DNA of 64,000 bases. Origin: Okeania sp. SIO2C9 (GTDB lineage: Bacteria > Cyanobacteriota > Cyanobacteriia > Cyanobacteriales > Microcoleaceae). Shown piece after piece: positions 1 to 64,000 of this stretch. Location: NCBI RefSeq assembly GCF_010672455.1, contig NZ_JAAHGO010000021.1, positions 62,001 to 126,000 of the forward strand, in the 5' to 3' direction. Each line of letters begins with the position of its first letter. The stretch's first letter is position 1. The translations under genes and the position numbers were made by a program. The notes beneath the pieces are model-generated. The model searched no databases, was not told the DNA's origin, and saw nothing but the letters and a program-made list of their open reading frames with translations.

Positions 1-1957
1 TGATGGGAGCAAATTGTAATGTTTTTGCACCTTCACCAATAATCGCTTCCTGCTCCTGCCACATAATTAGGTTAACCAGAGCGCGTTGACTCATAGCAAC
101 TCCTTTCGGTTTACCTGTGGAACCGGATGTATAGATGATGTAGCCTAGATTTTCTGGTTTGGCCACTTTTGCCAAATTTTCTGTAGGCAACTGAGCGATC
201 GCCTCCCAATCTTTATCTAAGCAAACAACCTGTGCTTGATGTTTGGGCAAAGATGTCACTAATGATTCCTGAGTCAGCAACACTGATACTTGTGCATCAG
301 AAATCATATAAGCTAAACGTTCTGAGGGGTAGCTGGAATCTAGCGGTACATAAGCTGCTCCTGCTTTGAGAATTCCTAATATCCCTACGACCATTTCTAA
401 AGAACGTTCTGCACATATTCCCAAATGTGTTTCTGGCTTTGCTCCCAACTTTTGTAAGTACTGAGCTAGTTGATTTGCTTTGATATTCAACTGTGAATAA
501 GTCAGCTTTTCTTCTGCAAAAACTACTGCCACTGCATCCGGAGTTTTTTCTACTTGTTCCTCAAATAATTCATGGATACATTTGCTTTGAGGATAATCTG
601 TTTTTGTATTGTTCCACTCCACTAATATTTGCTGTTTTTCCCTCTCACTCAGTATCGGTAACTTATCTACTTCTGTCTGAGGATTTTCCACAATTGCTGT
701 TAGTAAATTCTGGAAATGTTCGGCAATTTGACTTACAGTTTCTGCCGCTAATACATCACTATTGTATTTCCAATCAACCAATAGAGATTCCTCTAAATGA
801 ATTGCTTCTAAACTGAGTTCAAAATCTACCTTTTGTTGTGGGATCTGATAATATTCTAATTCTAATTCTTTGGCATTAAATAATTTATCGAACTTGTAAT
901 AACCAAAAGCTGCTTGACAAATAGGAGAATAACTCAGATTAGATAATTTGAGTTGTTGTACAAGTAGAGCAAATGGATAATCTTTGTAGCTTTCTGTTTC
1001 AAATACTGTTTTACTGACTTGAGTCAAAAAATCTGTAAACTTGAGATTCCCTGAAATAGAATCTCTGATAACCGTAACATTAGTAAAATTGCCAATAACT
1101 CCAGGGAATAATGGTTTACTTTCTCGATTTTGTAATAAACCTACAAGTAAATCTTCTTCTCCTGTATAGCGGTAAAGCAGGACTTTAAATACTGCTAATA
1201 GTATCTCTTCGACTTTTACTACTTCTGTTTTTGCCAGTTGTTTAATTTGTTGACTTAATTGTAAATTTATGGTGCGCCTTATTGATTTTCCATTATAAGT
1301 TCTAATGGTTGGACGAGGAGAATTTGTTGGTAATTCTAACACTGGTAATTCATCAGCCAAATTCTGTTGCCAATAATCACCAAACTGTTTTCCTTCTGAA
1401 CTCTTGAGCAAGTCTAATTCTTTCTGAATATAATCTTCATAAGATTGATTTAGTATGGGTAAATCTAGAAATTCATCATTAATTTTTGATTCATAGAGAG
1501 CCACAAATTCATTCACTAATATTAATAAAGACTCCCAATCTCCAGCTATTTGATGAACAGTCAATAACAAAATATTCTCTGTTACCGAACGTTTAAATAA
1601 ACAAGCACGAAATACCCCGCTATTTTCTAAGTTAAAAGGACGTTTTATTGAGTCACATAACTGCCCTTCTAATTCCTCATTGCTCCAAGATGAAGCAGAA
1701 ATTTGTTCAAAATTAATATCGACATTTTCCCTAATTGTTTGAACTATTTTTCCATCTTGTTCGTAATAAATACTGCGAAGAATTGAGTAACGTTCAGTTA
1801 ATACTTGCAGTGTATTTTTGACAGCTTGAATATCCAGAGGAGATTTAATTCTAACCGCCAGAGATATTTTATCTGTTAAACCCTGAGAGTTAAACTTATA
1901 CAGAAACCAATTTGCTTGCTGTATGTGGGAAGTAGAAAGCGATAGTAAAGTAGACAA
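1..1957 (-). CDS. NRPS (condensation-adenylation), partial; MysE-like candidate
   Basis: Partial nonribosomal peptide synthetase whose C-terminus runs off the left edge. The proposed start is TTG at 1957, behind an AGAGGAA-like ribosome binding site. About 650 codons are visible. Residues 1 to about 430 form a condensation domain and an adenylation domain follows, with the A3 core YTSGSTGKPKG at roughly 160-100 of the window. The condensation active-site motif HHxxxDG reads HQIAGDW, so the catalytic second His is absent. The residues that set substrate specificity lie outside the window. As last gene of the MAA cluster it may play the MysE role, coupling an amino acid to mycosporine-glycine. 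Known MysE proteins are usually A-T-TE, so the extra N-terminal domain is atypical. NRPS identity is firm; the MAA role is inference. Confidence 0.85.
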   Translation of the reverse strand, partial: MSTLLSLSTSHIQQANWFLYKFNSQGLTDKISLAVRIKSPLDIQAVKNTLQVLTERYSILRSIYYEQDGKIVQTIRENVDINFEQISASSWSNEELEGQLCDSIKRPFNLENSGVFRACLFKRSVTENILLLTVHQIAGDWESLLILVNEFVALYESKINDEFLDLPILNQSYEDYIQKELDLLKSSEGKQFGDYWQQNLADELPVLELPTNSPRPTIRTYNGKSIRRTINLQLSQQIKQLAKTEVVKVEEILLAVFKVLLYRYTGEEDLLVGLLQNRESKPLFPGVIGNFTNVTVIRDSISGNLKFTDFLTQVSKTVFETESYKDYPFALLVQQLKLSNLSYSPICQAAFGYYKFDKLFNAKELELEYYQIPQQKVDFELSLEAIHLEESLLVDWKYNSDVLAAETVSQIAEHFQNLLTAIVENPQTEVDKLPILSEREKQQILVEWNNTKTDYPQSKCIHELFEEQVEKTPDAVAVVFAEEKLTYSQLNIKANQLAQYLQKLGAKPETHLGICAERSLEMVVGILGILKAGAAYVPLDSSYPSERLAYMISDAQVSVLLTQESLVTSLPKHQAQVVCLDKDWEAIAQLPTENLAKVAKPENLGYIIYTSGSTGKPKGVAMSQRALVNLIMWQEQEAIIGEGAKTLQFAPI

Positions 1958-2115
1958 AACTTGATTCCTCTCTATTTTATTTAGCGAACATTTTTCTGAT
2001 TTTCTTAACCGGTATAGCGCAAGTCATTTCAGTTATCAGTGAGGGGTTGTGCAACCCAATTATTTTGATAAATATCTCATGACTTAGCATGGCAAAATTT
2101 AGGTCCCTAATTTTC

Positions 2116-3087
2116 TCAGTCATTTTCCAGCTTGATAGCAGATGTGCTAGAAATAGCCAAATACATTCCACATAAAATTACAAAGAAACTTACCACAGTC
2201 AAAAAATTCAGGCTTTCTGAGAATATAGCCCAACCTTCCACCGCACTGAGAGCAGGAATAACCAACGTCACTAAGCTACTAAATCCAGCAGATAACTTTT
2301 TGAGACAATAAGCCCAAAGTCCCATAGCAAGCATCTGACTAACGAGAGCTTGGGCAATGACTGCAAGCCACCCATTTACCGAAGTTGGGAAAAGTTGCTC
2401 TTCGGCGATCAGAACAAAAGGTAATATAAATAGAAAACTTGTTGTTGTAGACCAAGTCATAATAGTGACAGGGCTTAAATTACTACGGAGTTTCTGAATG
2501 ACAAGTGGATGTATTCCAAAAAACACTGCTGAGAGCAAAGCTGCTAAACTTCCTAATAGTTCTTGGCTCATCCTCAATGATAACAGTTCTTTTGCTTCTA
2601 GTAAAGTTGCTCCAAAAATCGCAACTACCATACCAATCAAAAATCGATTGTCGAAAGTTTGACCTAAAGCTAGCCATCCTCCCAAGACGGTAAATATTGG
2701 CACCAGATTATGGATCATACTAGAGTTGGCAATACTCGTTTGATTTAAAGACCAAGCCCAAAGCATTAGACCTACTGATATAAGAACACCATCTATTATT
2801 AGTAGCTTTGCCCTATTAACTAGATGGTGCTTTTGTTGTTCGAGTTGAGTTTCTTTATTTTTGTCTCGGTCGCGTACTGTCAATAAAATATTTAGCAGCC
2901 AAAAGGCAACAGCCGCTATCCAAAAACGATTAAATGCTGTAGCGTTTGGTCCGATTTCCAGTTCGCTCAAACGGATAAAAATGGGTGAAAAAGAGAGACA
3001 GATTATGCTAGCTGTTAATGCAACTAAAGAATCTATCGGTAAAAATGAGACAAACTGTAGTTTTAATAATTTTGCTTGAGCATTCAT
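2116..3087 (-). CDS. EamA/DMT-family transporter
   Basis: Intact 323-residue inner-membrane protein of the drug/metabolite transporter (EamA) superfamily, about ten hydrophobic segments in two repeated halves. Recognisable features are SPIFIRLSE near the N-terminus and the second-half helix LSAVEGWAIFSE. It lies between mysD and the NRPS on the same strand, so it is a candidate exporter of the MAA or a precursor. A closely similar but broken copy lies at 5303-6128 on the other side of mysD, which points to a local duplication. The substrate cannot be told from the sequence. Confidence 0.85.
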   Translation of the reverse strand: MNAQAKLLKLQFVSFLPIDSLVALTASIICLSFSPIFIRLSELEIGPNATAFNRFWIAAVAFWLLNILLTVRDRDKNKETQLEQQKHHLVNRAKLLIIDGVLISVGLMLWAWSLNQTSIANSSMIHNLVPIFTVLGGWLALGQTFDNRFLIGMVVAIFGATLLEAKELLSLRMSQELLGSLAALLSAVFFGIHPLVIQKLRSNLSPVTIMTWSTTTSFLFILPFVLIAEEQLFPTSVNGWLAVIAQALVSQMLAMGLWAYCLKKLSAGFSSLVTLVIPALSAVEGWAIFSESLNFLTVVSFFVILCGMYLAISSTSAIKLEND

Positions 3088-3334
3088 CTTTTTTTCTAGA
3101 CTTAGTCAAATGGGAATGATAATAACGATAAATTAAAGCTACTGAATAGCCAGTTTCCTAATTAGAACAGGACTTACCCATGAGGTACGAAAAACTAGGA
3201 CTTGAAATTACTTCCCTAGACGGAAATACGTTGAGGTGCTTGTCACCCCTTGAGACTCTGATGTTTACTTCTGTGTAAGGACGTTGCATGCAACCTCCCT
3301 ACCTACTCCTCTGCTCAATAAAATGAGAAATGGT

Positions 3335-3468
3335 ATTATCAAAATAATATGGGTCGCGCAACCCTCCCTTTTAAGGCGAAATATTTTTGGAGAGTTGCTC
3401 ACATCCCCTACTTCCCCTGCTGGGAGGGGGAGGGGTAGGTTGACTTCTGACTTCTGACTTCTGACTTC
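3335..3468. repeat. Dispersed repeat ending in a TGACTTC heptamer run
   Basis: The spacer upstream of the EamA gene holds a copy of a dispersed repeat (ATCAAAATAAT, then an AAGGCGAAATATTTTTGGAG block). Related copies are at 7985-8110 and 36288-36490. It ends in four tandem copies of TGACTTC at 3441-3468. Positions 3166-3180 resemble one end of the CAGGACTTACGCA inverted-repeat family. No coding potential was seen. Confidence 0.7.
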
Positions 3469-3469
3469 G

Positions 3470-4579
3470 TTACACCTTTGCTACTTGCTCTGATTTACTG
3501 TACTTAAACAATGAACCACAAGCTACGCGAGTCCTCCCTGCTGCTGCACTCCATAGTTGCAAAGCTACATCTTCTAAATTTTGCCCATCAGCTTGAAGCA
3601 TCCGAGAAATCATGCTAATTTTGCCGAAAGACCAAAATAATCCTGCTTCCAGCAGATATGGCTCATTGGTTTCTGCGTGTACTCGGAAGTCATACAAAGA
3701 ATAATCACGACATCCCAAAGCAACATGAGCCTTCTTAGCACTATCAGCAAGTTTCTTGAATAGTTCTGGTGTGACATTAGCTGGACATATTGGCTTCACT
3801 GCTGGTTTCTCAGGTTGTTTTCCAGGGGTTCCGTCTGATTTTAGCTCCAACTTATGATGTAAAGTTCTAATAGGGTGTTCCTCCGTGACTAAATACTCTA
3901 TCATCGGCAAGACGGACAACTTACCTTCATATTCAACAACACCTACACGGAATTCCCTTCCAGGAATATAATCCTCAACTAACAACGTCTCGTCTAGTTC
4001 AAACCCAACTTTCAATGCTGCCTCTATCTGAGATTCATCCCACACCAATGTCACACCCAAAGAATTGTCTTCCGAGGTTGGTTTCACGACAAAGGGCGGC
4101 TGCATTGTTAATTTATCTCCCCGTCGTAGTTGCTGTGCTTTAGCAACTACGACATCAGATACAGACACAACGCTCCGTGTCTGTGCTTTGTTAGTTGCTA
4201 ATGCTGTGCAATGGGATGGCGACCCAACTACGGGGATACCAATAATATCCTCAAATAAAGCACGGAAACTCGTCATTCCAGGAAAGCAGAACATATGGGG
4301 AACTACTACGTCAATCTGAGGTAGTCGAGGAATCATATCCTGGAGAGACATCTTTTCCGACAAGGAATCTAAGGATGTTCCTAACTGCCAAAGACTGTCA
4401 GGATGTACCACTGCATAGTAGCTATTGACACCCACTGGTTGCACTACTTCTTTTGCGTAAACTATTGATAAGTTGTAGTAAAAGTCAGAAACAAGGGAAC
4501 CTGCGAGGTGCAATACTCGTAACATTGGCATTGTCTTTAAGGATGAAGGTTGAGTCTGAGGATTTTTTTCTAATGTCAT
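3470..4579 (-). CDS. mysD: D-Ala-D-Ala ligase-like MAA ligase MysD
   Basis: ATP-grasp ligase of the D-alanine-D-alanine ligase fold, 369 residues from ATG at 4579 (an upstream in-frame extension to 4708 is low-complexity and unlikely to be coding). Visible features are PFVVKPTSEDNSLGV (ATP-grasp lysine region), LLVEDYIPGREFRVGVVE and a C-terminal DFR/LLEAG metal- and ATP-binding segment. In MAA pathways MysD condenses serine, threonine or another amino acid with mycosporine-glycine to give disubstituted imino-MAAs such as shinorine or porphyra-334. It lies in the mys cluster between two EamA copies. The fold is certain; MysD rests on family resemblance plus mysA, mysB and mysC on the same strand. 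Confidence 0.85.
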   Translation of the reverse strand: MTLEKNPQTQPSSLKTMPMLRVLHLAGSLVSDFYYNLSIVYAKEVVQPVGVNSYYAVVHPDSLWQLGTSLDSLSEKMSLQDMIPRLPQIDVVVPHMFCFPGMTSFRALFEDIIGIPVVGSPSHCTALATNKAQTRSVVSVSDVVVAKAQQLRRGDKLTMQPPFVVKPTSEDNSLGVTLVWDESQIEAALKVGFELDETLLVEDYIPGREFRVGVVEYEGKLSVLPMIEYLVTEEHPIRTLHHKLELKSDGTPGKQPEKPAVKPICPANVTPELFKKLADSAKKAHVALGCRDYSLYDFRVHAETNEPYLLEAGLFWSFGKISMISRMLQADGQNLEDVALQLWSAAAGRTRVACGSLFKYSKSEQVAKV

Positions 4580-4717
4580 AATTAGTTGTTTTGTTTCTAT
4601 TAAATTAGTTAATTGTGTCCTAAATTTTAACAAAACAAAAAAAGTAGAAAAATTAATTTTTATTAATTGTGACTGCTTTGATATAGCGAATATTAAATAT
4701 ATTACCAAAAGCTGTTA

Positions 4718-4830
4718 TATCATGTTCGGATAATCAGTGATAAAAAAACTTTATCCCTTTTAACCTTTTCTTCTCTCCTGCATAGCTGCCTTCTTTCCTC
4801 CAAAGTGTAAGTATTCAACCAAACATGATA
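4718..4830. mobile_element. MITE family A, copy 1
   Basis: 113-bp non-coding element with inverted ends TATCATGTTCGG and CCAAACATGATA. It is flanked by TTA at 4715-4717 and 4831-4833, read as a 3-bp target duplication. The sequence just inside the left end (GATAA..AGTGATAAAAAAACTT) is shared with the copy at 53933-54056. It lies just upstream of mysD. Confidence 0.7.
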
Positions 4831-4968
4831 TTAGGACTTTTCTAGGTGATTTTGTATGGAGTCTACTGTGGACTACAGCCAGACAATAATATCCCCTGGG
4901 TTCCACTTGAATATTACTGCATTTTTCTATTCTTTTTCCCTAATTATTTAGCCTAATATTCTGTTATT

Positions 4969-5221
4969 TTACTTTGAAGGTAGTCCTTTTTCAATAGTTT
5001 TCAATGTTTTATCTTCAAACGTAGCTAGAGATTTTATACCTAAATCTACACCAACTACATCTACTGATTTATCAGTAATTTGAGGTGTGGTTTCTACTTT
5101 GAAACTGACAAACCATCTATCGGCTTTTTTGCTAATAGTTACAGATTTAGGAGTGACATCATCAGATAATACTTCATAAGTTTTAACCCATCCAATTCTC
5201 GGTAGTTTAAGATGATATTAA
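4969..5221 (-). pseudogene. TnpB (IS200/IS605 family) internal fragment
   Basis: A minus-strand frame of about 80 codons reads LPRIGWVKTYE and, further on, GVDLGIKSLAT. The latter is the RuvC-I block of TnpB with its catalytic Asp. The frame ends at TAA (4969), with no RuvC-II, zinc ribbon or RuvC-III downstream and no N-terminal part, so this is a decayed fragment. It sits between mysD and the broken EamA gene. The stretch 5222-5302 carries a short open frame of unrecognised origin. Confidence 0.75.
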
Positions 5222-5302
5222 AGCTTCTAAATCTCCGAGTATCTGGTCTCTGGTTAATGATGAAATGTCATTTAATTCTAGTAAAGCTCTCAACTTTTGC
5301 CT

Positions 5303-6128
5303 TCAATAAGAAGACTCAATTTTCGGTTTGATAGCAGACCTACTAGAGATAGCCAAATACATTCCCAATAAAATTACAAAGAAACTTACCGAAGTCAACA
5401 AGCTAAGATTTTCTGAGAAAATTGCCCAGCCTTCAACAGCGCTGAGAACAGGAATAGATAACGCAACTAGACTAGTAAGTCCAGCAGATAATCTTTTGAG
5501 AGAATAAGCCAAAAGTCCTATACCTAACATTTGAGCAACAACGGCTTGAGCAATAACTGAAAACCAACCAGTGAAAGAACTTGGAAAAAGTTGCTCTTCA
5601 ACAATTAAAGCAAAAGGCAATAATAACAGAGAGCTAGTTGCCGAAGACCAAGTCATAATAGTGATTGGATTTATCTGAGTTCGGAGTTGCTCAACTATCA
5701 GTGGGTGTATGCCAAAAAATACTGCTGAAAGTAATGCTGCCAAATCTCCTAGTAGTTGTTGGCTGACTCTTAGTGATAAAAGTTGACATCCTCCCCGGCC
5801 TAAAGGCACGGGGATTCCTACCGAGCCGTAGCTCCTCGGCTAGGTCAAGTAGATGGAGTTTTTGTCGATCTGATTGGATTTCCTTTTGGATTTCCTTTTT
5901 TCGTTCTCGGTGGCGCACAGCCAAAAATAGACTCACTAACCCAAAGGCAACAGTCGCAATCCACAAGCGATTAAATATTGTGGCATTTGGACCGATTTCA
6001 TATTCGCTCAAACGGATGAAAATTGGTGATAAAGATAGACATATCGTTCCACCCATTAATGCAGCTAAACAGTCTATCGGTAATGATAAAAATAGTTGTA
6101 ATCGTGATACTTTATTGGGAGCATCCAT
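5303..6128 (-). pseudogene. EamA/DMT transporter, disrupted by an IS-like scar
   Basis: Two frames reconstruct one EamA transporter closely similar to the intact gene at 2116-3087. Codons from 6128 give the N-terminal part (SPIFIRLSE, GPNATIFNR). A second frame ending at 5303 gives the C-terminal half from LLSLRVSQQLLG onward. Relative to the intact copy about 76 residues (roughly three membrane helices) are missing, replaced by an IS200/IS605-end-like scar at 5781-5846. A functional ten-helix transporter is not possible, so it is called a pseudogene. It lies between the SSS symporter and mysD. Confidence 0.85.
5781..5846. mobile_element. IS200/IS605-type end scar inside EamA gene
   Basis: About 65 bp carrying GACATCCTCCCCGGCCTAAA, a GGCACGGGGATTCC arm and a second hairpin around GAGCCGTAGCTCCTCGGC. 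This is typical of the hairpin right ends of cyanobacterial IS200/IS605 (TnpB-type) elements. It replaces about 230 bp of the EamA coding region, so it looks like an insertion followed by deletion. Confidence 0.65.
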
Positions 6129-6173
6129 CTTTATTCCGTCTCAATAAAACTGATACAAGGTAGTACAATTTTT

Positions 6174-7610
6174 TTATTTACTCAACTGTCTAGAGTCGAT
6201 CAAAAAATGAACAATTCCATAAACAATAAAGCCTGCAGCCATACCGGGAAAGACTTCATAAATAGCACTAGATAAGCCAAGTCCTAAATTCCAGGCTATG
6301 GAAACAATAATACCAATAATCATTATGGCGATCGCTACTGGCACACTCACTGGCTTTTGCCAAACCCGCAATACCAGTAACGGACCTAAACCACAAGCTA
6401 AAATTGACCAAGCAAAAATTACTAAAGCGAATACGTTATTGTCTCCTGCTAGGGCGATCGCTAATACTATAGCTGTAACAACTAAGGTAGCAATTTTAGC
6501 CATTCTATAAGAATTAGCTGTGTTAGGAATCAAGTCTTGACTCAATGCAGCCGAACAAGATAGTATCTGAGAGTCTGCTGTGGAAATAGCTGCTGAAAAT
6601 AATCCGGCTAATATTAACCCTACCATCACTCCTGGTAACAGTTCCATAGATAGATAAGGTAATGCCAACTCTGGGTCACTTGATGTGATTAAATCTGGCA
6701 ATAATGCTCTTGCAGTTAATCCCACACCGAAGGCTGTAGCAGAGTTTATTTGACCACAGACAAATTTGATATTGCGAGCCAAAGCAACATTCTCTGCGGA
6801 GTCAATTGCCATTGCTCGTACTAATATGTGAGGCTGACCTACAGCGCCAAACCCTGCCACTACCCATCCCAAAAAGTAAGGGAAAAATCCCCAAGGCAGA
6901 TTTGCAGGTATCCAATTTGTCAGGGTGGGGTCAATTGCATTGAGTTTTGCCCAAAGTTCTCCAAACCCACCACAGTTAATCAAACCTACTACAGACAAAA
7001 CCAACAAGGAACCAATCATCAAAATTGCCTGCACTGAGTCAGTCCAGATAGAAGCACGAATGCCTCCTGAAAAACAGTAAATAACGACAATTACAGCTCC
7101 AATGATAACTCCTAACTGATAGTTCCAGCCAAATATGGCATTTAGTCCTTTGCTTGCTGCTACCAGTTGAGCTGAAGCATAAGTACCGAGAAAAGCAATA
7201 GTAATTAAGGCTGAAATTATTGTAATCAGGCGTCCGTTATTTTTTCCTTGCCCTAGATTTTCTTGACCGAGGAATGAGGACACTGTATCTGAATTTGTTT
7301 GTTGAGAGACTAATCTCAATTTTTTGAATATCAGCCACCAAGCAATATAGTCTCCTATTGCCCAAGCAACAGGTATCCAAATGGAAGCAACTCCCACTTT
7401 GTAAGTAAAGCCAACTACTCCAATGAATAAATATCCACTCTGACCTGTTGCCATTGCTGATAAAGCTGTCAACCAGGGATTAACATTTCTACTAGCAAGT
7501 AAGTAATCATTTGTTGTGTTTTGTTTTTGGGTTACGGAGTAAATACCTACTACTGTAAATAACAGTAGAAAGGCAATAAATGTCATCGCAATCCAAATTT
7601 GTTTATCCAT
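6174..7610 (-). CDS. Sodium:solute symporter (SSS family)
   Basis: Intact 478-residue membrane protein with about 13 hydrophobic helices and the SSS-family segment ALSAMATGQSGYLFIG, comparable to the sodium-binding region of PutP-type Na+/proline symporters. It would couple uptake of an organic solute, likely an amino acid, to the sodium gradient. Its place between mysC and mysD on the same strand suggests it supplies an amino acid substrate for MAA synthesis or recovers MAAs; that is inference. The start is ATG at 7610. Confidence 0.85.
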   Translation of the reverse strand: MDKQIWIAMTFIAFLLLFTVVGIYSVTQKQNTTNDYLLASRNVNPWLTALSAMATGQSGYLFIGVVGFTYKVGVASIWIPVAWAIGDYIAWWLIFKKLRLVSQQTNSDTVSSFLGQENLGQGKNNGRLITIISALITIAFLGTYASAQLVAASKGLNAIFGWNYQLGVIIGAVIVVIYCFSGGIRASIWTDSVQAILMIGSLLVLSVVGLINCGGFGELWAKLNAIDPTLTNWIPANLPWGFFPYFLGWVVAGFGAVGQPHILVRAMAIDSAENVALARNIKFVCGQINSATAFGVGLTARALLPDLITSSDPELALPYLSMELLPGVMVGLILAGLFSAAISTADSQILSCSAALSQDLIPNTANSYRMAKIATLVVTAIVLAIALAGDNNVFALVIFAWSILACGLGPLLVLRVWQKPVSVPVAIAIMIIGIIVSIAWNLGLGLSSAIYEVFPGMAAGFIVYGIVHFLIDSRQLSK

Positions 7611-7734
7611 AAAAATTGATTATTTCACCTTAGTAGAAACTTGGTTTCTCTTGCTTAATTTCTGAGTTTACACTCTACATAAATCCGGTTTGTTAATCTC
7701 CGCCTCAATACCTGGTTTTTCTACTTTTGTTTAC

Positions 7735-8110
7735 CGAATTATTTAATTATTTAATTATTAATAATTAAATAATTCTGGTTTAAAGCCTTCCCTTTTCAGG
7801 AGAAAAAAGCGGTCGTTAGCGTTTGCGATAGCATTCCGTAAGGAAAGCTTCCCGTAGGGTGGGATGGCGAGGAAACCTGCCCCATATCCAATCGACCAAG
7901 ATAAGAAATAATATTTCCTTATATTCAATCAAGAACGGTTTTAACCAGAGATAATTATCAATTATCAATTATCAATTAATGAAGTTAGGTTTATCAAAAT
8001 AATTGGGTCTAAAACCGCGCCTTTTAAGGCGAAATATTTTTGGAGCGAAGCTCAAATCCCCGTTACAAAAATAACTTCTGACTTCTGACTTCGTTAAACC
8101 TGATACTAAT
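7735..8110. repeat. Dispersed repeats between symporter and mysC
   Basis: The 790-bp spacer (7611-8400) has no credible gene. It holds an AATTATTTAATTATT-rich boundary, then a repeat block (AAAAAAGCGGTCG ... CCATATCCAATCGACCAAG) also found at 11575-11725, 14680-14790, 59038-59130 and inverted near 53590-53750. A second block at 7985-8110 (ATCAAAATAAT ... GGCGAAATATTTTTGGAG ... ACTTCTGACTTC) matches those at 3335 and 36288. Only weak A+T-rich sequence lies from 8110 to 8400. Confidence 0.7.
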
Positions 8111-8400
8111 TTTACAACTGTCTGCTACAAATAGCTATGGGATTTATTAGAAGTTAGGTAGGGAATCCTTCAGATTGGCGACGTACAGAATGAATAGCTT
8201 TGATAACATTTTTTTTGTTGTAAATCATATTTTTAGTCAAAGAGACATCTCTTGTAAAGTATTTATATCCCCCCTATTATTCATAATATTATTTTGTACA
8301 ATTGGTCTTACACAAACCCGGTTTTTAAATCTAAATACCAGTATAAATCTGGTTTGTATTTTTTAGTTTCTGAGTTTACAGTCTACAGAAATCCAATTGA

Positions 8401-9765
8401 TTAATCTCCGCCCAATTCTACTAATTTCCCAATATTAAAGTCAATTCTTACCCAGCCTTTTAATTTTTGCAGATTACCTAACAAAAGTAAAGGAATTTGC
8501 CAATGATGTACCATCAAAAATGGTAAGGGGTCATTCACTTGAAAAATTCCGTCTGTTCCTTGAAAAATTTTGTTAATCCAAGTTTTTAATTGCCCCAAAG
8601 ACCTAATTCCTGTCAGTCGCCATAATTCATGGTAAGTCCAATAAGTAGGTTTACTATTTGGCAGTGGTATTAGTGAGGCTTCATTTTCATCTTTACTATC
8701 TTTCAAATAAGCATCTGCTACTCCTGGATGGTCGTGAAATGTAGTAATAGCTGAGTGAGTTCTGGGGTTACATTCAATGGGATAAACTCGACCGTCTTCT
8801 GTTTCAATAAAGTCAAAAGAAATTTGCCCAGTAATATCTAATTCTCTGACAAATTTTTCTACCCATTGATAGATTTGAGGTCGATCTACATGATGATAAT
8901 TGACTTGAAATTCTGATGATTCACAACAACAATATAGTCTAACTTTACCTTTTCTGACAGTGCTATGGGTACAATATTCTTTGCCTTTAACAAATTCCTG
9001 CATAATCCAGGGTATCTCTTCACTAATCGGCAATATATTGACAAATTCTTCCATTTCTGATTTTGAATTCATGGGCAGTTTTGTCATATCTAAACGACGC
9101 ACTGAATCGTAAGGAATACTTTTGAGAATATACTTACTCCCATCAGTAGCAAAGTCAAAATTGAGAACTTGTTCAGGATTTGTAATTAAAAATGATTTTG
9201 GTACAGATAAACCAAAACTTTTAGCTTTTTCAATAAATGTAAATTTATTATCTAATAGTTGCGTAATTTCAGCATCAAAATGCAATACTTCACAGTGTTC
9301 TGATAAAAGCGGTTTTGCTAAAGATTCATAGTAGCTTCCTGCCGGACTAGATACCGGGATAAATACGTCTATTTTTTCTTTTTTAACAATCTCTAATAAT
9401 CCTTGAGAATAGCCCTCCCAATCTTTTTGGGGAAAGGGTAATGTATAGAAGCTCGTAACAGCATTAGAAAATCTATTTCCTGATAACCAATATTTATTTG
9501 CTTCTAGTAGAAAAACTTTGTGTCCTGCTGCATGGAATGAACGGGCAAGTTGCAAACATTTTGTCATTTTTGCGCCCGTAATTAGGATTTTTTTTGGGTT
9601 TTCAGCTACTATTTTTTTTTGAAAAGGTTGACTAATAAAATTCCAGAGCAGTGATGGTATTACCTTTAGTAAATTCAACGGTAAAACAATTAACAATAAA
9701 ATCAGAGAACCGAGATTTTGGAACAGTGCATAAGCAGGTCCTTGAACAAATAAAATTAGTGCCAT
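8401..9765 (-). CDS. mysC: ATP-grasp mycosporine-glycine synthase MysC
   Basis: 454-residue ATP-grasp protein with a hydrophobic N-terminal segment (about residues 3-45). A nucleotide-binding part follows with KKILITGAKMTKCLQLAR, then an ATP-grasp domain with KYILKSIPYDSVRR, IMQEFVKGKEYCTHS and the catalytic segment FDFIETEDGRVYPIECNPRTHSA. This matches MysC, which activates 4-deoxygadusol with ATP and couples glycine to form mycosporine-glycine. It is third of the core mys genes on this strand (mysA, mysB, panD, mysC). The start ATG at 9765 is preceded by a 375-bp spacer containing a MITE. Confidence 0.9.
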   Translation of the reverse strand: MALILFVQGPAYALFQNLGSLILLLIVLPLNLLKVIPSLLWNFISQPFQKKIVAENPKKILITGAKMTKCLQLARSFHAAGHKVFLLEANKYWLSGNRFSNAVTSFYTLPFPQKDWEGYSQGLLEIVKKEKIDVFIPVSSPAGSYYESLAKPLLSEHCEVLHFDAEITQLLDNKFTFIEKAKSFGLSVPKSFLITNPEQVLNFDFATDGSKYILKSIPYDSVRRLDMTKLPMNSKSEMEEFVNILPISEEIPWIMQEFVKGKEYCTHSTVRKGKVRLYCCCESSEFQVNYHHVDRPQIYQWVEKFVRELDITGQISFDFIETEDGRVYPIECNPRTHSAITTFHDHPGVADAYLKDSKDENEASLIPLPNSKPTYWTYHELWRLTGIRSLGQLKTWINKIFQGTDGIFQVNDPLPFLMVHHWQIPLLLLGNLQKLKGWVRIDFNIGKLVELGGD

Positions 9766-9882
9766 GTTATTATTTATGATCAGGAAAAAAGTGTTAACTA
9801 GCTATCTGCTTGAGCGCATTTCCTGACGGAATGCTCCGCAAACAGCTAGTCTCCTAGGTCGGAACTGCGTTAACAGCTTTTA

Positions 9883-10022
9883 GAGACTGTTTGTAAAGTT
9901 TTGTAATATACAATGATTGACCTTTAAACTCTAACAACTTGGTTATTTATCCCAGATTTATAGGCTGAAATACCCAATTTGCCAGGGGTAAAAACACTTC
10001 ATAATTATTTACAAACAACCTC
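9883..10022. mobile_element. MITE family D, copy 1
   Basis: 140-bp element with ends GAGACTGTTTGTAAA and TTTACAAACAACCTC (imperfect inverted repeats). Its interior (CAATGATTGACCTTTAAA ... TTGCCAGGGGTAAAAAC) recurs in opposite orientation at 58888-59015. It is non-coding and separates panD from mysC. Confidence 0.7.
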
Positions 10023-10140
10023 TTAGCAGCTCTGGGTTAAAATCCCCTTATCAACGTAAACAAAAATGATTCTACTGACTGCTGACAGCTTCTTTAAGTT
10101 TTTGAGAATAAAAATTTAGCTGCAAAGGTAGGTCTAAGTA

Positions 10141-10497
10141 TTAATTTTTCTGTAGAGGATTATTATTTTTATCCACTAAAATTACTTGGGGACGATGTAG
10201 AAGTGCTTCTTCTGGTGTCATTTGAGCATAAGCGATGACTATTATCTCGTCCCCAACAGCATTTATTCGGGCTGCTGGACCGTTGAGGCAGACAATACGA
10301 CTACCCCATTCCCCTGGAATAGTGTAGGTTTCTAGCCGTGAACCGTTATTGACATTAATTACTTGTACTTTTTCATAAGCTAATATACTGGCAGTTTTTA
10401 GTAGTTCTTCATCAATGGTAATTGAACCCTCATAATATAGTTGTGCTTCAGTTACTTTGAGTCGATGCAGTTTACTCTTAAAAATTGTCAGTAGCAT
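10141..10497 (-). CDS. panD: Aspartate 1-decarboxylase proenzyme PanD
   Basis: 118-residue pyruvoyl-dependent decarboxylase that converts L-aspartate to beta-alanine, the pantothenate precursor. Every key PanD residue is in place: Lys9, His11, Tyr22, the self-cleavage pair Gly24-Ser25 (which yields the pyruvoyl group), Arg54, Thr57, Tyr58 and Asn72. It lies between mysB and mysC on the same strand, an unusual neighbourhood for a coenzyme A gene. Either it is housekeeping and there by chance, or it supplies beta-alanine to the MAA pathway. The biochemical assignment is strong and the MAA link is inference. Confidence 0.9.
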   Translation of the reverse strand: MLLTIFKSKLHRLKVTEAQLYYEGSITIDEELLKTASILAYEKVQVINVNNGSRLETYTIPGEWGSRIVCLNGPAARINAVGDEIIVIAYAQMTPEEALLHRPQVILVDKNNNPLQKN

Positions 10498-10597
10498 TTG
10501 ATTATAATTATTTATATCGGTAACACCTATGATGTTACCGAATATTCAGGAGTTATATCCAATTATTTATTGGGTTAATAATATCCTCAAACCATAA

Positions 10598-11443
10598 CTA
10601 CTTTCGTTTAATAATAGTTACCCCATCTCGTAAAGGTAGCAAAACTTGTTCTACTCTGGGATCTTCTGCAACAAAACGGTTAAATTTAGCGATCGCTTCT
10701 CCATTAGCAGCACGCTTTTCTGGTGGAAGATAAGGTTGCCCTTGCAGTAAAGTATTATCAACACAAATAAATCCATTTGGTGCTAATAAACTTGTATCTA
10801 AGAGAATTCTGAAATATTCTATATACTCTTTTTTATCGGCATCAATAAACACTAAATCAAAAGTTTCTCCGGCATCTGCCAACTTTTGCATAGTTTCCAA
10901 TGCTGGTGCAACTTCGACTGATATTTTCTTTCCAGCGGGAGACTTTTCAAAACAAGCTTTAGCAAAGTCAGCTACATATTGATCGACTTCACAAGCAACT
11001 TCATGTCCATCTTCTGGCAGCGCTTCTGCCATTGCCAATGCAGAATACCCGGTAAACATTCCAATTTCTAGGATACGTTTCGCCCCAGTCATGTGAACGA
11101 ACATTTTTAGAATTTGCCCCTCAATATGCCCAGATAACATTTCCTGTTCTAACTGGCGCACTGTTTCGCCATCAGAAAATCGTAAATTCCAGGGTTCCCG
11201 GCGAGTCTTTTCTGCTAATGCTGCTAACGCATCTGACTCCTGGGTAGTATTTTTTTCAATGTAGGGGTCAAGACCTTCTGCTAATTGGTAAGCATCTTTA
11301 ATAGCCTCAGCAAGTTTGGCAGGTATTTCTACGGTTTCTGCCATCTTGACAGTTTTTTCAAGTTGTTCTACTAAAATACCCAATGGTGTAACTGGTCTGG
11401 CGGTTTTTGTATTTACAGTTTCTGTATTTACAACGGTTATCAT
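10598..11443 (-). CDS. mysB: O-methyltransferase MysB
   Basis: 281-residue SAM-dependent O-methyltransferase of the caffeoyl-CoA type. The SAM-binding motif is ILEIGMFTGYSALAMAEAL (around residue 120) and the metal/SAM motif is DLVFIDADKKEYIEYF, followed by GFICVDNTL. In MAA synthesis MysB methylates 2-demethyl-4-deoxygadusol to 4-deoxygadusol. It follows mysA on the same strand with a 455-bp repeat-filled spacer between, and has the full length of the family. Confidence 0.9.
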   Translation of the reverse strand: MITVVNTETVNTKTARPVTPLGILVEQLEKTVKMAETVEIPAKLAEAIKDAYQLAEGLDPYIEKNTTQESDALAALAEKTRREPWNLRFSDGETVRQLEQEMLSGHIEGQILKMFVHMTGAKRILEIGMFTGYSALAMAEALPEDGHEVACEVDQYVADFAKACFEKSPAGKKISVEVAPALETMQKLADAGETFDLVFIDADKKEYIEYFRILLDTSLLAPNGFICVDNTLLQGQPYLPPEKRAANGEAIAKFNRFVAEDPRVEQVLLPLRDGVTIIKRK

Positions 11444-11529
11444 ATTTCTATTCCATTACTATTGGATAAGTAGAATGGGCAAAGACTAAATCATCTATAG
11501 CATGCGAAAACTAAGTTTTATCCTAAGCA

Positions 11530-11760
11530 TTACCGAATAATTAATAATTAATAATTAAATAATTCGTGCCTTGAAGCCTCCCCTTGGATAGGGGAAAAAA
11601 GCGGTCGAGGGATGGCGCAATTCGGAGCGGCTCTGATCAGAGCGGGTCTCCTCGCCATATCCAATCGACCAAGAGAAGAAATAATATTTCCTTATATTCA
11701 ATCAAGAGCGGTTAAAACCCGAGGTAATTATCAATTATCCATTATCAATTATCCATTAAT
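11530..11760. repeat. Dispersed repeat between mysA and mysB
   Basis: The mysA-mysB spacer (11444-11898) carries TAATTAATAATTAA runs, the AAAAAAGCGGTCG...CCATATCCAATCGACCAAG block shared with 7784-7940, and an ATTATCAATTATCCATT run. It is non-coding. It puts repeat DNA inside what would otherwise be the mysAB operon. Confidence 0.7.
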
Positions 11761-11898
11761 GAAAAGGGTTTGAGATTAATTATCGCAGAGGTCTGATGAA
11801 AATTTTGCGGTCTTTGCCCATTGTTGTTCTTTTTTTTCAAAAGGGAGCAGGGAGGAATTTCTTGTTTTCTCCACCCCACATCACAACTTCTATTTATT

Positions 11899-13242
11899 TT
11901 ACTCCAAACCAAGATCACTTAAATACATTTGTTCGCCTTTTCCTTCATTTGGCACAGAGGTACAAAAATTCTTATGTTCCTCCACAGCAGATATTAATAA
12001 GTCTGAGGGAACTTCTCCAGCAAAACTACAACTACCAATACCTGTAGGTAAAGGTGCCCATAACCCACTACTACCGCGCTTGCGACGCATATTTTTCTGT
12101 CCTTGAATCATCAAATCACTGTCTTCGAGGATAGGATGATAAACTGATAAACCAAGAGAAGAACATAGTGCAACTATTCTGTCGCGATCGCCTTTTTCTA
12201 ACCAACCCATTTCCATTGCTAAGGTTGCTCCAAAAGCCATACCAATAGTAACAGCATGACCGTGCATCAATTTGACTGCTGGCTCAAATTTGGGACTCCA
12301 GGTGTGACCGTAAGCATGGGGTCTGTCTTGATAGGTCTCGAACATATTTGTTCCCTCATGCTTCATGTAGGAATACAATGCTCGATAAATTACTTCATCA
12401 GCTACCTGGATCAGTTCCTCATCCGCATCAAAGTTAGCAAAATGGGTTTCAATTAACCGTGGGCCGTATTCTTCTAGTAAATCAAATAGCACTGGGTCAT
12501 CAGTTACTGCCATTTTGATAATTTCTGCCATCCCATTACGGATATGACCTTTTGCCAAAGTACGGAATAAGCTACGATCTACTATTGTTATAACTGGGGG
12601 ATGATACGCACCGATACTATTTTTAAATAGCTGACCATTTGTGCAGGTACGAGGGGATGGTCCGGCGTCAATAGCTGCAACAATGGAACTTCCAATCATC
12701 ACATAAGGTGTTCGTCGGTGCTGCAAAGCACAGGCCAAACCTGCCACATCGCTGAGTACGCCACCTCCAATGATTAGTACTGGTTCGTTGCGGGATACAT
12801 CACAGCCATCTTTGCCTAAGAATTTGAGTATCCGCTGGACTGTTTCTGGAGTTTTGTCTGATTCCCATGCACGACAAACTAGAGTTTCTAAGGGAATTTC
12901 ATTGTGCTTAAAATAAGCTTGCAGTGATTCTCCATAAAGTTCATCGACTGTTTGATCGACAACTGCTACACAACGACCGCGACTTTTGTAGATTTCTGCC
13001 AAAACTGGGTTAGATGGGTTTAAGACTCCATATACCAACTTTACTTCTGATTTGAGACTAAAGGTTGCAGAAATCTCGAATGAGCGACCATCTTCTACTG
13101 CCCTGATTTCTCCACGACCATCGTACCACTCTGAGGTTCGGTACTTCTTTGCATGATCGCGCCGAATACTGGGGTCAAATGTGAAGTCTGGTTTGCTGAT
13201 TTCTTCGGTTAATGCTTTAGGCGGAAATATTGTGTTGGTCAT
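11899..13242 (-). CDS. mysA: 2-demethyl-4-deoxygadusol synthase MysA
   Basis: 447-residue sugar-phosphate cyclase of the dehydroquinate-synthase superfamily. Family signatures include the NAD-binding GGGVLSDVAGLACALQHRR, then DAGPSPRTCTNGQLFKN, and metal-site segments GMAEIIKMAV, HAYGHTWSPKFEP and HGHAVTIGMAFG. These are typical of DDGS/MysA, which turns sedoheptulose 7-phosphate into 2-demethyl-4-deoxygadusol, the first MAA step. It is the promoter-proximal gene of the cluster, with a long regulatory-length spacer upstream. 2-epi-5-epi-valiolone synthase is the main alternative, but the mysB and mysC neighbours favour DDGS. Confidence 0.93.
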   Translation of the reverse strand: MTNTIFPPKALTEEISKPDFTFDPSIRRDHAKKYRTSEWYDGRGEIRAVEDGRSFEISATFSLKSEVKLVYGVLNPSNPVLAEIYKSRGRCVAVVDQTVDELYGESLQAYFKHNEIPLETLVCRAWESDKTPETVQRILKFLGKDGCDVSRNEPVLIIGGGVLSDVAGLACALQHRRTPYVMIGSSIVAAIDAGPSPRTCTNGQLFKNSIGAYHPPVITIVDRSLFRTLAKGHIRNGMAEIIKMAVTDDPVLFDLLEEYGPRLIETHFANFDADEELIQVADEVIYRALYSYMKHEGTNMFETYQDRPHAYGHTWSPKFEPAVKLMHGHAVTIGMAFGATLAMEMGWLEKGDRDRIVALCSSLGLSVYHPILEDSDLMIQGQKNMRRKRGSSGLWAPLPTGIGSCSFAGEVPSDLLISAVEEHKNFCTSVPNEGKGEQMYLSDLGLE

Positions 13243-14401
13243 AATTGTACCTTAGGTAATAATGGTTTGTTCTGAAGTTTTACCTCTGTGATCGCATTAA
13301 TGTTTCTGCTTGTACTCTCAATCAAAGTAGCAGCACAGTACAATACCTCAGTGAGGTTGTTTTTTAAAGGTATTGCTACTGAGAGTAGTTTTTCTAATTA
13401 ATGGTTAAGTGAATTATTTTTACTGCTACAGTGTCTGTGAGCAGTGCGATCTAATACTGAATATAATATAGTCTAGTACATTTACAGTTGTTTTTGATCG
13501 CTTCTTGGAAATATCTATGAAATTATTAGAAAGACATTTAAGCAGTTTTACGCGCCACAAAGCTAACAATCTTCACGGAATCTAAAGATTGATTAATCCT
13601 TCAGGTTTAGGAAGCCCTCTTGTCAGAGGCTAACCAGCTACTAATAATCGCTATTTTTTCAACATCAAAATCTAGTTGATTTTCCTTGTCTTTAATAGCA
13701 AAACGGAACTAATACTGTTATTCGTGTTCTCTTGTTATTTGACTTCTTCTCAATACTATAGTAGAAAACTGGTATTCTTGTTTATCTCCTAACTTCCACT
13801 TCAGATTACAACCGTGATTCACGTTTTGATATGGATTTAACGGCTGCTTGATAGGTATTGTGTTTAGCATAGTTGTCAAATCCTTTATTGATGACTAATT
13901 GACTGACTGGGCAATTTTAATTCTAGCGACGTGAATCTCATAGTTTGCGCATAAGTTTGCGATCGCCTTTTCACATTCTATAGATTTTCACTCATTCCTT
14001 GCCTGATATCCACAGGAGTCTTTTTGTGATGCTCCTAAACTGACACACTTAACTTATGCCTGAAGGCAGGCTTTTAGTAAAATCTTTAAAAGCTAAAGAT
14101 TTTCTCTTCTTTGGAGGATACTAATAATTTCACTATTAAGTAGCAATGATCGAGTCATCACTATTTAGTGTTTATTTTGACTCTTGTCTGATAGTTTAAC
14201 CTTTGATCTCTATCATTTAACTTAATATCAAGTTAATATTTATTAACATTTGGCAATTATATATAAGTTTAGTAAATATATTGATTTTATACCATATAAA
14301 TATGATATTGTGAAGGGTTATATAAATTATAATTTAACAAAATAAGTGGTATCAGCAAGCAATAGATCGAAAACATTTCTCTGTGAAGGTGAAAAATATA
14401 T

Positions 14402-14520
14402 CAGGAGTTACGCAAATTTACCTTGAAAACGCCATATGTAGGGGCGCAATTGCGAAGCCCATGCCGTCAGGCTATATGGCATTCGCCCTCACTCGATTTA
14501 GTGTCCGTGCGTAAGTCCTG
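14402..14520. mobile_element. MITE family E, copy 1
   Basis: 119-bp element bounded by CAGGAGTTACGCA and TGCGTAAGTCCTG, near-perfect inverted repeats. The interior holds a palindromic GTAGGGGCG...ATTCGCCCTCAC segment. A second copy with the same ends is at 20521-20611. Confidence 0.7.
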
Positions 14521-14679
14521 TAATTGATTATTGGTTACTATATATATTGTGTGGTATTTTTTTTGACAGCTAAAGGAAAAGTAATGAATTCCCTTGAACA
14601 ACACATCAAAAAGGAAATAACTTTTGACTTTCCTAGTAAGGCTATTATCAAGTAATTGACCAAAAAATTTTGGTCTCAA

Positions 14680-14795
14680 AGCCTTTCTTTGTTAAGGGGA
14701 TAAAAAGTGGAGCAGCTCTGTAAGAGCGGGTTTCCTCACCATATCCAATCGACCAAGAAAAAAGAGAATATTCCATATTTCAAGCCTCCTTATTG
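14680..14795. repeat. Dispersed repeat (CCATATCCAATCGACC family)
   Basis: Shares GTTAAGGGGATAAAAAG, then CTCACCATATCCAATCGACC and AAGAAAA with the blocks at 7784, 11575 and 59038. Non-coding. Confidence 0.6.
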
Positions 14796-15368
14796 CAAGA
14801 GGTACTGTTAACACAGTTCCTCCGGCAGGAGGCTAACTGATAACTGAAATGATGATAGAATCTTCTTAAAAATACATTCAACAATTGATAATTAACAATT
14901 ACCTCTCCTGAAAACAGATGGAATTAGCGAAAAGTATTTTTTTGATTGATTTATTCTTTAAATCAGAGGCTTTAAACCATAATTATTTAGTAAGTCCAGT
15001 AGTAAAAATCACAAGTATTTGGTTGAAAATTCAGCAGTCATTTAGGCATTTAAAGTAATTGATTATTTTCATTGTGATTCCTAGAGGCTATTAAACTACA
15101 GGTAGTTATTGAATTTACTGAAGCTATATTATGAGCAAAAAAAATGGGGATTAAGATTAGTTATTGTTCAAAAAATGCCTGAATTACATGAAGCGAAATT
15201 AATTATTAACAGCGCTTATAAGCAAAGAGAAGTGTGAGTAAATTTTCGGTGTATAGAATTACCACTTATTCTGATAGTATAAAAATTGTTAATTCTCAAG
15301 TTATAGTTATTACTCTATAACAGTAATAGCTATATATTCCTAAGAAGCTCTTGATCAAAAAATGGCGA

Positions 15369-16223
15369 ATGAATAAAGAATATCTAGCCCTACTTAATCG
15401 GGGTATAATTACATGGAATGAATGGAGACAGAAAAATCTACATCTACAAGCAGATCTTACTAATGTCAACCTCAGAGGTATTAACCTGCAAGGTATTAAT
15501 TTTCAAGGAGTAAATCTCACAGGAGCTAATCTCTGTTTAACTCAATTAAAAACAGCTAATTGTAGTGATGCTAATTTAACTTCAGCTCAACTGATTCATG
15601 CTAACCTTACTTCTATTAATCTTCAGGGAGCTAACTTAAGATATGCTAATTTGATTTCTTCAGATCTAAGACAGGCTAACTTAATAGACGCTGATTTAGT
15701 TGATGCAAATTTAATTGGAACCGATTTACAAAATGCTATTTTTCGATATGCTGATGCTACTTCAGCAGACCTGAGAAGAAGCAACTTAGCCAAAGCAGAT
15801 TTAATGGAAACTAACTTCAGTTATGCTAATCTTAGTCGCGCTAATCTCCATGAAGCTGAATTGATTGGGGCTTACTTTTACTATGCTAATTTAGACAAAG
15901 CCAGTTTGATTGAAGCTCATCTTAGTGGAATTCATTTATCAAATGCTTCTTTAAAGGAAGCAAATCTTTATAAAGCAGATTTAAGGTTTGCAAACCTCAA
16001 AAAAGTTAATTTTCTAAATGCAAATTTGAGGGGGGCTTATTTCCGAGGAACTAATCTAAGTAAGGCTATTTTAATTAGAGCTGATTTGAGAGGTTCTGAT
16101 TTGAGAGGTGCTAACCTGAATAAAGCTAATCTTACTGATGCTTTGATTAATGATATTAACCTTTCTGAGGCTAATCTTCAGGAAACAATTATGCCTAATG
16201 GTAAAGTCAATTATAATGATTAA
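15369..16223 (+). CDS. Pentapeptide-repeat protein
   Basis: 284-residue protein whose N-terminus (MNKEYLALLNRGIITWNEWR) is followed almost to the end by A(D/N)LXX pentapeptide repeats such as ANLTG, ADLRG and ANLSR. This is the right-handed quadrilateral beta-helix family that is very abundant in cyanobacteria. ATG 15369 is preferred over the TTG at 15351 because the typical N-terminal cap begins there. No signal peptide or partner domain is seen, so the protein is probably cytosolic. Its function cannot be assigned from sequence. Confidence 0.85.
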   Translation: MNKEYLALLNRGIITWNEWRQKNLHLQADLTNVNLRGINLQGINFQGVNLTGANLCLTQLKTANCSDANLTSAQLIHANLTSINLQGANLRYANLISSDLRQANLIDADLVDANLIGTDLQNAIFRYADATSADLRRSNLAKADLMETNFSYANLSRANLHEAELIGAYFYYANLDKASLIEAHLSGIHLSNASLKEANLYKADLRFANLKKVNFLNANLRGAYFRGTNLSKAILIRADLRGSDLRGANLNKANLTDALINDINLSEANLQETIMPNGKVNYND

Positions 16224-16472
16224 CCTTGACATTTTTAGTATTTTAACTATGTAGTATAAATACCATTTATGTTTGAGATATGAACAGGAAATTCAATATT
16301 TTAGAAAATAGGGAAGAGTGGCAGATTTGAAAAAGTTTTTGTAAGCAGAAAAAATAATAATCTAATTGAACAACTCATCTAATAAAGATGATAAAGCATA
16401 TTAATTAAATTTTAAGACATAGTTTAAGACCAGGAAAATCAAAAAACTGAGTGCCAATTAATAATTACAATC

Positions 16473-16958
16473 TTATTCGCTAGGGCCTTCTAGTATTTCT
16501 TGTACTTCATTATTTGTTTTGCCTAAAATTCTTGCTATAGGTCCTACTAAGTTTGTATCTACTGCTTTGCCTGCATAAATATCTTTGAGTTGTTCAGGAG
16601 AAATTTTATGAATATCACAAAATTTAATAAACTCATGGCCACTAACCTGCAGTTGTTCTTGCCTTTCTCGCAACAAGAGAGCGACTGCTCTTGGTCCATA
16701 TTTAGGTCGTTCAGCCAGGGCTATATATTTCTGCATTAAGTCATTGACTCTACTTCTTTTTCCTCCCACCCTTCGCAGTAAATCTAGACAAGCTAGCCTT
16801 AAAGCTTTGCGTAGCCTTTCCTGCTCATTCATAACTTCTAGAATTTCTTCGGCATATTCAGGTTTACAAATGCCCACTAATTCTCCATCATTTAAAATTG
16901 GCACATAGAAACCCATTCCACATTCCCAAGATAATTCTTCATTGGTAGTCATGCCCAA
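16473..16958 (-). CDS. Conserved-looking hypothetical protein (161 aa)
   Basis: Not recognised. It is a soluble, charged, mostly helical protein. The N-terminal 45 residues (FYVPILNDGELVGICKPEY) look like a small beta unit. A basic helical stretch follows (ACLDLLRRVGGKRSRV), and a C-terminal segment (FIKFCDIHKISPEQLKDIYAG) resembles a helix-turn-helix but is not diagnostic. It is isolated between the pentapeptide gene and prfA, and a MITE (17009-17157) lies just upstream. No function is proposed. Confidence 0.65.
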   Translation of the reverse strand: MGMTTNEELSWECGMGFYVPILNDGELVGICKPEYAEEILEVMNEQERLRKALRLACLDLLRRVGGKRSRVNDLMQKYIALAERPKYGPRAVALLLRERQEQLQVSGHEFIKFCDIHKISPEQLKDIYAGKAVDTNLVGPIARILGKTNNEVQEILEGPSE

Positions 16959-17008
16959 ATCTCCTACTTTTCTTTAATTTGCTAGAATTAGAATAGTTTA
17001 CTACGTTA

Positions 17009-17157
17009 TATCAAATCCAGTTAAACAGTTATAGATTAGTTAAGTCTTTAGGAGTCAAGAGTCAGTAGTCAGGAGTCAGGAGGAGAGAAAATCACAAAGA
17101 TTTATTAGTTATGATGATTCGAGATTTTTTTGATGTCCAATTCTCCCGGATTTGATA
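17009..17157. mobile_element. MITE family A, copy 3
   Basis: 149-bp element with ends TATCAAATCCAG and CCCGGATTTGATA and TTA on both sides (17006-17008 and 17158-17160). The interior carries AGTCAGGAGTCAGGAG heptamer-like repeats. Non-coding, downstream of prfA. Confidence 0.75.
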
Positions 17158-17265
17158 TTAATACTTGCTAATATAAGCGTATTTTATAAAAAAAACGAGA
17201 ACCTTGTCCTCGCTTTTTGACTGGTATTGATATTATTTGAATAGGTCCATTTCACAAAATGTCAA

Positions 17266-18393
<1,128 letters not shown>

Positions 18394-18496
18394 TTAATTA
18401 GTATTTTATTTATGGGAAATTTTTATTGAGATTTTGATATTAATTGTTGTCTATAAAATATTACAGACAACTAATTAAGGACAATTGACATTCCAG

Positions 18497-18748
18497 CTAT
18501 TTTTTATCTTTACTCTTTTTAGATTTAGAGCTTTTACCCCCATCTTTCTTGCTATATTTACGCATAAATCTCTCAACTCTTCCTTCAGTATCAATAATTT
18601 TCTGAGTCCCTGTAAAAAAGGGATGATTTCCCGACCAAACATCAACATTAATCTCTGGTTTTGTAGAGCCAATTGTCATTACTACTTCACCATTACAGTA
18701 AACTTTGGCTTCTGGATACCACTCAGGATGAATACCAGCTTTAGGCAT
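18497..18748 (-). CDS. rpmE: 50S ribosomal protein L31 (zinc-free form)
   Basis: 83-residue L31 with GIHPEWYPEAKVYCNGEV and NHPFFTGTQKIIDTEGRVERF. Only one Cys remains of the four zinc ligands of the C+ type, so this is the zinc-independent form. The tail is Lys/Ser-rich. It lies between rpsI and prfA as usual in cyanobacteria. Confidence 0.95.
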   Translation of the reverse strand: MPKAGIHPEWYPEAKVYCNGEVVMTIGSTKPEINVDVWSGNHPFFTGTQKIIDTEGRVERFMRKYSKKDGGKSSKSKKSKDKK

Positions 18749-18797
18749 TTTCTTTACTCTACTTAAAATTACAAATATTTTTTCTATGTACTATTTT

Positions 18798-19140
18798 AAC
18801 TTATTCTAGTGACATACTCCCACACTAAGCTGACGCTATAGTGTGGGCTTATCTCTTCGCCGTCCTGCCACTGCATCGGACAAGCGCGTGCTTTAAGGAC
18901 GGGATGCCCCGCCGCCCTATTTTTTATATTTACTACCGCATTTCCTAGGTCATGCTGCGCAAACAAGTCGCGGTCTATGACGATACCACAGTGTGGACAA
19001 GAATGAGTTCTTTGAGATAATTCTTTCGGGACTTTTTCACCGCAATTCGAGCAATCTTGGCTGATATTTTGAGGATTTACAGCTATGGTTTTTGTCCAGC
19101 ATTTGCCTCCTGCGGAGGAGCTGCGCTAACGGGTTTGACA
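18798..19140 (-). pseudogene. TnpB C-terminal fragment plus IS right end
   Basis: A minus-strand frame reads [14 protein letters not shown], then THSCPHCGIVIDRD, LGNAVVNIKNR, giving the TnpB zinc ribbon (two CxxC pairs) and RuvC-III Asp. Upstream the frame is broken near 19085. The IS right-end hairpin (GACATACTCCCACACTA paired with TAGTGTGGGCTT) follows at about 18811-18855. A short insertion encoding FAQHDL sits right after the RuvC-III DRD, as in the related copy at 21455. A small-repeat field with several GAGCTGTT units fills 19141-19537, with no gene. Confidence 0.8.
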
Positions 19141-19537
19141 GCAAGAATAGACAGAAATTGTTCCCCAAGTCGAATTCAACTAAAATAATTTAAAATTATA
19201 GCAATGAGCGCTGGTATATTTACAAATTGCAGGAAAGGCCAAATAGCTGAAAGTCTTATATTATCGGCAATTTATTACCCCAGATGAGCTGTTGCCTTCC
19301 GGAGCTGTTGCCTGCGCACAGCGCTATATATCAAAGTTTTTGCCAATTATCAGGAAAGGTAGAGGCCAGCGGGAGCTGTTTGCGCAGCATGACCTAAGAA
19401 AGGAAATAGTTCCTCCTGGCCTCTACCCATGACCGAAGGGCACAAGGGTATAAAACCCCAAGCAACTTGTTCCTTCTGCCCTCTGCCCTCTGCCTTCTGC
19501 CTTCTGCTTTGTAACAATTGGCAATTTCGTTAAGATA

Positions 19538-19948
19538 TCATCGTTTGGAATATTGAGGTGCTTTACGAGCTTTGCGTAAACCATACTTTTTCCGTTCTTT
19601 AGCTCGGGGGTCGCGAGTCAAATATCCTTCTGTCTTTAGAGGTTTACGATTATCTGGGTCTAACTGGCACAAAGCTCTAGCAACCCCTAACTTAATAGAA
19701 TCAGCTTGTCCTGTTAACCCACCTCCTGTAGCTTTCACTAGAATGTCATACTCATTTTCCAAACCTAAAGTCTCTAGTGGAGCTTTTGCAGAGGATAAAT
19801 AACCATGATTATATTGTAGGTATAACTCACCATCCTTGCCATTAATAATCAATTTGCCTGTACCTGGAACTAGACGTACTGAAGCGATCGAAGACTTACG
19901 ACGACCAGTACCCCAATACATAGCACGGCCACTTTCTTTTGCTTGCAT
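19538..19948 (-). CDS. rpsI: 30S ribosomal protein S9
   Basis: 136-residue S9, with [17 protein letters not shown] near the N-terminus, [19 protein letters not shown] in the core and the invariant C-terminal KAPQYSKR that reaches toward P-site tRNA. It follows rplM by 5 bp in a conserved rplM-rpsI pair. Confidence 0.97.
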
Positions 19949-19953
19949 TATTT

Positions 19954-20403
19954 TTATTCTCCTGGAGTAGTTTCAATAATTAACGTTTCAGGTTTTTGAG
20001 CTTGGTGAGGATGGTCAGGCCCTGGATAAACTTTTAGTTTAGCATGAAGTTTTCTGCCCAGAGAATTTTTTGGTAGCATTCCGTAAACTGCCTCCTCAAT
20101 AATTCTTTGAGGCAAACGAGCTTGCAACTTAGAAAAAACCTCTGTTTTCATCCCTCCTGGCCTTCCAGAATGGCGACGATAAAGTTTCTGACTACTTTTT
20201 TTACCAGTTACATTCACCTTTTCAGCATTAACGACAATCACAAAATCTCCTGTATCGAGATGTGGAGTATAAGTTGGTTTATTCTTACCCCTAATAATCA
20301 TCGCAATAGCAGTAGCTAATCGCCCTAAACGCTGATCTTTAGCATCAATAACATACCATTTTGGCTCTAGAGTATTCAGTGGTGGAACGTATGTTGTATT
20401 CAT
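19954..20403 (-). CDS. rplM: 50S ribosomal protein L13
   Basis: 149-residue L13 with [35 protein letters not shown] and [19 protein letters not shown]. Full length and co-directional with rpsI. Confidence 0.97.
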
Positions 20404-20520
20404 AATTTATTTAATTTAGTTGTTTTTTTTACTGTTTATATTGGCTTTCATTGTCAGTTTAATCTCATGGAATTCCCTCAATTTACCCAATTCTCAGTTA
20501 TTACTATTTGATACTTGATC

Positions 20521-20611
20521 GGGACTTACACATTTTTCCGACATAAACACTATATGTACTATAGTGCTATAGTTTTTATCTACTATATGTAGTGTTTTTG
20601 CGTAAGTCCTG
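20521..20611. mobile_element. MITE family E, copy 2
   Basis: 91-bp element in the truA-rplM spacer with ends GGGACTTACACA and TGCGTAAGTCC and a self-complementary centre (ACTATATGTACTATAG...CTATATGTAG). It shares its ends with the copy at 14402. Confidence 0.7.
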
Positions 20612-20641
20612 TTAATTAAAAGTCACAATACAGACACTTAA

Positions 20642-21445
20642 TCAATAAAAAATAAATTTAGGCATATTATTATACCAAACTTCTTGAGTAAAAGGAAATT
20701 CCAGATAACCAACCCGCAATAAACAGAGGCCACTAGCCGGAGCTGAGTGCTTCACAACTTCCCTTCTTTGATTAACCCAGATATCTGTAAAACTTTCCAG
20801 AGATAGCTTCTGTTGACCCACTTGAATCAGTAACCCCACCAATAATCGCATCATTCCATATAGAAACCCACTAGCTTGAACCTCTATATGAATAAATGGT
20901 CCCTGACTTTCACACTTAACCTCTTGTACATCTACCCAAGAATGAGGACGAGAAGAGCCAGCTCTTTGGAAAGCAGCCAAGTGATGACGGCCAATTAAAG
21001 GATTCAAAGCTGCTTGAATCAACAATGGATCTAATGGTGCTTGATAGTAATGCCAAACAAAAGGCATCACAAACAAATTAGGCCGTTTTTCTGTATACAG
21101 AGTGTAGCGATAACGCCGCGAAGTTGCAGAAAACCGAGCGTGCCAGGTAGATTCGACTTGAGCCGAACTTGCGATTAAGATATCATTAGCTAGCCGTGAA
21201 TTGAGAATAGTAGCCCACTTATGGGCAGGAATTGGGCCTGGAACATCGAAATGAGCTACTTGTGCTGCGGCATGAACTCCCGCATCCGTTCTTCCTGCAC
21301 CATGTAATATTACAGGCTGGTTAACCACAGAAGAAATAGTATTTTCAATCTCTTCTTGTACAGTTCGTTGATTTGGCTGTCTTTGCCACCCATGAAAATG
21401 AGTGCCTTGATATTGAATTACAAGAGCAACACGCTGAAGTGACAT
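20642..21445 (-). CDS. truA: tRNA pseudouridine(38-40) synthase TruA
   Basis: 267-residue TruA with the catalytic Asp in GAGRTDAGVHA, the N-terminal YQGTHFHGWQRQ and the C-terminal QASGFLYGMMRLLVG. It modifies U38-40 in tRNA anticodon arms. It lies between rplQ and rplM as in cyanobacterial clusters, but is separated from rplQ by a TnpB element. The right end of that IS overlaps the first codons of truA (around 21440). Confidence 0.95.
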   Translation of the reverse strand: MSLQRVALVIQYQGTHFHGWQRQPNQRTVQEEIENTISSVVNQPVILHGAGRTDAGVHAAAQVAHFDVPGPIPAHKWATILNSRLANDILIASSAQVESTWHARFSATSRRYRYTLYTEKRPNLFVMPFVWHYYQAPLDPLLIQAALNPLIGRHHLAAFQRAGSSRPHSWVDVQEVKCESQGPFIHIEVQASGFLYGMMRLLVGLLIQVGQQKLSLESFTDIWVNQRREVVKHSAPASGLCLLRVGYLEFPFTQEVWYNNMPKFIFY

Positions 21446-21454
21446 ACTCCCACA

Positions 21455-22039
21455 CTATAGCGCCTGCTTAGTGTGGGCTTCTCGTTTCCCAGCCGCGGTA
21501 TCCCGTCGGGCTCCACGAGCTTTAAGTACGGAAGGCCCTGCCACCCTATTTTTGATATTTATCACCGCGTTTCCTAGGTCATGCTTCCCTACGGGATGCT
21601 GCGCAAACGCAAACACATCGCGGTCAATCACAACAGCGCAATGTGGGCAAGAATGAGTTCCTATGTTTAATTCTTTGGGAACTTTTTTTCCACAGTTTGA
21701 GCAATCTTGGCTAGTATTTTTGGGGTTTACCCCTATAGTTTTCTGTCCAGCATTTCCGGCTTTGACAGTCAAAATAGACAGAAATTTACCCCATCCAGCA
21801 TCGTTAATTGATTTACTCAAATGGGTCTTTGCTAGCCCTTTAGTGTTTAAGTTTTCATGGGCAATAACATCCGCTTTTGATAACAATTCATTAGCTGTTT
21901 TCAAATGAAAATCTTGACGTTTATCAGCAACCTTTTTATACCGAGAGTTATACTGCCCACGCAACAATTCAAACCACATTTCTATTACTGCGGCTTGTTC
22001 TTTGTTGGGCCTTAATTTATATTGGTAGGCAGTGCACAT
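21455..22039 (-). pseudogene. TnpB with internal deletion (IS200/IS605 family)
   Basis: 194-codon open frame that keeps both ends of TnpB but lacks about half of the usual length of roughly 400. It starts with the WED-like [19 protein letters not shown]. It then jumps to [22 protein letters not shown] (RuvC-II Glu), the zinc ribbon CSNCG...CPHC and the RuvC-III DRD. The RuvC-I Asp block is gone, so it cannot cut DNA. After DRD an in-frame insertion encodes [14 protein letters not shown], a nested small dispersed repeat. No tnpA is nearby. It sits between rplQ and truA, with right-end hairpin sequence abutting truA. Confidence 0.85.
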
Positions 22040-22159
22040 GGTGGAAAATTTCCGGTGTTATTGTAAGATAATAATACAAGTTTTTCAATCAGGGCAAAAG
22101 CTTCTGGTGAGATTTTGGCAAATTGAATAGGTATCGAACCCATTCAATTTGCTGCCGAT

Positions 22160-22369
<210 letters not shown>

Positions 22370-22409
22370 CTTCAAGATTGATTTCCCAACTACTTCTTAA
22401 GTATAGACC

Positions 22410-22760
22410 TTAAACCAGTTCAATAATTGCCATTTCTGCGTTATCTCCACGACGGCGAACAGTTCTAAGAACACGGGTATAACCTCCATTACGAGAACCG
22501 TATCTATCCTGTGCCCCCTCAAATAGAGAGTGAACGAGCTTTTTGTCAAATATATAACCTAAAGCTTGTCGGCGAGCTGCTAACGATCCATCCTTTGCCA
22601 AGGAAATCATTTTTTCTGCTTCTGACTGTACAGCTTTAGCACGGGTTTTTGTGGTAGTAATTCTACCATGACGGATTAATTCAGTTGCTAGAGAACGCAG
22701 AAGAGCGCGACGCTGATCTGCTGGTTTTCCTAGCTTTGGAACACGACGACTATGACGCAT
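22410..22760 (-). CDS. rplQ: 50S ribosomal protein L17
   Basis: 116-residue L17 beginning [20 protein letters not shown] with the [13 protein letters not shown] core. It follows rpoA at the end of the alpha operon. Confidence 0.97.
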
Positions 22761-22931
22761 GACTACTTTGAGTATCTAAAATATTTGAGCTGATGTTTTT
22801 GATTTGTGTTTCCCTACTGCTACTAACAGCTTCAAAAACTCAATCGGTCATTTTTGAAAGCAAATAGTATTTCAGATTGACATTTTTTATGCCATTGACA
22901 AAAACTGGTTTGAATTTCTAACTTTTGGCCT

Positions 22932-23873
22932 CTAAGTAGCTTTAGCAACTTTTTCTTGAGGTAAAGTTATTCCCAAGCGTTTCTGTAAAGCTTCTATAAC
23001 TTCCTCAGCAGATTTTTGACCAAAGTTTTTAATCTCTAATAGGTCTTCTTGACTGTACTCCAGTAGATCTGCAACAGAGTTAATTTGCGCTCTTTTCAGA
23101 CAGTTATAAGCCCGAACCGATAGTTGTAATTCTTCTATTGGAATCTGACTTGTTGGGTCTGTAGGCTCTCCTGATGGAGGCTCTGCCATATTAGTAATAT
23201 CTTTGAGTGGCTCAAACAAACTCATTAAGATACTAGCAGCATGACTCAAAGCATCTTGAGGTGTGTAACTGCCATTTGTCCAAACCTCCATAATGAGTCG
23301 GTCTTCTTCTAAAGAGCTACCTATACGAGCTTCAACTGTATAGTTAACCTTACGAACTGGCATGAAAATAGCATCAATTTGCAGAAAATCAAGAGCTGTA
23401 ACATCATCGCGAGTACGATCTACCGCTCTATAACCAGTCCCTTTCTCAATTCTAAACTCCATCTCCAGAATTGACCCAGGAGATAGGGTAGCGACATATT
23501 GACTGCGATCAATGATTTCCACCTCCGAAGGCACATCAAAACGATCTGCAGTTAATGTTGCTGGCCCTTCTATCCTGACTCTACCAATTTGTGGTTGGTT
23601 GGAATGGCTTTTGAGAACAACCTCTTTCATGTTCAGTAGGATCTCTAGAACATCTTCCCTTACCCCCTTAATTGTGGCAAACTCATGATTAACTCCAGCT
23701 ATCCTCACTGATGTAATGGCTGTTCCTTCTAAGTTAGCTAGTAGAACCCGCCTCAGTGCATTGCCTACTGTTGTCCCTTGACCGCGAGCTAGTGGCTCTA
23801 TAATAAATTTTCCATACTGACTACGATCTTTGTCAGTTTTAGATTCTATACACTCGTAATGAAACTGCGCCAC
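22932..23873 (-). CDS. rpoA: RNA polymerase alpha subunit
   Basis: 313-residue alpha subunit. The start is set at GTG 23873 because an AGGGAGGT Shine-Dalgarno lies 7 bases before it. An in-frame ATG 21 bases further upstream would put that site inside the gene. The N-terminal domain (RGQGTTVGNALRRVLL) drives dimerisation and binds beta and beta'. A linker (about 230-245) leads to the C-terminal domain (LKRAQINSVADLLEYSQEDLL, then KNFGQKSAEEVIEAL) that contacts UP elements and activators. Confidence 0.97.
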   Translation of the reverse strand: MAQFHYECIESKTDKDRSQYGKFIIEPLARGQGTTVGNALRRVLLANLEGTAITSVRIAGVNHEFATIKGVREDVLEILLNMKEVVLKSHSNQPQIGRVRIEGPATLTADRFDVPSEVEIIDRSQYVATLSPGSILEMEFRIEKGTGYRAVDRTRDDVTALDFLQIDAIFMPVRKVNYTVEARIGSSLEEDRLIMEVWTNGSYTPQDALSHAASILMSLFEPLKDITNMAEPPSGEPTDPTSQIPIEELQLSVRAYNCLKRAQINSVADLLEYSQEDLLEIKNFGQKSAEEVIEALQKRLGITLPQEKVAKAT

Positions 23874-23918
23874 GGAGTGACCTCCCTTGAACATTAAACC
23901 CCAGAGTTAATAATTTGA

Positions 23919-24314
23919 TTAGACTCTACGCCGTTTTGGTGGACGGCAGCCATTGTGAGGAATTGGGGTAATATCTCGGATCAAAGTGATCTCTAGTCCG
24001 GCCCCTTGTAAAGCCCTAATAGCAGTTTCTCTTCCTGCTCCAGGACCACTAACCATAACTTGAATCTGACGCATTCCTTGGTCATTAGCTCGACGTGCTG
24101 CGCTTTCTGCTGCTGTTTGTGCGGCAAAGGGAGTTCCTTTTTTTGCTCCTTTGAAACCACTAGAACCTGCTGATGCCCAAGAAATTACTTCACCATTCAA
24201 GTCAGTAATGGTTACAATTGTATTATTGAAGGTAGACTGAATGTAAGCCACCCCATTGGGCACATTCTTTTTTTGCTTTTTTGCCCCTATTTTTTTACCT
24301 GGTTGTCGTGCCAT
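23919..24314 (-). CDS. rpsK: 30S ribosomal protein S11
   Basis: 131-residue S11 with [18 protein letters not shown] and the C-terminal [18 protein letters not shown], which binds 16S rRNA near the platform. It lies upstream of rpoA, but is separated from rpsM by about 1.07 kb where cyanobacteria normally have a short gap. Confidence 0.97.
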
Positions 24315-25046
24315 ATTTGTCTTTATGAGTGATATCTCAAGGTAATAATGTACTTTTCTCAGAACAAGTGGAATTATTTCTAATCTTAATCTTATAAGAA
24401 TTGTTTACTTTGATGATATAGCTTTAAAAGCTATGCTATATCCTTAAGTGACTAGAAATATTGTATTTTGGTTTTACATCACTTAATGTCTGAGAAATAA
24501 ACTTTTTTGCTGGCTATTGATTTTTTAAATGCTATACTTTTAGTAGTAATAGCCACATTTTACTGACATCTGAGAGATAATTTTCTGAGCTAGTAAAGTT
24601 TTGACTTTTATTTAGTAGTTCTATGAGTATAGAGTTTTTTTTTGTAATATCTGAAGTAGCTAATTTTTGGTGTTTCAACCCTGGCAAGTTTTTCTCACCT
24701 AAGTCAACAGACTTAACTATAAATAATTCTTTTTTCTCCTTAACTTAATAGTTATAATTAGACAATAACAATTGACTTTCAGAGTTGATCGTTTAATTCG
24801 ATTAATTTTTTTCAATCTGACTGAATTACATTACTATAATTACTGTCAATTACTCATAATTTAAGCTCATTTGCTATTATTAATAGTATTAATGATTTGT
24901 TTGTACTTAAGTAAGCTATACAGAAATAGAATTAAAACTTAAATAGATAATCAAATCAAATAATACTCAGTCGCAAGTAAGGCTTTAACTAAATTGTTCC
25001 CGCCCTTTGGCGAGCTTGGTCTTTACTAATGATAGTAATAGCTTTA
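24315..25046. other. A+T-rich non-coding insertion between rpsM and rpsK
   Basis: No ORF with recognisable content was seen on either strand. The stretch is very A+T-rich, with scattered stop codons in all frames, and joins the TnpB remnant at 25047. It interrupts the rpsM-rpsK junction of the alpha operon. Readthrough or a new promoter must serve rpsK-rpoA-rplQ, but no consensus promoter can be called. Confidence 0.5.
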
Positions 25047-25381
25047 GTTGACATCATCCCGGCGTTGAATCAATAGATAAAACGCAAGTTCCCTAACCAT
25101 CACGGGTTAGGTCTTTCTGCTTCAATGCACCCGCCCTCCGGGACTTACTCCTTTCAGGTCTAAAAACGTGCTTCACAGACTGACACTGCGAGTCCCGCAG
25201 CCAAAATATTTATACTAGCGTTGATATCTCTACCATGGTGAACTACACATTCTGGGCAATCCCACTCTCTGCAATTCCACTCTCTAATATTTAGAGGTAG
25301 TTTATCAACTACATATCCACAGTCTGAACAAAGCTTAGAACTGGGAAAGTATCTATCAATTATAAAGATAGAACCAAACTT
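25047..25381 (-). pseudogene. TnpB C-terminal fragment with omega-RNA-like right end
   Basis: Directly after the rpsM stop, a minus-strand frame reads DRYFPSSKLCSDCGYVVDKL, then CPECVVHHGRDINASINIL and ends AVSVCEARF at TAG (25160). This is the TnpB zinc ribbon and RuvC-III. Positions 25047-25159 hold the conserved right end (CCTGAAAGGAGTAAGTCCCG, GGAGGGCGGGTGCATTGAAG, a stem around CTAACCCGTGATGGTTAG), related to 29498-29606. In TnpB systems this part also encodes the guide (omega) RNA scaffold. The N-terminal two thirds of TnpB are missing. Confidence 0.8.
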
Positions 25382-25765
25382 CTATTTCTTAGCACTGGCT
25401 TTTTTCTTACCAGCTACAGTTCGACGTACACCTCTACGAGTTCTGGCATTGGTGCGAGTCTGTTGTCCTCTAACTGGTAGACCCATCCTGTGCCGACGAC
25501 CCCGGTAAGTACCAATATCCATCAATCGCTTGATGTTCATGGCTTCCAATCGTCTTAGGTCTCCTTCCACTTGGTAGTTATTCTGAACCGTAGAACGAAG
25601 TGCTGCTATATCAGCATCACTTAAATCCTTAACACGGGTATCAGGATTTACACCAGTTTCATCTAAAATTTCTTGAGACCGAGATAGTCCAATTCCATAG
25701 ATGTATGTCAGACCAATTTCTATACGCTTATCGCGTGGGAGATCCACTCCTGCAATTCGTGCCAC
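25382..25765 (-). CDS. rpsM: 30S ribosomal protein S13
   Basis: 127-residue S13 beginning [20 protein letters not shown] with [20 protein letters not shown]. Full length. An IS remnant abuts its stop codon, so the insertion spared the gene by a few bases. Confidence 0.97.
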
Positions 25766-25853
25766 TTTACTTTATCTCCATCACCTTAAAATTAAACTTA
25801 AACTAGGTTAATTAGTAGGCAACAAAAAATCTGATGCCTGTGTCGAAATATGC

Positions 25854-25967
25854 TTAACCTTGACGTTGTTTATGTTTGGGATTAACGCATATAACCATTA
25901 CTCGTCCTTTACGACGAATAACACGACACTTTTCACACATTTTTTTGACAGATGCTCTAACTTTCAT
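25854..25967 (-). CDS. rpmJ: 50S ribosomal protein L36
   Basis: 37-residue protein [20 protein letters not shown]... ending KHKQRQG. The zinc ligands Cys11, Cys14, Cys27 and His32 of the C+ form are all present. It lies between infA and rpsM as expected. Confidence 0.95.
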
Positions 25968-26071
25968 GCCTTATTATGGCAATACTACAAATTTAGTATT
26001 GTATCATTTACTAATGTTTTCAGCAAGTAGATAATCTCTCTACAAATTATTGAGTAGAGATTCGATAGTTA

Positions 26072-26296
26072 CTACTTTTTCCGCAGCCGATATGTAATTC
26101 GACCTTTTGTCAAGTCATAAGGTGTTAACTCTACCTTGACTCGATCGCCTGGTAGAATTTTGATGTAATTGCGACGGATTTTACCAGAAATATGAGCTAG
26201 CACATTAAACCCATTATCTAAGTCTACTCTGAACATAGCATTCGGTAGGGACTCCGTCACTGTACCCTCCATTTCTATAAGATCTTGTTTTGCCAA
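26072..26296 (-). CDS. infA: Translation initiation factor IF-1
   Basis: 74-residue OB-fold protein with [20 protein letters not shown] and [21 protein letters not shown]. It binds the ribosomal A site during initiation. It lies between adk and rpmJ. Confidence 0.97.
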
Positions 26297-26533
26297 CTGT
26301 TAATCACCTCAACCCTGCAAGTTACCAATTTATATTCGGAACAGCCTGTTATTTCAGGTGATTCCCCTCAACATATCTTATCAAAAATTTGTTATTTTTA
26401 GAGGTTATTGAGTATGAGGTATAATCATATCTCTAAATATTTAGTTGGCATCAACAGCTTCAACTATCTATAGCTAATTTGAGGGTGGAAAAAGTCGATC
26501 AAAATCTTCTAATTCCTATTTACCTTATGACGC

Positions 26534-27121
26534 TCATCTAATAGCTTGTTTTAGATAATTAGTCACAGCATCAACGGAGTTATTTCCATCTATAGTAACT
26601 AGCTGTTGACGTTCTTTGTAAAATTCAATCAAAGGTTCTGTTTGTTGATGGTAGACTTTTAAACGATTTGTTATAGTTTCCTCATTATCATCTTGCCGAC
26701 CTCTTGATAATAAGCGACTGACTAAAACCTTATCTGGAACTTGTAAATTTATGACCATCAAAGAATTAATAATTTCAGCTTTTTCTTCTCGAGTGTCATT
26801 TCCATTTTTACTTGCAGATAAAAGTTTTTCTACAAAATCTGCTTGAGTCACATTTCTCGGAAAGCCATCTAGAATCCAACCATTTTGAGCATCATTTTGT
26901 TTCAGTCTTTCTTCAACCATGTCAAGGATGAGTTGATCGGGAACTAATTCACCTTTGTCCATGTATTCTTTCGCTTGTAAACCCAGGGGAGATTTTTGTG
27001 CCACATTATTGCGTAAAATATCACCTGTAGAAATATGAGGAACTTGGTAAAAATCTGCTATTCGAGATGCCTGTGTTCCCTTGCCTGCTCCTGGCGGACC
27101 TAAGAATATCAGTTTTACCAC
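26534..27121 (-). CDS. adk: Adenylate kinase
   Basis: 195-residue short-lid adenylate kinase (AMP + ATP to 2 ADP) with P-loop GPPGAGKGTQ, GELVPDQLIL and DGFPRNVTQA. The start is GTG at 27121, overlapping the secY stop by one base (TAGTG), consistent with translational coupling. Confidence 0.95.
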   Translation of the reverse strand: MVKLIFLGPPGAGKGTQASRIADFYQVPHISTGDILRNNVAQKSPLGLQAKEYMDKGELVPDQLILDMVEERLKQNDAQNGWILDGFPRNVTQADFVEKLLSASKNGNDTREEKAEIINSLMVINLQVPDKVLVSRLLSRGRQDDNEETITNRLKVYHQQTEPLIEFYKERQQLVTIDGNNSVDAVTNYLKQAIR

Positions 27122-28461
27122 TATTGCTTCACCATTCCTTCGTATCTCTGAGAGATAACATAAGTTTGAATTTGTTTTGCCGTGTCTATTGCTACACCCA
27201 CTAGAATTAATAGAGAGGTAGCTCCTAATCCTCTAAAAGTAGGTACACGGGTTGCACTTTCTACTGCCGTAGGAATAATTGCTACTAAACCAAGGAAAAT
27301 AGCTCCTAGGAAAGTCAACCTATTCAAAACTTTCTCTATATAATCGCTAGTAGTTTTACCTGGGCGAATTCCTGGGATACTTGCTCCCATTTTCTTCAAA
27401 TTCTGCGACATATCCACTGGGTTCATAATTAGGGAAGCGTAGAAATAACTGAAGAATAGAATTAGAACAAAGTAAAATAGAGCATACAACCAAGGAGTCG
27501 GGCCACTAGGACTGATAGAAGTAATTATCTGAGATAAAAGTGGATTGTTAGAAAACTGAGCTAAGGATACAGGTAATATGAGGACGGCAGAAGCAAAGAT
27601 AATCGGCATTACTCCACCCTGATTTAATCGTAAAGGTAAATAGCTTTTTGTTTCCCGATAAAGTTTTCTACCTACTTGACGACGAGCTGAAAGTATGGGA
27701 ATTCTGCGGCTTCCCTCTTGTACAAAGACAATGCCTACAATCATCACTAAGAATACTAGAAGCAGAATAATCGCACGACCTACGATAGCACGGTCTCCTC
27801 CTTCAAATAATTTAATAGTGTCGCCCAGTGATTGAGGTAACACAGCCACAATGTTAACAAATATTAACAATGATGCTCCATTACCAATTCCTCTTTCTGT
27901 AATTAATTCGGATATCCACATCACGAACATAGAACCTGCTGTAATTGCTAAAATAGTCTTAGCAATAAATAGAGGCCCCGGGTTAATCGCTACACTTATC
28001 GACGAGCCATTGATATTTGCAGATGAACTATTCAGAAATATTGCTAAACCAAAGCTTTGTAGGACTGACCAACCCAAGGCCACATAGCGAGTTATTTGAG
28101 AAATTTTACGACGTCCTGCTTCACCTTCATTCTTCTGCAGATTTTCTAAGCTGGGTAAAGCTGCTGTCATCAATTGAATGATAATTGAAGCATTAATATA
28201 AGGTATGATGCCTAATGCAAAAATACCTAATGCCGAGAAACCTCCACCAGAAAACAGATCCAGAAATCCAGTTAAAGCCTGATCTCCGATACTTGCTTCA
28301 AAAGCTCCTCTATTTATTCCTGGTACTGGTAAGTACACACCTAGACGCACCAAAAGAAGTAAACCTATTGTCACTAGCAGTCGCCCCCGCAACCCTGCTG
28401 CTTGGGCCATCTGCAAGAATGTTTCTTGAGCAGTTGGTGCCTTATCTCTACTAATGTCCAT
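27121..28461 (-). CDS. secY: Preprotein translocase subunit SecY
   Basis: 446-residue ten-helix channel of the Sec translocon, with GIIPYINASIIIQLM and the cytoplasmic-loop segments GRKLYRETKSYLPLRLNQGG and GIRPGKTTSDYI. It translocates proteins across the cytoplasmic and thylakoid membranes. It lies between rplO and adk. Confidence 0.97.
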   Translation of the reverse strand: MDISRDKAPTAQETFLQMAQAAGLRGRLLVTIGLLLLVRLGVYLPVPGINRGAFEASIGDQALTGFLDLFSGGGFSALGIFALGIIPYINASIIIQLMTAALPSLENLQKNEGEAGRRKISQITRYVALGWSVLQSFGLAIFLNSSSANINGSSISVAINPGPLFIAKTILAITAGSMFVMWISELITERGIGNGASLLIFVNIVAVLPQSLGDTIKLFEGGDRAIVGRAIILLLVFLVMIVGIVFVQEGSRRIPILSARRQVGRKLYRETKSYLPLRLNQGGVMPIIFASAVLILPVSLAQFSNNPLLSQIITSISPSGPTPWLYALFYFVLILFFSYFYASLIMNPVDMSQNLKKMGASIPGIRPGKTTSDYIEKVLNRLTFLGAIFLGLVAIIPTAVESATRVPTFRGLGATSLLILVGVAIDTAKQIQTYVISQRYEGMVKQ

Positions 28462-28564
28462 ATTTATTTGAGATTTTTATTTTATATTTTTGATTTTAGC
28501 AAAATTAGGTAGAATCCTCCGCTTCTAGATATTTTATTTGTTTTATAATTAAGGTTTTTTCTTC

Positions 28565-28980
28565 AAGTGACAGCTCCAGTCGCTAAACTCTTGCGAGCTA
28601 TAGCGCGGGCTTCTCGTTGACTCCCGGCAACCCGTCGGACATTTCATGTTCGCGAAGCGTCTCCGCAGGAGAAACTTTGGTTTTACTTCCCAGTGCTGCC
28701 CCACCGGAGAAGGAAGTAGGGATTAATTTCTCGCTCTACCTACGTTCGGTGAAAGTTTTATATACAATCAAGCTGTACTTTGAATGCACAATTACCTTGT
28801 CAAACCCCCTACCTTCAGTTGTCTAGGTTCGTTTTGTAGGTGGCGGTTAGCTCTTGAAATAACTTTACCTACATCATTTATTTTACCAGCATTTTGCCCA
28901 CCATTCATCCCTTCGCTAATCCGGAAGAATATGGTGCGTTGCTTCTGGCGGTTGGTACTAAAGCTTTTTAGACTCTACTT
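28565..28980. other. Mobile-element-like insertion in secY-rplO spacer
   Basis: The 545-bp spacer contains GACAGCTCCAGTCGCTAAA ... GCGGGCTTCTCG and ACCCGTCGGACATTTC, similar in layout to the IS200/IS605 right ends at 18811 and 21443. A small-repeat string (TTCGCGAAGCGTCTCCGCAGGAG) follows. On the minus strand a short frame reads RTIFFRISEGMNGGQNAGKI. I cannot identify its source protein. Called a decayed mobile element on layout only. Confidence 0.45.
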
Positions 28981-29006
28981 GAGATAACCTGAAACAACTA
29001 GAAAGT

Positions 29007-29462
29007 TTATTTATTCACTCCTATTTGTTGGCAACTACCACCTGCTGCTTCTATTTTGGAACGAGCTGTAGCTGTAAAACCTATAGCATGAACATTTAGT
29101 GCAACATTCAACTCTCCATCTCCGAGGACTTTGAGCGGTCCATCATTACTTGTAATAATTCCCGCTTCCATTAGGGAGGCAAGAGTTACCTCTGTGTTCG
29201 CTGATAATGATGCCAACTTACCCACATTGATAATTGTATATTTCTTCCGATTGACCATCGGAAAGCTTTTTAACTTTGGCAAGCGACGATAAAGAGGATT
29301 TTGACCACCTTCAAAACCCGGTCTAGTGCTGCTGCCAGACCGAGATTTTTGACCACGCATCCCCTTACCACAGCTTGCACCTTGACCTGCTGAGATGCCT
29401 CGGCCTAATCTACGAGGGCGTTTCTGAGAACCTTTTTGAGGAATTACATCTTTTAATCTCAT
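29007..29462 (-). CDS. rplO: 50S ribosomal protein L15
   Basis: 151-residue L15 with the Gly/Arg-rich [20 protein letters not shown] and [20 protein letters not shown]. Its normal neighbours rpsE and secY are both pushed away by insertions (362 and 545 bp). Confidence 0.97.
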
Positions 29463-29497
29463 CTTGTTTTATCTTGCTACCTATGAATTTGCCATTA

Positions 29498-29824
29498 TTG
29501 ACATCCTTCCGACGCTGCTCTACGAGACAGCACGGGTTCCCTAGCATCACTGATAGGGGCTTTCTGCTTCAATGCACCCGCCTTCCGGGATTTACTCCTT
29601 TCGGGTCTAAAAGCGTGCTCCACAGACTGACACTGCTAGTCCAGCAGCCTTCTTGGTGGGCATTCCCTCTCTTGGTCAGCATTCCCTTGAGTCTTACGCC
29701 GACGCGGGGTCTCACCGCTTGCGTCTATCCTCCAAAGGAGGATCTAAAACTTTTCATGTCGCGCAGCGAAACGCTGACGTGGGGTCTCACCGCTGTTGCC
29801 TCTTGCCTATTCCCTGCTCTAGGA
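29498..29824 (-). mobile_element. IS right end with TnpB tail between rpsE and rplO
   Basis: On the minus strand the last codons of a TnpB (AAGLAVSVCGARF, TAG at 29607-29609) are followed by the conserved right end at 29498-29606 (CCCGAAAGGAGTAAATCCCG, GGCGGGTGCATTGAAGCAGA). This closely matches the element after rpsM (25047-25159). Upstream, 29650-29824 is a string of small dispersed repeats (GTGAGACCCC twice). Only the omega-RNA-like end survives. Confidence 0.75.
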
Positions 29825-30355
29825 CTAAGCATATAGATGTTCCACAGGCAGGTCTCTTTCTTGAGCTACATCGGCCAATGTTCTCAAAGCTGATAAGGCG
29901 TTAACAGCAGCTCTAGCATTGTTTAATGGATTATTAGAACCTAGCTGTTTGGCTAATATATTCTGAACACCTGCTAGTTCCAGAACTGTTCTCACCGCTC
30001 CTCCCGCGATAACTCCCGTACCTGGTGCTGCTGGACGCATGATCACTTTAGCTCCACCACCAAAACCATTTACAAGATGAGGAATAGAGTTAGATTTTGT
30101 CAGAGGGACTTCAATCATATGTTTTTTGCCATCCGCAACTCCTTTCTTGACAGCACCTATAACATCTGCTGCTTTACCTACTCCTACGCCCACTTGACCT
30201 TTTTCATTGCCTACGACGACAATAGCTCGGAAACTCAGGTTTTTACCACCTTTAACAACTTTAGTGACTCGGCGGATTTGAACAACCCTTTCTTGCCATT
30301 CACTTTCTTTCTCTTTTGTACGGTTACTTTTTTTACGACGCTGTTGTTCTGCCAT
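29825..30355 (-). CDS. rpsE: 30S ribosomal protein S5
   Basis: 176-residue S5 with the double-stranded-RNA-binding [20 protein letters not shown] and [20 protein letters not shown]. The N-terminus is Lys/Arg-rich (residues 1-20). It follows rplR by 47 bp. Confidence 0.97.
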
Positions 30356-30402
30356 AATTGTTACCTTTTGTCAAGTTCATTTTTTGTAACTTTACTAATT
30401 AT

Positions 30403-30765
30403 CTAGAAGTCTAATCCAGCTTCACGAGCTGCCTCAGCTAAAGCTTTTACACGGCCATGATAGATATTTCCACCACGGTCGAAAACTACTTTTTCTATTC
30501 CTTTTTCTAGCGATCGCTGCGCAATTAATTTTCCTACTTGCACAGAAGCATCACAGTTAGCTCCGGAACTAATACTTGATTTTAATTCTGGTTCTACAGT
30601 TGATGCTGCAACTAAGGTATGTTGTTTAGTATCATCAATTACTTGAGCATAGATATGCAGATTTGAGCGAAATACTGATAATCTAGGGCGTTCTGATGTA
30701 CCAAATACTTTTTTTCGCACCCGACGATGCCGCTTTCTGACAGAGTCTTTACGAGTATACTTCAT
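30403..30765 (-). CDS. rplR: 50S ribosomal protein L18
   Basis: 120-residue L18, a 5S rRNA-binding protein, with [20 protein letters not shown] and a C-terminal [17 protein letters not shown]. It abuts rplF. Confidence 0.97.
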
Positions 30766-31305
30766 CTATTTTTTACCTGATTTACCTGCTTTGAGTTTAA
30801 TCATTTCACCCGCATAGCGAATGCCTTTACCTTTGTATACTTCTGGTGGACGAACAGCACGAATTCGCGCGGCAGTATTTCCTACTAATTCTTTATTGAT
30901 ACCAGTAACAATTACATTAGTATTATTTTCTACTGCCACCTGAATACCTTCAGGAGGGGGCATTTCTACTGGTTTACTGTAACCTACGTTTAAGATTAAG
31001 TTCTTGCCTTGAACTTGAGCACGATATCCTACTCCTTGAATCTGTAGTCGCTTTTCATATCCTTTTGATACACCTTCGACCATATTGGCAACTAAAGTTC
31101 GAGATAGGCCATATTGCTGACGAGCACGACGAGTTTCAGTTTGTGGTTTAACCACAATAGTATCTTCCTGCTGCTCAACAGCTATTTCTGGTGATATCAC
31201 CCTAGAAAGTTCACCTTTCGGGCCTTTTACTGTTACTTTTTGACCATCAATGGTAACGGTCACTTTCTTGGGAATCTTGATTGGAAGCTTACCAATTCTA
31301 GACAT
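30766..31305 (-). CDS. rplF: 50S ribosomal protein L6
   Basis: 179-residue L6 beginning [19 protein letters not shown], with two alpha/beta repeats and the C-terminal [15 protein letters not shown]. Full length. Confidence 0.97.
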
Positions 31306-31515
31306 AGCTTTCTTTGTATATATATTAGGTTGCTAGATATTGTTTTCTTTCGGTTAGTGAATAGCTCTCGAACAGACCTCTTGCAAAAGTTTTAATCACA
31401 TCAATTCAAGACACGAAATCAACAGTTTTACCAAAAAAAAGTGGTTTCAAGCTTCCTTTTTTACAGAGATAAAAAGAAAAAACTTTTAGTTGATCCTGTT
31501 CTTTTAAAGGATAGG

Positions 31516-31573
31516 TAATTATTAATTATTAATTATTAATTATTAATTATTAATTATTAATTATTAATTATTA
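31516..31573. repeat. TAATTAT heptamer array between rplF and rpsH
   Basis: About eight tandem copies of TAATTAT lie in the 272-bp rplF-rpsH spacer and end five bases before the stop codon of rpsH. It is a pure A/T heptamer tandem repeat inside a ribosomal operon. Non-coding. Confidence 0.85.
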
Positions 31574-31577
31574 TTTA

Positions 31578-31979
31578 CTACCAAACATAACAAAGGACTT
31601 CTCCTCCGATGCCTCTTTTTCTAGCTTCTCTATCAGTCATAATTCCACTGGATGTAGAAATAATAGCTATTCCTATTCCACCTAAAACTCGTGGTAATTC
31701 TTTGCGATTTTTATAGACCCGGAGTCCAGGTTTACTAACTCGCTTCAGATATCTAATAATGGGTTGTCGATTTTTGCCTTTGTATTTTAAAGATATTACT
31801 AAGAACTTCTTAATACCTTCGCCTTCTTGTTCAAACCCACCAATAAAACCTTCCTCGCTCAATACTTTGGCAATACTGCGAGTCATCTTTGTTGCTGGAA
31901 CTTTTGTTGTTGTATGTTGAGCCATGCAGGAGTTGCGAATTCGCGTCAACATATCTGATATTGTGTCGTTAGCCGCCAT
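31578..31979 (-). CDS. rpsH: 30S ribosomal protein S8
   Basis: 133-residue S8 with [18 protein letters not shown] and the 16S-binding C-terminus [20 protein letters not shown]. Full length. Confidence 0.97.
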
Positions 31980-32009
31980 TTTTTCCTTTTTTTCCTTAAC
32001 TACTTTAAG

Positions 32010-32555
32010 TTAATTAGTCCGAAAGGGCATTCCCATTTCTTTAAGTAAGGCGCGGCCTTCCTCATCAGTATTAGCTGTGGTAATAATTGAAATGTCCATT
32101 CCCCGAATTTGATCGATACTGTCATATTCTATCTCTGGAAAGATTAGCTGTTCTTTTAAACCTAAGCTGTAATTTCCTCGACCGTCAAAGCTTTTAGGAT
32201 TTATGCCTCTAAAATCTCTAATTCTTGGTAATGCTAAATTAATTAGTCGGTCTAGAAATTCATACATTTTTCCAGAGCGTAGAGTAACCATAACTCCTAC
32301 TGGCATTCCGTTACGGATTTTAAAGCCTGCGATCGCTTTTTTCGCCCTAGTTACTACTGGTTTTTGGCCTGTAATTGTAGCTATTTCTTTGATTGATGAG
32401 TCTAGAGCTTTAGCATTTTGAGATGCTTCTCCTAAACCCCGGTTCAATGTTACTTTAACCAGTTTTGGTACCTGGTGAATATTTTTATACTTAAATTGCT
32501 CCATCATTTTGGGAACAATTTTTTCTTGGTAAAAATTCTTTAGTCTTTCTGCCAT
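32010..32555 (-). CDS. rplE: 50S ribosomal protein L5
   Basis: 181-residue L5 with [37 protein letters not shown] and the C-terminal [20 protein letters not shown]. It binds 5S rRNA. Order rplX-rplE-rpsH, with no rpsN between, is the cyanobacterial arrangement. Confidence 0.97.
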
Positions 32556-32620
32556 AGTTTTAGTAACTATATAGTTTAGTAAATTTACTTAGTAATTAAA
32601 GTAATTTGATTTTGGTCTAT

Positions 32621-32989
32621 TTAATCAATAATTTCTCCTGTTTTTTTGAGCTTTCGCACTTTGCGACCATCATCTGTAAATGTATAACAAATGCGACTAG
32701 CTACTTTTTCTTTGCTAGAGTAGAGCATAACGTTAGAACTATGAATCGGAGCTTCAATGGTAACAATTTTACCTGACTCTCCTTCTTGCTGAGGTTTAAC
32801 GTGCTTTGTTTTGACGTTAATATCTTTCACTACAACTTTGCTAACTTTTGGCAAAACCTTCATAATTTCGCCTACTTTGCCTTTATCTTTTCCGGCAATT
32901 ATTTGAACTGTGTCACCTTTCTTAACGTGCATCTTATAGCGTATAGGTTTTCCCTGTGCGCTCATTTGAGTTTTTTTCTTTTTAGCCAT
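32621..32989 (-). CDS. rplX: 50S ribosomal protein L24
   Basis: 122-residue KOW-domain protein with [20 protein letters not shown]. It starts one base after the rplN stop. Confidence 0.96.
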
Positions 32990-33358
32990 TTACAGTACCT
33001 CCGGTGCTAGGGATACGATTTTAGTAAAATTTTTGTCTCGTAATTCACGAGCTACTGGACCAAATACACGAGTTCCTCGTGGATTTCCATCCTGGTTGAT
33101 AATTACTGCTGCATTATCATCAAATCTAATGCTCATACCAGTCTCTCGACGTAAACCTTTCCTAGTACGGACAACAACAGCTCTCACTACATCTGACTTT
33201 TTGACAGCCATGTTAGGAGATGCGTCTTTGACTACAGCTATTATAACGTCACCTATACGAGCATAGCGACGATTGCCACCACCTATTACACGGATGCACA
33301 TTAATTTTCGGGCACCGCTATTATCAGCTACATTTAATATGGACTGTTGTTGAATCAT
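32990..33358 (-). CDS. rplN: 50S ribosomal protein L14
   Basis: 122-residue L14 with [20 protein letters not shown] and the C-terminal [20 protein letters not shown]. Full length, abutting rplX. Confidence 0.97.
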
Positions 33359-33450
33359 TGCTGTCTCTGTGATGTTTTATAGATGTGTTAGAATTCAAGT
33401 TAATTGATTTGTTAATTTTAATAGTTTTATTCGACCAATAGAACCAACCA

Positions 33451-33699
33451 TTAACTAATCTTGGAATTTAGGATTTCAGCAAGTTGCCAACGTTTAGTAC
33501 GACTCATGGGACGAGTTTCTGTAATCCGAACGCGATCGCCTTCGTTACATTTATTTTCTTCGTCGTGAACTTTATATTTTTTAGTTTTCACGACTGTTTT
33601 GCCGTACTTCGGGTGAGCAGACCTGTTTTCGATCGCCACCACTATTGTTTTGTCCATTTTGTTGCTGACAACTACACCTACTCTTTCTTTAGCTGCCAT
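33451..33699 (-). CDS. rpsQ: 30S ribosomal protein S17
   Basis: 82-residue OB-fold S17 with [17 protein letters not shown] and [20 protein letters not shown]. Lies between rpmC and rplN. Confidence 0.97.
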
Positions 33700-33813
33700 A
33701 ATTTTCCTTGTTTTATGAGTAATAAAGTGTTCTTTAATTTTCCCGATAAATACTTGTAAAATGTCAACAATTAATAATTTACTAATTGCAAAACATATTA
33801 AGTTTTTAATTTT

Positions 33814-34092
33814 TTATTCTGGACTATCTGCTGTTTCAACAGATGTACTTGAAACTGATGCTGCTACTTCTTGAGTAGAAGCTTCTGCTTCTTTAACTAA
33901 TTCTCGTTCTCTTTCTATTGTTAACAATTGAGCCAGTCGATGACGATTGTATTTAAACAGGTGAGGTTTTTCCAACCTTCCGGTAGCTTTTAACATTCGT
34001 AAATCGAACAATTCTCGCTTAACTTTTACTATCTCAGCGACAAGTTCTTCATCACTCAAATTCCTAACTTCTTCTACTTTAGGAAAAGGCAT
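33814..34092 (-). CDS. rpmC: 50S ribosomal protein L29
   Basis: 92-residue L29 of two helices (LSDEELVAEIVKVKRELFDL and RHRLAQLLTIERERE). An acidic C-terminal tail of about 20 residues extends beyond the usual length. It abuts rplP. Confidence 0.95.
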   Translation of the reverse strand: MPFPKVEEVRNLSDEELVAEIVKVKRELFDLRMLKATGRLEKPHLFKYNRHRLAQLLTIERERELVKEAEASTQEVAASVSSTSVETADSPE

Positions 34093-34509
34093 CTAGAAAT
34101 CTCCCTCGCGTGTAATAAACTTAGTCTTAATTGGCAATTTAAATGATGCTAAACGCATAGCTTCGCGGGCTATTTCTTCTGCAACTCCACCCAACTCAAA
34201 CATAATGCGTCCTGGTTTAACTACTGCTACCCAATATTCTGGGGCACCTTTACCAGAACCCATACGGGTTTCTGCGGCTCGCATTGTGACGGGTTTATCT
34301 GGAAATATACGAATCCAAATTTTCCCACCCCTACGGATATAACGAGTCATGGCACGACGAGAAGCTTCTATTTGACGGGAAGTAATCCAAGAAGGTTCTA
34401 ATGCTTGGAGAGCAAATTCACCGAAAGCAATGCTATTGCCACTATTTGCATTACCTCTCATTCGTCCGCGTTGCTGTTTACGGAATTTTGTTCTTTTAGG
34501 ACTTAACAT
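34093..34509 (-). CDS. rplP: 50S ribosomal protein L16
   Basis: 138-residue L16 beginning [19 protein letters not shown], with [19 protein letters not shown]. It helps form the tRNA-binding site of the large subunit. Confidence 0.97.
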
Positions 34510-34603
34510 AGTCTACTATTTACTACTTAATTTAGTATTTTCCTAGTCAGTTATGGCGCTACGCGCAATTCAAAAGTCAAAAGTAATATCTGACTGAGGG
34601 CGA

Positions 34604-34748
34604 AATGTTTTTGGATAGTTCCTCGCGCATACCCGTTACAAATTCTGAATTCTAAATTCTAAATTCATCCAATGTTTTTGGATAGTTCCTCGCGCATACC
34701 CGTTACAAATTCTGAATTCTAAATTCTAAATTATAAATTCTAAATTCA
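34604..34748. repeat. Direct tandem repeat between rpsC and rplP
   Basis: A unit of about 65 bp (ATGTTTTTGGATAGTTCCTC, then GCGCATACCCGTTACAAATT and an AATTCTAA run) is present twice in a row. The second copy has extra AATTCTAA-type units and runs up to the rpsC stop. The unit is related to the 36288 repeat. Non-coding. Confidence 0.8.
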
Positions 34749-35474
34749 TCCTTCGTTAGACCTGTCTTCATATTGCTGACGACGTTTTTGTTGTCTACGT
34801 TTTGGTTGATTTACTTGAGCATTTCCCATATCTTCTTGACCAGGAATAATTTCTCCTTTGAAGATCCAAATCTTGATTCCCAGGATGCCGTAAATTGTTT
34901 TAGCAGTACAGTAGGCATAATCAATGTCAGCTCTCAATGTGTGCAATGGCACACTACCTTCTCTTGTCACCTCGGTACGAGCAATTTCTGCTCCATTGAC
35001 TCTTCCACTTACCTGAACTTTTATGCCTTCTACACCAGCTTTTTGAGCCCTAGTTATAGCTTGACGTACAACTCGACGAAAAGAAACCCTTTTCTCTAGT
35101 TGTTGAGCAATGTATTCACCAATAAGCATGGCATCGGTGTCTACTTTTGTCACTTCAACAACGTTGATTCTGATTTGACGGTTGCTACCCAAAAGTTTTT
35201 GTAAACCTACTCTCAAAGACTCAATACCTGCACCACCTCTACCAACCACTACACCTGGTCTAGCGGTGCTAACTTCTAAGTCTATCTGGTCTGCCTTTCG
35301 CTCAATTCTGATTTGAGAGATGCCTGCATTTGCCAGAGTTTCCTTGACATATTTACGAATTTTGTGGTCTTCTTCCAACAGTTCTGGGTAGTTTTTAGCA
35401 TCAGCGTACCAGCGAGAGCGATGCTCTTGAGTTACGCCTAATCTAAAACCAATTGGATGTATTTTTTGTCCCAT
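34746..35474 (-). CDS. rpsC: 30S ribosomal protein S3
   Basis: 242-residue S3 with the KH-domain motif [17 protein letters not shown] and the C-terminal domain [20 protein letters not shown] short Arg/Gln-rich tail ends in the repeat array. Full length. Confidence 0.97.
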
Positions 35475-35526
35475 TACTTCTATAACTTAAATTAATGTCA
35501 TCTAATCGTTCAAATTTCTTCCCTTA

Positions 35527-35883
35527 CTAATCAACTACAGGAGCTACTGCAACTGTAATGTGACAAGTAGGTTTACGAATTCTGTAAGCACGACCTTGAG
35601 CGCGGGGTCGGTAGCGTGGCAAACAAGGCCCTTGATCGGCAAAAGCTTTGGATACAACTAAGGTTTCTGGGTCTATTCCTTTATTATGCTCGGCATTCGC
35701 TGCTGCTGAACGTAATGCTTTTCGCACTGGCTCGCAGGAACGATATGGCATAAATTCAAGTATAATCAACGCTTTCCGGTAAGATATCCCACGAATTTGG
35801 TCAAGTACGCGTCGCACTTTAAAGGGAGACATTCGGATGTAACGTGCTACTGCTTTTACTTCTTCACTGGTATCTACAGGCAT
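35527..35883 (-). CDS. rplV: 50S ribosomal protein L22
   Basis: 118-residue L22 with [23 protein letters not shown] 35883 is chosen over an upstream in-frame TTG (35895) because GGAGAAAGGT sits just before that ATG. Confidence 0.96.
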
Positions 35884-35921
35884 ACCTTTCTCCAATTATC
35901 AATTTCAACGAGTTTTCTATA

Positions 35922-36197
35922 TTATCTTTTAGACTTTCTATCTGAACCGTGACCTCGATATGTCCTAGTCGGTGCAAATTCCCCTAATTTATGGCCTACC
36001 ATCTGATCGGAGATGAACACCGGGACGTGTTGACGTCCGTTATGTACTGCGATCGTATGACCGACCATATCTGGGATAATAGTTGAAGCTCTTGACCAAG
36101 TTTTAATTACTTGTTTTTGATTTTTCTCGTTTAAATCTTCTATTTTTTTCAATAGATGATCTGCGATGAATGGTCCTTTTTTTAATGATCGAGCCAT
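35922..36197 (-). CDS. rpsS: 30S ribosomal protein S19
   Basis: 91-residue S19 from ATG 36197 ([20 protein letters not shown]), with [20 protein letters not shown] and the C-terminal [12 protein letters not shown]. An in-frame upstream extension to 36254 does not match the family. Confidence 0.97.
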
Positions 36198-36287
36198 AAT
36201 TGAATTTATGATTGATTTAATACAATTCCAGTTAGAGGTGTTATGCCGTTTCACTGAAGTCAGAATTGATCAAGTTGATGCACTATA

Positions 36288-36490
36288 TTAGATTTATCAA
36301 AATAATTGAGTCGCGCCACCCCGCTTTTTAAGGCAAAATGTTTTTTGGGACTTGCTCAAATCCCCGTTACAAAAACAACTTCTGTACGGGCGTTAGCGGA
36401 GCTTTGCACCAGCAAACGGCCGTTTGCTTCGCATAACTATCGTTAACGCCCCTACTGACTTCTGACTTCGTTAACGCTCATCAACCAGAT
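36288..36490. repeat. Dispersed repeat between rplB and rpsS
   Basis: About 200 bp with ATCAAAATAATTGAGTCGCG, GGCAAAATGTTTTTTGG and TGACTTCTGACTTCGTTAA, shared with 3335-3468 and 7985-8110. It contains a nested palindrome around CAAACGGCCGTTTGC (36414-36428). It fills a normally short spacer of the S10 operon. Confidence 0.75.
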
Positions 36491-36497
36491 ACTGATT

Positions 36498-37361
36498 TTA
36501 GCTTTGCCGTCCACCTTTACCTCGTTTAGAGGATTTACGACGACGTTGTACGATTAAAGCATCACTCCGTTTTCTCTTCTTACGAGTTTTCAGACCTAAT
36601 GCTGGCTTACCCCAAGGAGTAACTGGTCCGCTTCTACCGACTGGTGCCCGGCCTTCACCACCACCATGAGGGTGATCGACTGGGTTCATCACACTACCTC
36701 TAACTGTTGGTCTCTTTCCTTTCCAGCGATTGCGACCTGCTTTACCTAAGCTGATATTTCTATGATCGACATTACCTACTTGGCCAAGAGTGGCGTAGCA
36801 ACTTGCTCTAACTTTACGGCGTTCGCCAGAAGGGAGTTTGACTGTTACATATTCGCCTTCTTTTGCTACCAATTGAGCCGCGGCACCAGCAGCACGGACT
36901 ATTTGTCCTCCTTTACCTGGAACAAGTTCTACATTATGAACATCTGTACCCAGGGGAATTTGGCTCAGAGGTAAAGCGTTGCCAATTTCGATTGGAGCGT
37001 TGATGCCAGAAATAACGGACGCACCAACTTTTAATCCTACAGGATGAAGGATATAACGTTTTTCTCCATCTTGATAATGTAGTAGTGCTATTCTGGCGTT
37101 CCGGTTCGGGTCGTATTCTACTGATGCTACTTTGGCCGGAATATTATGTTTGTTACGACGGAAGTCGATAACACGATATAGTTTCTTGCTACCTCCGCCT
37201 CGGTGACGACAGGTAATTACACCACGGTTATTACGACCCTTTCGTCTATGCTTTCTTTTTACCAGAGATTTTTCTGGTGTTGAGCTAGTTATCTCAGCAA
37301 AGTCTGATACGCTATGTTCTCGGGTACTTGGAGTATAGGGTCGATAGGAACGAATACCCAT
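36498..37361 (-). CDS. rplB: 50S ribosomal protein L2
   Basis: 287-residue L2 with [19 protein letters not shown] and the conserved [20 protein letters not shown] close to the peptidyl-transferase centre. Full length. Confidence 0.97.
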
Positions 37362-37425
37362 AATTAATTTTCTATGCCACTTGAGATTTTACAGATTTAA
37401 AGATTTTAAATTTAGTTGAGTTTTT

Positions 37426-37737
37426 TTAGAGGTCTGGGAATAGAACTTTCCTAATTGGTTCCCCATCTTCTAAGCTGACAATAGCTCTTTTATATCTAGG
37501 TTTGAAGCCTTGAAATTTACCTACTCTTTTCTTTTTTCTTGGTAAATTTAGGGTATTCATACCTGTTACTTTTACCTCAAATAGTTGTTCAATTGCTGCT
37601 TTGATCATTGGCTTTGTTGCCCTTGGATCTACATCAAATGTGTATTGATTTAGTTCCATTAATCTAGTAGCTTTTTCTGTGACAACTGGACATTTGACTA
37701 TATCCACTAAGTCTCGTGAATCAACTTTTATCCCCAT
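37426..37737 (-). CDS. rplW: 50S ribosomal protein L23
   Basis: 103-residue L23 with [20 protein letters not shown]. It overlaps the end of rplD by 17 bases. It lies at the polypeptide exit tunnel. Confidence 0.96.
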
Positions 37738-38359
37738 ACATCTCCTGAATTTTCTCTATTGCTGCTGCTGTCGCTATGATTTTATCTGCTGCCAGAATAT
37801 CGTAAATATTCAAGTTATTAGCTAGAGAGATTTTCAGTTTCGCAATATTACGACCTGACAGATATACATTTTCTTGTTTATCTTCTAATACCAGCAGAAC
37901 TTTAGATCCTGCTTCTACTCCCCAACGAGTGATCGCTTGGACTAATTCTTTTGTTTTCGGCCTTGTTAATTGGTCGGAAAAGTTTTCGATCGCAATTAAA
38001 TCTTCTGAACGACTTTGGAAGGCAGTGCTGAGTGCTAGACGTTTTTCCTTGCGGTTCATTTTATGGGAGTAGTCTCTTGGTTTAGGACCAAAAATTACAC
38101 CACCACCACGCCATAGAGGGGAACGGATGGAACCTGCTCTTGCTCTACCTGTTCCTTTTTGTCGCCAAGGTTTACGACCTCCACCTCTGACTTCAGATCT
38201 TGTTTTTGTGCTGGCTGTTCCTTGGCGGTTATTCGCCATTTGTAGTCTTAAGGATCTATGAACAACATGAGCTGCACTTTCTTCTTTTGCTACTCGTAAG
38301 TTGAGAGTTGCTTGTCCAACTTCTTCACCTTGCCAGTTTTTTATGACACAATCAACCAT
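37721..38359 (-). CDS. rplD: 50S ribosomal protein L4
   Basis: 212-residue L4 with the loop [20 protein letters not shown] and [19 protein letters not shown]. Full length. Overlaps rplW by 17 bases, a sign of coupling. Confidence 0.97.
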
Positions 38360-38381
38360 CTTTTTTTCTCAAAAATTTTTT

Positions 38382-39065
38382 CTATTTCTGACCTACTATT
38401 GTGGCTGGAGCAACGCTGACTAATGTGCCTGGTTTACCAGGAATGCTTCCTTTGATCAGCAATAGGTCTCTTTCTGTATCTATTCTCACTACTTTGAGTT
38501 TTCTAGTAGTGACTCGCACATTTCCTAAATGTCCTGCCATTTTCTTACCTGGATAAACACGCCCTGGTGTTGTTCCTGGACCTGTGGAGCCAGGCAAACG
38601 ATGGTTTTTGGAACCGTGAGCCATTGGTCCACGTCTAAAGTTATGACGTTTCTGATAACCAGCAAAGCCTTTACCAATACTTTTTCCTGTGACATCAACG
38701 AGTTGGCCTGCTTCAAATAGATCGACTTTTATTTGTTGACCTAGTTCAAAGTCACCTGTATTTTCTACTCTGTATTCTCGTAGATGACGTAAGGGAATAC
38801 CGCCTGACTTAACTAAATGTCCTTGTTGAGCATTAGTCAAGTATCTATTAACTTCTTTTGGTTCTTTGATATTGAGTTGACGGGTTTTATTTTTGGCTTC
38901 TCCATATCCTATTTGAATTGAAGTATAACCATCTGTTTGTTCGGTTTTAATTTGGGTAACTACACATGGACCAGCTTGTACAACTGTTACAGGAATTGCT
39001 GCTCCTGTTTCAGGTTCAAATACTTGTGTCATGCCTAGTTTTTTGCCAAGGATACCAACTACCAC
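38382..39065 (-). CDS. rplC: 50S ribosomal protein L3
   Basis: 227-residue L3 with [20 protein letters not shown] and [20 protein letters not shown]. It is the first gene of the cluster, as in cyanobacteria where rpsJ is elsewhere, so the S10-cluster promoter should lie upstream in 39066-39900. Confidence 0.97.
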
Positions 39066-40387
39066 TGTCGCTCTCCTGATACTTTTATTTATGCACTACA
39101 ACAATAATTTTTTTTTATGGAAATAATTTGTCTTTTTTAACAGACTTTTTTTTACCTAATAGTTAATAAATCATACTATTTACACATAAAAATTTATCTT
39201 GGTGATTTTTAGTTTTTTCACCATAGATAATAGTTTAAACTTATCCTTATTACAACAGTTGTTAATTTCCTGACTATTTCTTAGGGTTGATTGCCTAAGT
39301 CAATTGTTCGTCATACTCAACTTCTGTTTGATTGATTTTATTGGGATAGGTTTTACTGTTTCAACCAAGTCGATCTATAAAAGATATTCTTAGGAAAATA
39401 TTCAGCCAAGGATTAAACCAGTAGTGTTGCTAGATTTGACTAATGACTTAAGTTTGTATTAGTTTTGATTCTCATTTTTTTTCTCTTAATACTAGAGAAA
39501 TTATGCAACTAATACCCAGCAAGACAATATATTACCGTTTGCTGATAACGATAATATTTATGTTTACCAGCTATTATTTTTTAGCTTTTTGTCTTTAGCT
39601 CTAGTTCTTACTTTATGGTCACCAGGACTTGAGTAGCTTGCTAATCAGTATCCTTTTTATTTTAGGAAGTATAGAAATTTACACAACTAACTACTTCTTG
39701 ATTTTTAGCCTTGAAATAGCTAGCTAGGTAATAATTTACTAACCTTTGTATAATCCCCATTTAACGATTGAACTCAATCATAGGGTTAACATAGGCCATA
39801 CTTACCTATTACATCACTTTTTTTTGGCGACAATATATAATTGTATATTATTTACTAAGACTTGTCTAGTGGTTTAAATAATTTTTTTTGAGGTCGCTAG
39901 GAACACAAGTATCTTTGGTTTAAACAACTATAATGTAGACCAACTAGATATCGCTCTGGGTTTCTCGTTATACCCGTTAGGATTAAGGGGAGGGCAGAGG
40001 GCAACCCGCAAAAAAACTAGTAGCGTTCTTTAGTTGACAAGGTAGCTGAAGCGTGCTTTGCTCAGGCCAGTTAGGAGTGGCGGTAATACGCACCTGACTG
40101 CTGAAGCTAGAAAACTCAAGATATGGGGTTCAACTCAGAAGTCCTGGTAATTCGGTATTTGAGGTAAAATCTTGAAGGAAACCGGGTGAGTATAGAACTT
40201 TGTAGTACAAGAGTGGCGGTGGGTCTCATCGTTGCTGCCTGTGGAGGCGTAGACATTAGTCAGCCAGGGAAACAGGAAACTCCATCCGTGAGGAGGAGAG
40301 AGATTCCCGCTATAATCATTCTTATTTAGCGGGAGAGAACGTCACATATAATTACCTACAATTTAAAGATTAGGGACAAGATTAACC
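39066..40387. other. 1.3-kb divergent spacer between rplC and ndhN
   Basis: Separates the minus-strand ribosomal cluster from plus-strand ndhN, so it should hold both promoters. The left 900 bp are A+T-rich with no gene. The right part (40020-40345) resembles a decayed IS200/IS605 tail on the plus strand. A short frame reads VAACGGVDISQPGKQETPSV, like the low-complexity C-terminal tails of some TnpB proteins, followed by a GGAGGAGAG and CCCGCT/AGCGGG hairpin. That reading is tentative. Confidence 0.4.
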
Positions 40388-40864
40388 ATGGCACTGATTA
40401 CGACTGGTCGAGGAATGATTAAGGATTTGGAGAAGTCTGGGTCTTTGGCCGTTTATGTTCCTTTGGAAGGAGGGTTTGAAGGGCGTTATCAACGTCGGTT
40501 AAGGGCTTCTGGCTATGTAAGTCACAATATTACTGCTAGAGGTCTTGGAGATTTGGCCATGTATCTGACAGGGGTGCATGGAGTCAGACCTCCTCACTTA
40601 GGTAAGAAAAGTACGGGTAATGGCCCAGCAGTTGGTTATGTTTACTATGTACCGCCAATTGTGAGTTATCGATTGGAACACTTACCACCTAAAGCTAAGG
40701 GTTTGGTTTTGTGGATTATAGAAGGTCAGATTCTATCTAGTCAAGAAATTGAGTATTTAACTGTCCTACCTAAATCAGAACCACGAGTTAAGGTGATAGT
40801 GGAAATGGGTGGCGATCGCTTCTTTAGATGGACACCACTTCAAAATGCTTTGGTACCTGCTTAA
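40388..40864 (+). CDS. ndhN: NAD(P)H-quinone oxidoreductase subunit N
   Basis: 158-residue NdhN, a cyanobacteria/chloroplast-specific peripheral subunit of the NDH-1 complex on the thylakoid membrane (respiration and cyclic electron flow). Recognised by MALITTGRGMIKDLEKSGSL, VPLEGGFEGRYQRRLRASGY and GVHGVRPPHLGKKSTGNGPA. Full length. It is followed by ldpA on the same strand, a common cyanobacterial pairing. Confidence 0.95.
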   Translation: MALITTGRGMIKDLEKSGSLAVYVPLEGGFEGRYQRRLRASGYVSHNITARGLGDLAMYLTGVHGVRPPHLGKKSTGNGPAVGYVYYVPPIVSYRLEHLPPKAKGLVLWIIEGQILSSQEIEYLTVLPKSEPRVKVIVEMGGDRFFRWTPLQNALVPA

Positions 40865-41125
40865 AGTAGCAGTCAGCAGTCAGCTATCAGCAGTCAGCTT
40901 ATTCTTGGTGTATAATGAGGAATTAAAACCTACATTAACACCTACCACTAATTTTTTCAAATATAGTGGGGGACTTAAACCCTCGAATTTTCAGCTGACA
41001 GCTAAATGCTGTTTGCCGAGCATTCCGGAACGGAAAAGCTGATAGCTAGTTAAAGAATTTTTTGAGCTAACATTTTATCTTTGTACTTCAAATTTTTTTG
41101 AGCTAAAGGCTCTACTATATACAGC

Positions 41126-42337
41126 GTGAGAGAACGCTATTCTCCCCTAATTTCGCTAAAAAAAGGCCACTGGTTTAAATTAATCTGTGGGGCCAGCTTT
41201 CAACACCTGCCAACAGTAAGAAATTTAACATTAGCTTATACTTTGGCAGGTGCAGATTGTATTGATGTGGCTGCCGATCCGGCGGCGATCGCTTCTGCTG
41301 GTCAGGCTTTACAGGTTGCAAGTGGCCTCCAGGATTGGGCCAAGTCTCAGGGATTTGGCTACCAAGCGTTACCATGGATAATGGTAAGTATCAATGATGG
41401 AGAAGATCCTCATTTCCGGAAAGCTGAGTTTGACCCTAGTGTTTGCCCTACAGACTGCTGGCGACCTTGTGAGAAAGTTTGTCCGGCAGACGCTATAGTT
41501 TTTTCTGAAGATAGAAATACTATAACTTGTGGTAATTCGGGGGTTATTGATGAACTTTGCTACGGTTGTGGAAGATGTTTGTCTGTATGTCCTAAGCAAC
41601 TAATACAGGCTCGCTCTTATGTATCCACTCCTAGTTCTATTGCATCATTAGTATTGCAGACTGGTGTAGATGCCATTGAAATTCATACTCAAGTGGGAAG
41701 AGAAAGTGATTTTCAGCGACTCTGGAAAAGCATAAAACCTTGGGTAAATCAATTAAAACTAATTGCTATTAGTTGCCCTGACGGAGAAGGGTTAGTAGAA
41801 TATTTACAAAGTCTGTATGAAATTATTTCTCCTCTTCCTTGCGCTCTAATCTGGCAAACTGATGGTAAACCGATGAGTGGGGATATTGGGGCAGGTAGCA
41901 CAATGGCTGCGATCAGATTTAGTCAAAAGGTGCTGAATGCAAAACTACCAGGGTATGTACAGTTAGCAGGAGGCACAAATAATTTTACTGTAGCCAAGCT
42001 TGTTGCTAAAGGTTTGCTAGCTTCTGAGAATAACAAACAGGAAAACTCTGCTAAAAATTTAAATACTTATATTCCGGAAAATAGATTTGTTTCTGGTGTA
42101 GCTTATGGTAGCTATGCCCGCGTTTTGTTGTCACCAATTTTGGAAAAATTAGAAAAAATGCACAAATCACAGCTGCAGGCAATTGAATTTGCCTACGGTA
42201 CAACTAGCATTCATGCCAAAGAACTCACTAATGATTCCCAGCTAACGAAGCTAGAAGTTTTACCGGAACTTCTTTGGGAAGCTGTCAGTTTAGCTAACTC
42301 TCTGGTTTCCCAAATCAAAACATCGGATCTTAAGTAA
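41126..42337 (+). CDS. ldpA: Iron-sulfur protein LdpA (light-dependent period)
   Basis: 403-residue protein with a GTG start at 41126. Residues 10-70 (GHWFKLICGASFQHLPTVRN, AYTLAGADCIDVAADPA) match LdpA. Two Cys-rich clusters suited to [4Fe-4S] binding follow: CPTDCWRPCEKVCP and CYGCGRCLSVCP. In Synechococcus LdpA senses redox state and sets light-dependent circadian period. It lies 261 bp downstream of ndhN. No kai genes are in the window. Confidence 0.92.
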   Translation: MRERYSPLISLKKGHWFKLICGASFQHLPTVRNLTLAYTLAGADCIDVAADPAAIASAGQALQVASGLQDWAKSQGFGYQALPWIMVSINDGEDPHFRKAEFDPSVCPTDCWRPCEKVCPADAIVFSEDRNTITCGNSGVIDELCYGCGRCLSVCPKQLIQARSYVSTPSSIASLVLQTGVDAIEIHTQVGRESDFQRLWKSIKPWVNQLKLIAISCPDGEGLVEYLQSLYEIISPLPCALIWQTDGKPMSGDIGAGSTMAAIRFSQKVLNAKLPGYVQLAGGTNNFTVAKLVAKGLLASENNKQENSAKNLNTYIPENRFVSGVAYGSYARVLLSPILEKLEKMHKSQLQAIEFAYGTTSIHAKELTNDSQLTKLEVLPELLWEAVSLANSLVSQIKTSDLK

Positions 42338-42578
42338 AATGAGGAATTAGTAATGAATTTCCATAATAGAATTTTATTTGATACCAACATGGAAATAGAA
42401 GGCAGGTTGAAATCAGGGTAAAAACGCTTAAACTTCAATATGTATGTGTTAAGCTCACCCCCCTAAAGATTTATCTATCATTCGGTCAGTTGCCGGAATT
42501 GATATAAATCATAGTTTCAGTTTTTGCCTCAAAAGCTTTTTTCTTACCCAGTAGAATAGAAGTCACTTTTAACAAAGT

Positions 42579-44351
42579 ATGCAGATTACAGACGACCTTA
42601 ATAGATTACTAGAAATTGTACCAGACCAAATTAGACGGCCTCTACTGCAACATCAACAGCGAAATAACCTAATCGAAATTGTGATGGATCTGGGTCGTCT
42701 CCCAGAAGCTCGTTTTCCATCCCATGCAGAATACCTGGGCGAAATTCCTATTTCTAGAAAAGACCTCAATTATTCCATAGAACGAGTTGGTAATTTTAGC
42801 AGCGATAATCGAGCAGGTATTGAGCAAACGCTACACAGGATTAGTGCTATTCGCAATCGCACGGGAGAAGTTATTGGTTTAACTTGCCGAGTGGGGAGGG
42901 CAGTCTTTGGCACAATTGGTATGATTCGCGAGTTAGTGGAAACCGGAAGGTCGATTTTGATGCTCGGTCGCCCTGGTGTAGGAAAAACAACGGCACTACG
43001 AGAAATTGCAAGGGTGCTGGCTGATGATTTAGAAAAACGGGTGGTGATTATTGATAGCTCTAATGAAATTGCTGGGGATGGAGATGTTCCTCACCCTGCT
43101 ATTGGTCGTGCCCGTCGTATGCAAGTTGCTCGCCCGGAACAACAGCATCAAGTGATGATTGAGGCGGTGGAAAATCATATGCCAGAGGTGATTGTGATTG
43201 ATGAGATTGGTACGGAATTGGAGGCTCTGGCAGCGAGAACTATTGCGGAGCGTGGCGTACAGTTAGTGGGAACTGCTCATGGTAATCAGATGGAAAATTT
43301 GGTGAAAAATCCGACTCTATCCGATTTAATTGGGGGTATTCAGGCTGTGACTTTGGGTGATGATGAGGCACGACGTCGGGGTTCTCAAAAAACTGTTCTG
43401 GAACGTAAAGCACCGCCTACTTTTGAAATTGCTGTGGAAATGTTGGAAAGACAGCGTTGGGTGGTTCACGAGCAAGTGGCTGATACTGTTGATGCTTTAC
43501 TGCGGGGGCAGAAACCTAATCCACAAGTGAGGACTGTGGATGAGAATGGTGAGGTGAAGATAACACGGGAGTATAATGGTACTCCAAGATTGGGTGGGGG
43601 TGTTAATCACAATGCGGGAGCGCTATTGGGAAAGTCAGGGGGAATGTTGACTTCTCGTAGTGGTTTTCGTGATTCTGGTTATATCATGCCATTGCCTAGT
43701 ACGGGTCATGTTAATCAACCAGTGGAGTTTTCTGAGTCTAAGTCTTTTGAAGAATTATTGGATGAGTCTTTCTCGGGAAATGGGATGTTTTCTAATGGTA
43801 ATGTAGGGCGTTGGGAAGCTCAGGCGACGGGTCCGAATGGTGAGGATTTGCCTTTGCATATTTATCCTTATGCAATTCCACGTCATCAAATGGAACAGGT
43901 GATTAGTACTTTGGGTTTGCCTGTGGTTTTGACTAAGGATATTGATAGTGCGGATGTGGTGTTGGCTTTGCGAACGCACACTCGGAAGCAGTCTAAGTTA
44001 CGGCATATTGCTAAGGCTCGTCATGTACCTATTCATGTGATTAAGAATAGTGGTTTGCCTCAAATTGCTAAGGCACTGCGACGGTTATTGGATATGGAAG
44101 ATCCTAGCACTCCTGAGTTTGCTGACTTGAATTTGTTTGCTGCTTCAGCTTCGGAAGATGAGATGGAGGCTTTGGAAGAAGCACGATTAGCAGTGGAGCA
44201 AATTGTGATTCCAAAGGGGCAACCTGTGGAACTTTTGCCACGTTCTCCAAAGGTGCGGAAGATGCAGCATGAACTTGTGGAGCATTATCGCTTGAAGTCT
44301 TCTAGTTTTGGAGATGAGCCTAACCGACGTCTGCGAATTTATCCAGCGTAA
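42579..44351 (+). CDS. Ycf45-family AAA ATPase with R3H-like C-terminus
   Basis: 590-residue protein of the Ycf45/SpoIIIAA-like ATPase family kept in cyanobacteria and some plastids. Walker A is GRPGVGKTTALREIA (about residue 130) and Walker B is PEVIVIDEIGTELEA, followed by GTAHGNQMENLVKNPTLSDL. A variable Gly/Asn-rich linker (about 330-420) precedes a C-terminal nucleic-acid-binding region ending in an R3H-like HELVEHYRLKSSSF...RRLRIYP. The cellular role is not established. Start ATG at 42579. Confidence 0.88.
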   Translation: MQITDDLNRLLEIVPDQIRRPLLQHQQRNNLIEIVMDLGRLPEARFPSHAEYLGEIPISRKDLNYSIERVGNFSSDNRAGIEQTLHRISAIRNRTGEVIGLTCRVGRAVFGTIGMIRELVETGRSILMLGRPGVGKTTALREIARVLADDLEKRVVIIDSSNEIAGDGDVPHPAIGRARRMQVARPEQQHQVMIEAVENHMPEVIVIDEIGTELEALAARTIAERGVQLVGTAHGNQMENLVKNPTLSDLIGGIQAVTLGDDEARRRGSQKTVLERKAPPTFEIAVEMLERQRWVVHEQVADTVDALLRGQKPNPQVRTVDENGEVKITREYNGTPRLGGGVNHNAGALLGKSGGMLTSRSGFRDSGYIMPLPSTGHVNQPVEFSESKSFEELLDESFSGNGMFSNGNVGRWEAQATGPNGEDLPLHIYPYAIPRHQMEQVISTLGLPVVLTKDIDSADVVLALRTHTRKQSKLRHIAKARHVPIHVIKNSGLPQIAKALRRLLDMEDPSTPEFADLNLFAASASEDEMEALEEARLAVEQIVIPKGQPVELLPRSPKVRKMQHELVEHYRLKSSSFGDEPNRRLRIYPA

Positions 44352-44580
44352 GGGAATGTAATTAAGATTCAAAAGTCAAAGTTCAAAGGTCAAAATTAGG
44401 CGTTGCTGAATGGTAATGATTTTTAAATTAAGTATCAAGGCAAAACATAAGTTTTTCAATTTTACCTTCAGCTACTTACCATTACATTTACATTTCAGCA
44501 ATGTCATTATCAATTATCAATTATTGAACAGATTTCTATTAGTAAATGCAGATAAATAAAAATTTTAATACTACTTCAAA

Positions 44581-45071
44581 TTAATTTAACAGCCTATGAA
44601 TTACCTGATGTGACTTTTTTAGTTCAAAAGGTTTAGTCAGATCTTCTGTAGCACCAGTTATATCAAATCCGGTAGCATCGGTGTTATTCAGTATTAAAGA
44701 ACTGTAGGGGCGAATGGCCATTCGCCCTTACACATTGTATAACGATCAACAGAATTATATCACTCCGAAGCCAACGGATTTGATATTAAATGTCCTTGAA
44801 CTTTATCAAAATAACTATCTGTTGCTGTTAACATCATAGTTGGTAGATTTTGAAATTGAGGAATACTAGGTATTGTCCGACAAAGTTCTAAACCATCTAT
44901 ACCAGGCATTAAAATATCTAGCAAAATAACTTTCACCTGCTCATGGTAAATCATTGACAAAGCATCTATAGCATTATCAACTACTAATACCCGATATTCT
45001 TGACTCAAAGCTTGTTTGAAAATCTGATGCATAATAGTACTATAATCTACTGCTAAAATTGTTTTTTTCAT
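44581..45071 (-). pseudogene. CheY-like response regulator split by a MITE
   Basis: From ATG 45071 the frame reads a receiver domain: an N-terminal MKKTILAVDYSTIMHQIF, phospho-acceptor Asp in VILLDILMPGIDG, then MMLTATDSYFDKVQGHL. The MITE at 44661-44785 then interrupts it. Beyond the MITE the frame resumes GATEDLTKPFELKK (with the conserved Lys) to TAA at 44581. Removing the 125-bp element plus one 3-bp target duplicate leaves exactly 363 bp, a 120-residue in-frame receiver. As it stands the product ends early (103 aa, last residues from the MITE) and lacks beta5, alpha5 and the Lys. It lies 1.1 kb from the LOV kinase on the opposite strand. Confidence 0.85.
44661..44785. mobile_element. MITE family A, copy 4 (inside response regulator)
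   Basis: 125 bp with ends TATCAAATCCGGTAGC and GCCAACGGATTTGATA. TTA flanks it at 44658-44660 and 44786-44788. The centre has a palindrome GGGGCGAATGGCCATTCGCCC. Non-coding. Confidence 0.85.
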
Positions 45072-45439
45072 ATTTTCAGTTCCAGATATATTAGAGTTGT
45101 TGGGAAATAAAAATTCAAAAGCCTCAAAAGCTTACTATATAAGATTTTCAGGATTGGAGGGTTAAAAACACTATAAACGTTGACTAATAAGGGTTTTAGC
45201 CATTTTTTTAGCTTGATTCCCAACAACTCTATTATTACTTACATTTACTGCTGATTGAGAAAAAGATAAAGTAATCTATTTTATTTTAAATAGTATTTCC
45301 TAAGTAGGTAGGTCTAATTAAACGTTAAAAAAATTGTAGGGGGTGGGTTTAACCGAAAGTCTTGATGTAAGAACGATCTAGTTCTCAAAATCCGCCCTCT
45401 AATATTGCGTTTATTGATGCTCACCTACTTACGAAGTTA

Positions 45440-45766
<327 letters not shown>

Positions 45767-46134
45767 TTATTAGCCAACAACAGTCAGTATTTCCTACAAA
45801 ATTGCCTAAAAATAATAATCAGTAGCTTATAGTTTGAAAATAAATTTCAACCCAGACTTTATTACATTCAAATTAGAGCAAAGTATTGCTCACTAATTGC
45901 TGAGTAATAATCGTAGCTTGTTAATAGGTAGTAACTGTACAACGCCAAATCAATGATTAGATAAGTTTGTAGTCAAAAACTGTTGGTTGATGTTATACTT
46001 CTATCATAAATCAATGTGATTTAATGATTTTTAAAGTTGCTAATATATTCAAAACTATACGATAAAGAAAGTAATAGGTCGTTACAAAATTACGAATTAT
46101 AAGAATAAAAAATCAAACAAATAAGGTCAAGAAA

Positions 46135-49100
46135 ATGGAAGTAAAATCACTATACCATTTATTAGCTCTTGAAACTTCCTTTGAAGAAACAGTAGAGTTA
46201 GCAGCACACATTGCTGAGGCTCCAATTGCATTCATTAGCTTTATAGATTCTAACTATATATGGTTAAAATCTCAAATAGGTATTCATCAGAAAAAAAATG
46301 ACTATCTAGACTTTGTGAAACTTATTCTAGGCACTCTACAGGAGAAAGAAACAAAACAATTAATTATATCTGATACACTAGCCGATCAAAGGACAGCACA
46401 TCATAGCTTAGTAATATCAGAAACTAAAATTAGATTTTATGCCGGAATTCCGATTAATATTAATGGCAAACAAATCGGTATTTTGTCAGTAATGGATTAT
46501 GTATCGAGAACTATAACAAATAAATGTCAAAAATTATTAGAAAAACTAAGTATTCATATCAGTACCCAAGTCAAACTACAATATAAACTGTATAACTTTA
46601 GTGGAAAATTTATCGAATCACAAGAAAAAGTTGACGAAAATCAAGATAAAAAAACACTACATCTGCTAGAAAGAGCGATCGCTGCCAGCAATAATGGCAT
46701 AGTAATTTCTGATAATACTCAACCTGATAACCCTATTATTTACTGTAACCCAACCTTTGAAAAAATTACAGGCTACTCTCGTCAAGAAATATTAGGAAAA
46801 AACTGTAGATTTTTACAAGGTGCTGACACCGATCCTACAGCAGTATCTCAAATTCGCCAAGCACTTAAGTTAGAAACCAATTGCTTAGTCGCCTTAAAAA
46901 ATTACCGCAAAGATGGTACTACCTTTTGGAACGAATTAGCAATATCTCCAGTCAGAGACAACGATGGTCGTCTGACAAACTTTATTGGTATCCAAACAGA
47001 TATCACTCAAAAAAAACAAGGGGAAGAAGCACTCCGAGAAAGTGAAGCACGTTATCGACTCTTAACCAATCATTCTACTGACCTCATTTCTAGGCAAACT
47101 ATAGAAGGTATATTTTTGTTCGCCTCTCCTGCTAGTCGCGATCTCCTGGGATACGAACCAAAAGAGTTAGTGGGGTGTTGTCTTTACGATGACTTATTCC
47201 ACCCAGAAGACAAAAAATTATATGAACTCAACAACCTAAAACATCTAGAAAGCAATACCTTCACTCATCGACTACGCCACAAAAAAGGGCATTATATTTG
47301 GTTTGAAACTACTTGTCAAAAAATTAACGACCCACAGACAGGTAAAGTAATAGAATTAGTTGCAGTTTCACGAGACATCACAGAGCGTAAACGTATAGAA
47401 GCAGCTTTAATAGAAAGATCGCATTTATCAGCTCTAGAAGCTGAAGTGGGAGTTGCTATGGGAGAAGGTGGTTCTCTGAGCGATATCCTTCAACGTTGTA
47501 CCCAAGCGATCATTACAGAACTAGATGTGATTTGCTCGGGTATATGGACTCTTAACACTCAAACCAGTCAACTAGACCTACAAGCATTATCTGGTAACAA
47601 TTTAGAATTAGACATCGAATATAGACAAAGACTACTGACTCCTAAGAGTCTCTTACCTTCTGACAGTCTAAATTCTGAAATTAAGTATGACAACGAACAA
47701 CAAATCCTCACAAATGATTTTACCCTCCTGACTTCCGATAATCGAGTTGTTGGGGTAATGTGTATATGGAGCAGTCAAGTTCTTGCCGAGTCAGCTAGAG
47801 ATGTGCTCAATTGGATAGCTAATGCGATCGCTACTACTATTGATAAAATTATCACCCAAGAACAACTATTAAACAACCGAGAAGCTTTACTATTTCGCCT
47901 CGCTAGTCAAATCAGAGATTCCCTCGACCTTGATAAGATATTGGGAACAGCAGTTGCAGAAATTAGAAATCTTCTACAAATTGACCAATGTTTATTCATT
48001 TGGTGTTTACCCAATCAAATCACTAGCATTGCCGTTACCCATGAAGATTCTAACCCAGAAATATCAGTTCATACCCCAGATTATCCTACAGAACAGGTAA
48101 AAATTTTATCAGATAAAATTCGTAATCGTGAGATTATACGATTTGATAATATTGAAACAATCAATAAACCTCATCTTGAACCAATACAGACATATCTGCA
48201 AAAATTGGCAGTGAAATCTACATTATTGCTCCCATTACAAACTCTTTCTGGTCAACAAGGGGGAGTTATTTGTAACCAATATAGTAGTCCTCGACCTTGG
48301 AGGGATAGTGAAGTAGAATTATTGCAAGCAGTAGTAGACCAACTAGCGATCGCCATTGACCAGGCCGAACTTTATGCTCAAACCCGTGCTGCTGCTTTAG
48401 CTGCTCAAACCCAAGCTCACTATCTCAGTGATGCCTTACAGAGTTTACAACAAAAAGAAGCTCAGTTAATTCAGCAAGAAAAAATGTCATCTCTAGGTCA
48501 AATGGTGGCAGGTTTAGCCCATGAAATTAATAATCCTGTGAACTTTATTCATGGCAATCTTACTTATGTTGAAAATTATATCAACAATATTCTTGAATTA
48601 TTAAACATTTATCAAAAGTATTATCCAGATCCTATACCAGAAATTCAAGATAAGGCTGAAGATATAGACTTAGAATTTTTAATCGAAGACTTACCAAAAA
48701 TTCTATCTTCAATGGAAATGGGAACCGAACGTATCCGTCAAATTGTCATATCTTTAAGAAACTTTTCCCGTCATGACGAATCAGACAAGAAAATAGTAGA
48801 TATCCATGAAGGTATTGATAGCACCTTATTAATTTTAGATCACCGGATTAAATCAAGCGGAAAAGATTCTGGAATTGAAATTATTAAAGAGTATGGTAAA
48901 TTACCTAAATTAGAGTGTTACCCAGGGCAACTAAATCAAGTATTTCTGAATATTATTAATAATGCAATTGATGCCCTCGAAGGTCAACCAAAACCAAGAA
49001 AAATTAAAATTACTACCCAGATGAACTCTGAGTCAGTAGAAACAGTAAATAATTCAAATGAAAATCAACATCTATCCACAGCTAATCTGAAATATGCTGT

Positions 49101-49341
49101 CATATCTATTAAAGATAATGGCCCAGGAATGACAGAAAAAATAATTAATCAAGTTTTTGATCCATTTTTCACCACTAAGCCAGTAGGTAAAGGAACAGGT
49201 CTTGGCCTTTCTATTAGCTATCAAATCATAGTGGACAAACATTCTGGTATCTTGAAATGCACTTCACAACCAGCAGAAGGGACAGAATTTATCATTCAGA
49301 TCCCTATTAAAGCACCTAGAGTCCTTGAATCAATAATTTAA
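46135..49341 (+). CDS. LOV-PAS-GAF sensor histidine kinase
   Basis: 1068-residue soluble hybrid sensor. Order: GAF-like domain (about 1-150); a PAS/LOV domain (about 175-300) with the flavin-adduct motif GKNCRFLQG, where Cys224 would bond to FMN in blue light; a second PAS (about 305-425); two GAF-type regions (about 430-580 and 590-755); a coiled linker; HisKA with phospho-acceptor His796 in LAHEINNPVNFIHGN; and an ATPase domain with NIINNAIDALEG, DNGPGM and KGTGLGLSIS. No receiver is fused. No membrane segments are seen. A blue-light role follows from the LOV motif; output is unknown, and the nearest receiver gene is broken. Alternatively a PAS with fortuitous motif, but the match is good. 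Confidence 0.88.
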   Translation: MEVKSLYHLLALETSFEETVELAAHIAEAPIAFISFIDSNYIWLKSQIGIHQKKNDYLDFVKLILGTLQEKETKQLIISDTLADQRTAHHSLVISETKIRFYAGIPININGKQIGILSVMDYVSRTITNKCQKLLEKLSIHISTQVKLQYKLYNFSGKFIESQEKVDENQDKKTLHLLERAIAASNNGIVISDNTQPDNPIIYCNPTFEKITGYSRQEILGKNCRFLQGADTDPTAVSQIRQALKLETNCLVALKNYRKDGTTFWNELAISPVRDNDGRLTNFIGIQTDITQKKQGEEALRESEARYRLLTNHSTDLISRQTIEGIFLFASPASRDLLGYEPKELVGCCLYDDLFHPEDKKLYELNNLKHLESNTFTHRLRHKKGHYIWFETTCQKINDPQTGKVIELVAVSRDITERKRIEAALIERSHLSALEAEVGVAMGEGGSLSDILQRCTQAIITELDVICSGIWTLNTQTSQLDLQALSGNNLELDIEYRQRLLTPKSLLPSDSLNSEIKYDNEQQILTNDFTLLTSDNRVVGVMCIWSSQVLAESARDVLNWIANAIATTIDKIITQEQLLNNREALLFRLASQIRDSLDLDKILGTAVAEIRNLLQIDQCLFIWCLPNQITSIAVTHEDSNPEISVHTPDYPTEQVKILSDKIRNREIIRFDNIETINKPHLEPIQTYLQKLAVKSTLLLPLQTLSGQQGGVICNQYSSPRPWRDSEVELLQAVVDQLAIAIDQAELYAQTRAAALAAQTQAHYLSDALQSLQQKEAQLIQQEKMSSLGQMVAGLAHEINNPVNFIHGNLTYVENYINNILELLNIYQKYYPDPIPEIQDKAEDIDLEFLIEDLPKILSSMEMGTERIRQIVISLRNFSRHDESDKKIVDIHEGIDSTLLILDHRIKSSGKDSGIEIIKEYGKLPKLECYPGQLNQVFLNIINNAIDALEGQPKPRKIKITTQMNSESVETVNNSNENQHLSTANLKYAVISIKDNGPGMTEKIINQVFDPFFTTKPVGKGTGLGLSISYQIIVDKHSGILKCTSQPAEGTEFIIQIPIKAPRVLESII

Positions 49342-49735
49342 ACACTTTCAATCTCTATGTCTTTTATATCTGATTTATATAGTAAATATTAAGAAGCTAA
49401 ATTCTTTGCTATACTTAGGTTTTGGAAATTATAGTTCAGTAGATCCTAAAATGCCAGAGAGCTAGCTGATATTACAGAGTTTCAGCTAAGTTGATGAATA
49501 AGCTCTTACATAGCAGAAGGAAGAAGGTTTTAGTTATCTAGGAGAGAAGGAAAAATCTTGCGTTCTCTGAGTTTTAAGCTTTTGATATGTCCGCGCCTTT
49601 TCCTTCCACTGCTATATTTAACTAATTATCCGATTAAAGTCCATAAATCCTCAAAATTCAAAATTTCAAGATTATTCAAAAAAATCCTTGACAAATCCCT
49701 GGATATAAATGCTATTATATTAACTGTTGACGAAT

Positions 49736-49807
49736 TGGGGCGTCGCCAAGCGGTAAGGCAGCTGGTTTTGGTCCAGCCATTCGGAGGTTCGAATCCTTCC
49801 GCCCCAG
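49736..49807 (+). tRNA. tRNA-Gln (UUG)
   Basis: A 72-nt cloverleaf. The acceptor stem TGGGGCG pairs with CGCCCCA (49800-49806), discriminator G. The anticodon stem-loop CTGGTTTTGGTCCAG carries TTG, and the T-arm is GGAGGTTCGAATCCTTCC. CCA is not encoded. A TTGACA box at 49688-49693 with TATTAT at 49713-49718 upstream is a plausible promoter. Confidence 0.95.
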
Positions 49808-51135
49808 TAAGAAAATGATAATTAAAAATAATTAAAGTGAATAGTTGTCTCTATATAATATGACTAAACTTGGACTATATTTACTTTTTTTTATGTATAA
49901 AATAGAATTTTAGTTCTATATCTCAAGATCAAGTTTTTTTGCTTTATCTATAGCCTTGTTTGTACTAAACAACAAAATCTTCGGATGTAAATTTCTGATC
50001 AAAAAATCAGGTATCAAGCTCCCCCCTTATACGGAACTCCTGAAAACTTTGTGGGGAGTGTGGGGAGTAAGAATTCTGTCTACAGTTCTCAAAAAAATGT
50101 ATTTTTCAATACGCTTTTCTCCAGAAAAAGTCTATCAATTTTTTATACATAACTTATCTATTTTGTCAAGTTTTATGTTAAGAAAAAATGTGGGTAATGG
50201 ATAGCCTTTTAAGGGGAGAAAAAAGAAAACTCTGCATCTTCAAAGTTTCCCGCAGGAGGTACTGAAGCCTGCATTTCCTCTGTAAATAGGCTAACTGATA
50301 ACTGATAAATGAATTGACAGTCTTTAGTTTTTCATTTATTCTCTACTTAGCTTTTTTTAAGGTTTTTAAGATTTGGCAAAAACTAGTTTCTATTCAAGAG
50401 ATAAAGGTACTTTAAAGGCTATTTATTTGTTTGAGTCTGCTGAAATTCATATTAAACCACTTTTTAAAATAGTAATGTACAGTAGACTTCTGGTGATAAT
50501 TAATCTCAAACCCTGGTAATGCCTGGGCAAAAAACTTAGTTTCCACCAGATATCTAGTTTAATCTTCATCCCTATTCCCTATTGCTCTAAAATTATGTAT
50601 TTCATTAAATGAAAAACGGCTTTAACATTCAATCTATTCAGCATTTTTATTTGCTCTAAATGTCTATAAGCATCTAATTCGATAAATGTTCAAATTCAAC
50701 TGAAACTTGCTAGAGAAGGAACAGTAAATAGACAATATATCTGAGTAGTAGATATACAAGTTATTATATTAATTAGATACAGTATTTTTTCTCTTCCTGA
50801 TTACTTTGACCATTTTTCAAAATTTGAGAAATTTTTCTATACAGACTTTAATATTTGTTGTTATTATAGAATCCGGTTATACAGTATATGTTTATAATTA
50901 TATCCACACTTAAATATTAAATCGGACTACCTCCCCATCTCCCTATCTCTCCCAACTATATAATAAGTATTCAATCGAATTTGATATTAATACTCATCCA
51001 TCGATATAAAGTTAAAAATTCAATATATAAATTCTTGCAAATTGATAAATATCTGGTTTCCAATAAACATTGAAATACTTTATGATATAATCAGCAATAA
51101 TTGCCTAAAATAGTGCTTTGGGAAACTAGGGTTAG
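49808..51135. other. 1.3-kb gene-poor region
   Basis: A+T-rich with no supported gene on either strand. It contains a small dispersed-repeat patch near 50205-50310 (AAGGGGAGAAAAAAG, GCTAACTGATAACTGA) and a MITE at 50867-50986. Confidence 0.5.
50867..50986. mobile_element. MITE family A, copy 6
   Basis: 120 bp with degenerate left end TAGAATCCGGTT and right end AATCGAATTTGATA. TTA flanks both sides (50864-50866, 50987-50989). Non-coding, upstream of the DnaJ-TPR gene. Confidence 0.6.
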
Positions 51136-52383
51136 ATGGAAAAAGAGTGTAACTATTATGAAGTTCTAGGAGTATCAAAAAATGCTTCCACAGAACAGAT
51201 TAAAAAAGCTTATCATAGCCTAGCACGTCAGTATCATCCTGATGTAAATCCAGGGGATATAAATGCAGCAGAAAAATTCAAAGAAATCAACTTAATGTAT
51301 GAAATTCTTTCTGATCCATTGAAGCGATCGCAATACGATCAAAGGGTAGGGGAAGCTAAAGAACTATATAAACAAGGAGTTGGAAAAAGTCAGCTTGGAG
51401 ATTATCAAGGAGCAATAGCAGATTACACAAAAGCACTAGAAATAAATCCTAATTGGGCAGAAGTTTTGTATCACAGAGGATTTGCTAGTTATAAACTGCA
51501 AGATTACCGGAGCGCCGATCTTGATTATACAAAGGCATTATTTTTAGACCCAAACTTAGTAGAAGTTTATTATTATCGGGGTCTATGTCGTATGAAATTA
51601 AGATACATTCAGGCTGGTATGGAAGACTATAGCAAAGCATTAGAAATAAATCCCTATTTTGCTCACGTTTATTATCAACGTGGTTTAGTTTATCTAGAGC
51701 TGAAAGAACATCGTCTGGCAATAATTGATTTCAGAAAAGCTGCTCAACTTTTTGCAGACCAAGGAGATAAAGCTAATTCTCAAAGAGCGCTAGAAGCTAT
51801 TAAAAATTTACACCATTTTTCATGGTTAGAAATACTAGAAATATTTCAGACAACTATTCAGGATGCTTGGATAGCAGTAAAGATTTTTCTTCCTAATCCC
51901 ATAGGAGGTTTATTACCAGCTTTTACTCAGTTAGAACAAAAAAGAGCATTTAACGTTGCAGTTTTATTTGGCATAATATTTGAAATTTGCTTTGTAGCAG
52001 GAATGAGTCTAATTTTACAGAGATTAGATAAAGCAAATCATACAGAATTATTATTATTAATAATTATCGGTATAATTCCCTTTGTCAATTTGACAGTTAC
52101 AAGTGGTTTTGCCAGACTTATGTTCAAAGCTGATGGTAGTTTAACAGGAGATTTATTTATAGCAGGTGCATCACTATTACCTCTAGGTTTGATGGTGCTA
52201 GTCAGTGGGGTTTTAAATAATTGGGTAATTAGTATTATTTTAGCTATTTTTGCTTTGTGTTATACAATTTTAACTATGTATAGTGGTTGCCAAAAAATTT
52301 CTAATATTTCTGAAGAAAAATCAGCTATAACACTACCTATTATGTTTCTTCTTACTGGGTTGCCATTTGCTTTAATTAATTAA
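51136..52383 (+). CDS. DnaJ-TPR membrane protein
   Basis: 415 residues. A J domain occupies about 6-70 with the HPD motif ([12 protein letters not shown]) that stimulates Hsp70 ATPase. Three to four TPR units follow (about 75-210, for example [20 protein letters not shown] and [20 protein letters not shown]). A C-terminal region (about 255-415) has four to five hydrophobic helices. The layout suggests a membrane-tethered co-chaperone that recruits DnaK to a TPR-bound client. No client is suggested by the neighbours. Confidence 0.88.
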
Positions 52384-52560
52384 AGGGTAGGAGTCAGTCC
52401 TCAGGAGTCAGGAGAATTATAGAACCCTTATGGTATCTTTGTCTGCAATGAAATTTTTGAGTTACGAGTCGGGAATAGAATAGAGTAGAGGCTTTTTTTG
52501 GCAGGAAAAAGATTGAAAAATGCTCCCTTACTCCCCTGCTTTTAAGATTAGAATTAGATT

Positions 52561-53480
52561 TTTCCCATCATTAAATCTTTTCGTCTATCCTTCCTAGGGT
52601 GGAAAATCGCCCATATTTTCATTTTATGAAGCTTATAAAAAAATCGGCGCGTCAAAGGATATAAGGTTCCATCCTCCCCCAAATTGTGATAGAATAATAT
52701 TTAAATGGAGTTGTTCGTCTATACGCATGACTTTTTATTCAACTAAACTTCATTACCAAGAGACAATCAAAGATTGAGGATTTTTTCCCAGAAACAGTAC
52801 CAAAAATCTTTTCATGTTGTATAGCTTCCCCTAAAGGGTTAGTTTTTTCCTCATCAAATCTTTCCATCTATCCTTCCTAGGGTGGAAAATCTTCCATATT
52901 GTCATTTTATGAAGCTCAAAAAAGTCGGCGCGTCAAAGTATATAAGGTTCCATCCTCCCCCAAATTGTGATAGAATAATATTTAGATGGAGTTGTTCGTC
53001 TATACGCATGACTTTTTATTCAACTAAACTTCATTACCAAGAGACAATCAAAGATTAGAGACAATCAAAGATTGAGGATTTTTTCCCAGAAACAGTACCA
53101 AAAATCTTTTCATCTTGTATAGCTTGCCCTAAACGGTTAGTTTTTTCCTCATCAAATCTTTCCATCTATCCTTCCTAGTGCCGCTACGCGGAAGTCAGAA
53201 GTCAGAAGTCAGAAGTCAGAAGTCAGAAGTCAGAAGTCAGAAGTCAGAAGTCAGAAGTCAGAAGTCAGAAGTATTGATTGGTAAGGCTTTTAGGATTTTG
53301 TAACTGGTCAGTTATTTCCGCCATTCTGCACTAGGGTGGAAAATCGCCCATATTTTCATTTTATAAAGCTCATAAAAAAATCGGCGCGTCAAAGGATATA
53401 AGGTTCCATCTTCCACCAAATTGTGATACAATAATACTAAAGTGGGGTTGCTCGTCTATGTACATGACTTTTTATTCAAC
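52561..53480. repeat. Tandem ~283-bp repeats, 2.5 units
   Basis: The landmark TCCTTCCTAG recurs at 52588, 52871 and 53169, followed each time by GGTGGAAAAT, ATCGGCGCGTCAAAG or a close variant, a TTGTGATAGAATAATA promoter-like box and CGTCTATACGCATGACTTTT. Unit 2 has an extra 16-bp duplication (AGAGACAATCAAAGATT). Unit 3 is split at CTAG by an insertion (53179-53330) and ends after GACTTTTTATTCAACTAAA. In unit 3 an ATG (53464) opens 39 codons to TAA 53583, starting MTFYSTKDSIVWKAIAQ. In units 1 and 2 the same ATG frame stops after 16 codons. No homology is recognised. Confidence 0.75.
53179..53330. mobile_element. Small element with GTCAGAA array and CTAG duplication
   Basis: An insertion in repeat unit 3, flanked by CTAG on both sides. 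Ends TGCCGCTACGCGG and CCGCCATTCTGCA are imperfectly inverted. It carries about 11 tandem GTCAGAA heptamers (53192-53273). Confidence 0.65.
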
Positions 53481-53589
53481 TAAAGATAGTATAGTTTGGA
53501 AGGCGATCGCTCAGGTTGTAGGAAGGAAAATCAATTTCAAGAATCGCGAATTACCTCTTCTTATAAATAAGAGGATTGGTTAAAAGGAT

Positions 53590-53760
53590 TTTTTTTCTTC
53601 TCTTGGTCTCATGGATATGGCGCAGGTTTCGGAGCCATCCCACCCTACGGTTCGCTTTGAAGATAGAACTCCGTTCCGCTGTCGCGTTTCGCGTCAGCGT
53701 TGCGAAGCAAACGACCGCTTTTTTCTCCATGAATGGAGAAGCTTTATACCTGAATTTTTC
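53590..53760. repeat. Inverted copy of the CCATATCCAATCGACC-family repeat
   Basis: Contains GGATATGGCGCAGG, CGGAGCCATCCCACCCTACG and CGACCGCTTTTTTCTCC, the reverse of the block at 59038 and 7784. Interrupted by GCGTTTCGCGTCAGCGTTGC small repeats. Non-coding. Confidence 0.6.
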
Positions 53761-53932
53761 GGTAAAATTTAAAGTAGTTCTGCATAGTAGAACAAATAAT
53801 ACCTCATGTTAGCATCCTGCCCACGAGGGAACAAGATACCCCCACTACCGTGTCTGGTAACAAAAATAATTACAATACACTACCATTACGACAGACCACC
53901 ACCAAATTTAAAATTCGTCTTATATCATGTCC

Positions 53933-54056
53933 GGATAATTAGTGATAAAAAAAACTTTCTCTTTTTTCTTCTTTATTTCCTCCTAACTCCTGACTCGGTC
54001 CTCCTGACTCCTGACTCCTCCATCGTTTATTTATAACTGTTCAACCGGACATGATA
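53933..54056. mobile_element. MITE family A, copy 2
   Basis: 124 bp with ends TATCATGTCCGG and CCGGACATGATA. TTA on both sides (53930-53932, 54057-54059). It shares its left 30 bp with the copy at 4718. It contains TCCTGACTCCTGAC heptamers. Confidence 0.8.
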
Positions 54057-54091
54057 TTAGCTGATGACTATTCATTCAGCTATAAGATCAA

Positions 54092-55855
54092 CTATCTCCG
54101 AGTAGCTCCTGAATATACCGTACCTCTCTGAGCATCCAAAGTCAAAATCGTGCCATCGCGAATCACACTCGTAGCATTCTTCACCCCCACAATAACTGGC
54201 AACCCCAAACGTAAACCAATAATTGCCGCATGACTGGTAATACTATCCTCCTCCGTCACAACTCCTGCCGCTTTTTGCATTACCTCCACAAACTCAGCAT
54301 CTGTGTGATTAACCACCAAAATTTCTCCAGGGTTAAAATCTCGGACTTCTTTTGCACTATGAGCAACACGAGCGCGACCACTAGCATATCCCTGACCAAT
54401 ACCAGTACCTTGACCTAACACTGCAGTCACCACCTCAACCTTAACCAAGTCGGTTGAACCTGCCACACCTTGAATTGTACCCGCAGTCATTACCACTAAA
54501 TCTCCATCAAATAATAACTCCTTCTCCTGAGCAACACTGATTGCAGATTGAAAAGTCTGACCCGCAGAAGCTAAGTCTAACACCAATAATGGCTTTATTC
54601 CCCAAACCAGTTGTAACTGTCTAGCAACATCTACATGAGGAGTCACTGCCAAGATAGGAGTTTTTGGTCGAAACTTAGAAACATTTCGTGCTGTTGCACC
54701 TGTCTTAGTCAGAGTCATAATAGCTGCAGCATCTATATTTTCGGCAATTTGACCCACAGCTTGGCTAATTGCATTAGGAATTGAATGACCTGTATCATTC
54801 ATACTAGAAACGTTGCAAGTGATAATTTCCTGCTCAATGCGTTTGGCGATCGTTGCCATTGTTGCCACCGCTTCCACAGGATAATTACCTACTGCTGTCT
54901 CATTAGATAACATTACTGCATCCGTACCATCGATAATTGCATTTGCCACATCAGAAATTTCAGCACGAGTAGCACGGGGGTTATTCGCCATACTATCTAA
55001 CATTTGAGTAGCAGTAATTACCGGAATTCCCATTCGGTTAGATGTTGATATCAGTCGCTTTTGCAAAAGTGGCACCTCTTCTGCTGGCAACTCCACACCT
55101 AAGTCACCACGAGCAACCATTACCCCATTACACAAAGCCAAAATTTCTTCCATTTGTTCGATCGCTTCGTGTTTTTCAATTTTTGCCACCACAGGAACCT
55201 TTTTTCCCGCATTAGCAATTAATTGTTTAATCTCTAAAACATCCTGGGGGTTACGCACAAAACTTAATGCTACCCAGTCTACTCCTTGGTCAAGACCAAA
55301 CATTAAATCTTTTCGGTCTTTGTCTGTCAGTGCTTTAATTGATAGATAAACCCCAGGAAAATTTACACCTTTATTATTAGAAAGAGTACCACCCACTACA
55401 ACCCGACAATGTAATTGCTTCTCTGCTTTATCTACTTTTTCCACTAACATTTCTACTTTGCCATCATCAAGGAGAATTTTTGCTCCTTCTGGCACTTCAT
55501 CTGCTAGAAGTTCATAAGTTACAGAAGACATTTCTTGAGTTCCAGGCATCAAGTTACTGGTCAAAATAAATGGATCACCCCGTTCTAGAGATATTGAACC
55601 ATTTTCAAATTTTCCTAATCTAATTTTTGGTCCCTGAAGGTCTTGCAAGATGGCTACAGGTTGATTTAGTTCAAAAGAAGTTTGTCTAATTAATCGAATA
55701 CTGCGTTGGTGATCTTCATGGGTTCCATGAGAAAAATTAAGTCGCAGGGTTGTTGCACCAGCTTTGATCAACTCCCGAAGTACATCAGGCTTAGTAGTTG
55801 CTGGACCAATAGTTGCTACAATTTTAGTTCGGCGTAAGCCATTTTGCAGTTGCAT
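54092..55855 (-). CDS. pyk: Pyruvate kinase with C-terminal extra domain
   Basis: 587-residue pyruvate kinase (PEP + ADP to pyruvate + ATP). Landmarks are RRTKIVATIGPATTKPDVL, RLNFSHGTHEDH, VAKIEKHEAIEQMEEI and the signature MVARGDLGVELPAEEVPLLQ. A C-terminal PEP-utiliser-like extension (about 480-585) has the TSHAAIIGLRLGLPVIVG segment. This longer architecture is common in cyanobacteria and Bacillus. Single gene, no operon evident. Confidence 0.96.
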   Translation of the reverse strand: MQLQNGLRRTKIVATIGPATTKPDVLRELIKAGATTLRLNFSHGTHEDHQRSIRLIRQTSFELNQPVAILQDLQGPKIRLGKFENGSISLERGDPFILTSNLMPGTQEMSSVTYELLADEVPEGAKILLDDGKVEMLVEKVDKAEKQLHCRVVVGGTLSNNKGVNFPGVYLSIKALTDKDRKDLMFGLDQGVDWVALSFVRNPQDVLEIKQLIANAGKKVPVVAKIEKHEAIEQMEEILALCNGVMVARGDLGVELPAEEVPLLQKRLISTSNRMGIPVITATQMLDSMANNPRATRAEISDVANAIIDGTDAVMLSNETAVGNYPVEAVATMATIAKRIEQEIITCNVSSMNDTGHSIPNAISQAVGQIAENIDAAAIMTLTKTGATARNVSKFRPKTPILAVTPHVDVARQLQLVWGIKPLLVLDLASAGQTFQSAISVAQEKELLFDGDLVVMTAGTIQGVAGSTDLVKVEVVTAVLGQGTGIGQGYASGRARVAHSAKEVRDFNPGEILVVNHTDAEFVEVMQKAAGVVTEEDSITSHAAIIGLRLGLPVIVGVKNATSVIRDGTILTLDAQRGTVYSGATRR

Positions 55856-56215
55856 AATTTCAAAGTTTTAATAGTAAATAGTAATAGCTTCAAGGTTGTA
55901 TGTTTAATTTTTAATTATTTCTGATACGTTATTACTATATATATGGTGTTGAAAAAACAAATTATATTTATTTAATAATTAAAGAAAGTTGATTAACTCT
56001 TGGACAAAGTTACAATAGTGCCTAATTCATTTATGACTATGCTAGTGGGCAAGATTGATATCTTAGACTACCATACTCAAAGGATGTCAATCCAATTATT
56101 AATAATTACTTTTTACTCTTAAAATTATTTAGTTAACAACAATCCGTATTTTTTCTAATTTAAGTTTTAGGATCGGGGTCTAAATTATAGGGATCATTAT
56201 TAACTTTATTTAATA

Positions 56216-56352
56216 GAGTTGTCGCTAAATAAAGAGAAAAAATCACTCTAACCTAGACAGAGCAATAATTCCAAGCATTTTTGCTTTCCAATAGCTACAA
56301 TTCTTACAGAACAAGGTTTTTGGGGATTTTTTAAGTTATAAAGCGACAAGTC
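56216..56352. mobile_element. MITE family B, copy 1
   Basis: 137 bp with ends GAGTTGTCGCTAAATA and AAAGCGACAAGTC, flanked by TA on both sides. Interior GACAGAGCAATAATTCCAAG and CAAGGTTTTTGGGGATTTTT shared with copies at 59195, 59979 and 60379. Lies in the pyk-crtR divergent spacer. Confidence 0.8.
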
Positions 56353-56484
56353 TAATTTCTCCCCTAACCAAAATTATAATTATCTTCTTTATATTAATAT
56401 AATTTCATATATCTTTACAAAATTTTGCCTATATCGTATTGTAATAAAAAAAGTCTAAATTAATATAGAGGAGTGCAAATCAAA

Positions 56485-57396
56485 ATGTTGGAGGCAGGGC
56501 TGCAAACGACAGTCCCAAGAGAGTTACTAAGCCCATCTGAAGGCTTAAATACTAACTTACTCATGTTTTTGAGTGCTATAGGAATAATAATTTCCTCAAC
56601 CTGCGGTTACTGGTACTGGCACTTTCCTGGCTGGTGCTGCTTCTTGATGAATGTTCTAGCCTTACACATGGCAGGAACAGTAATTCATGATGCTTCCCAT
56701 AATTCAGCCCATAAGAATCGCTTAGTTAATGCTATTTTAGGTCACGGCAGCGCCTTGATGTTAGGTTTTGCTTTCCCAGTATTTACAAGAGTACATCTAC
56801 AGCATCATGCCCACGTTAACGACCCAGAAAATGACCCAGATCATTTTGTTTCCACTGGTGGCCCCCTATGGCTAATTGCAGCCCGCTTCTTCTACCATGA
56901 AATCTTCTTTTTTAAAAGACGACTTTGGCGGAAATTTGAACTATGGGAATGGTTTTTTAGCCGTTTAGTAGTGTTCACAATGATAGGTGTGTCCATATAT
57001 TTTGGGTTTCTGGATTATATTTTAAATTATTGGTTTTCTCCTGCTTTAGTTGTTGGTTTAGCTCTAGGGTTATTTTTTGATTATTTACCTCATCGTCCTT
57101 TTCAGGAACGCGATCGCTGGCACAATGCTAGAGTTTATCCAAGTGGTTTTCTCAATATTCTGATTTGTGGACAGAATTATCATTTAATTCATCATTTATG
57201 GCCTTCTATACCTTGGTATAATTACAAGCCTGCTTATGAAGTTATGAAGCCGTTATTAGATGTTAAGGGTTCTCCTCAATCTTTAGGATTATTGCAAGGA
57301 AAAAATTTTTGGAGCTTTCTGTATGATGTTTTTTTAGGAATTAGGTTTCATAAGCACCAGCATTCTCAACCCCAGGAAAAGGGGAAATTAACATGA
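56485..57396 (+). CDS. crtR: Beta-carotene hydroxylase CrtR
   Basis: 303-residue membrane di-iron enzyme of the fatty-acid-desaturase superfamily. The His clusters are HDASHNSAH, HLQHHAHVNDPENDPDH and, near the C-terminus, NYHLIHHLWP. Four hydrophobic segments lie between them. CrtR hydroxylates beta-carotene toward zeaxanthin or related xanthophylls. ATG 56485 is preferred, with GAGGAG about 11 bases upstream; an in-frame GTG at 56473 overlaps that site. Confidence 0.88.
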   Translation: MLEAGLQTTVPRELLSPSEGLNTNLLMFLSAIGIIISSTCGYWYWHFPGWCCFLMNVLALHMAGTVIHDASHNSAHKNRLVNAILGHGSALMLGFAFPVFTRVHLQHHAHVNDPENDPDHFVSTGGPLWLIAARFFYHEIFFFKRRLWRKFELWEWFFSRLVVFTMIGVSIYFGFLDYILNYWFSPALVVGLALGLFFDYLPHRPFQERDRWHNARVYPSGFLNILICGQNYHLIHHLWPSIPWYNYKPAYEVMKPLLDVKGSPQSLGLLQGKNFWSFLYDVFLGIRFHKHQHSQPQEKGKLT

Positions 57397-57759
57397 GAAA
57401 AATTTGAGTCTCATCAATAATTTTTTGAGCTAATCAAATAATATTTTTGTTAGTTACTATGATTAATTTTTCCGATATTTCTTTCCTTTGTTCTAGTCGC
57501 AGATAATTTTTTTGAACGCCAGAAATTTTTTTTGTTTCATTAGTCTCAATTAGTTTTCTGTATTGATGGCTTCCAAATACCGATATTTATGGAAGCCAAT
57601 CATCAAGAATAAAGAAAAATTTGACACTGAACTAGATAATTTTTTAAATACATATTTAAGAAGGATTCCATAACACTACCAATTTTTTGCTCGGCATTCA
57701 GCTACTAGAAGAATAATTTTGACTTTGATAAAATTATTCTATTTTTCTAGGAAACATAT

Positions 57760-58143
57760 ATGAATAAAAATTTAATTATTAGGTTATATGTTTGATTAAT
57801 TTTCTTGGCTGAAATCTTTATAGGATTATGGTTGATACTGGAAAATAAATTGCTTTCTGAACAAGCGAAAATATTAGAAATAGTCTATACAAAAAATAAT
57901 TATATTGAAGCAAGAATTTGGTTAATATTTTCAGGTGTTTTTGCTATATCTGTGATTAAAAATAGCGCTCTAATTAGATTACATAGAATAGTAGCAACAT
58001 TCAGATTTTTGCTATTTAGCTGATCCTATATTGTGGAAGTAAAAACTGGAGCTTGGTGGCATCCTTAGTGGTTATTTGTTTGGAAAAGTTTATGTGTTTT
58101 ATCTATGTTTTTTTTAATTGGATATACAGCAGATTACAAATAA
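57760..58143 (+). pseudogene. Small membrane protein, broken by three stops
   Basis: A 127-codon frame from ATG 57760 to TAA 58141. TGA interrupts it at 57793 and 58021 and TAG at 58066. The decoded sequence has hydrophobic helices (LIFLAEIFIGLWLIL, ARIWLIFSGVFAISV) and a C-terminal helix. The family is not recognised. The otherwise open frame suggests a recently inactivated gene. 57397-57759 holds no gene. Confidence 0.6.
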
Positions 58144-58306
58144 ATGAGGTAAACTTCTTAAATTTGATAAACCCCCAGCATTTCAATACAGGTATACAAA
58201 TTGTTGTTGTTGTTACTGTACCTCATTAACCTGAAATACGCTGTAAGTAATTTTATAGATCGAGGTTATCACATAATTAAGTAGGAAGTAGGAACAAAGA
58301 AGAAAA

Positions 58307-58887
58307 ATGATAAATTTAAGTGGAAAAATTATTTGAATTACAAGTGCATCCATTGGTATTGGTGCTGCAACAGCGCAAACTCTAGCTAAAACAGGGGCTA
58401 ATGTTATTTTACATTACGGTCATAAACAACAAGCAGCAGAAGCGATCGCCACTCAAATTGGTCAAGATCAACGTTATTTATTAAAAGCAGACTTAGCGGA
58501 AAAAAATGTTGCTGTGAAATTATCGCTTAAAGCGATCACCTGGCAAAGTTGTATTGATATTCTGGTGAATAATGCTGGTATTTTTGTTGCTACTACCGTA
58601 AATGATGAAATAGACATTTGAACTAATGCTTGGCAACAAACTTTGCAAGTAAATTTAGTTGCAGTTGCCGATTTATGTCGAGAAGCAATTCGTCATTTTC
58701 AAACTCGTGACGGTGGCACTATTATTAATATTGCTAATCAAGCTGCTTTTCGTGGAGACGACCCCCAACATATTCACTATGCAGCTTATAAAGGTGGGGT
58801 GATTTCGCTAACTCGTACTATTGCCCGTGGTTTTGCCAAGTCTAAGATTTGAGCTTATGTTGTTGCACCTGGGTTTGTGCGTACTGA
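58307..58887 (+). pseudogene. Short-chain dehydrogenase/reductase with three TGA stops
   Basis: From ATG 58307 one frame runs through 194 codons with only three stops, all TGA and all after ATT (58334, 58619, 58850). The decoded protein is an SDR: cofactor-loop remnant SASIGIGAATAQTLAKTGAN, DILVNNAGIF, active-site Tyr/Lys in HYAAYKGGVISLTRT, and YVVAPGFVRTE. The 3' end is cut by a family D MITE at 58888. A loss-of-function gene is the simplest reading. Confidence 0.85.
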
Positions 58888-59015
58888 GAGGTTGTTTGTA
58901 AATAATTATGAAGTGTTTTTACCCCTGGCAAATTGGGTATTTCAGCCTATAAATCTGGGATAAATAACCAAGTTGTTACAGTTTAAAGGTCAATCATTGT
59001 ATATTACAAAACTTT
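58888..59015. mobile_element. MITE family D, copy 2 (truncates SDR)
   Basis: About 128 bp starting GAGGTTGTTTGTAAATAATT and containing TTGCCAGGGGTAAAAAC in the opposite sense to the copy at 9883-10022. The far inverted end is missing. It replaces the 3' end of the SDR pseudogene. Confidence 0.7.
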
Positions 59016-59037
59016 ACCGAAAAATTGTGGGTATGCG

Positions 59038-59165
59038 CCTCCCCTTTTAAGGGGATAATAAGCGGTCGTTTGCGCAGCATTCCGTAGGATGGGATGGCTC
59101 CGAAACCTGCGCCATATCCAATCGACTCCTGTGAAGAAAAATTTTCATGAATTTGTCAATCCTCT
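59038..59165. repeat. Dispersed repeat (CCATATCCAATCGACC family)
   Basis: Holds CCCCTTTTAAGGGGATAA, AGCGGTCGTTTGCGCAGCAT and GCGCCATATCCAATCGAC, as in the mys-cluster spacers. A small GCGCAGCATTCCGTAGGATG unit is nested inside. Confidence 0.65.
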
Positions 59166-59194
59166 TCTTTTCAAGGAGAGGTAATTATTCATTA

Positions 59195-59331
59195 GACTTG
59201 TCGCTAAATAGATGGAAAAAATCGCTAAAACTCAGGCAGAGCAATAATTACAAGCATTTTAAATTATTAATAACTGTAATCTTTACATATCAAGGGTTTT
59301 CAGGATTTTTTAAGTTATAAAGCGACAAGTC
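59195..59331. mobile_element. MITE family B, copy 2
   Basis: 137 bp with ends GACTTGTCGCTAAATAG and ATAAAGCGACAAGTC and TA on both sides. Same length as the copy at 56216. Non-coding. Confidence 0.8.
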
Positions 59332-59388
59332 TATTATTCATTATTCATTATTAATTGTTGAACTATGCTACAGAAGCAACTATTGATA

Positions 59389-59495
59389 TTACAGCGCTTT
59401 TCAAATTGATGAACCACATCTTCACAAGCAAAATCTTGTAGGGACGTTCCATGGAACGTCTCTACTGTGGTTTACCCAAATGAAAACCGCTGTAA
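59389..59495. mobile_element. MITE family F
   Basis: 107 bp with ends TTACAGCGCTTTTCA and TGAAAACCGCTGTAA, one mismatch between inverted repeats. The centre is a perfect-looking palindrome, GGGACGTTCCATGGAACGTC. Confidence 0.75.
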
Positions 59496-59552
59496 TGGCG
59501 CTTCTTATGTATGGTGACATTTTGACTATTTTAGGATTGCTATATTACATTA

Positions 59553-59836
59553 TATCCGCTTGAATAGTTGGGAGGAAGAGTCAGGAGTCACTAGTCAGGA
59601 GGAAGCGGGGAAGCAAGGAAGATGAGAAGAAAGTTATTGTTCGCGTAAGCACAATGGAGTTTGATCGTACGATTAATTACTTATAATAAAGTTTTTGTTT
59701 GTAGTTGAACTTTAGTCCTAATACTAAGTATTGTAAGGGCTAAAACCCAACTACGAAGCCCTATTATAACTGTTCTACCGTAAGCATAGCTCCCCCGAAG
59801 GGGGCACATGATATAAATAATTACCCGGACTTGATA
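59553..59836. mobile_element. MITE family A, copy 7
   Basis: 284 bp with degenerate left end TATCCGCTTGAATAG and right end ACCCGGACTTGATA. TTA flanks both sides (59550-59552, 59837-59839). Includes AGTCAGGAGTC units and a GAAGGGGGC segment. Non-coding. Confidence 0.55.
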
Positions 59837-59978
59837 TTATCGACTCACCCGGAGATAAAATTACAAACATTAAAATTACAAACATATTCAGAGAAAAATT
59901 TAGCAGTTCTCAGTTCAGTTGCTCGTCAGTAAATATTGAGCATTAAAAAACTAAAAACCGCTATTTCTTAATTAATAT

Positions 59979-60372
<394 letters not shown>

Positions 60373-60378
60373 CAATAT

Positions 60379-60508
60379 ACTTGTCGCTTTATAACTTAAA
60401 AATTCCCCAAAAACCTTGTTATGTAAGGATTCTAGATATTAGTGGCTAAAATGACTTGGAATGATTACTCTGTCTAGGTTGGAGCGATTTTTTCCCTCTA
60501 TTTAGCGA
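60379..60508. mobile_element. MITE family B, copy 4, right end truncated
   Basis: 130 bp beginning ACTTGTCGCTTTATAAC and sharing AAAATTCCCCAAAAACCTTG and GGTTGGAGCGATTTTTTCCC with copy 3. It ends AGCGA without the final CAAGT. It lies just after copy 3 and before the 200-aa gene. Confidence 0.75.
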
Positions 60509-60522
60509 TGGGTACATAAAAA

Positions 60523-61125
60523 TTAATTATTAGCTTTCTCTATAGCATAGAGCGCGATCGCTAAACTCAATCGTGCTTGTTCAACTTCTGACAAATCAGA
60601 CCAAGAAGCAGATTGGATTGTTGCCAAAGTATTTTCTACTGCATCATTTTGACTACCACGCATAGAATAAGCTAGGGGACGTGCCATTACTTCCAAATCT
60701 TCCAAATCCCAACCTGGTAAAACTTCGCTGACACAATGTACCAATTGGTCTGACAGAGATAGAATAGACCCTAAACTATTCACCTGATCGACAATATTAA
60801 CAGCAATCTTGCCTAACTTGTTGAGTAAATTATTGGGAGCAAGACCTGAAAACTTCTCAGATAAAGAATTCTGGATATCAATAACACAGAACAGTTGGTC
60901 AGTTTGACTTAAAAATTGTTTGCAACCGGAACTCATTTCCACATCGGTTAGTAAATCAGACAATGGTAACTCCTGCTCAAGAGAATCAAAATAAGTGTCT
61001 GATTCTGCTACTTCTGGATTCCAAGGATAAGCAATATCATCAAGAAGTATCGAATTTAATAAATCCAATTCTACTTGAGTAGAATTATTAGCAGAAAACT
61101 GAGAGCGGGAAGGCTGATTATTCAT
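60523..61125 (-). CDS. Hypothetical protein next to CHAT-FHA gene (200 aa)
   Basis: Not recognised. It is acidic and probably soluble. The first 50 residues are polar and likely disordered. Residues 75-200 look helical (NNLLNKLGKIAVNIVDQVN, EVEQARLSLAIALYAIEKAN). It lies 130 bp downstream of the CHAT-FHA gene on the same strand and is probably cotranscribed. That makes it a candidate partner, regulator or substrate of the protease; this is inference from position only. Confidence 0.7.
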   Translation of the reverse strand: MNNQPSRSQFSANNSTQVELDLLNSILLDDIAYPWNPEVAESDTYFDSLEQELPLSDLLTDVEMSSGCKQFLSQTDQLFCVIDIQNSLSEKFSGLAPNNLLNKLGKIAVNIVDQVNSLGSILSLSDQLVHCVSEVLPGWDLEDLEVMARPLAYSMRGSQNDAVENTLATIQSASWSDLSEVEQARLSLAIALYAIEKANN

Positions 61126-61255
61126 AATTTTATCCTGAGTAAAAATAATTCATCTTCTATTAAATGTAGAAGTAGGTAATTAGCAATATTGTTATTTCCT
61201 ACTTAATCAGCTACAAAAGCAACCTAGCTAGTTCCGCAATTCTAACTTAGATTAA

Positions 61256-62911
61256 CTAGCTAAAATCTTTTGTTGTTTCAATGACAAACTCAAAAGCTTG
61301 ACCTTGAGAACTGCCAAATTTTACCAGTGTTCCTGACGTTATGGCAACTTCATCACGATGAATTCTTTGCCAATCACCAGACTGATAAATTAAAGTACCA
61401 AAACGAGAAATATCTTTTAAGAAATAAATCGGTGTAACCTGTTCCCCCGGAAAACAACGAGAAAAAATTTCAGCGTGTTTTTGGGAAACCCACCGCTCAA
61501 AAATCACCACATCATTTTCCTGAGAACGTCCAACCGCGATCGTACCAGGCCAAATAGGCCAAACCTGACCATTATTGTCTTGAGAACGTAAAAAAGCCCT
61601 AGAAGTTGAACTACCAATCCAAGTCGGAGAGTTAGTAGGTAGTTGAGTTACCAACTCATCGAAGACTTGAATTAATTGACCATTGAACTCTGGGTGCATA
61701 TATAATACTGGTAAAGTCCAAGCTGGTTGATTAAATCTATAGAGAGTTAATAACTGTTGCCTAGCCACAGCTACTGATTGATCTATCAACATTCCCTCTC
61801 TCAAACATTGCGCAAAAACTTGAATAAAACTCAAAGCTTCTCCATCAGCAATTTCATCTCGCATCCCTAAAACTGCTGGTACTCCATGATGAATTAATAC
61901 TTCTGCTAGACTACTACGTGGTATTGCCTGTACTTGACCAGAAGATATATCTGTAGCTGGTTGCGCTCCCCAACAAGCATTGAATACTGCCAAGGTTACT
62001 CCATTGCGGACCAGAACTTGTGCTAGCTCAGTACCATTGAGAGTAGTCTCAGGTGCTAAAAATAACCCACCGCCATCTGGGCCTGGTTTACCATGGCCAG
62101 CATAAAAAAGTACATTATAATTTTCTTTATCTAGATGGGAAATTAATTCTTCTGGAGTCGGTTGAATTAATGTATCGACTTGGCAAGGAATAATAGAATT
62201 AAATATGTGTACATTTTGGTTTGTAATCTCGCGGGGTTTTAAAACCTCAGTTATTCGAGCTGCTTCTTCTTCTAGTTCTAATTTGGACAAAGTAGAAAAT
62301 TGATCGTCTTGAGGAGCACTTTCCCCAATCACCAGCAGAATATTCAAATATGGGGAAGGTGGGAGAGGAGGTAAGGAGTGAACATCACTGGTAGTACGAC
62401 TGAACAAAATTTCTCTACTTAGAGAAAAGGCAGGTAAAGAGATTCCTGGTTGCATAATTTCCCAGGGTAGGGCAATTAATTCGGGTGCGCGAATATCCAA
62501 TCTTACCTGTAAGGGCAGTTCTTGGCCAATTGCAATACCTTGACTTTGGTGCAGACTTTGAGCAATTTCTCCTTGAAATAGCCACTGCCATAGGCTAATA
62601 CCCAAATTTTGCATCAGGCGACTGGTACGATTAATTTTGACATTGGAAGCAGGGGCAGGATGAATATTTGGAGTTGATGCTAAAGCTGGTTGAGGTGTGC
62701 CGATCGGAATAGCAGGTAAACTTTGGGGAGAGAATACTTCTAACCAAGCCTCCCAAGCTTGTGACAAGGTTTCTGGCCAAATTTGATCGTTATGGACATA
62801 TCCGCGCTGAAAAGGAGCCTGCATTACCCAAGTGGCAAAATGATTAGCTTCTGGGATATTCAGGCGAGCGATCGCTATATTTAGGCAAGGACTTTCTGGT
62901 GGGAAAGGCAT
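61256..62911 (-). CDS. CHAT protease-like protein with C-terminal FHA domain
   Basis: 551 residues. The CHAT (caspase-HetF-associated with TPRs) domain spans about 145-410. It has the catalytic His273 in VLFYAGHGKPGPDGGG and Cys313 in VFNACWGAQPATD, so the clan-CD dyad is intact. A C-terminal FHA domain (about 450-545) has GRSQENDVVI and VSQKHAEIF, the phosphothreonine-binding core. The N-terminal 140 residues are unassigned. It is a putative caspase-like peptidase that may be recruited to phosphorylated partners. The 200-aa gene follows. No kinase is adjacent. Confidence 0.88.
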   Translation of the reverse strand: MPFPPESPCLNIAIARLNIPEANHFATWVMQAPFQRGYVHNDQIWPETLSQAWEAWLEVFSPQSLPAIPIGTPQPALASTPNIHPAPASNVKINRTSRLMQNLGISLWQWLFQGEIAQSLHQSQGIAIGQELPLQVRLDIRAPELIALPWEIMQPGISLPAFSLSREILFSRTTSDVHSLPPLPPSPYLNILLVIGESAPQDDQFSTLSKLELEEEAARITEVLKPREITNQNVHIFNSIIPCQVDTLIQPTPEELISHLDKENYNVLFYAGHGKPGPDGGGLFLAPETTLNGTELAQVLVRNGVTLAVFNACWGAQPATDISSGQVQAIPRSSLAEVLIHHGVPAVLGMRDEIADGEALSFIQVFAQCLREGMLIDQSVAVARQQLLTLYRFNQPAWTLPVLYMHPEFNGQLIQVFDELVTQLPTNSPTWIGSSTSRAFLRSQDNNGQVWPIWPGTIAVGRSQENDVVIFERWVSQKHAEIFSRCFPGEQVTPIYFLKDISRFGTLIYQSGDWQRIHRDEVAITSGTLVKFGSSQGQAFEFVIETTKDFS

Positions 62912-63002
62912 TCAATTTTTTCTAAAATATATATTAATGTACTCAAAGAAATCTATGCTAGTTTATCTATATTATTTTATGTCTTGAGCCGATACCTTTT
63001 TG

Positions 63003-63275
63003 CTAACTTTCACTAACAAATGCAAGATGCTGCTGCATCCAGGGTGTATCTAGCAAAGCACGAAGAAAAATTCCTTGTGCGCCATTTACGTCTCTGTCCA
63101 TAACTCGACCATCAATATTAGATTTGATTGACTTTGAACCACCCACATTAATAATTTCTCCAGTCCAACTAACGGTTTTGCTTGTACATGCTTCACAAAA
63201 ATCAATTACAAGCTTTCCTATTTGAATTGCCTTATGCTTGAGAAATTGTTTGAATCGATAGTGAGCAAATGACAA
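63003..63275 (-). pseudogene. TnpB C-terminal fragment
   Basis: 90 codons reading VIDFCEACTSKTVSWTGEII and RVMDRDVNGAQGIFLRALLD. This is the first Cys pair of the TnpB zinc ribbon and the RuvC-III DRDVN region. The second Cys pair is absent. The N-terminal three quarters are missing. It lies between the CHAT gene and map. Confidence 0.75.
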
Positions 63276-63363
63276 TATATTTCGTACTGACTTTGAACGG
63301 ATGTTCCTTCATTGCATAACGAGACATCCATAATTTATTTATACAGAAAATTGGTTTTTTAAA

Positions 63364-64000
63364 TCAATTTAATGTGAGAATTTCGACCCCTTCTTCTGTG
63401 ACAGTGACAGTATGTTCAAATTGGGCTGAAAGTTTTTTGTCTTTGGTAATTACAGTCCAGCGATCGGCTAAAGTCTTAATATTGTGAGTTCCTTCATTGA
63501 GCATGGGTTCAACGGTAAAAACCATGCCAGGGCGTAATTTTAAACCTCGACCTCGTTGGCCATAGTGAGGAATTTGTGGCTCTGTATGAAACTGCCTACC
63601 AACTCCATGAGCAACCATTTCTCGTACAACAGAAAATCCATTAGCTTCGGCATATTCCTGAATTGCTGCCCCAATATCTCCAACTTTTGCCCCTGGTTTT
63701 ATTTCAGCAATCCCTCGCATCATACACTCTTCGGTTACTTTTACCAATTTTCGAGCTGAGGCCGATGGGTTCCCTACTAAAAATGTTCTGGAAGTATCGC
63801 CATGGTAGCCATCAAGAATGGGGGTAACGTCTATATTGATAATATCTCCGTCTTTGAGTATCTGTTTGGGGTTGGGAATACCATGACAAACTACTTCATT
63901 AATGCTAGTACAGATGGAACCAGTAAATGGAGGATGACCGGGAGGGGTATAGCCAAGTTGGGCACTGATGGCTCCCTGTGTCTGAGTCCAATTTTCGGCT
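63364..64000 (-). CDS. map: Methionine aminopeptidase type I, partial
   Basis: 212 codons; the N-terminus is beyond the right edge. All five metal ligands are seen: two Asp in NIDVTPILDGYHGDTSRTF, His in VAHGVGRQFHTEP, Glu in VFTVEPMLNEG and Glu in FEHTVTVTEEG. It removes N-terminal Met from new proteins. The frame is continuous to position 64000. TAA at 63364. Confidence 0.95.
   Translation of the reverse strand, partial: AENWTQTQGAISAQLGYTPPGHPPFTGSICTSINEVVCHGIPNPKQILKDGDIINIDVTPILDGYHGDTSRTFLVGNPSASARKLVKVTEECMMRGIAEIKPGAKVGDIGAAIQEYAEANGFSVVREMVAHGVGRQFHTEPQIPHYGQRGRGLKLRPGMVFTVEPMLNEGTHNIKTLADRWTVITKDKKLSAQFEHTVTVTEEGVEILTLN

Follow-up and report, generated by a model that had tools for sequence, protein, structure and literature searches.

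Serine-, glycine- and proline-specific classes of the MAA synthetase MysE have already been predicted, and MysF and MysI have been named. The same source, in the passages drawn on here, reports that MysD prefers Ser or Thr, that one Nostoc strain has both mysABCE and mysABCD, and that Moorena producens PAL-8-15-08-1 has a predicted Pro-specific MysE (C-A-CP-TE) with mysD listed as truncated (PMC10510106). Because of these predictions and names the novelty of the present cluster as a whole is reduced. What is new, relative to the openly readable article text covered, is the conserved pairing of proline-type MysE with an intact MysD in three groups, a pocket swap, a degenerate C motif and panD.

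The locus described here lies in a window of 64,000 nucleotides (the whole stretch analysed) from Okeania sp. SIO2C9. MysA, MysB, MysC and MysD are in common with the mysABCD cluster of Nostoc punctiforme, but the window MysD is of a second type and an NRPS, panD, SSS and EamA are additional. With the MysE of M. producens, as the available passages describe it, the window enzyme shares domain order, predicted proline specificity and a place in an MAA cluster. The Moorena case is a single genome with a truncated mysD, whereas proline-like MysE is found here in 10 of 388 genomes, nine of them with mysD; unlike in that description, a methyltransferase stands beside the proline-like MysE, and panD, SSS and EamA belong to the window cluster (PMC10510106). 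The carrier, the A-T-TE order and the place after mysC are shared with serine-type MysE, as excerpted from two sources (Ava_3855 of Anabaena variabilis; C-A-PCP-TE forms, Chlorogloeopsis, HT-58-2), and the thioesterases are 56–66% identical (PMC4558948; PMC8073705). The serine-type enzymes have a serine pocket and, in the genomes compared here, occur without MysD (0 of 12), whereas the window MysE combines a proline-like pocket with mysD. In the mysF-mysI-mysE cluster of Nostoc sp. UHCC 0926 a methyltransferase likewise lies beside a non-serine MysE; the passages on that strain give a Gly-type MysE with a TauD dioxygenase, while the window cluster has a proline-like MysE and no dioxygenase (PMC10510106).

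Gene content of the cluster

Gene content and domains are read directly from the ORFs and profile matches of the window. The minus-strand order is mysA-mysB-panD-mysC-SSS-(broken EamA)-mysD-EamA-NRPS (Table 1), so the initial annotation rightly placed mysA, mysB and mysC ahead of MysD and an NRPS on one strand. The best solved match of MysA is 5tpr (1.2e-88, 301 bits), which we take to be a DDGS, followed by 4p53 (8.1e-60, 206 bits), presumably an EEVS; MysA has HGHAV as in 5tpr, where 4p53 has HGEAV. By these solved-structure matches MysA is closer to DDGS than to EEVS, and an EEVS identity is ruled out, 5tpr being the nearer. mysC is present as a single copy (one match in its own genome), and among the 100 loci compared, taken from 180 MysC genomes, mysB accompanies mysC in 96.

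The synteny comparison recovers the identical gene order in Okeania hirsuta, and because the order recurs there the layout is not due to chance. Protein identity to O. hirsuta is 94–99% for mysA, mysB, panD, mysC, SSS, mysD, the intact EamA, the thioesterase part and OMT2, and stands at 91% for the C part and 84% for the A part of the NRPS.

Table 1. Features of the MAA cluster in the window (E-values or bit scores from profile matches).
Feature	Positions	Strand	Details
mysA, desmethyl-4-deoxygadusol synthase type, sugar phosphate cyclase	11899-13242	-	447 aa; Pfam DHQ synthase domains
mysB, O-methyltransferase	10598-11443	-	281 aa; PF01596 6.1e-54
panD, aspartate 1-decarboxylase	10141-10497	-	118 aa; TIGR00223 149.9 bits, cut-off 106
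mysC, ATP-grasp ligase (makes mycosporine-glycine)	8401-9765	-	454 aa; NF005315 554 bits, cut-off 406
SSS sodium:solute symporter	6174-7610	-	478 aa; PF00474 6.3e-61
EamA remnant	5303-6128	-	two ORFs; insertion-element scar 5783-5813
TnpB-like (IS200/IS605 type) remnant	4978-5199	-	74-aa open piece; PF01385 E 0.0036, below cut-off
mysD, D-Ala-D-Ala-ligase-like amino acid ligase	3470-4708	-	PF07478 2.5e-21
Intact EamA transporter	2116-3087	-	323 aa; PF00892 1.7e-36
NRPS (MysE type)	1-1957 in window	-	first 652 of 1365 aa

The MysE-type NRPS and its adenylation pocket

The contig runs on leftward and holds the rest of the NRPS, whose end lies 2.1 kb beyond the left edge of the window. Read past the edge, the complete protein is a single module, C-A-T-TE (contig C124:59860-63957), with a TTG start codon at 1957, although the start is uncertain, and its adenylation code is DVQFVAQVVK. 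The multi-module assembly line with a cluster of its own, which had been set against the MAA assignment, is thus ruled out, as the NRPS stops after one module. On the same strand follow a 198-aa ORF (L005:14574-15170) and a PF00891 methyltransferase (L005:13058-14095), probably MysF. Past the methyltransferase come an aroE-like gene and ATP-synthase genes, named from their translations. At a distance of no more than 5 kb, such a methyltransferase accompanies 9 of 10 MysE of the proline-like type, 6 of 8 of the Gly type and none of the 12 of the Ser type; it is also present in three MAA loci without MysE (L034, L066, L105). A search for the PhyH family (MysH) gives five matches in the genome, none of them on this contig.

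A MysE-type thioesterase is found in 32 of the 388 genomes, with at most five candidates scored per genome; carrier-thioesterase identity is at least 56% in these and 46% for the next match, a clear gap. The window NRPS belongs to this group, having both the MAA-type carrier-thioesterase region and MAA genes around it. An unrelated NRPS with HHIVADG (L084) is left out of MysE, while a locus with only an MAA-type thioesterase fragment beside a methyltransferase (L044) is counted among the 18 NRPS loci of 100. Counts of MysE codes leave out G372 and G297, the latter with an interrupted reading frame.

A reading in which the NRPS and the methyltransferase constitute a small natural-product pathway of their own, which only happens to border the MAA cluster, would fit the loose spacing of the cluster genes (gaps of 45–790 bases), two Okeania genomes (G250 and G323) whose MAA cluster lacks an MAA-type NRPS, and two genomes (G265 and G356) with a Gly-type NRPS and methyltransferase away from mysC. 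However, MysC is present in all 32 genomes with the MysE-type thioesterase, as against 180 of 388 overall, and in Okeania, Trichodesmium, Hormoscilla and G215 the NRPS has mysC or mysD as its neighbour, which makes such a pathway highly improbable.

The adenylation pocket is proline-like and departs from the serine type of characterized MysE. One or two of its ten positions depart from what we take to be the proline code, and the fourth code position moves with the alignment. A search of solved proteins with the pocket alone returns TycB (7.7e-25) and GrsB (2.1e-23), then LgrA (2.3e-14); in a Ser-type control the top two matches are Txo1 and Txo2, with EntF in fourth place, and in a Gly-type control 4zxh and 5u89 lead, the amino acids of all these proteins being taken as background. 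All 10 genomes of the type, which come from three families, retain the proline-like code. As its pocket is proline-like rather than serine-like, the window NRPS is filed as the Pro-type variant of MysE, a class recognized in the passages used of PMC10510106. In a close relative from Hydrocoleum this pocket has given way to a glycine code together with a methyltransferase, the flanking parts being kept. This natural exchange is a guide to engineering sunscreen diversity.

The C domain of the window enzyme reads HQIAGDW in place of the HHxxxDG of a condensing module. The second His is missing in 16 of the 17 MysE C domains read (G002 has it), including every one from a proline-like enzyme. Purifying selection nevertheless acts on all parts of the NRPS (dN/dS 0.05–0.28 against O. 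hirsuta and Trichodesmium) and is weakest on C. This retention of a selected C domain, together with the presence of proline-like MysE on top of MysD and beside a methyltransferase (9 of 10 each), would suit a third step, in which the NRPS links its amino acid, as an ester or amide, to an MAA that is complete or still an intermediate, and capping falls to the methyltransferase. The lost histidine speaks against it, as does the thioesterase, which is of one family with that of the reportedly imine-forming Ser-type MysE, and a third step appears unlikely.

Pairing of MysD with MysE and the proposed pathway

MysD belongs to the D-Ala-D-Ala-ligase fold family and lies in MAA context. Its relatives align from about residue 24–60 on, and translation more probably starts from the ATG at 4579. 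At 25 of the 100 loci MysD is at least 60% identical to that of the window; at 40 it is below this, mostly about 40%.

Searched for anywhere in the genome, MysD is found in 0 of 12 genomes with Ser-type MysE against 9 of 10 with proline-like MysE, one of the nine having it in two pieces (Fisher test, 2e-5 by genome and 0.0013 by genus, with shared descent ignored). In this sample the serine-type MysE is therefore an alternative to MysD and the proline-like MysE an addition. The statement that MysD and NRPS are normally alternatives thus holds for the serine type and fails for the proline-like type; 'MysD or NRPS' becomes a rule in which a serine-type NRPS replaces MysD and a proline-like one adds to it.

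MysD and the proline-like MysE need not always cooperate, since one genome with proline-like MysE (G247) lacks MysD, mysD is split in two in G180, and the Moorena gene is truncated. These cases, with MysD in pieces in G369 and absent in G002, G379 and G353, could also be taken to mean that the two enzymes are redundant, with the same product or shared Ser/Thr substrates, the pocket change being neutral and the pair a stage of replacement (PMC10510106, in the passages available, for Moorena). A code kept throughout the proline-like type, an A core with dN/dS 0.15 and the absence of MysD from all 12 Ser-type genomes argue otherwise, and redundancy is improbable.

We favour, with a probability of roughly two in three, an MAA cluster with two non-redundant second-step enzymes, MysD and a proline-type MysE. 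MysA, MysB and MysC would make mycosporine-glycine, to which MysD, as reported for other MysD enzymes, would add Ser or Thr to give shinorine and porphyra-334. The A domain of MysE is predicted to load the carrier domain with a secondary amino acid, proline being the likeliest; the thioesterase part, which is of MAA type, would join this amino acid to the mycosporine ring and release the product. A Pro-specific MysE predicted independently for M. producens points the same way (PMC10510106). The degenerate C domain would make no peptide bond and serve at most as a scaffold, and the probable MysF past the left edge may modify the NRPS branch. Pocket type, motif loss and co-occurrence are observed in the sequences, and the substrate, products, transport and step order of this scheme are predictions. 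Two second-step products, one of the outcomes the initial annotation foresaw, are thus suggested by the proline-like pocket beside a Ser/Thr MysD, while its other outcome, a third modification, is the less likely. As one of the two finishing enzymes looks built for proline and not serine, two sunscreens are possible, and one of those made by Okeania may belong to a chemically undescribed type.

More tentatively, the MysE of Okeania, Trichodesmium and Hydrocoleum may be a secondary-amino-acid synthetase, using mostly proline and, in Hydrocoleum, N-methylglycine (pocket swap and built-in methyltransferase). The second ring nitrogen would then be fully substituted and the MAA therefore permanently cationic, beside the MysD products. 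The passages seen of two MAA reviews contain no match to 'proline' (PMC3083659; PMC10384724). Nor do they describe an MAA with the fully substituted ring nitrogen that proline would give, which counts against the proline reading. Two abundant Trichodesmium UV absorbers are called unidentified in what was available of the 2011 review (PMC3083659). The cluster bears on these compounds, which could be the products if the secondary-amino-acid reading is true. Okeania hirsuta, Trichodesmium, Hormoscilla and Hydrocoleum are the organisms in which to seek a new MAA class. The calculated m/z values are 343.1500 for mycosporine-glycine joined to Pro with loss of water, 357.1656 with an additional CH2 and, for Hydrocoleum, 317.1343 with N-methylglycine in place of Pro, as against 333.1292 for shinorine.

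PanD and the transporters

Fourteen of the 388 genomes, from three families, have panD placed between mysB and mysC. This placement would suit PanD as a pathway enzyme, with MysC, MysD or the NRPS attaching its beta-alanine to the ring, and a review table lists, in the part used, mycosporine-beta-alanine and mycosporine-threonine-beta-alanine from Cnidaria and Rhodophyta (PMC10384724). Yet 13 of the 14 genomes have no PanD besides the mys-located one, which must therefore serve pantothenate there; in both genomes where the cluster copy is broken (G153 and G297) the mys genes persist and a further PanD is present, and 4 of 18 members of the clade of the window PanD sit away from mys genes. A pathway role is thus quite unlikely. 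As the window panD is also the only copy in its genome (one match), and a second PanD exists where the cluster copy is broken, panD is probably a passenger, most likely giving beta-alanine for ordinary metabolism. A supply of substrate to the NRPS is rejected as well: the pocket is not of what we take to be the beta-alanine type, and panD occurs in MAA clusters of Symploca and Roseofilum where no such NRPS is seen.

The weight of panD is lowered by this analysis, and so is that of a third transporter. The initial annotation counted three, an SSS symporter and two interspersed EamA copies; SSS and one EamA stand, and with the second EamA broken there are two intact transporter genes. SSS has PutP as its nearest equivalog, at 274 bits below the cut-off of 515, and is present in 40 of 100 loci, six of which have the proline-like NRPS; a role in feeding proline to that NRPS is therefore unsupported. 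SSS is a candidate importer of an MAA or precursor and the intact EamA a candidate exporter. In the broken EamA, overlapping ORFs of 145 and 168 aa carry the ends and the middle is absent. At the break lies a 31-base sequence with 74 copies in the genome at up to three mismatches (reversed control, 0), and the TnpB-like remnant follows. At the place of this remnant gene O. hirsuta has a full-length EamA, 69% identical to the intact EamA of the window.

The synthetase and its gene neighbourhood

The cluster lies in a genome of 10.9 Mb (C124:62001-126000 being the window) whose mysC is closest, among named relatives, to that of Okeania hirsuta (96% identity). As the initial annotation had proposed, the mycosporine-like amino acid (MAA) genes, mysD and the NRPS are co-stranded; mysA, mysB, panD, mysC, the SSS symporter, an EamA remnant, mysD, an intact EamA and the NRPS all read on the minus strand. 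The domain order, for which that annotation had pointed beyond the left edge, is a single complete C-A-T-TE module of 1365 aa with the pocket code DVQFVAQVVK, ending 2141 bases to the left of the window. Next on the same strand come a 198-aa ORF that matches nothing in Pfam and OMT2, a methyltransferase of PF00891. A 90% identical counterpart of the 198-aa protein occupies the equivalent position in a Trichodesmium MAG (G329). A gene whose translation reads like a shikimate dehydrogenase is located close to the cluster's left end.

Coordinates of features in the window, in the adjoining stretch of its contig (L005) and in fetched loci (other L handles)
Feature	Position	Strand	Remark
mysA	window 11899-13242	minus	
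31-base sequence	window 5783-5813		at EamA break
mysD	window 3470-4708	minus	
198-aa protein	L005:14574-15170 = C124:58574-59170	minus	between NRPS and methyltransferase; without Pfam match
OMT2	L005:13058-14095	minus	PF00891
shikimate-dehydrogenase-like gene	L005:11797-12678	opposite to cluster	
198-aa counterpart	L260:8661-9257		G329
MAA-type synthetase	L267:1579-5991		G369; Gly code, inserted methyltransferase
MAA-type synthetase	L265:4229-9403		Gly code, inserted methyltransferase

The NRPS is, judged from its sequence, MysE, the MAA synthetase. Its T-TE region matched 32 of 388 genomes at 56% identity or above, with the next match at 46% (up to five candidates were scored per genome), and all 32 lie within the 180 genomes with MysC. 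Pocket codes read from alignments, their fourth position depending on the alignment used, give a Ser type (12 genomes), a Gly type (8) and a proline-like type (10); G297 (interrupted frame) and G372 (not fetched) are MysE genomes without a code reading. Compared with solved structures, the window pocket region alone matched TycB (7.7e-25) and GrsB (2.1e-23), then LgrA (2.3e-14). A Ser-type control pocket placed Txo1 and Txo2 at the top, 6ea3 third and EntF fourth, and a Gly-type control placed 4zxh and 5u89 at the top. 

All parts of the NRPS are kept, C being the least constrained. Pairwise dN/dS of the window against O. hirsuta and Trichodesmium, respectively, is 0.25 and 0.28 for C, 0.15 and 0.15 for the A core, 0.16 and 0.09 for the A subdomain, 0.23 and 0.17 for T, and 0.05 and 0.09 for TE. 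The C motif could be read in 17 MysE; 16 of them lack the second His of HHxxxDG (HQ or HK), and the Gly-type enzyme of G002 keeps it. MysE of C-A-PCP-TE form has already been published (PMC4558948, PMC8073705, PMC10510106), and the accessible portions of these papers make no mention of a degenerate C motif.

MysD and MysE as alternatives or partners

A search for MysD in 34 whole genomes found it in none of the 12 with Ser-type MysE, in 9 of the 10 with the proline-like type and in 5 of the 8 with the Gly type, the copy in G369 being in two pieces. The difference between Ser and proline-like types gives a Fisher value of 2e-5 by genome and 0.0013 by genus (0/7 versus 5/5), both uncorrected for shared descent. 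The proline-like exception, G247, is a fragmented MAG; mysD of G180 is split into two pieces in different frames, and G215 has a MysD of the other type (39% identity). From this co-occurrence it appears that Ser-type MysE replaces MysD and that proline-like MysE is added to it. The earlier view that MysD and the NRPS are normally alternatives thus holds for the Ser type and fails for the proline-like type. Exceptions exist, since the available text of PMC10510106 describes one strain with mysABCE and mysABCD on separate replicons. Two Okeania genomes (G250 and G323) contain mysD with the MAA-type thioesterase absent.

MysC matched in 180 of 388 genomes of the order, and loci of the 100 best-scoring of these, own genome outside the 100, were compared with the window's proteins. 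MysD and an MAA-type NRPS occur together in 6 loci, MysD only in 59, NRPS only in 12 (including the fragment L044) and neither in 23, contig ends cutting many of the loci; among the 66 of at least 19.9 kb the counts are 4, 39, 11 and 12. In L044 (G084) an MAA-type thioesterase fragment (62% identity, with 46% of the query covered), perhaps a decayed MysE, lies beside OMT2, without mysD in the stretch seen. A separate scan of named genomes (79 loci, largely from genomes already in the set) was the source of the organism names, which are inferred for G handles. SSS is present in 40 and EamA in 21 of the 100 loci. SSS also occurs in 22 of the 79 named loci, nearly all from marine or brackish organisms, which suggests that it may serve a sodium-driven recapture of MAAs; the loci seen from Roseofilum and Prochloron, also marine, lack it.

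MysD is of two types, at least 60% identical to the window's in 25 of the 100 loci and below this, mostly about 40%, in 40. Among related clusters, two copies, some partial, are found for mysD in L012, L017 and L260 and for SSS in L012, L014, L018 and L272. MysA falls into two groups, at about 70-99% and 33-43% identity to the window's; two MysA clades are noted in the accessible part of PMC10510106.

OMT2, PanD and the predicted amino acid

OMT2 (METHYLTRANSFERASE) is found no more than 5 kb from MysE in 9 of the 10 proline-like cases (the tenth contig stops inside the gene), in 6 of the 8 Gly-type cases (the contigs of the remaining two measure 6.3 and 7.3 kb) and in none of the 12 Ser-type cases, one of which was seen over just 3.4 kb. 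Its presence without MysE in the fetched stretches of L034, L066 and L105 speaks against a strict tie. In the Gly-type locus L264 the order OMT2, EamA, TauD dioxygenase, MFS (other strand), NRPS fits both mysF-mysI-mysE in the available text of PMC10510106 and the Brasilonema methyltransferase, transporter and dioxygenase in that of PMC9918943, and OMT2, likened by gene order and description, is therefore probably MysF. The available part of a preprint (PMC11888242) has TauD absent from cyanobacterial MAA windows, in disagreement with PMC10510106 and with L264. A proline nitrogen attached to the ring cannot be the site of the N-methylation that has been proposed for MysF.

In at least 14 of the 388 genomes, own included, mysB and mysC flank an intact panD; the loci fetched cover 100 of the 180 MysC genomes. 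It is the sole PanD in 13 of the 14 (G323 has two further copies); where the cluster panD is broken (G153, G297) another PanD is present (Fisher 0.025, on very small numbers). A tree of 54 rows groups the cluster type in an 18-member clade (support 97/94; long branches flagged); for four of these members, the 9-15 kb seen contain no mys genes. PanD fits better as a housekeeping enzyme travelling with the cluster than as a pathway enzyme, even though a review table includes MAAs with beta-alanine (PMC10384724).

The synthetase of G369 (Hydrocoleum CS-953, name inferred) matches the window's at 91% in TE, 81% in T, 71% in the A subdomain and 77% in the first A part, and at just 39% in the A core. 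In this record L267 has a lone N at 1504 and another at 4985, and a carrier piece is repeated at 4985, where two assembled pieces were probably joined. The A core with its flanks as far as T comes from unbroken sequence, and TE lies past the join. A Gly code with inserted methyltransferase is found here and likewise in the less related G040, and a synthetase so equipped should, by its code and domains, load N-methylglycine. Proline and N-methylglycine are secondary amines, and on the strength of two codes such amines may be a common theme.

As far as its text is available, PMC10510106 sorted MysE from 293 complete genomes into Ser, Gly and Pro types, the single Pro case being Moorena producens, for which a truncated mysD is given as well. 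The cluster described here is thus a variant of MysE clusters already known. According to a 2011 review (PMC3083659), two Trichodesmium MAAs that rank among the most abundant had yet to be identified, and we hypothesize that they are products of proline-like MysE.

The broken second EamA

Two EamA copies had been listed as transporters in the initial annotation; one is intact and the second is broken, its ends remaining as ORFs of 145 and 168 aa with the middle absent. The EamA at the corresponding place in O. hirsuta is full length. The 31-base sequence at the break has 74 copies in the genome when as many as 3 mismatches are allowed, against 0 for the reversed control, and probably represents one end of an IS200/IS605-type element. 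A TnpB-like remnant (PF01385, E 0.0036, below the cut-off) lies between the EamA remnant and mysD.
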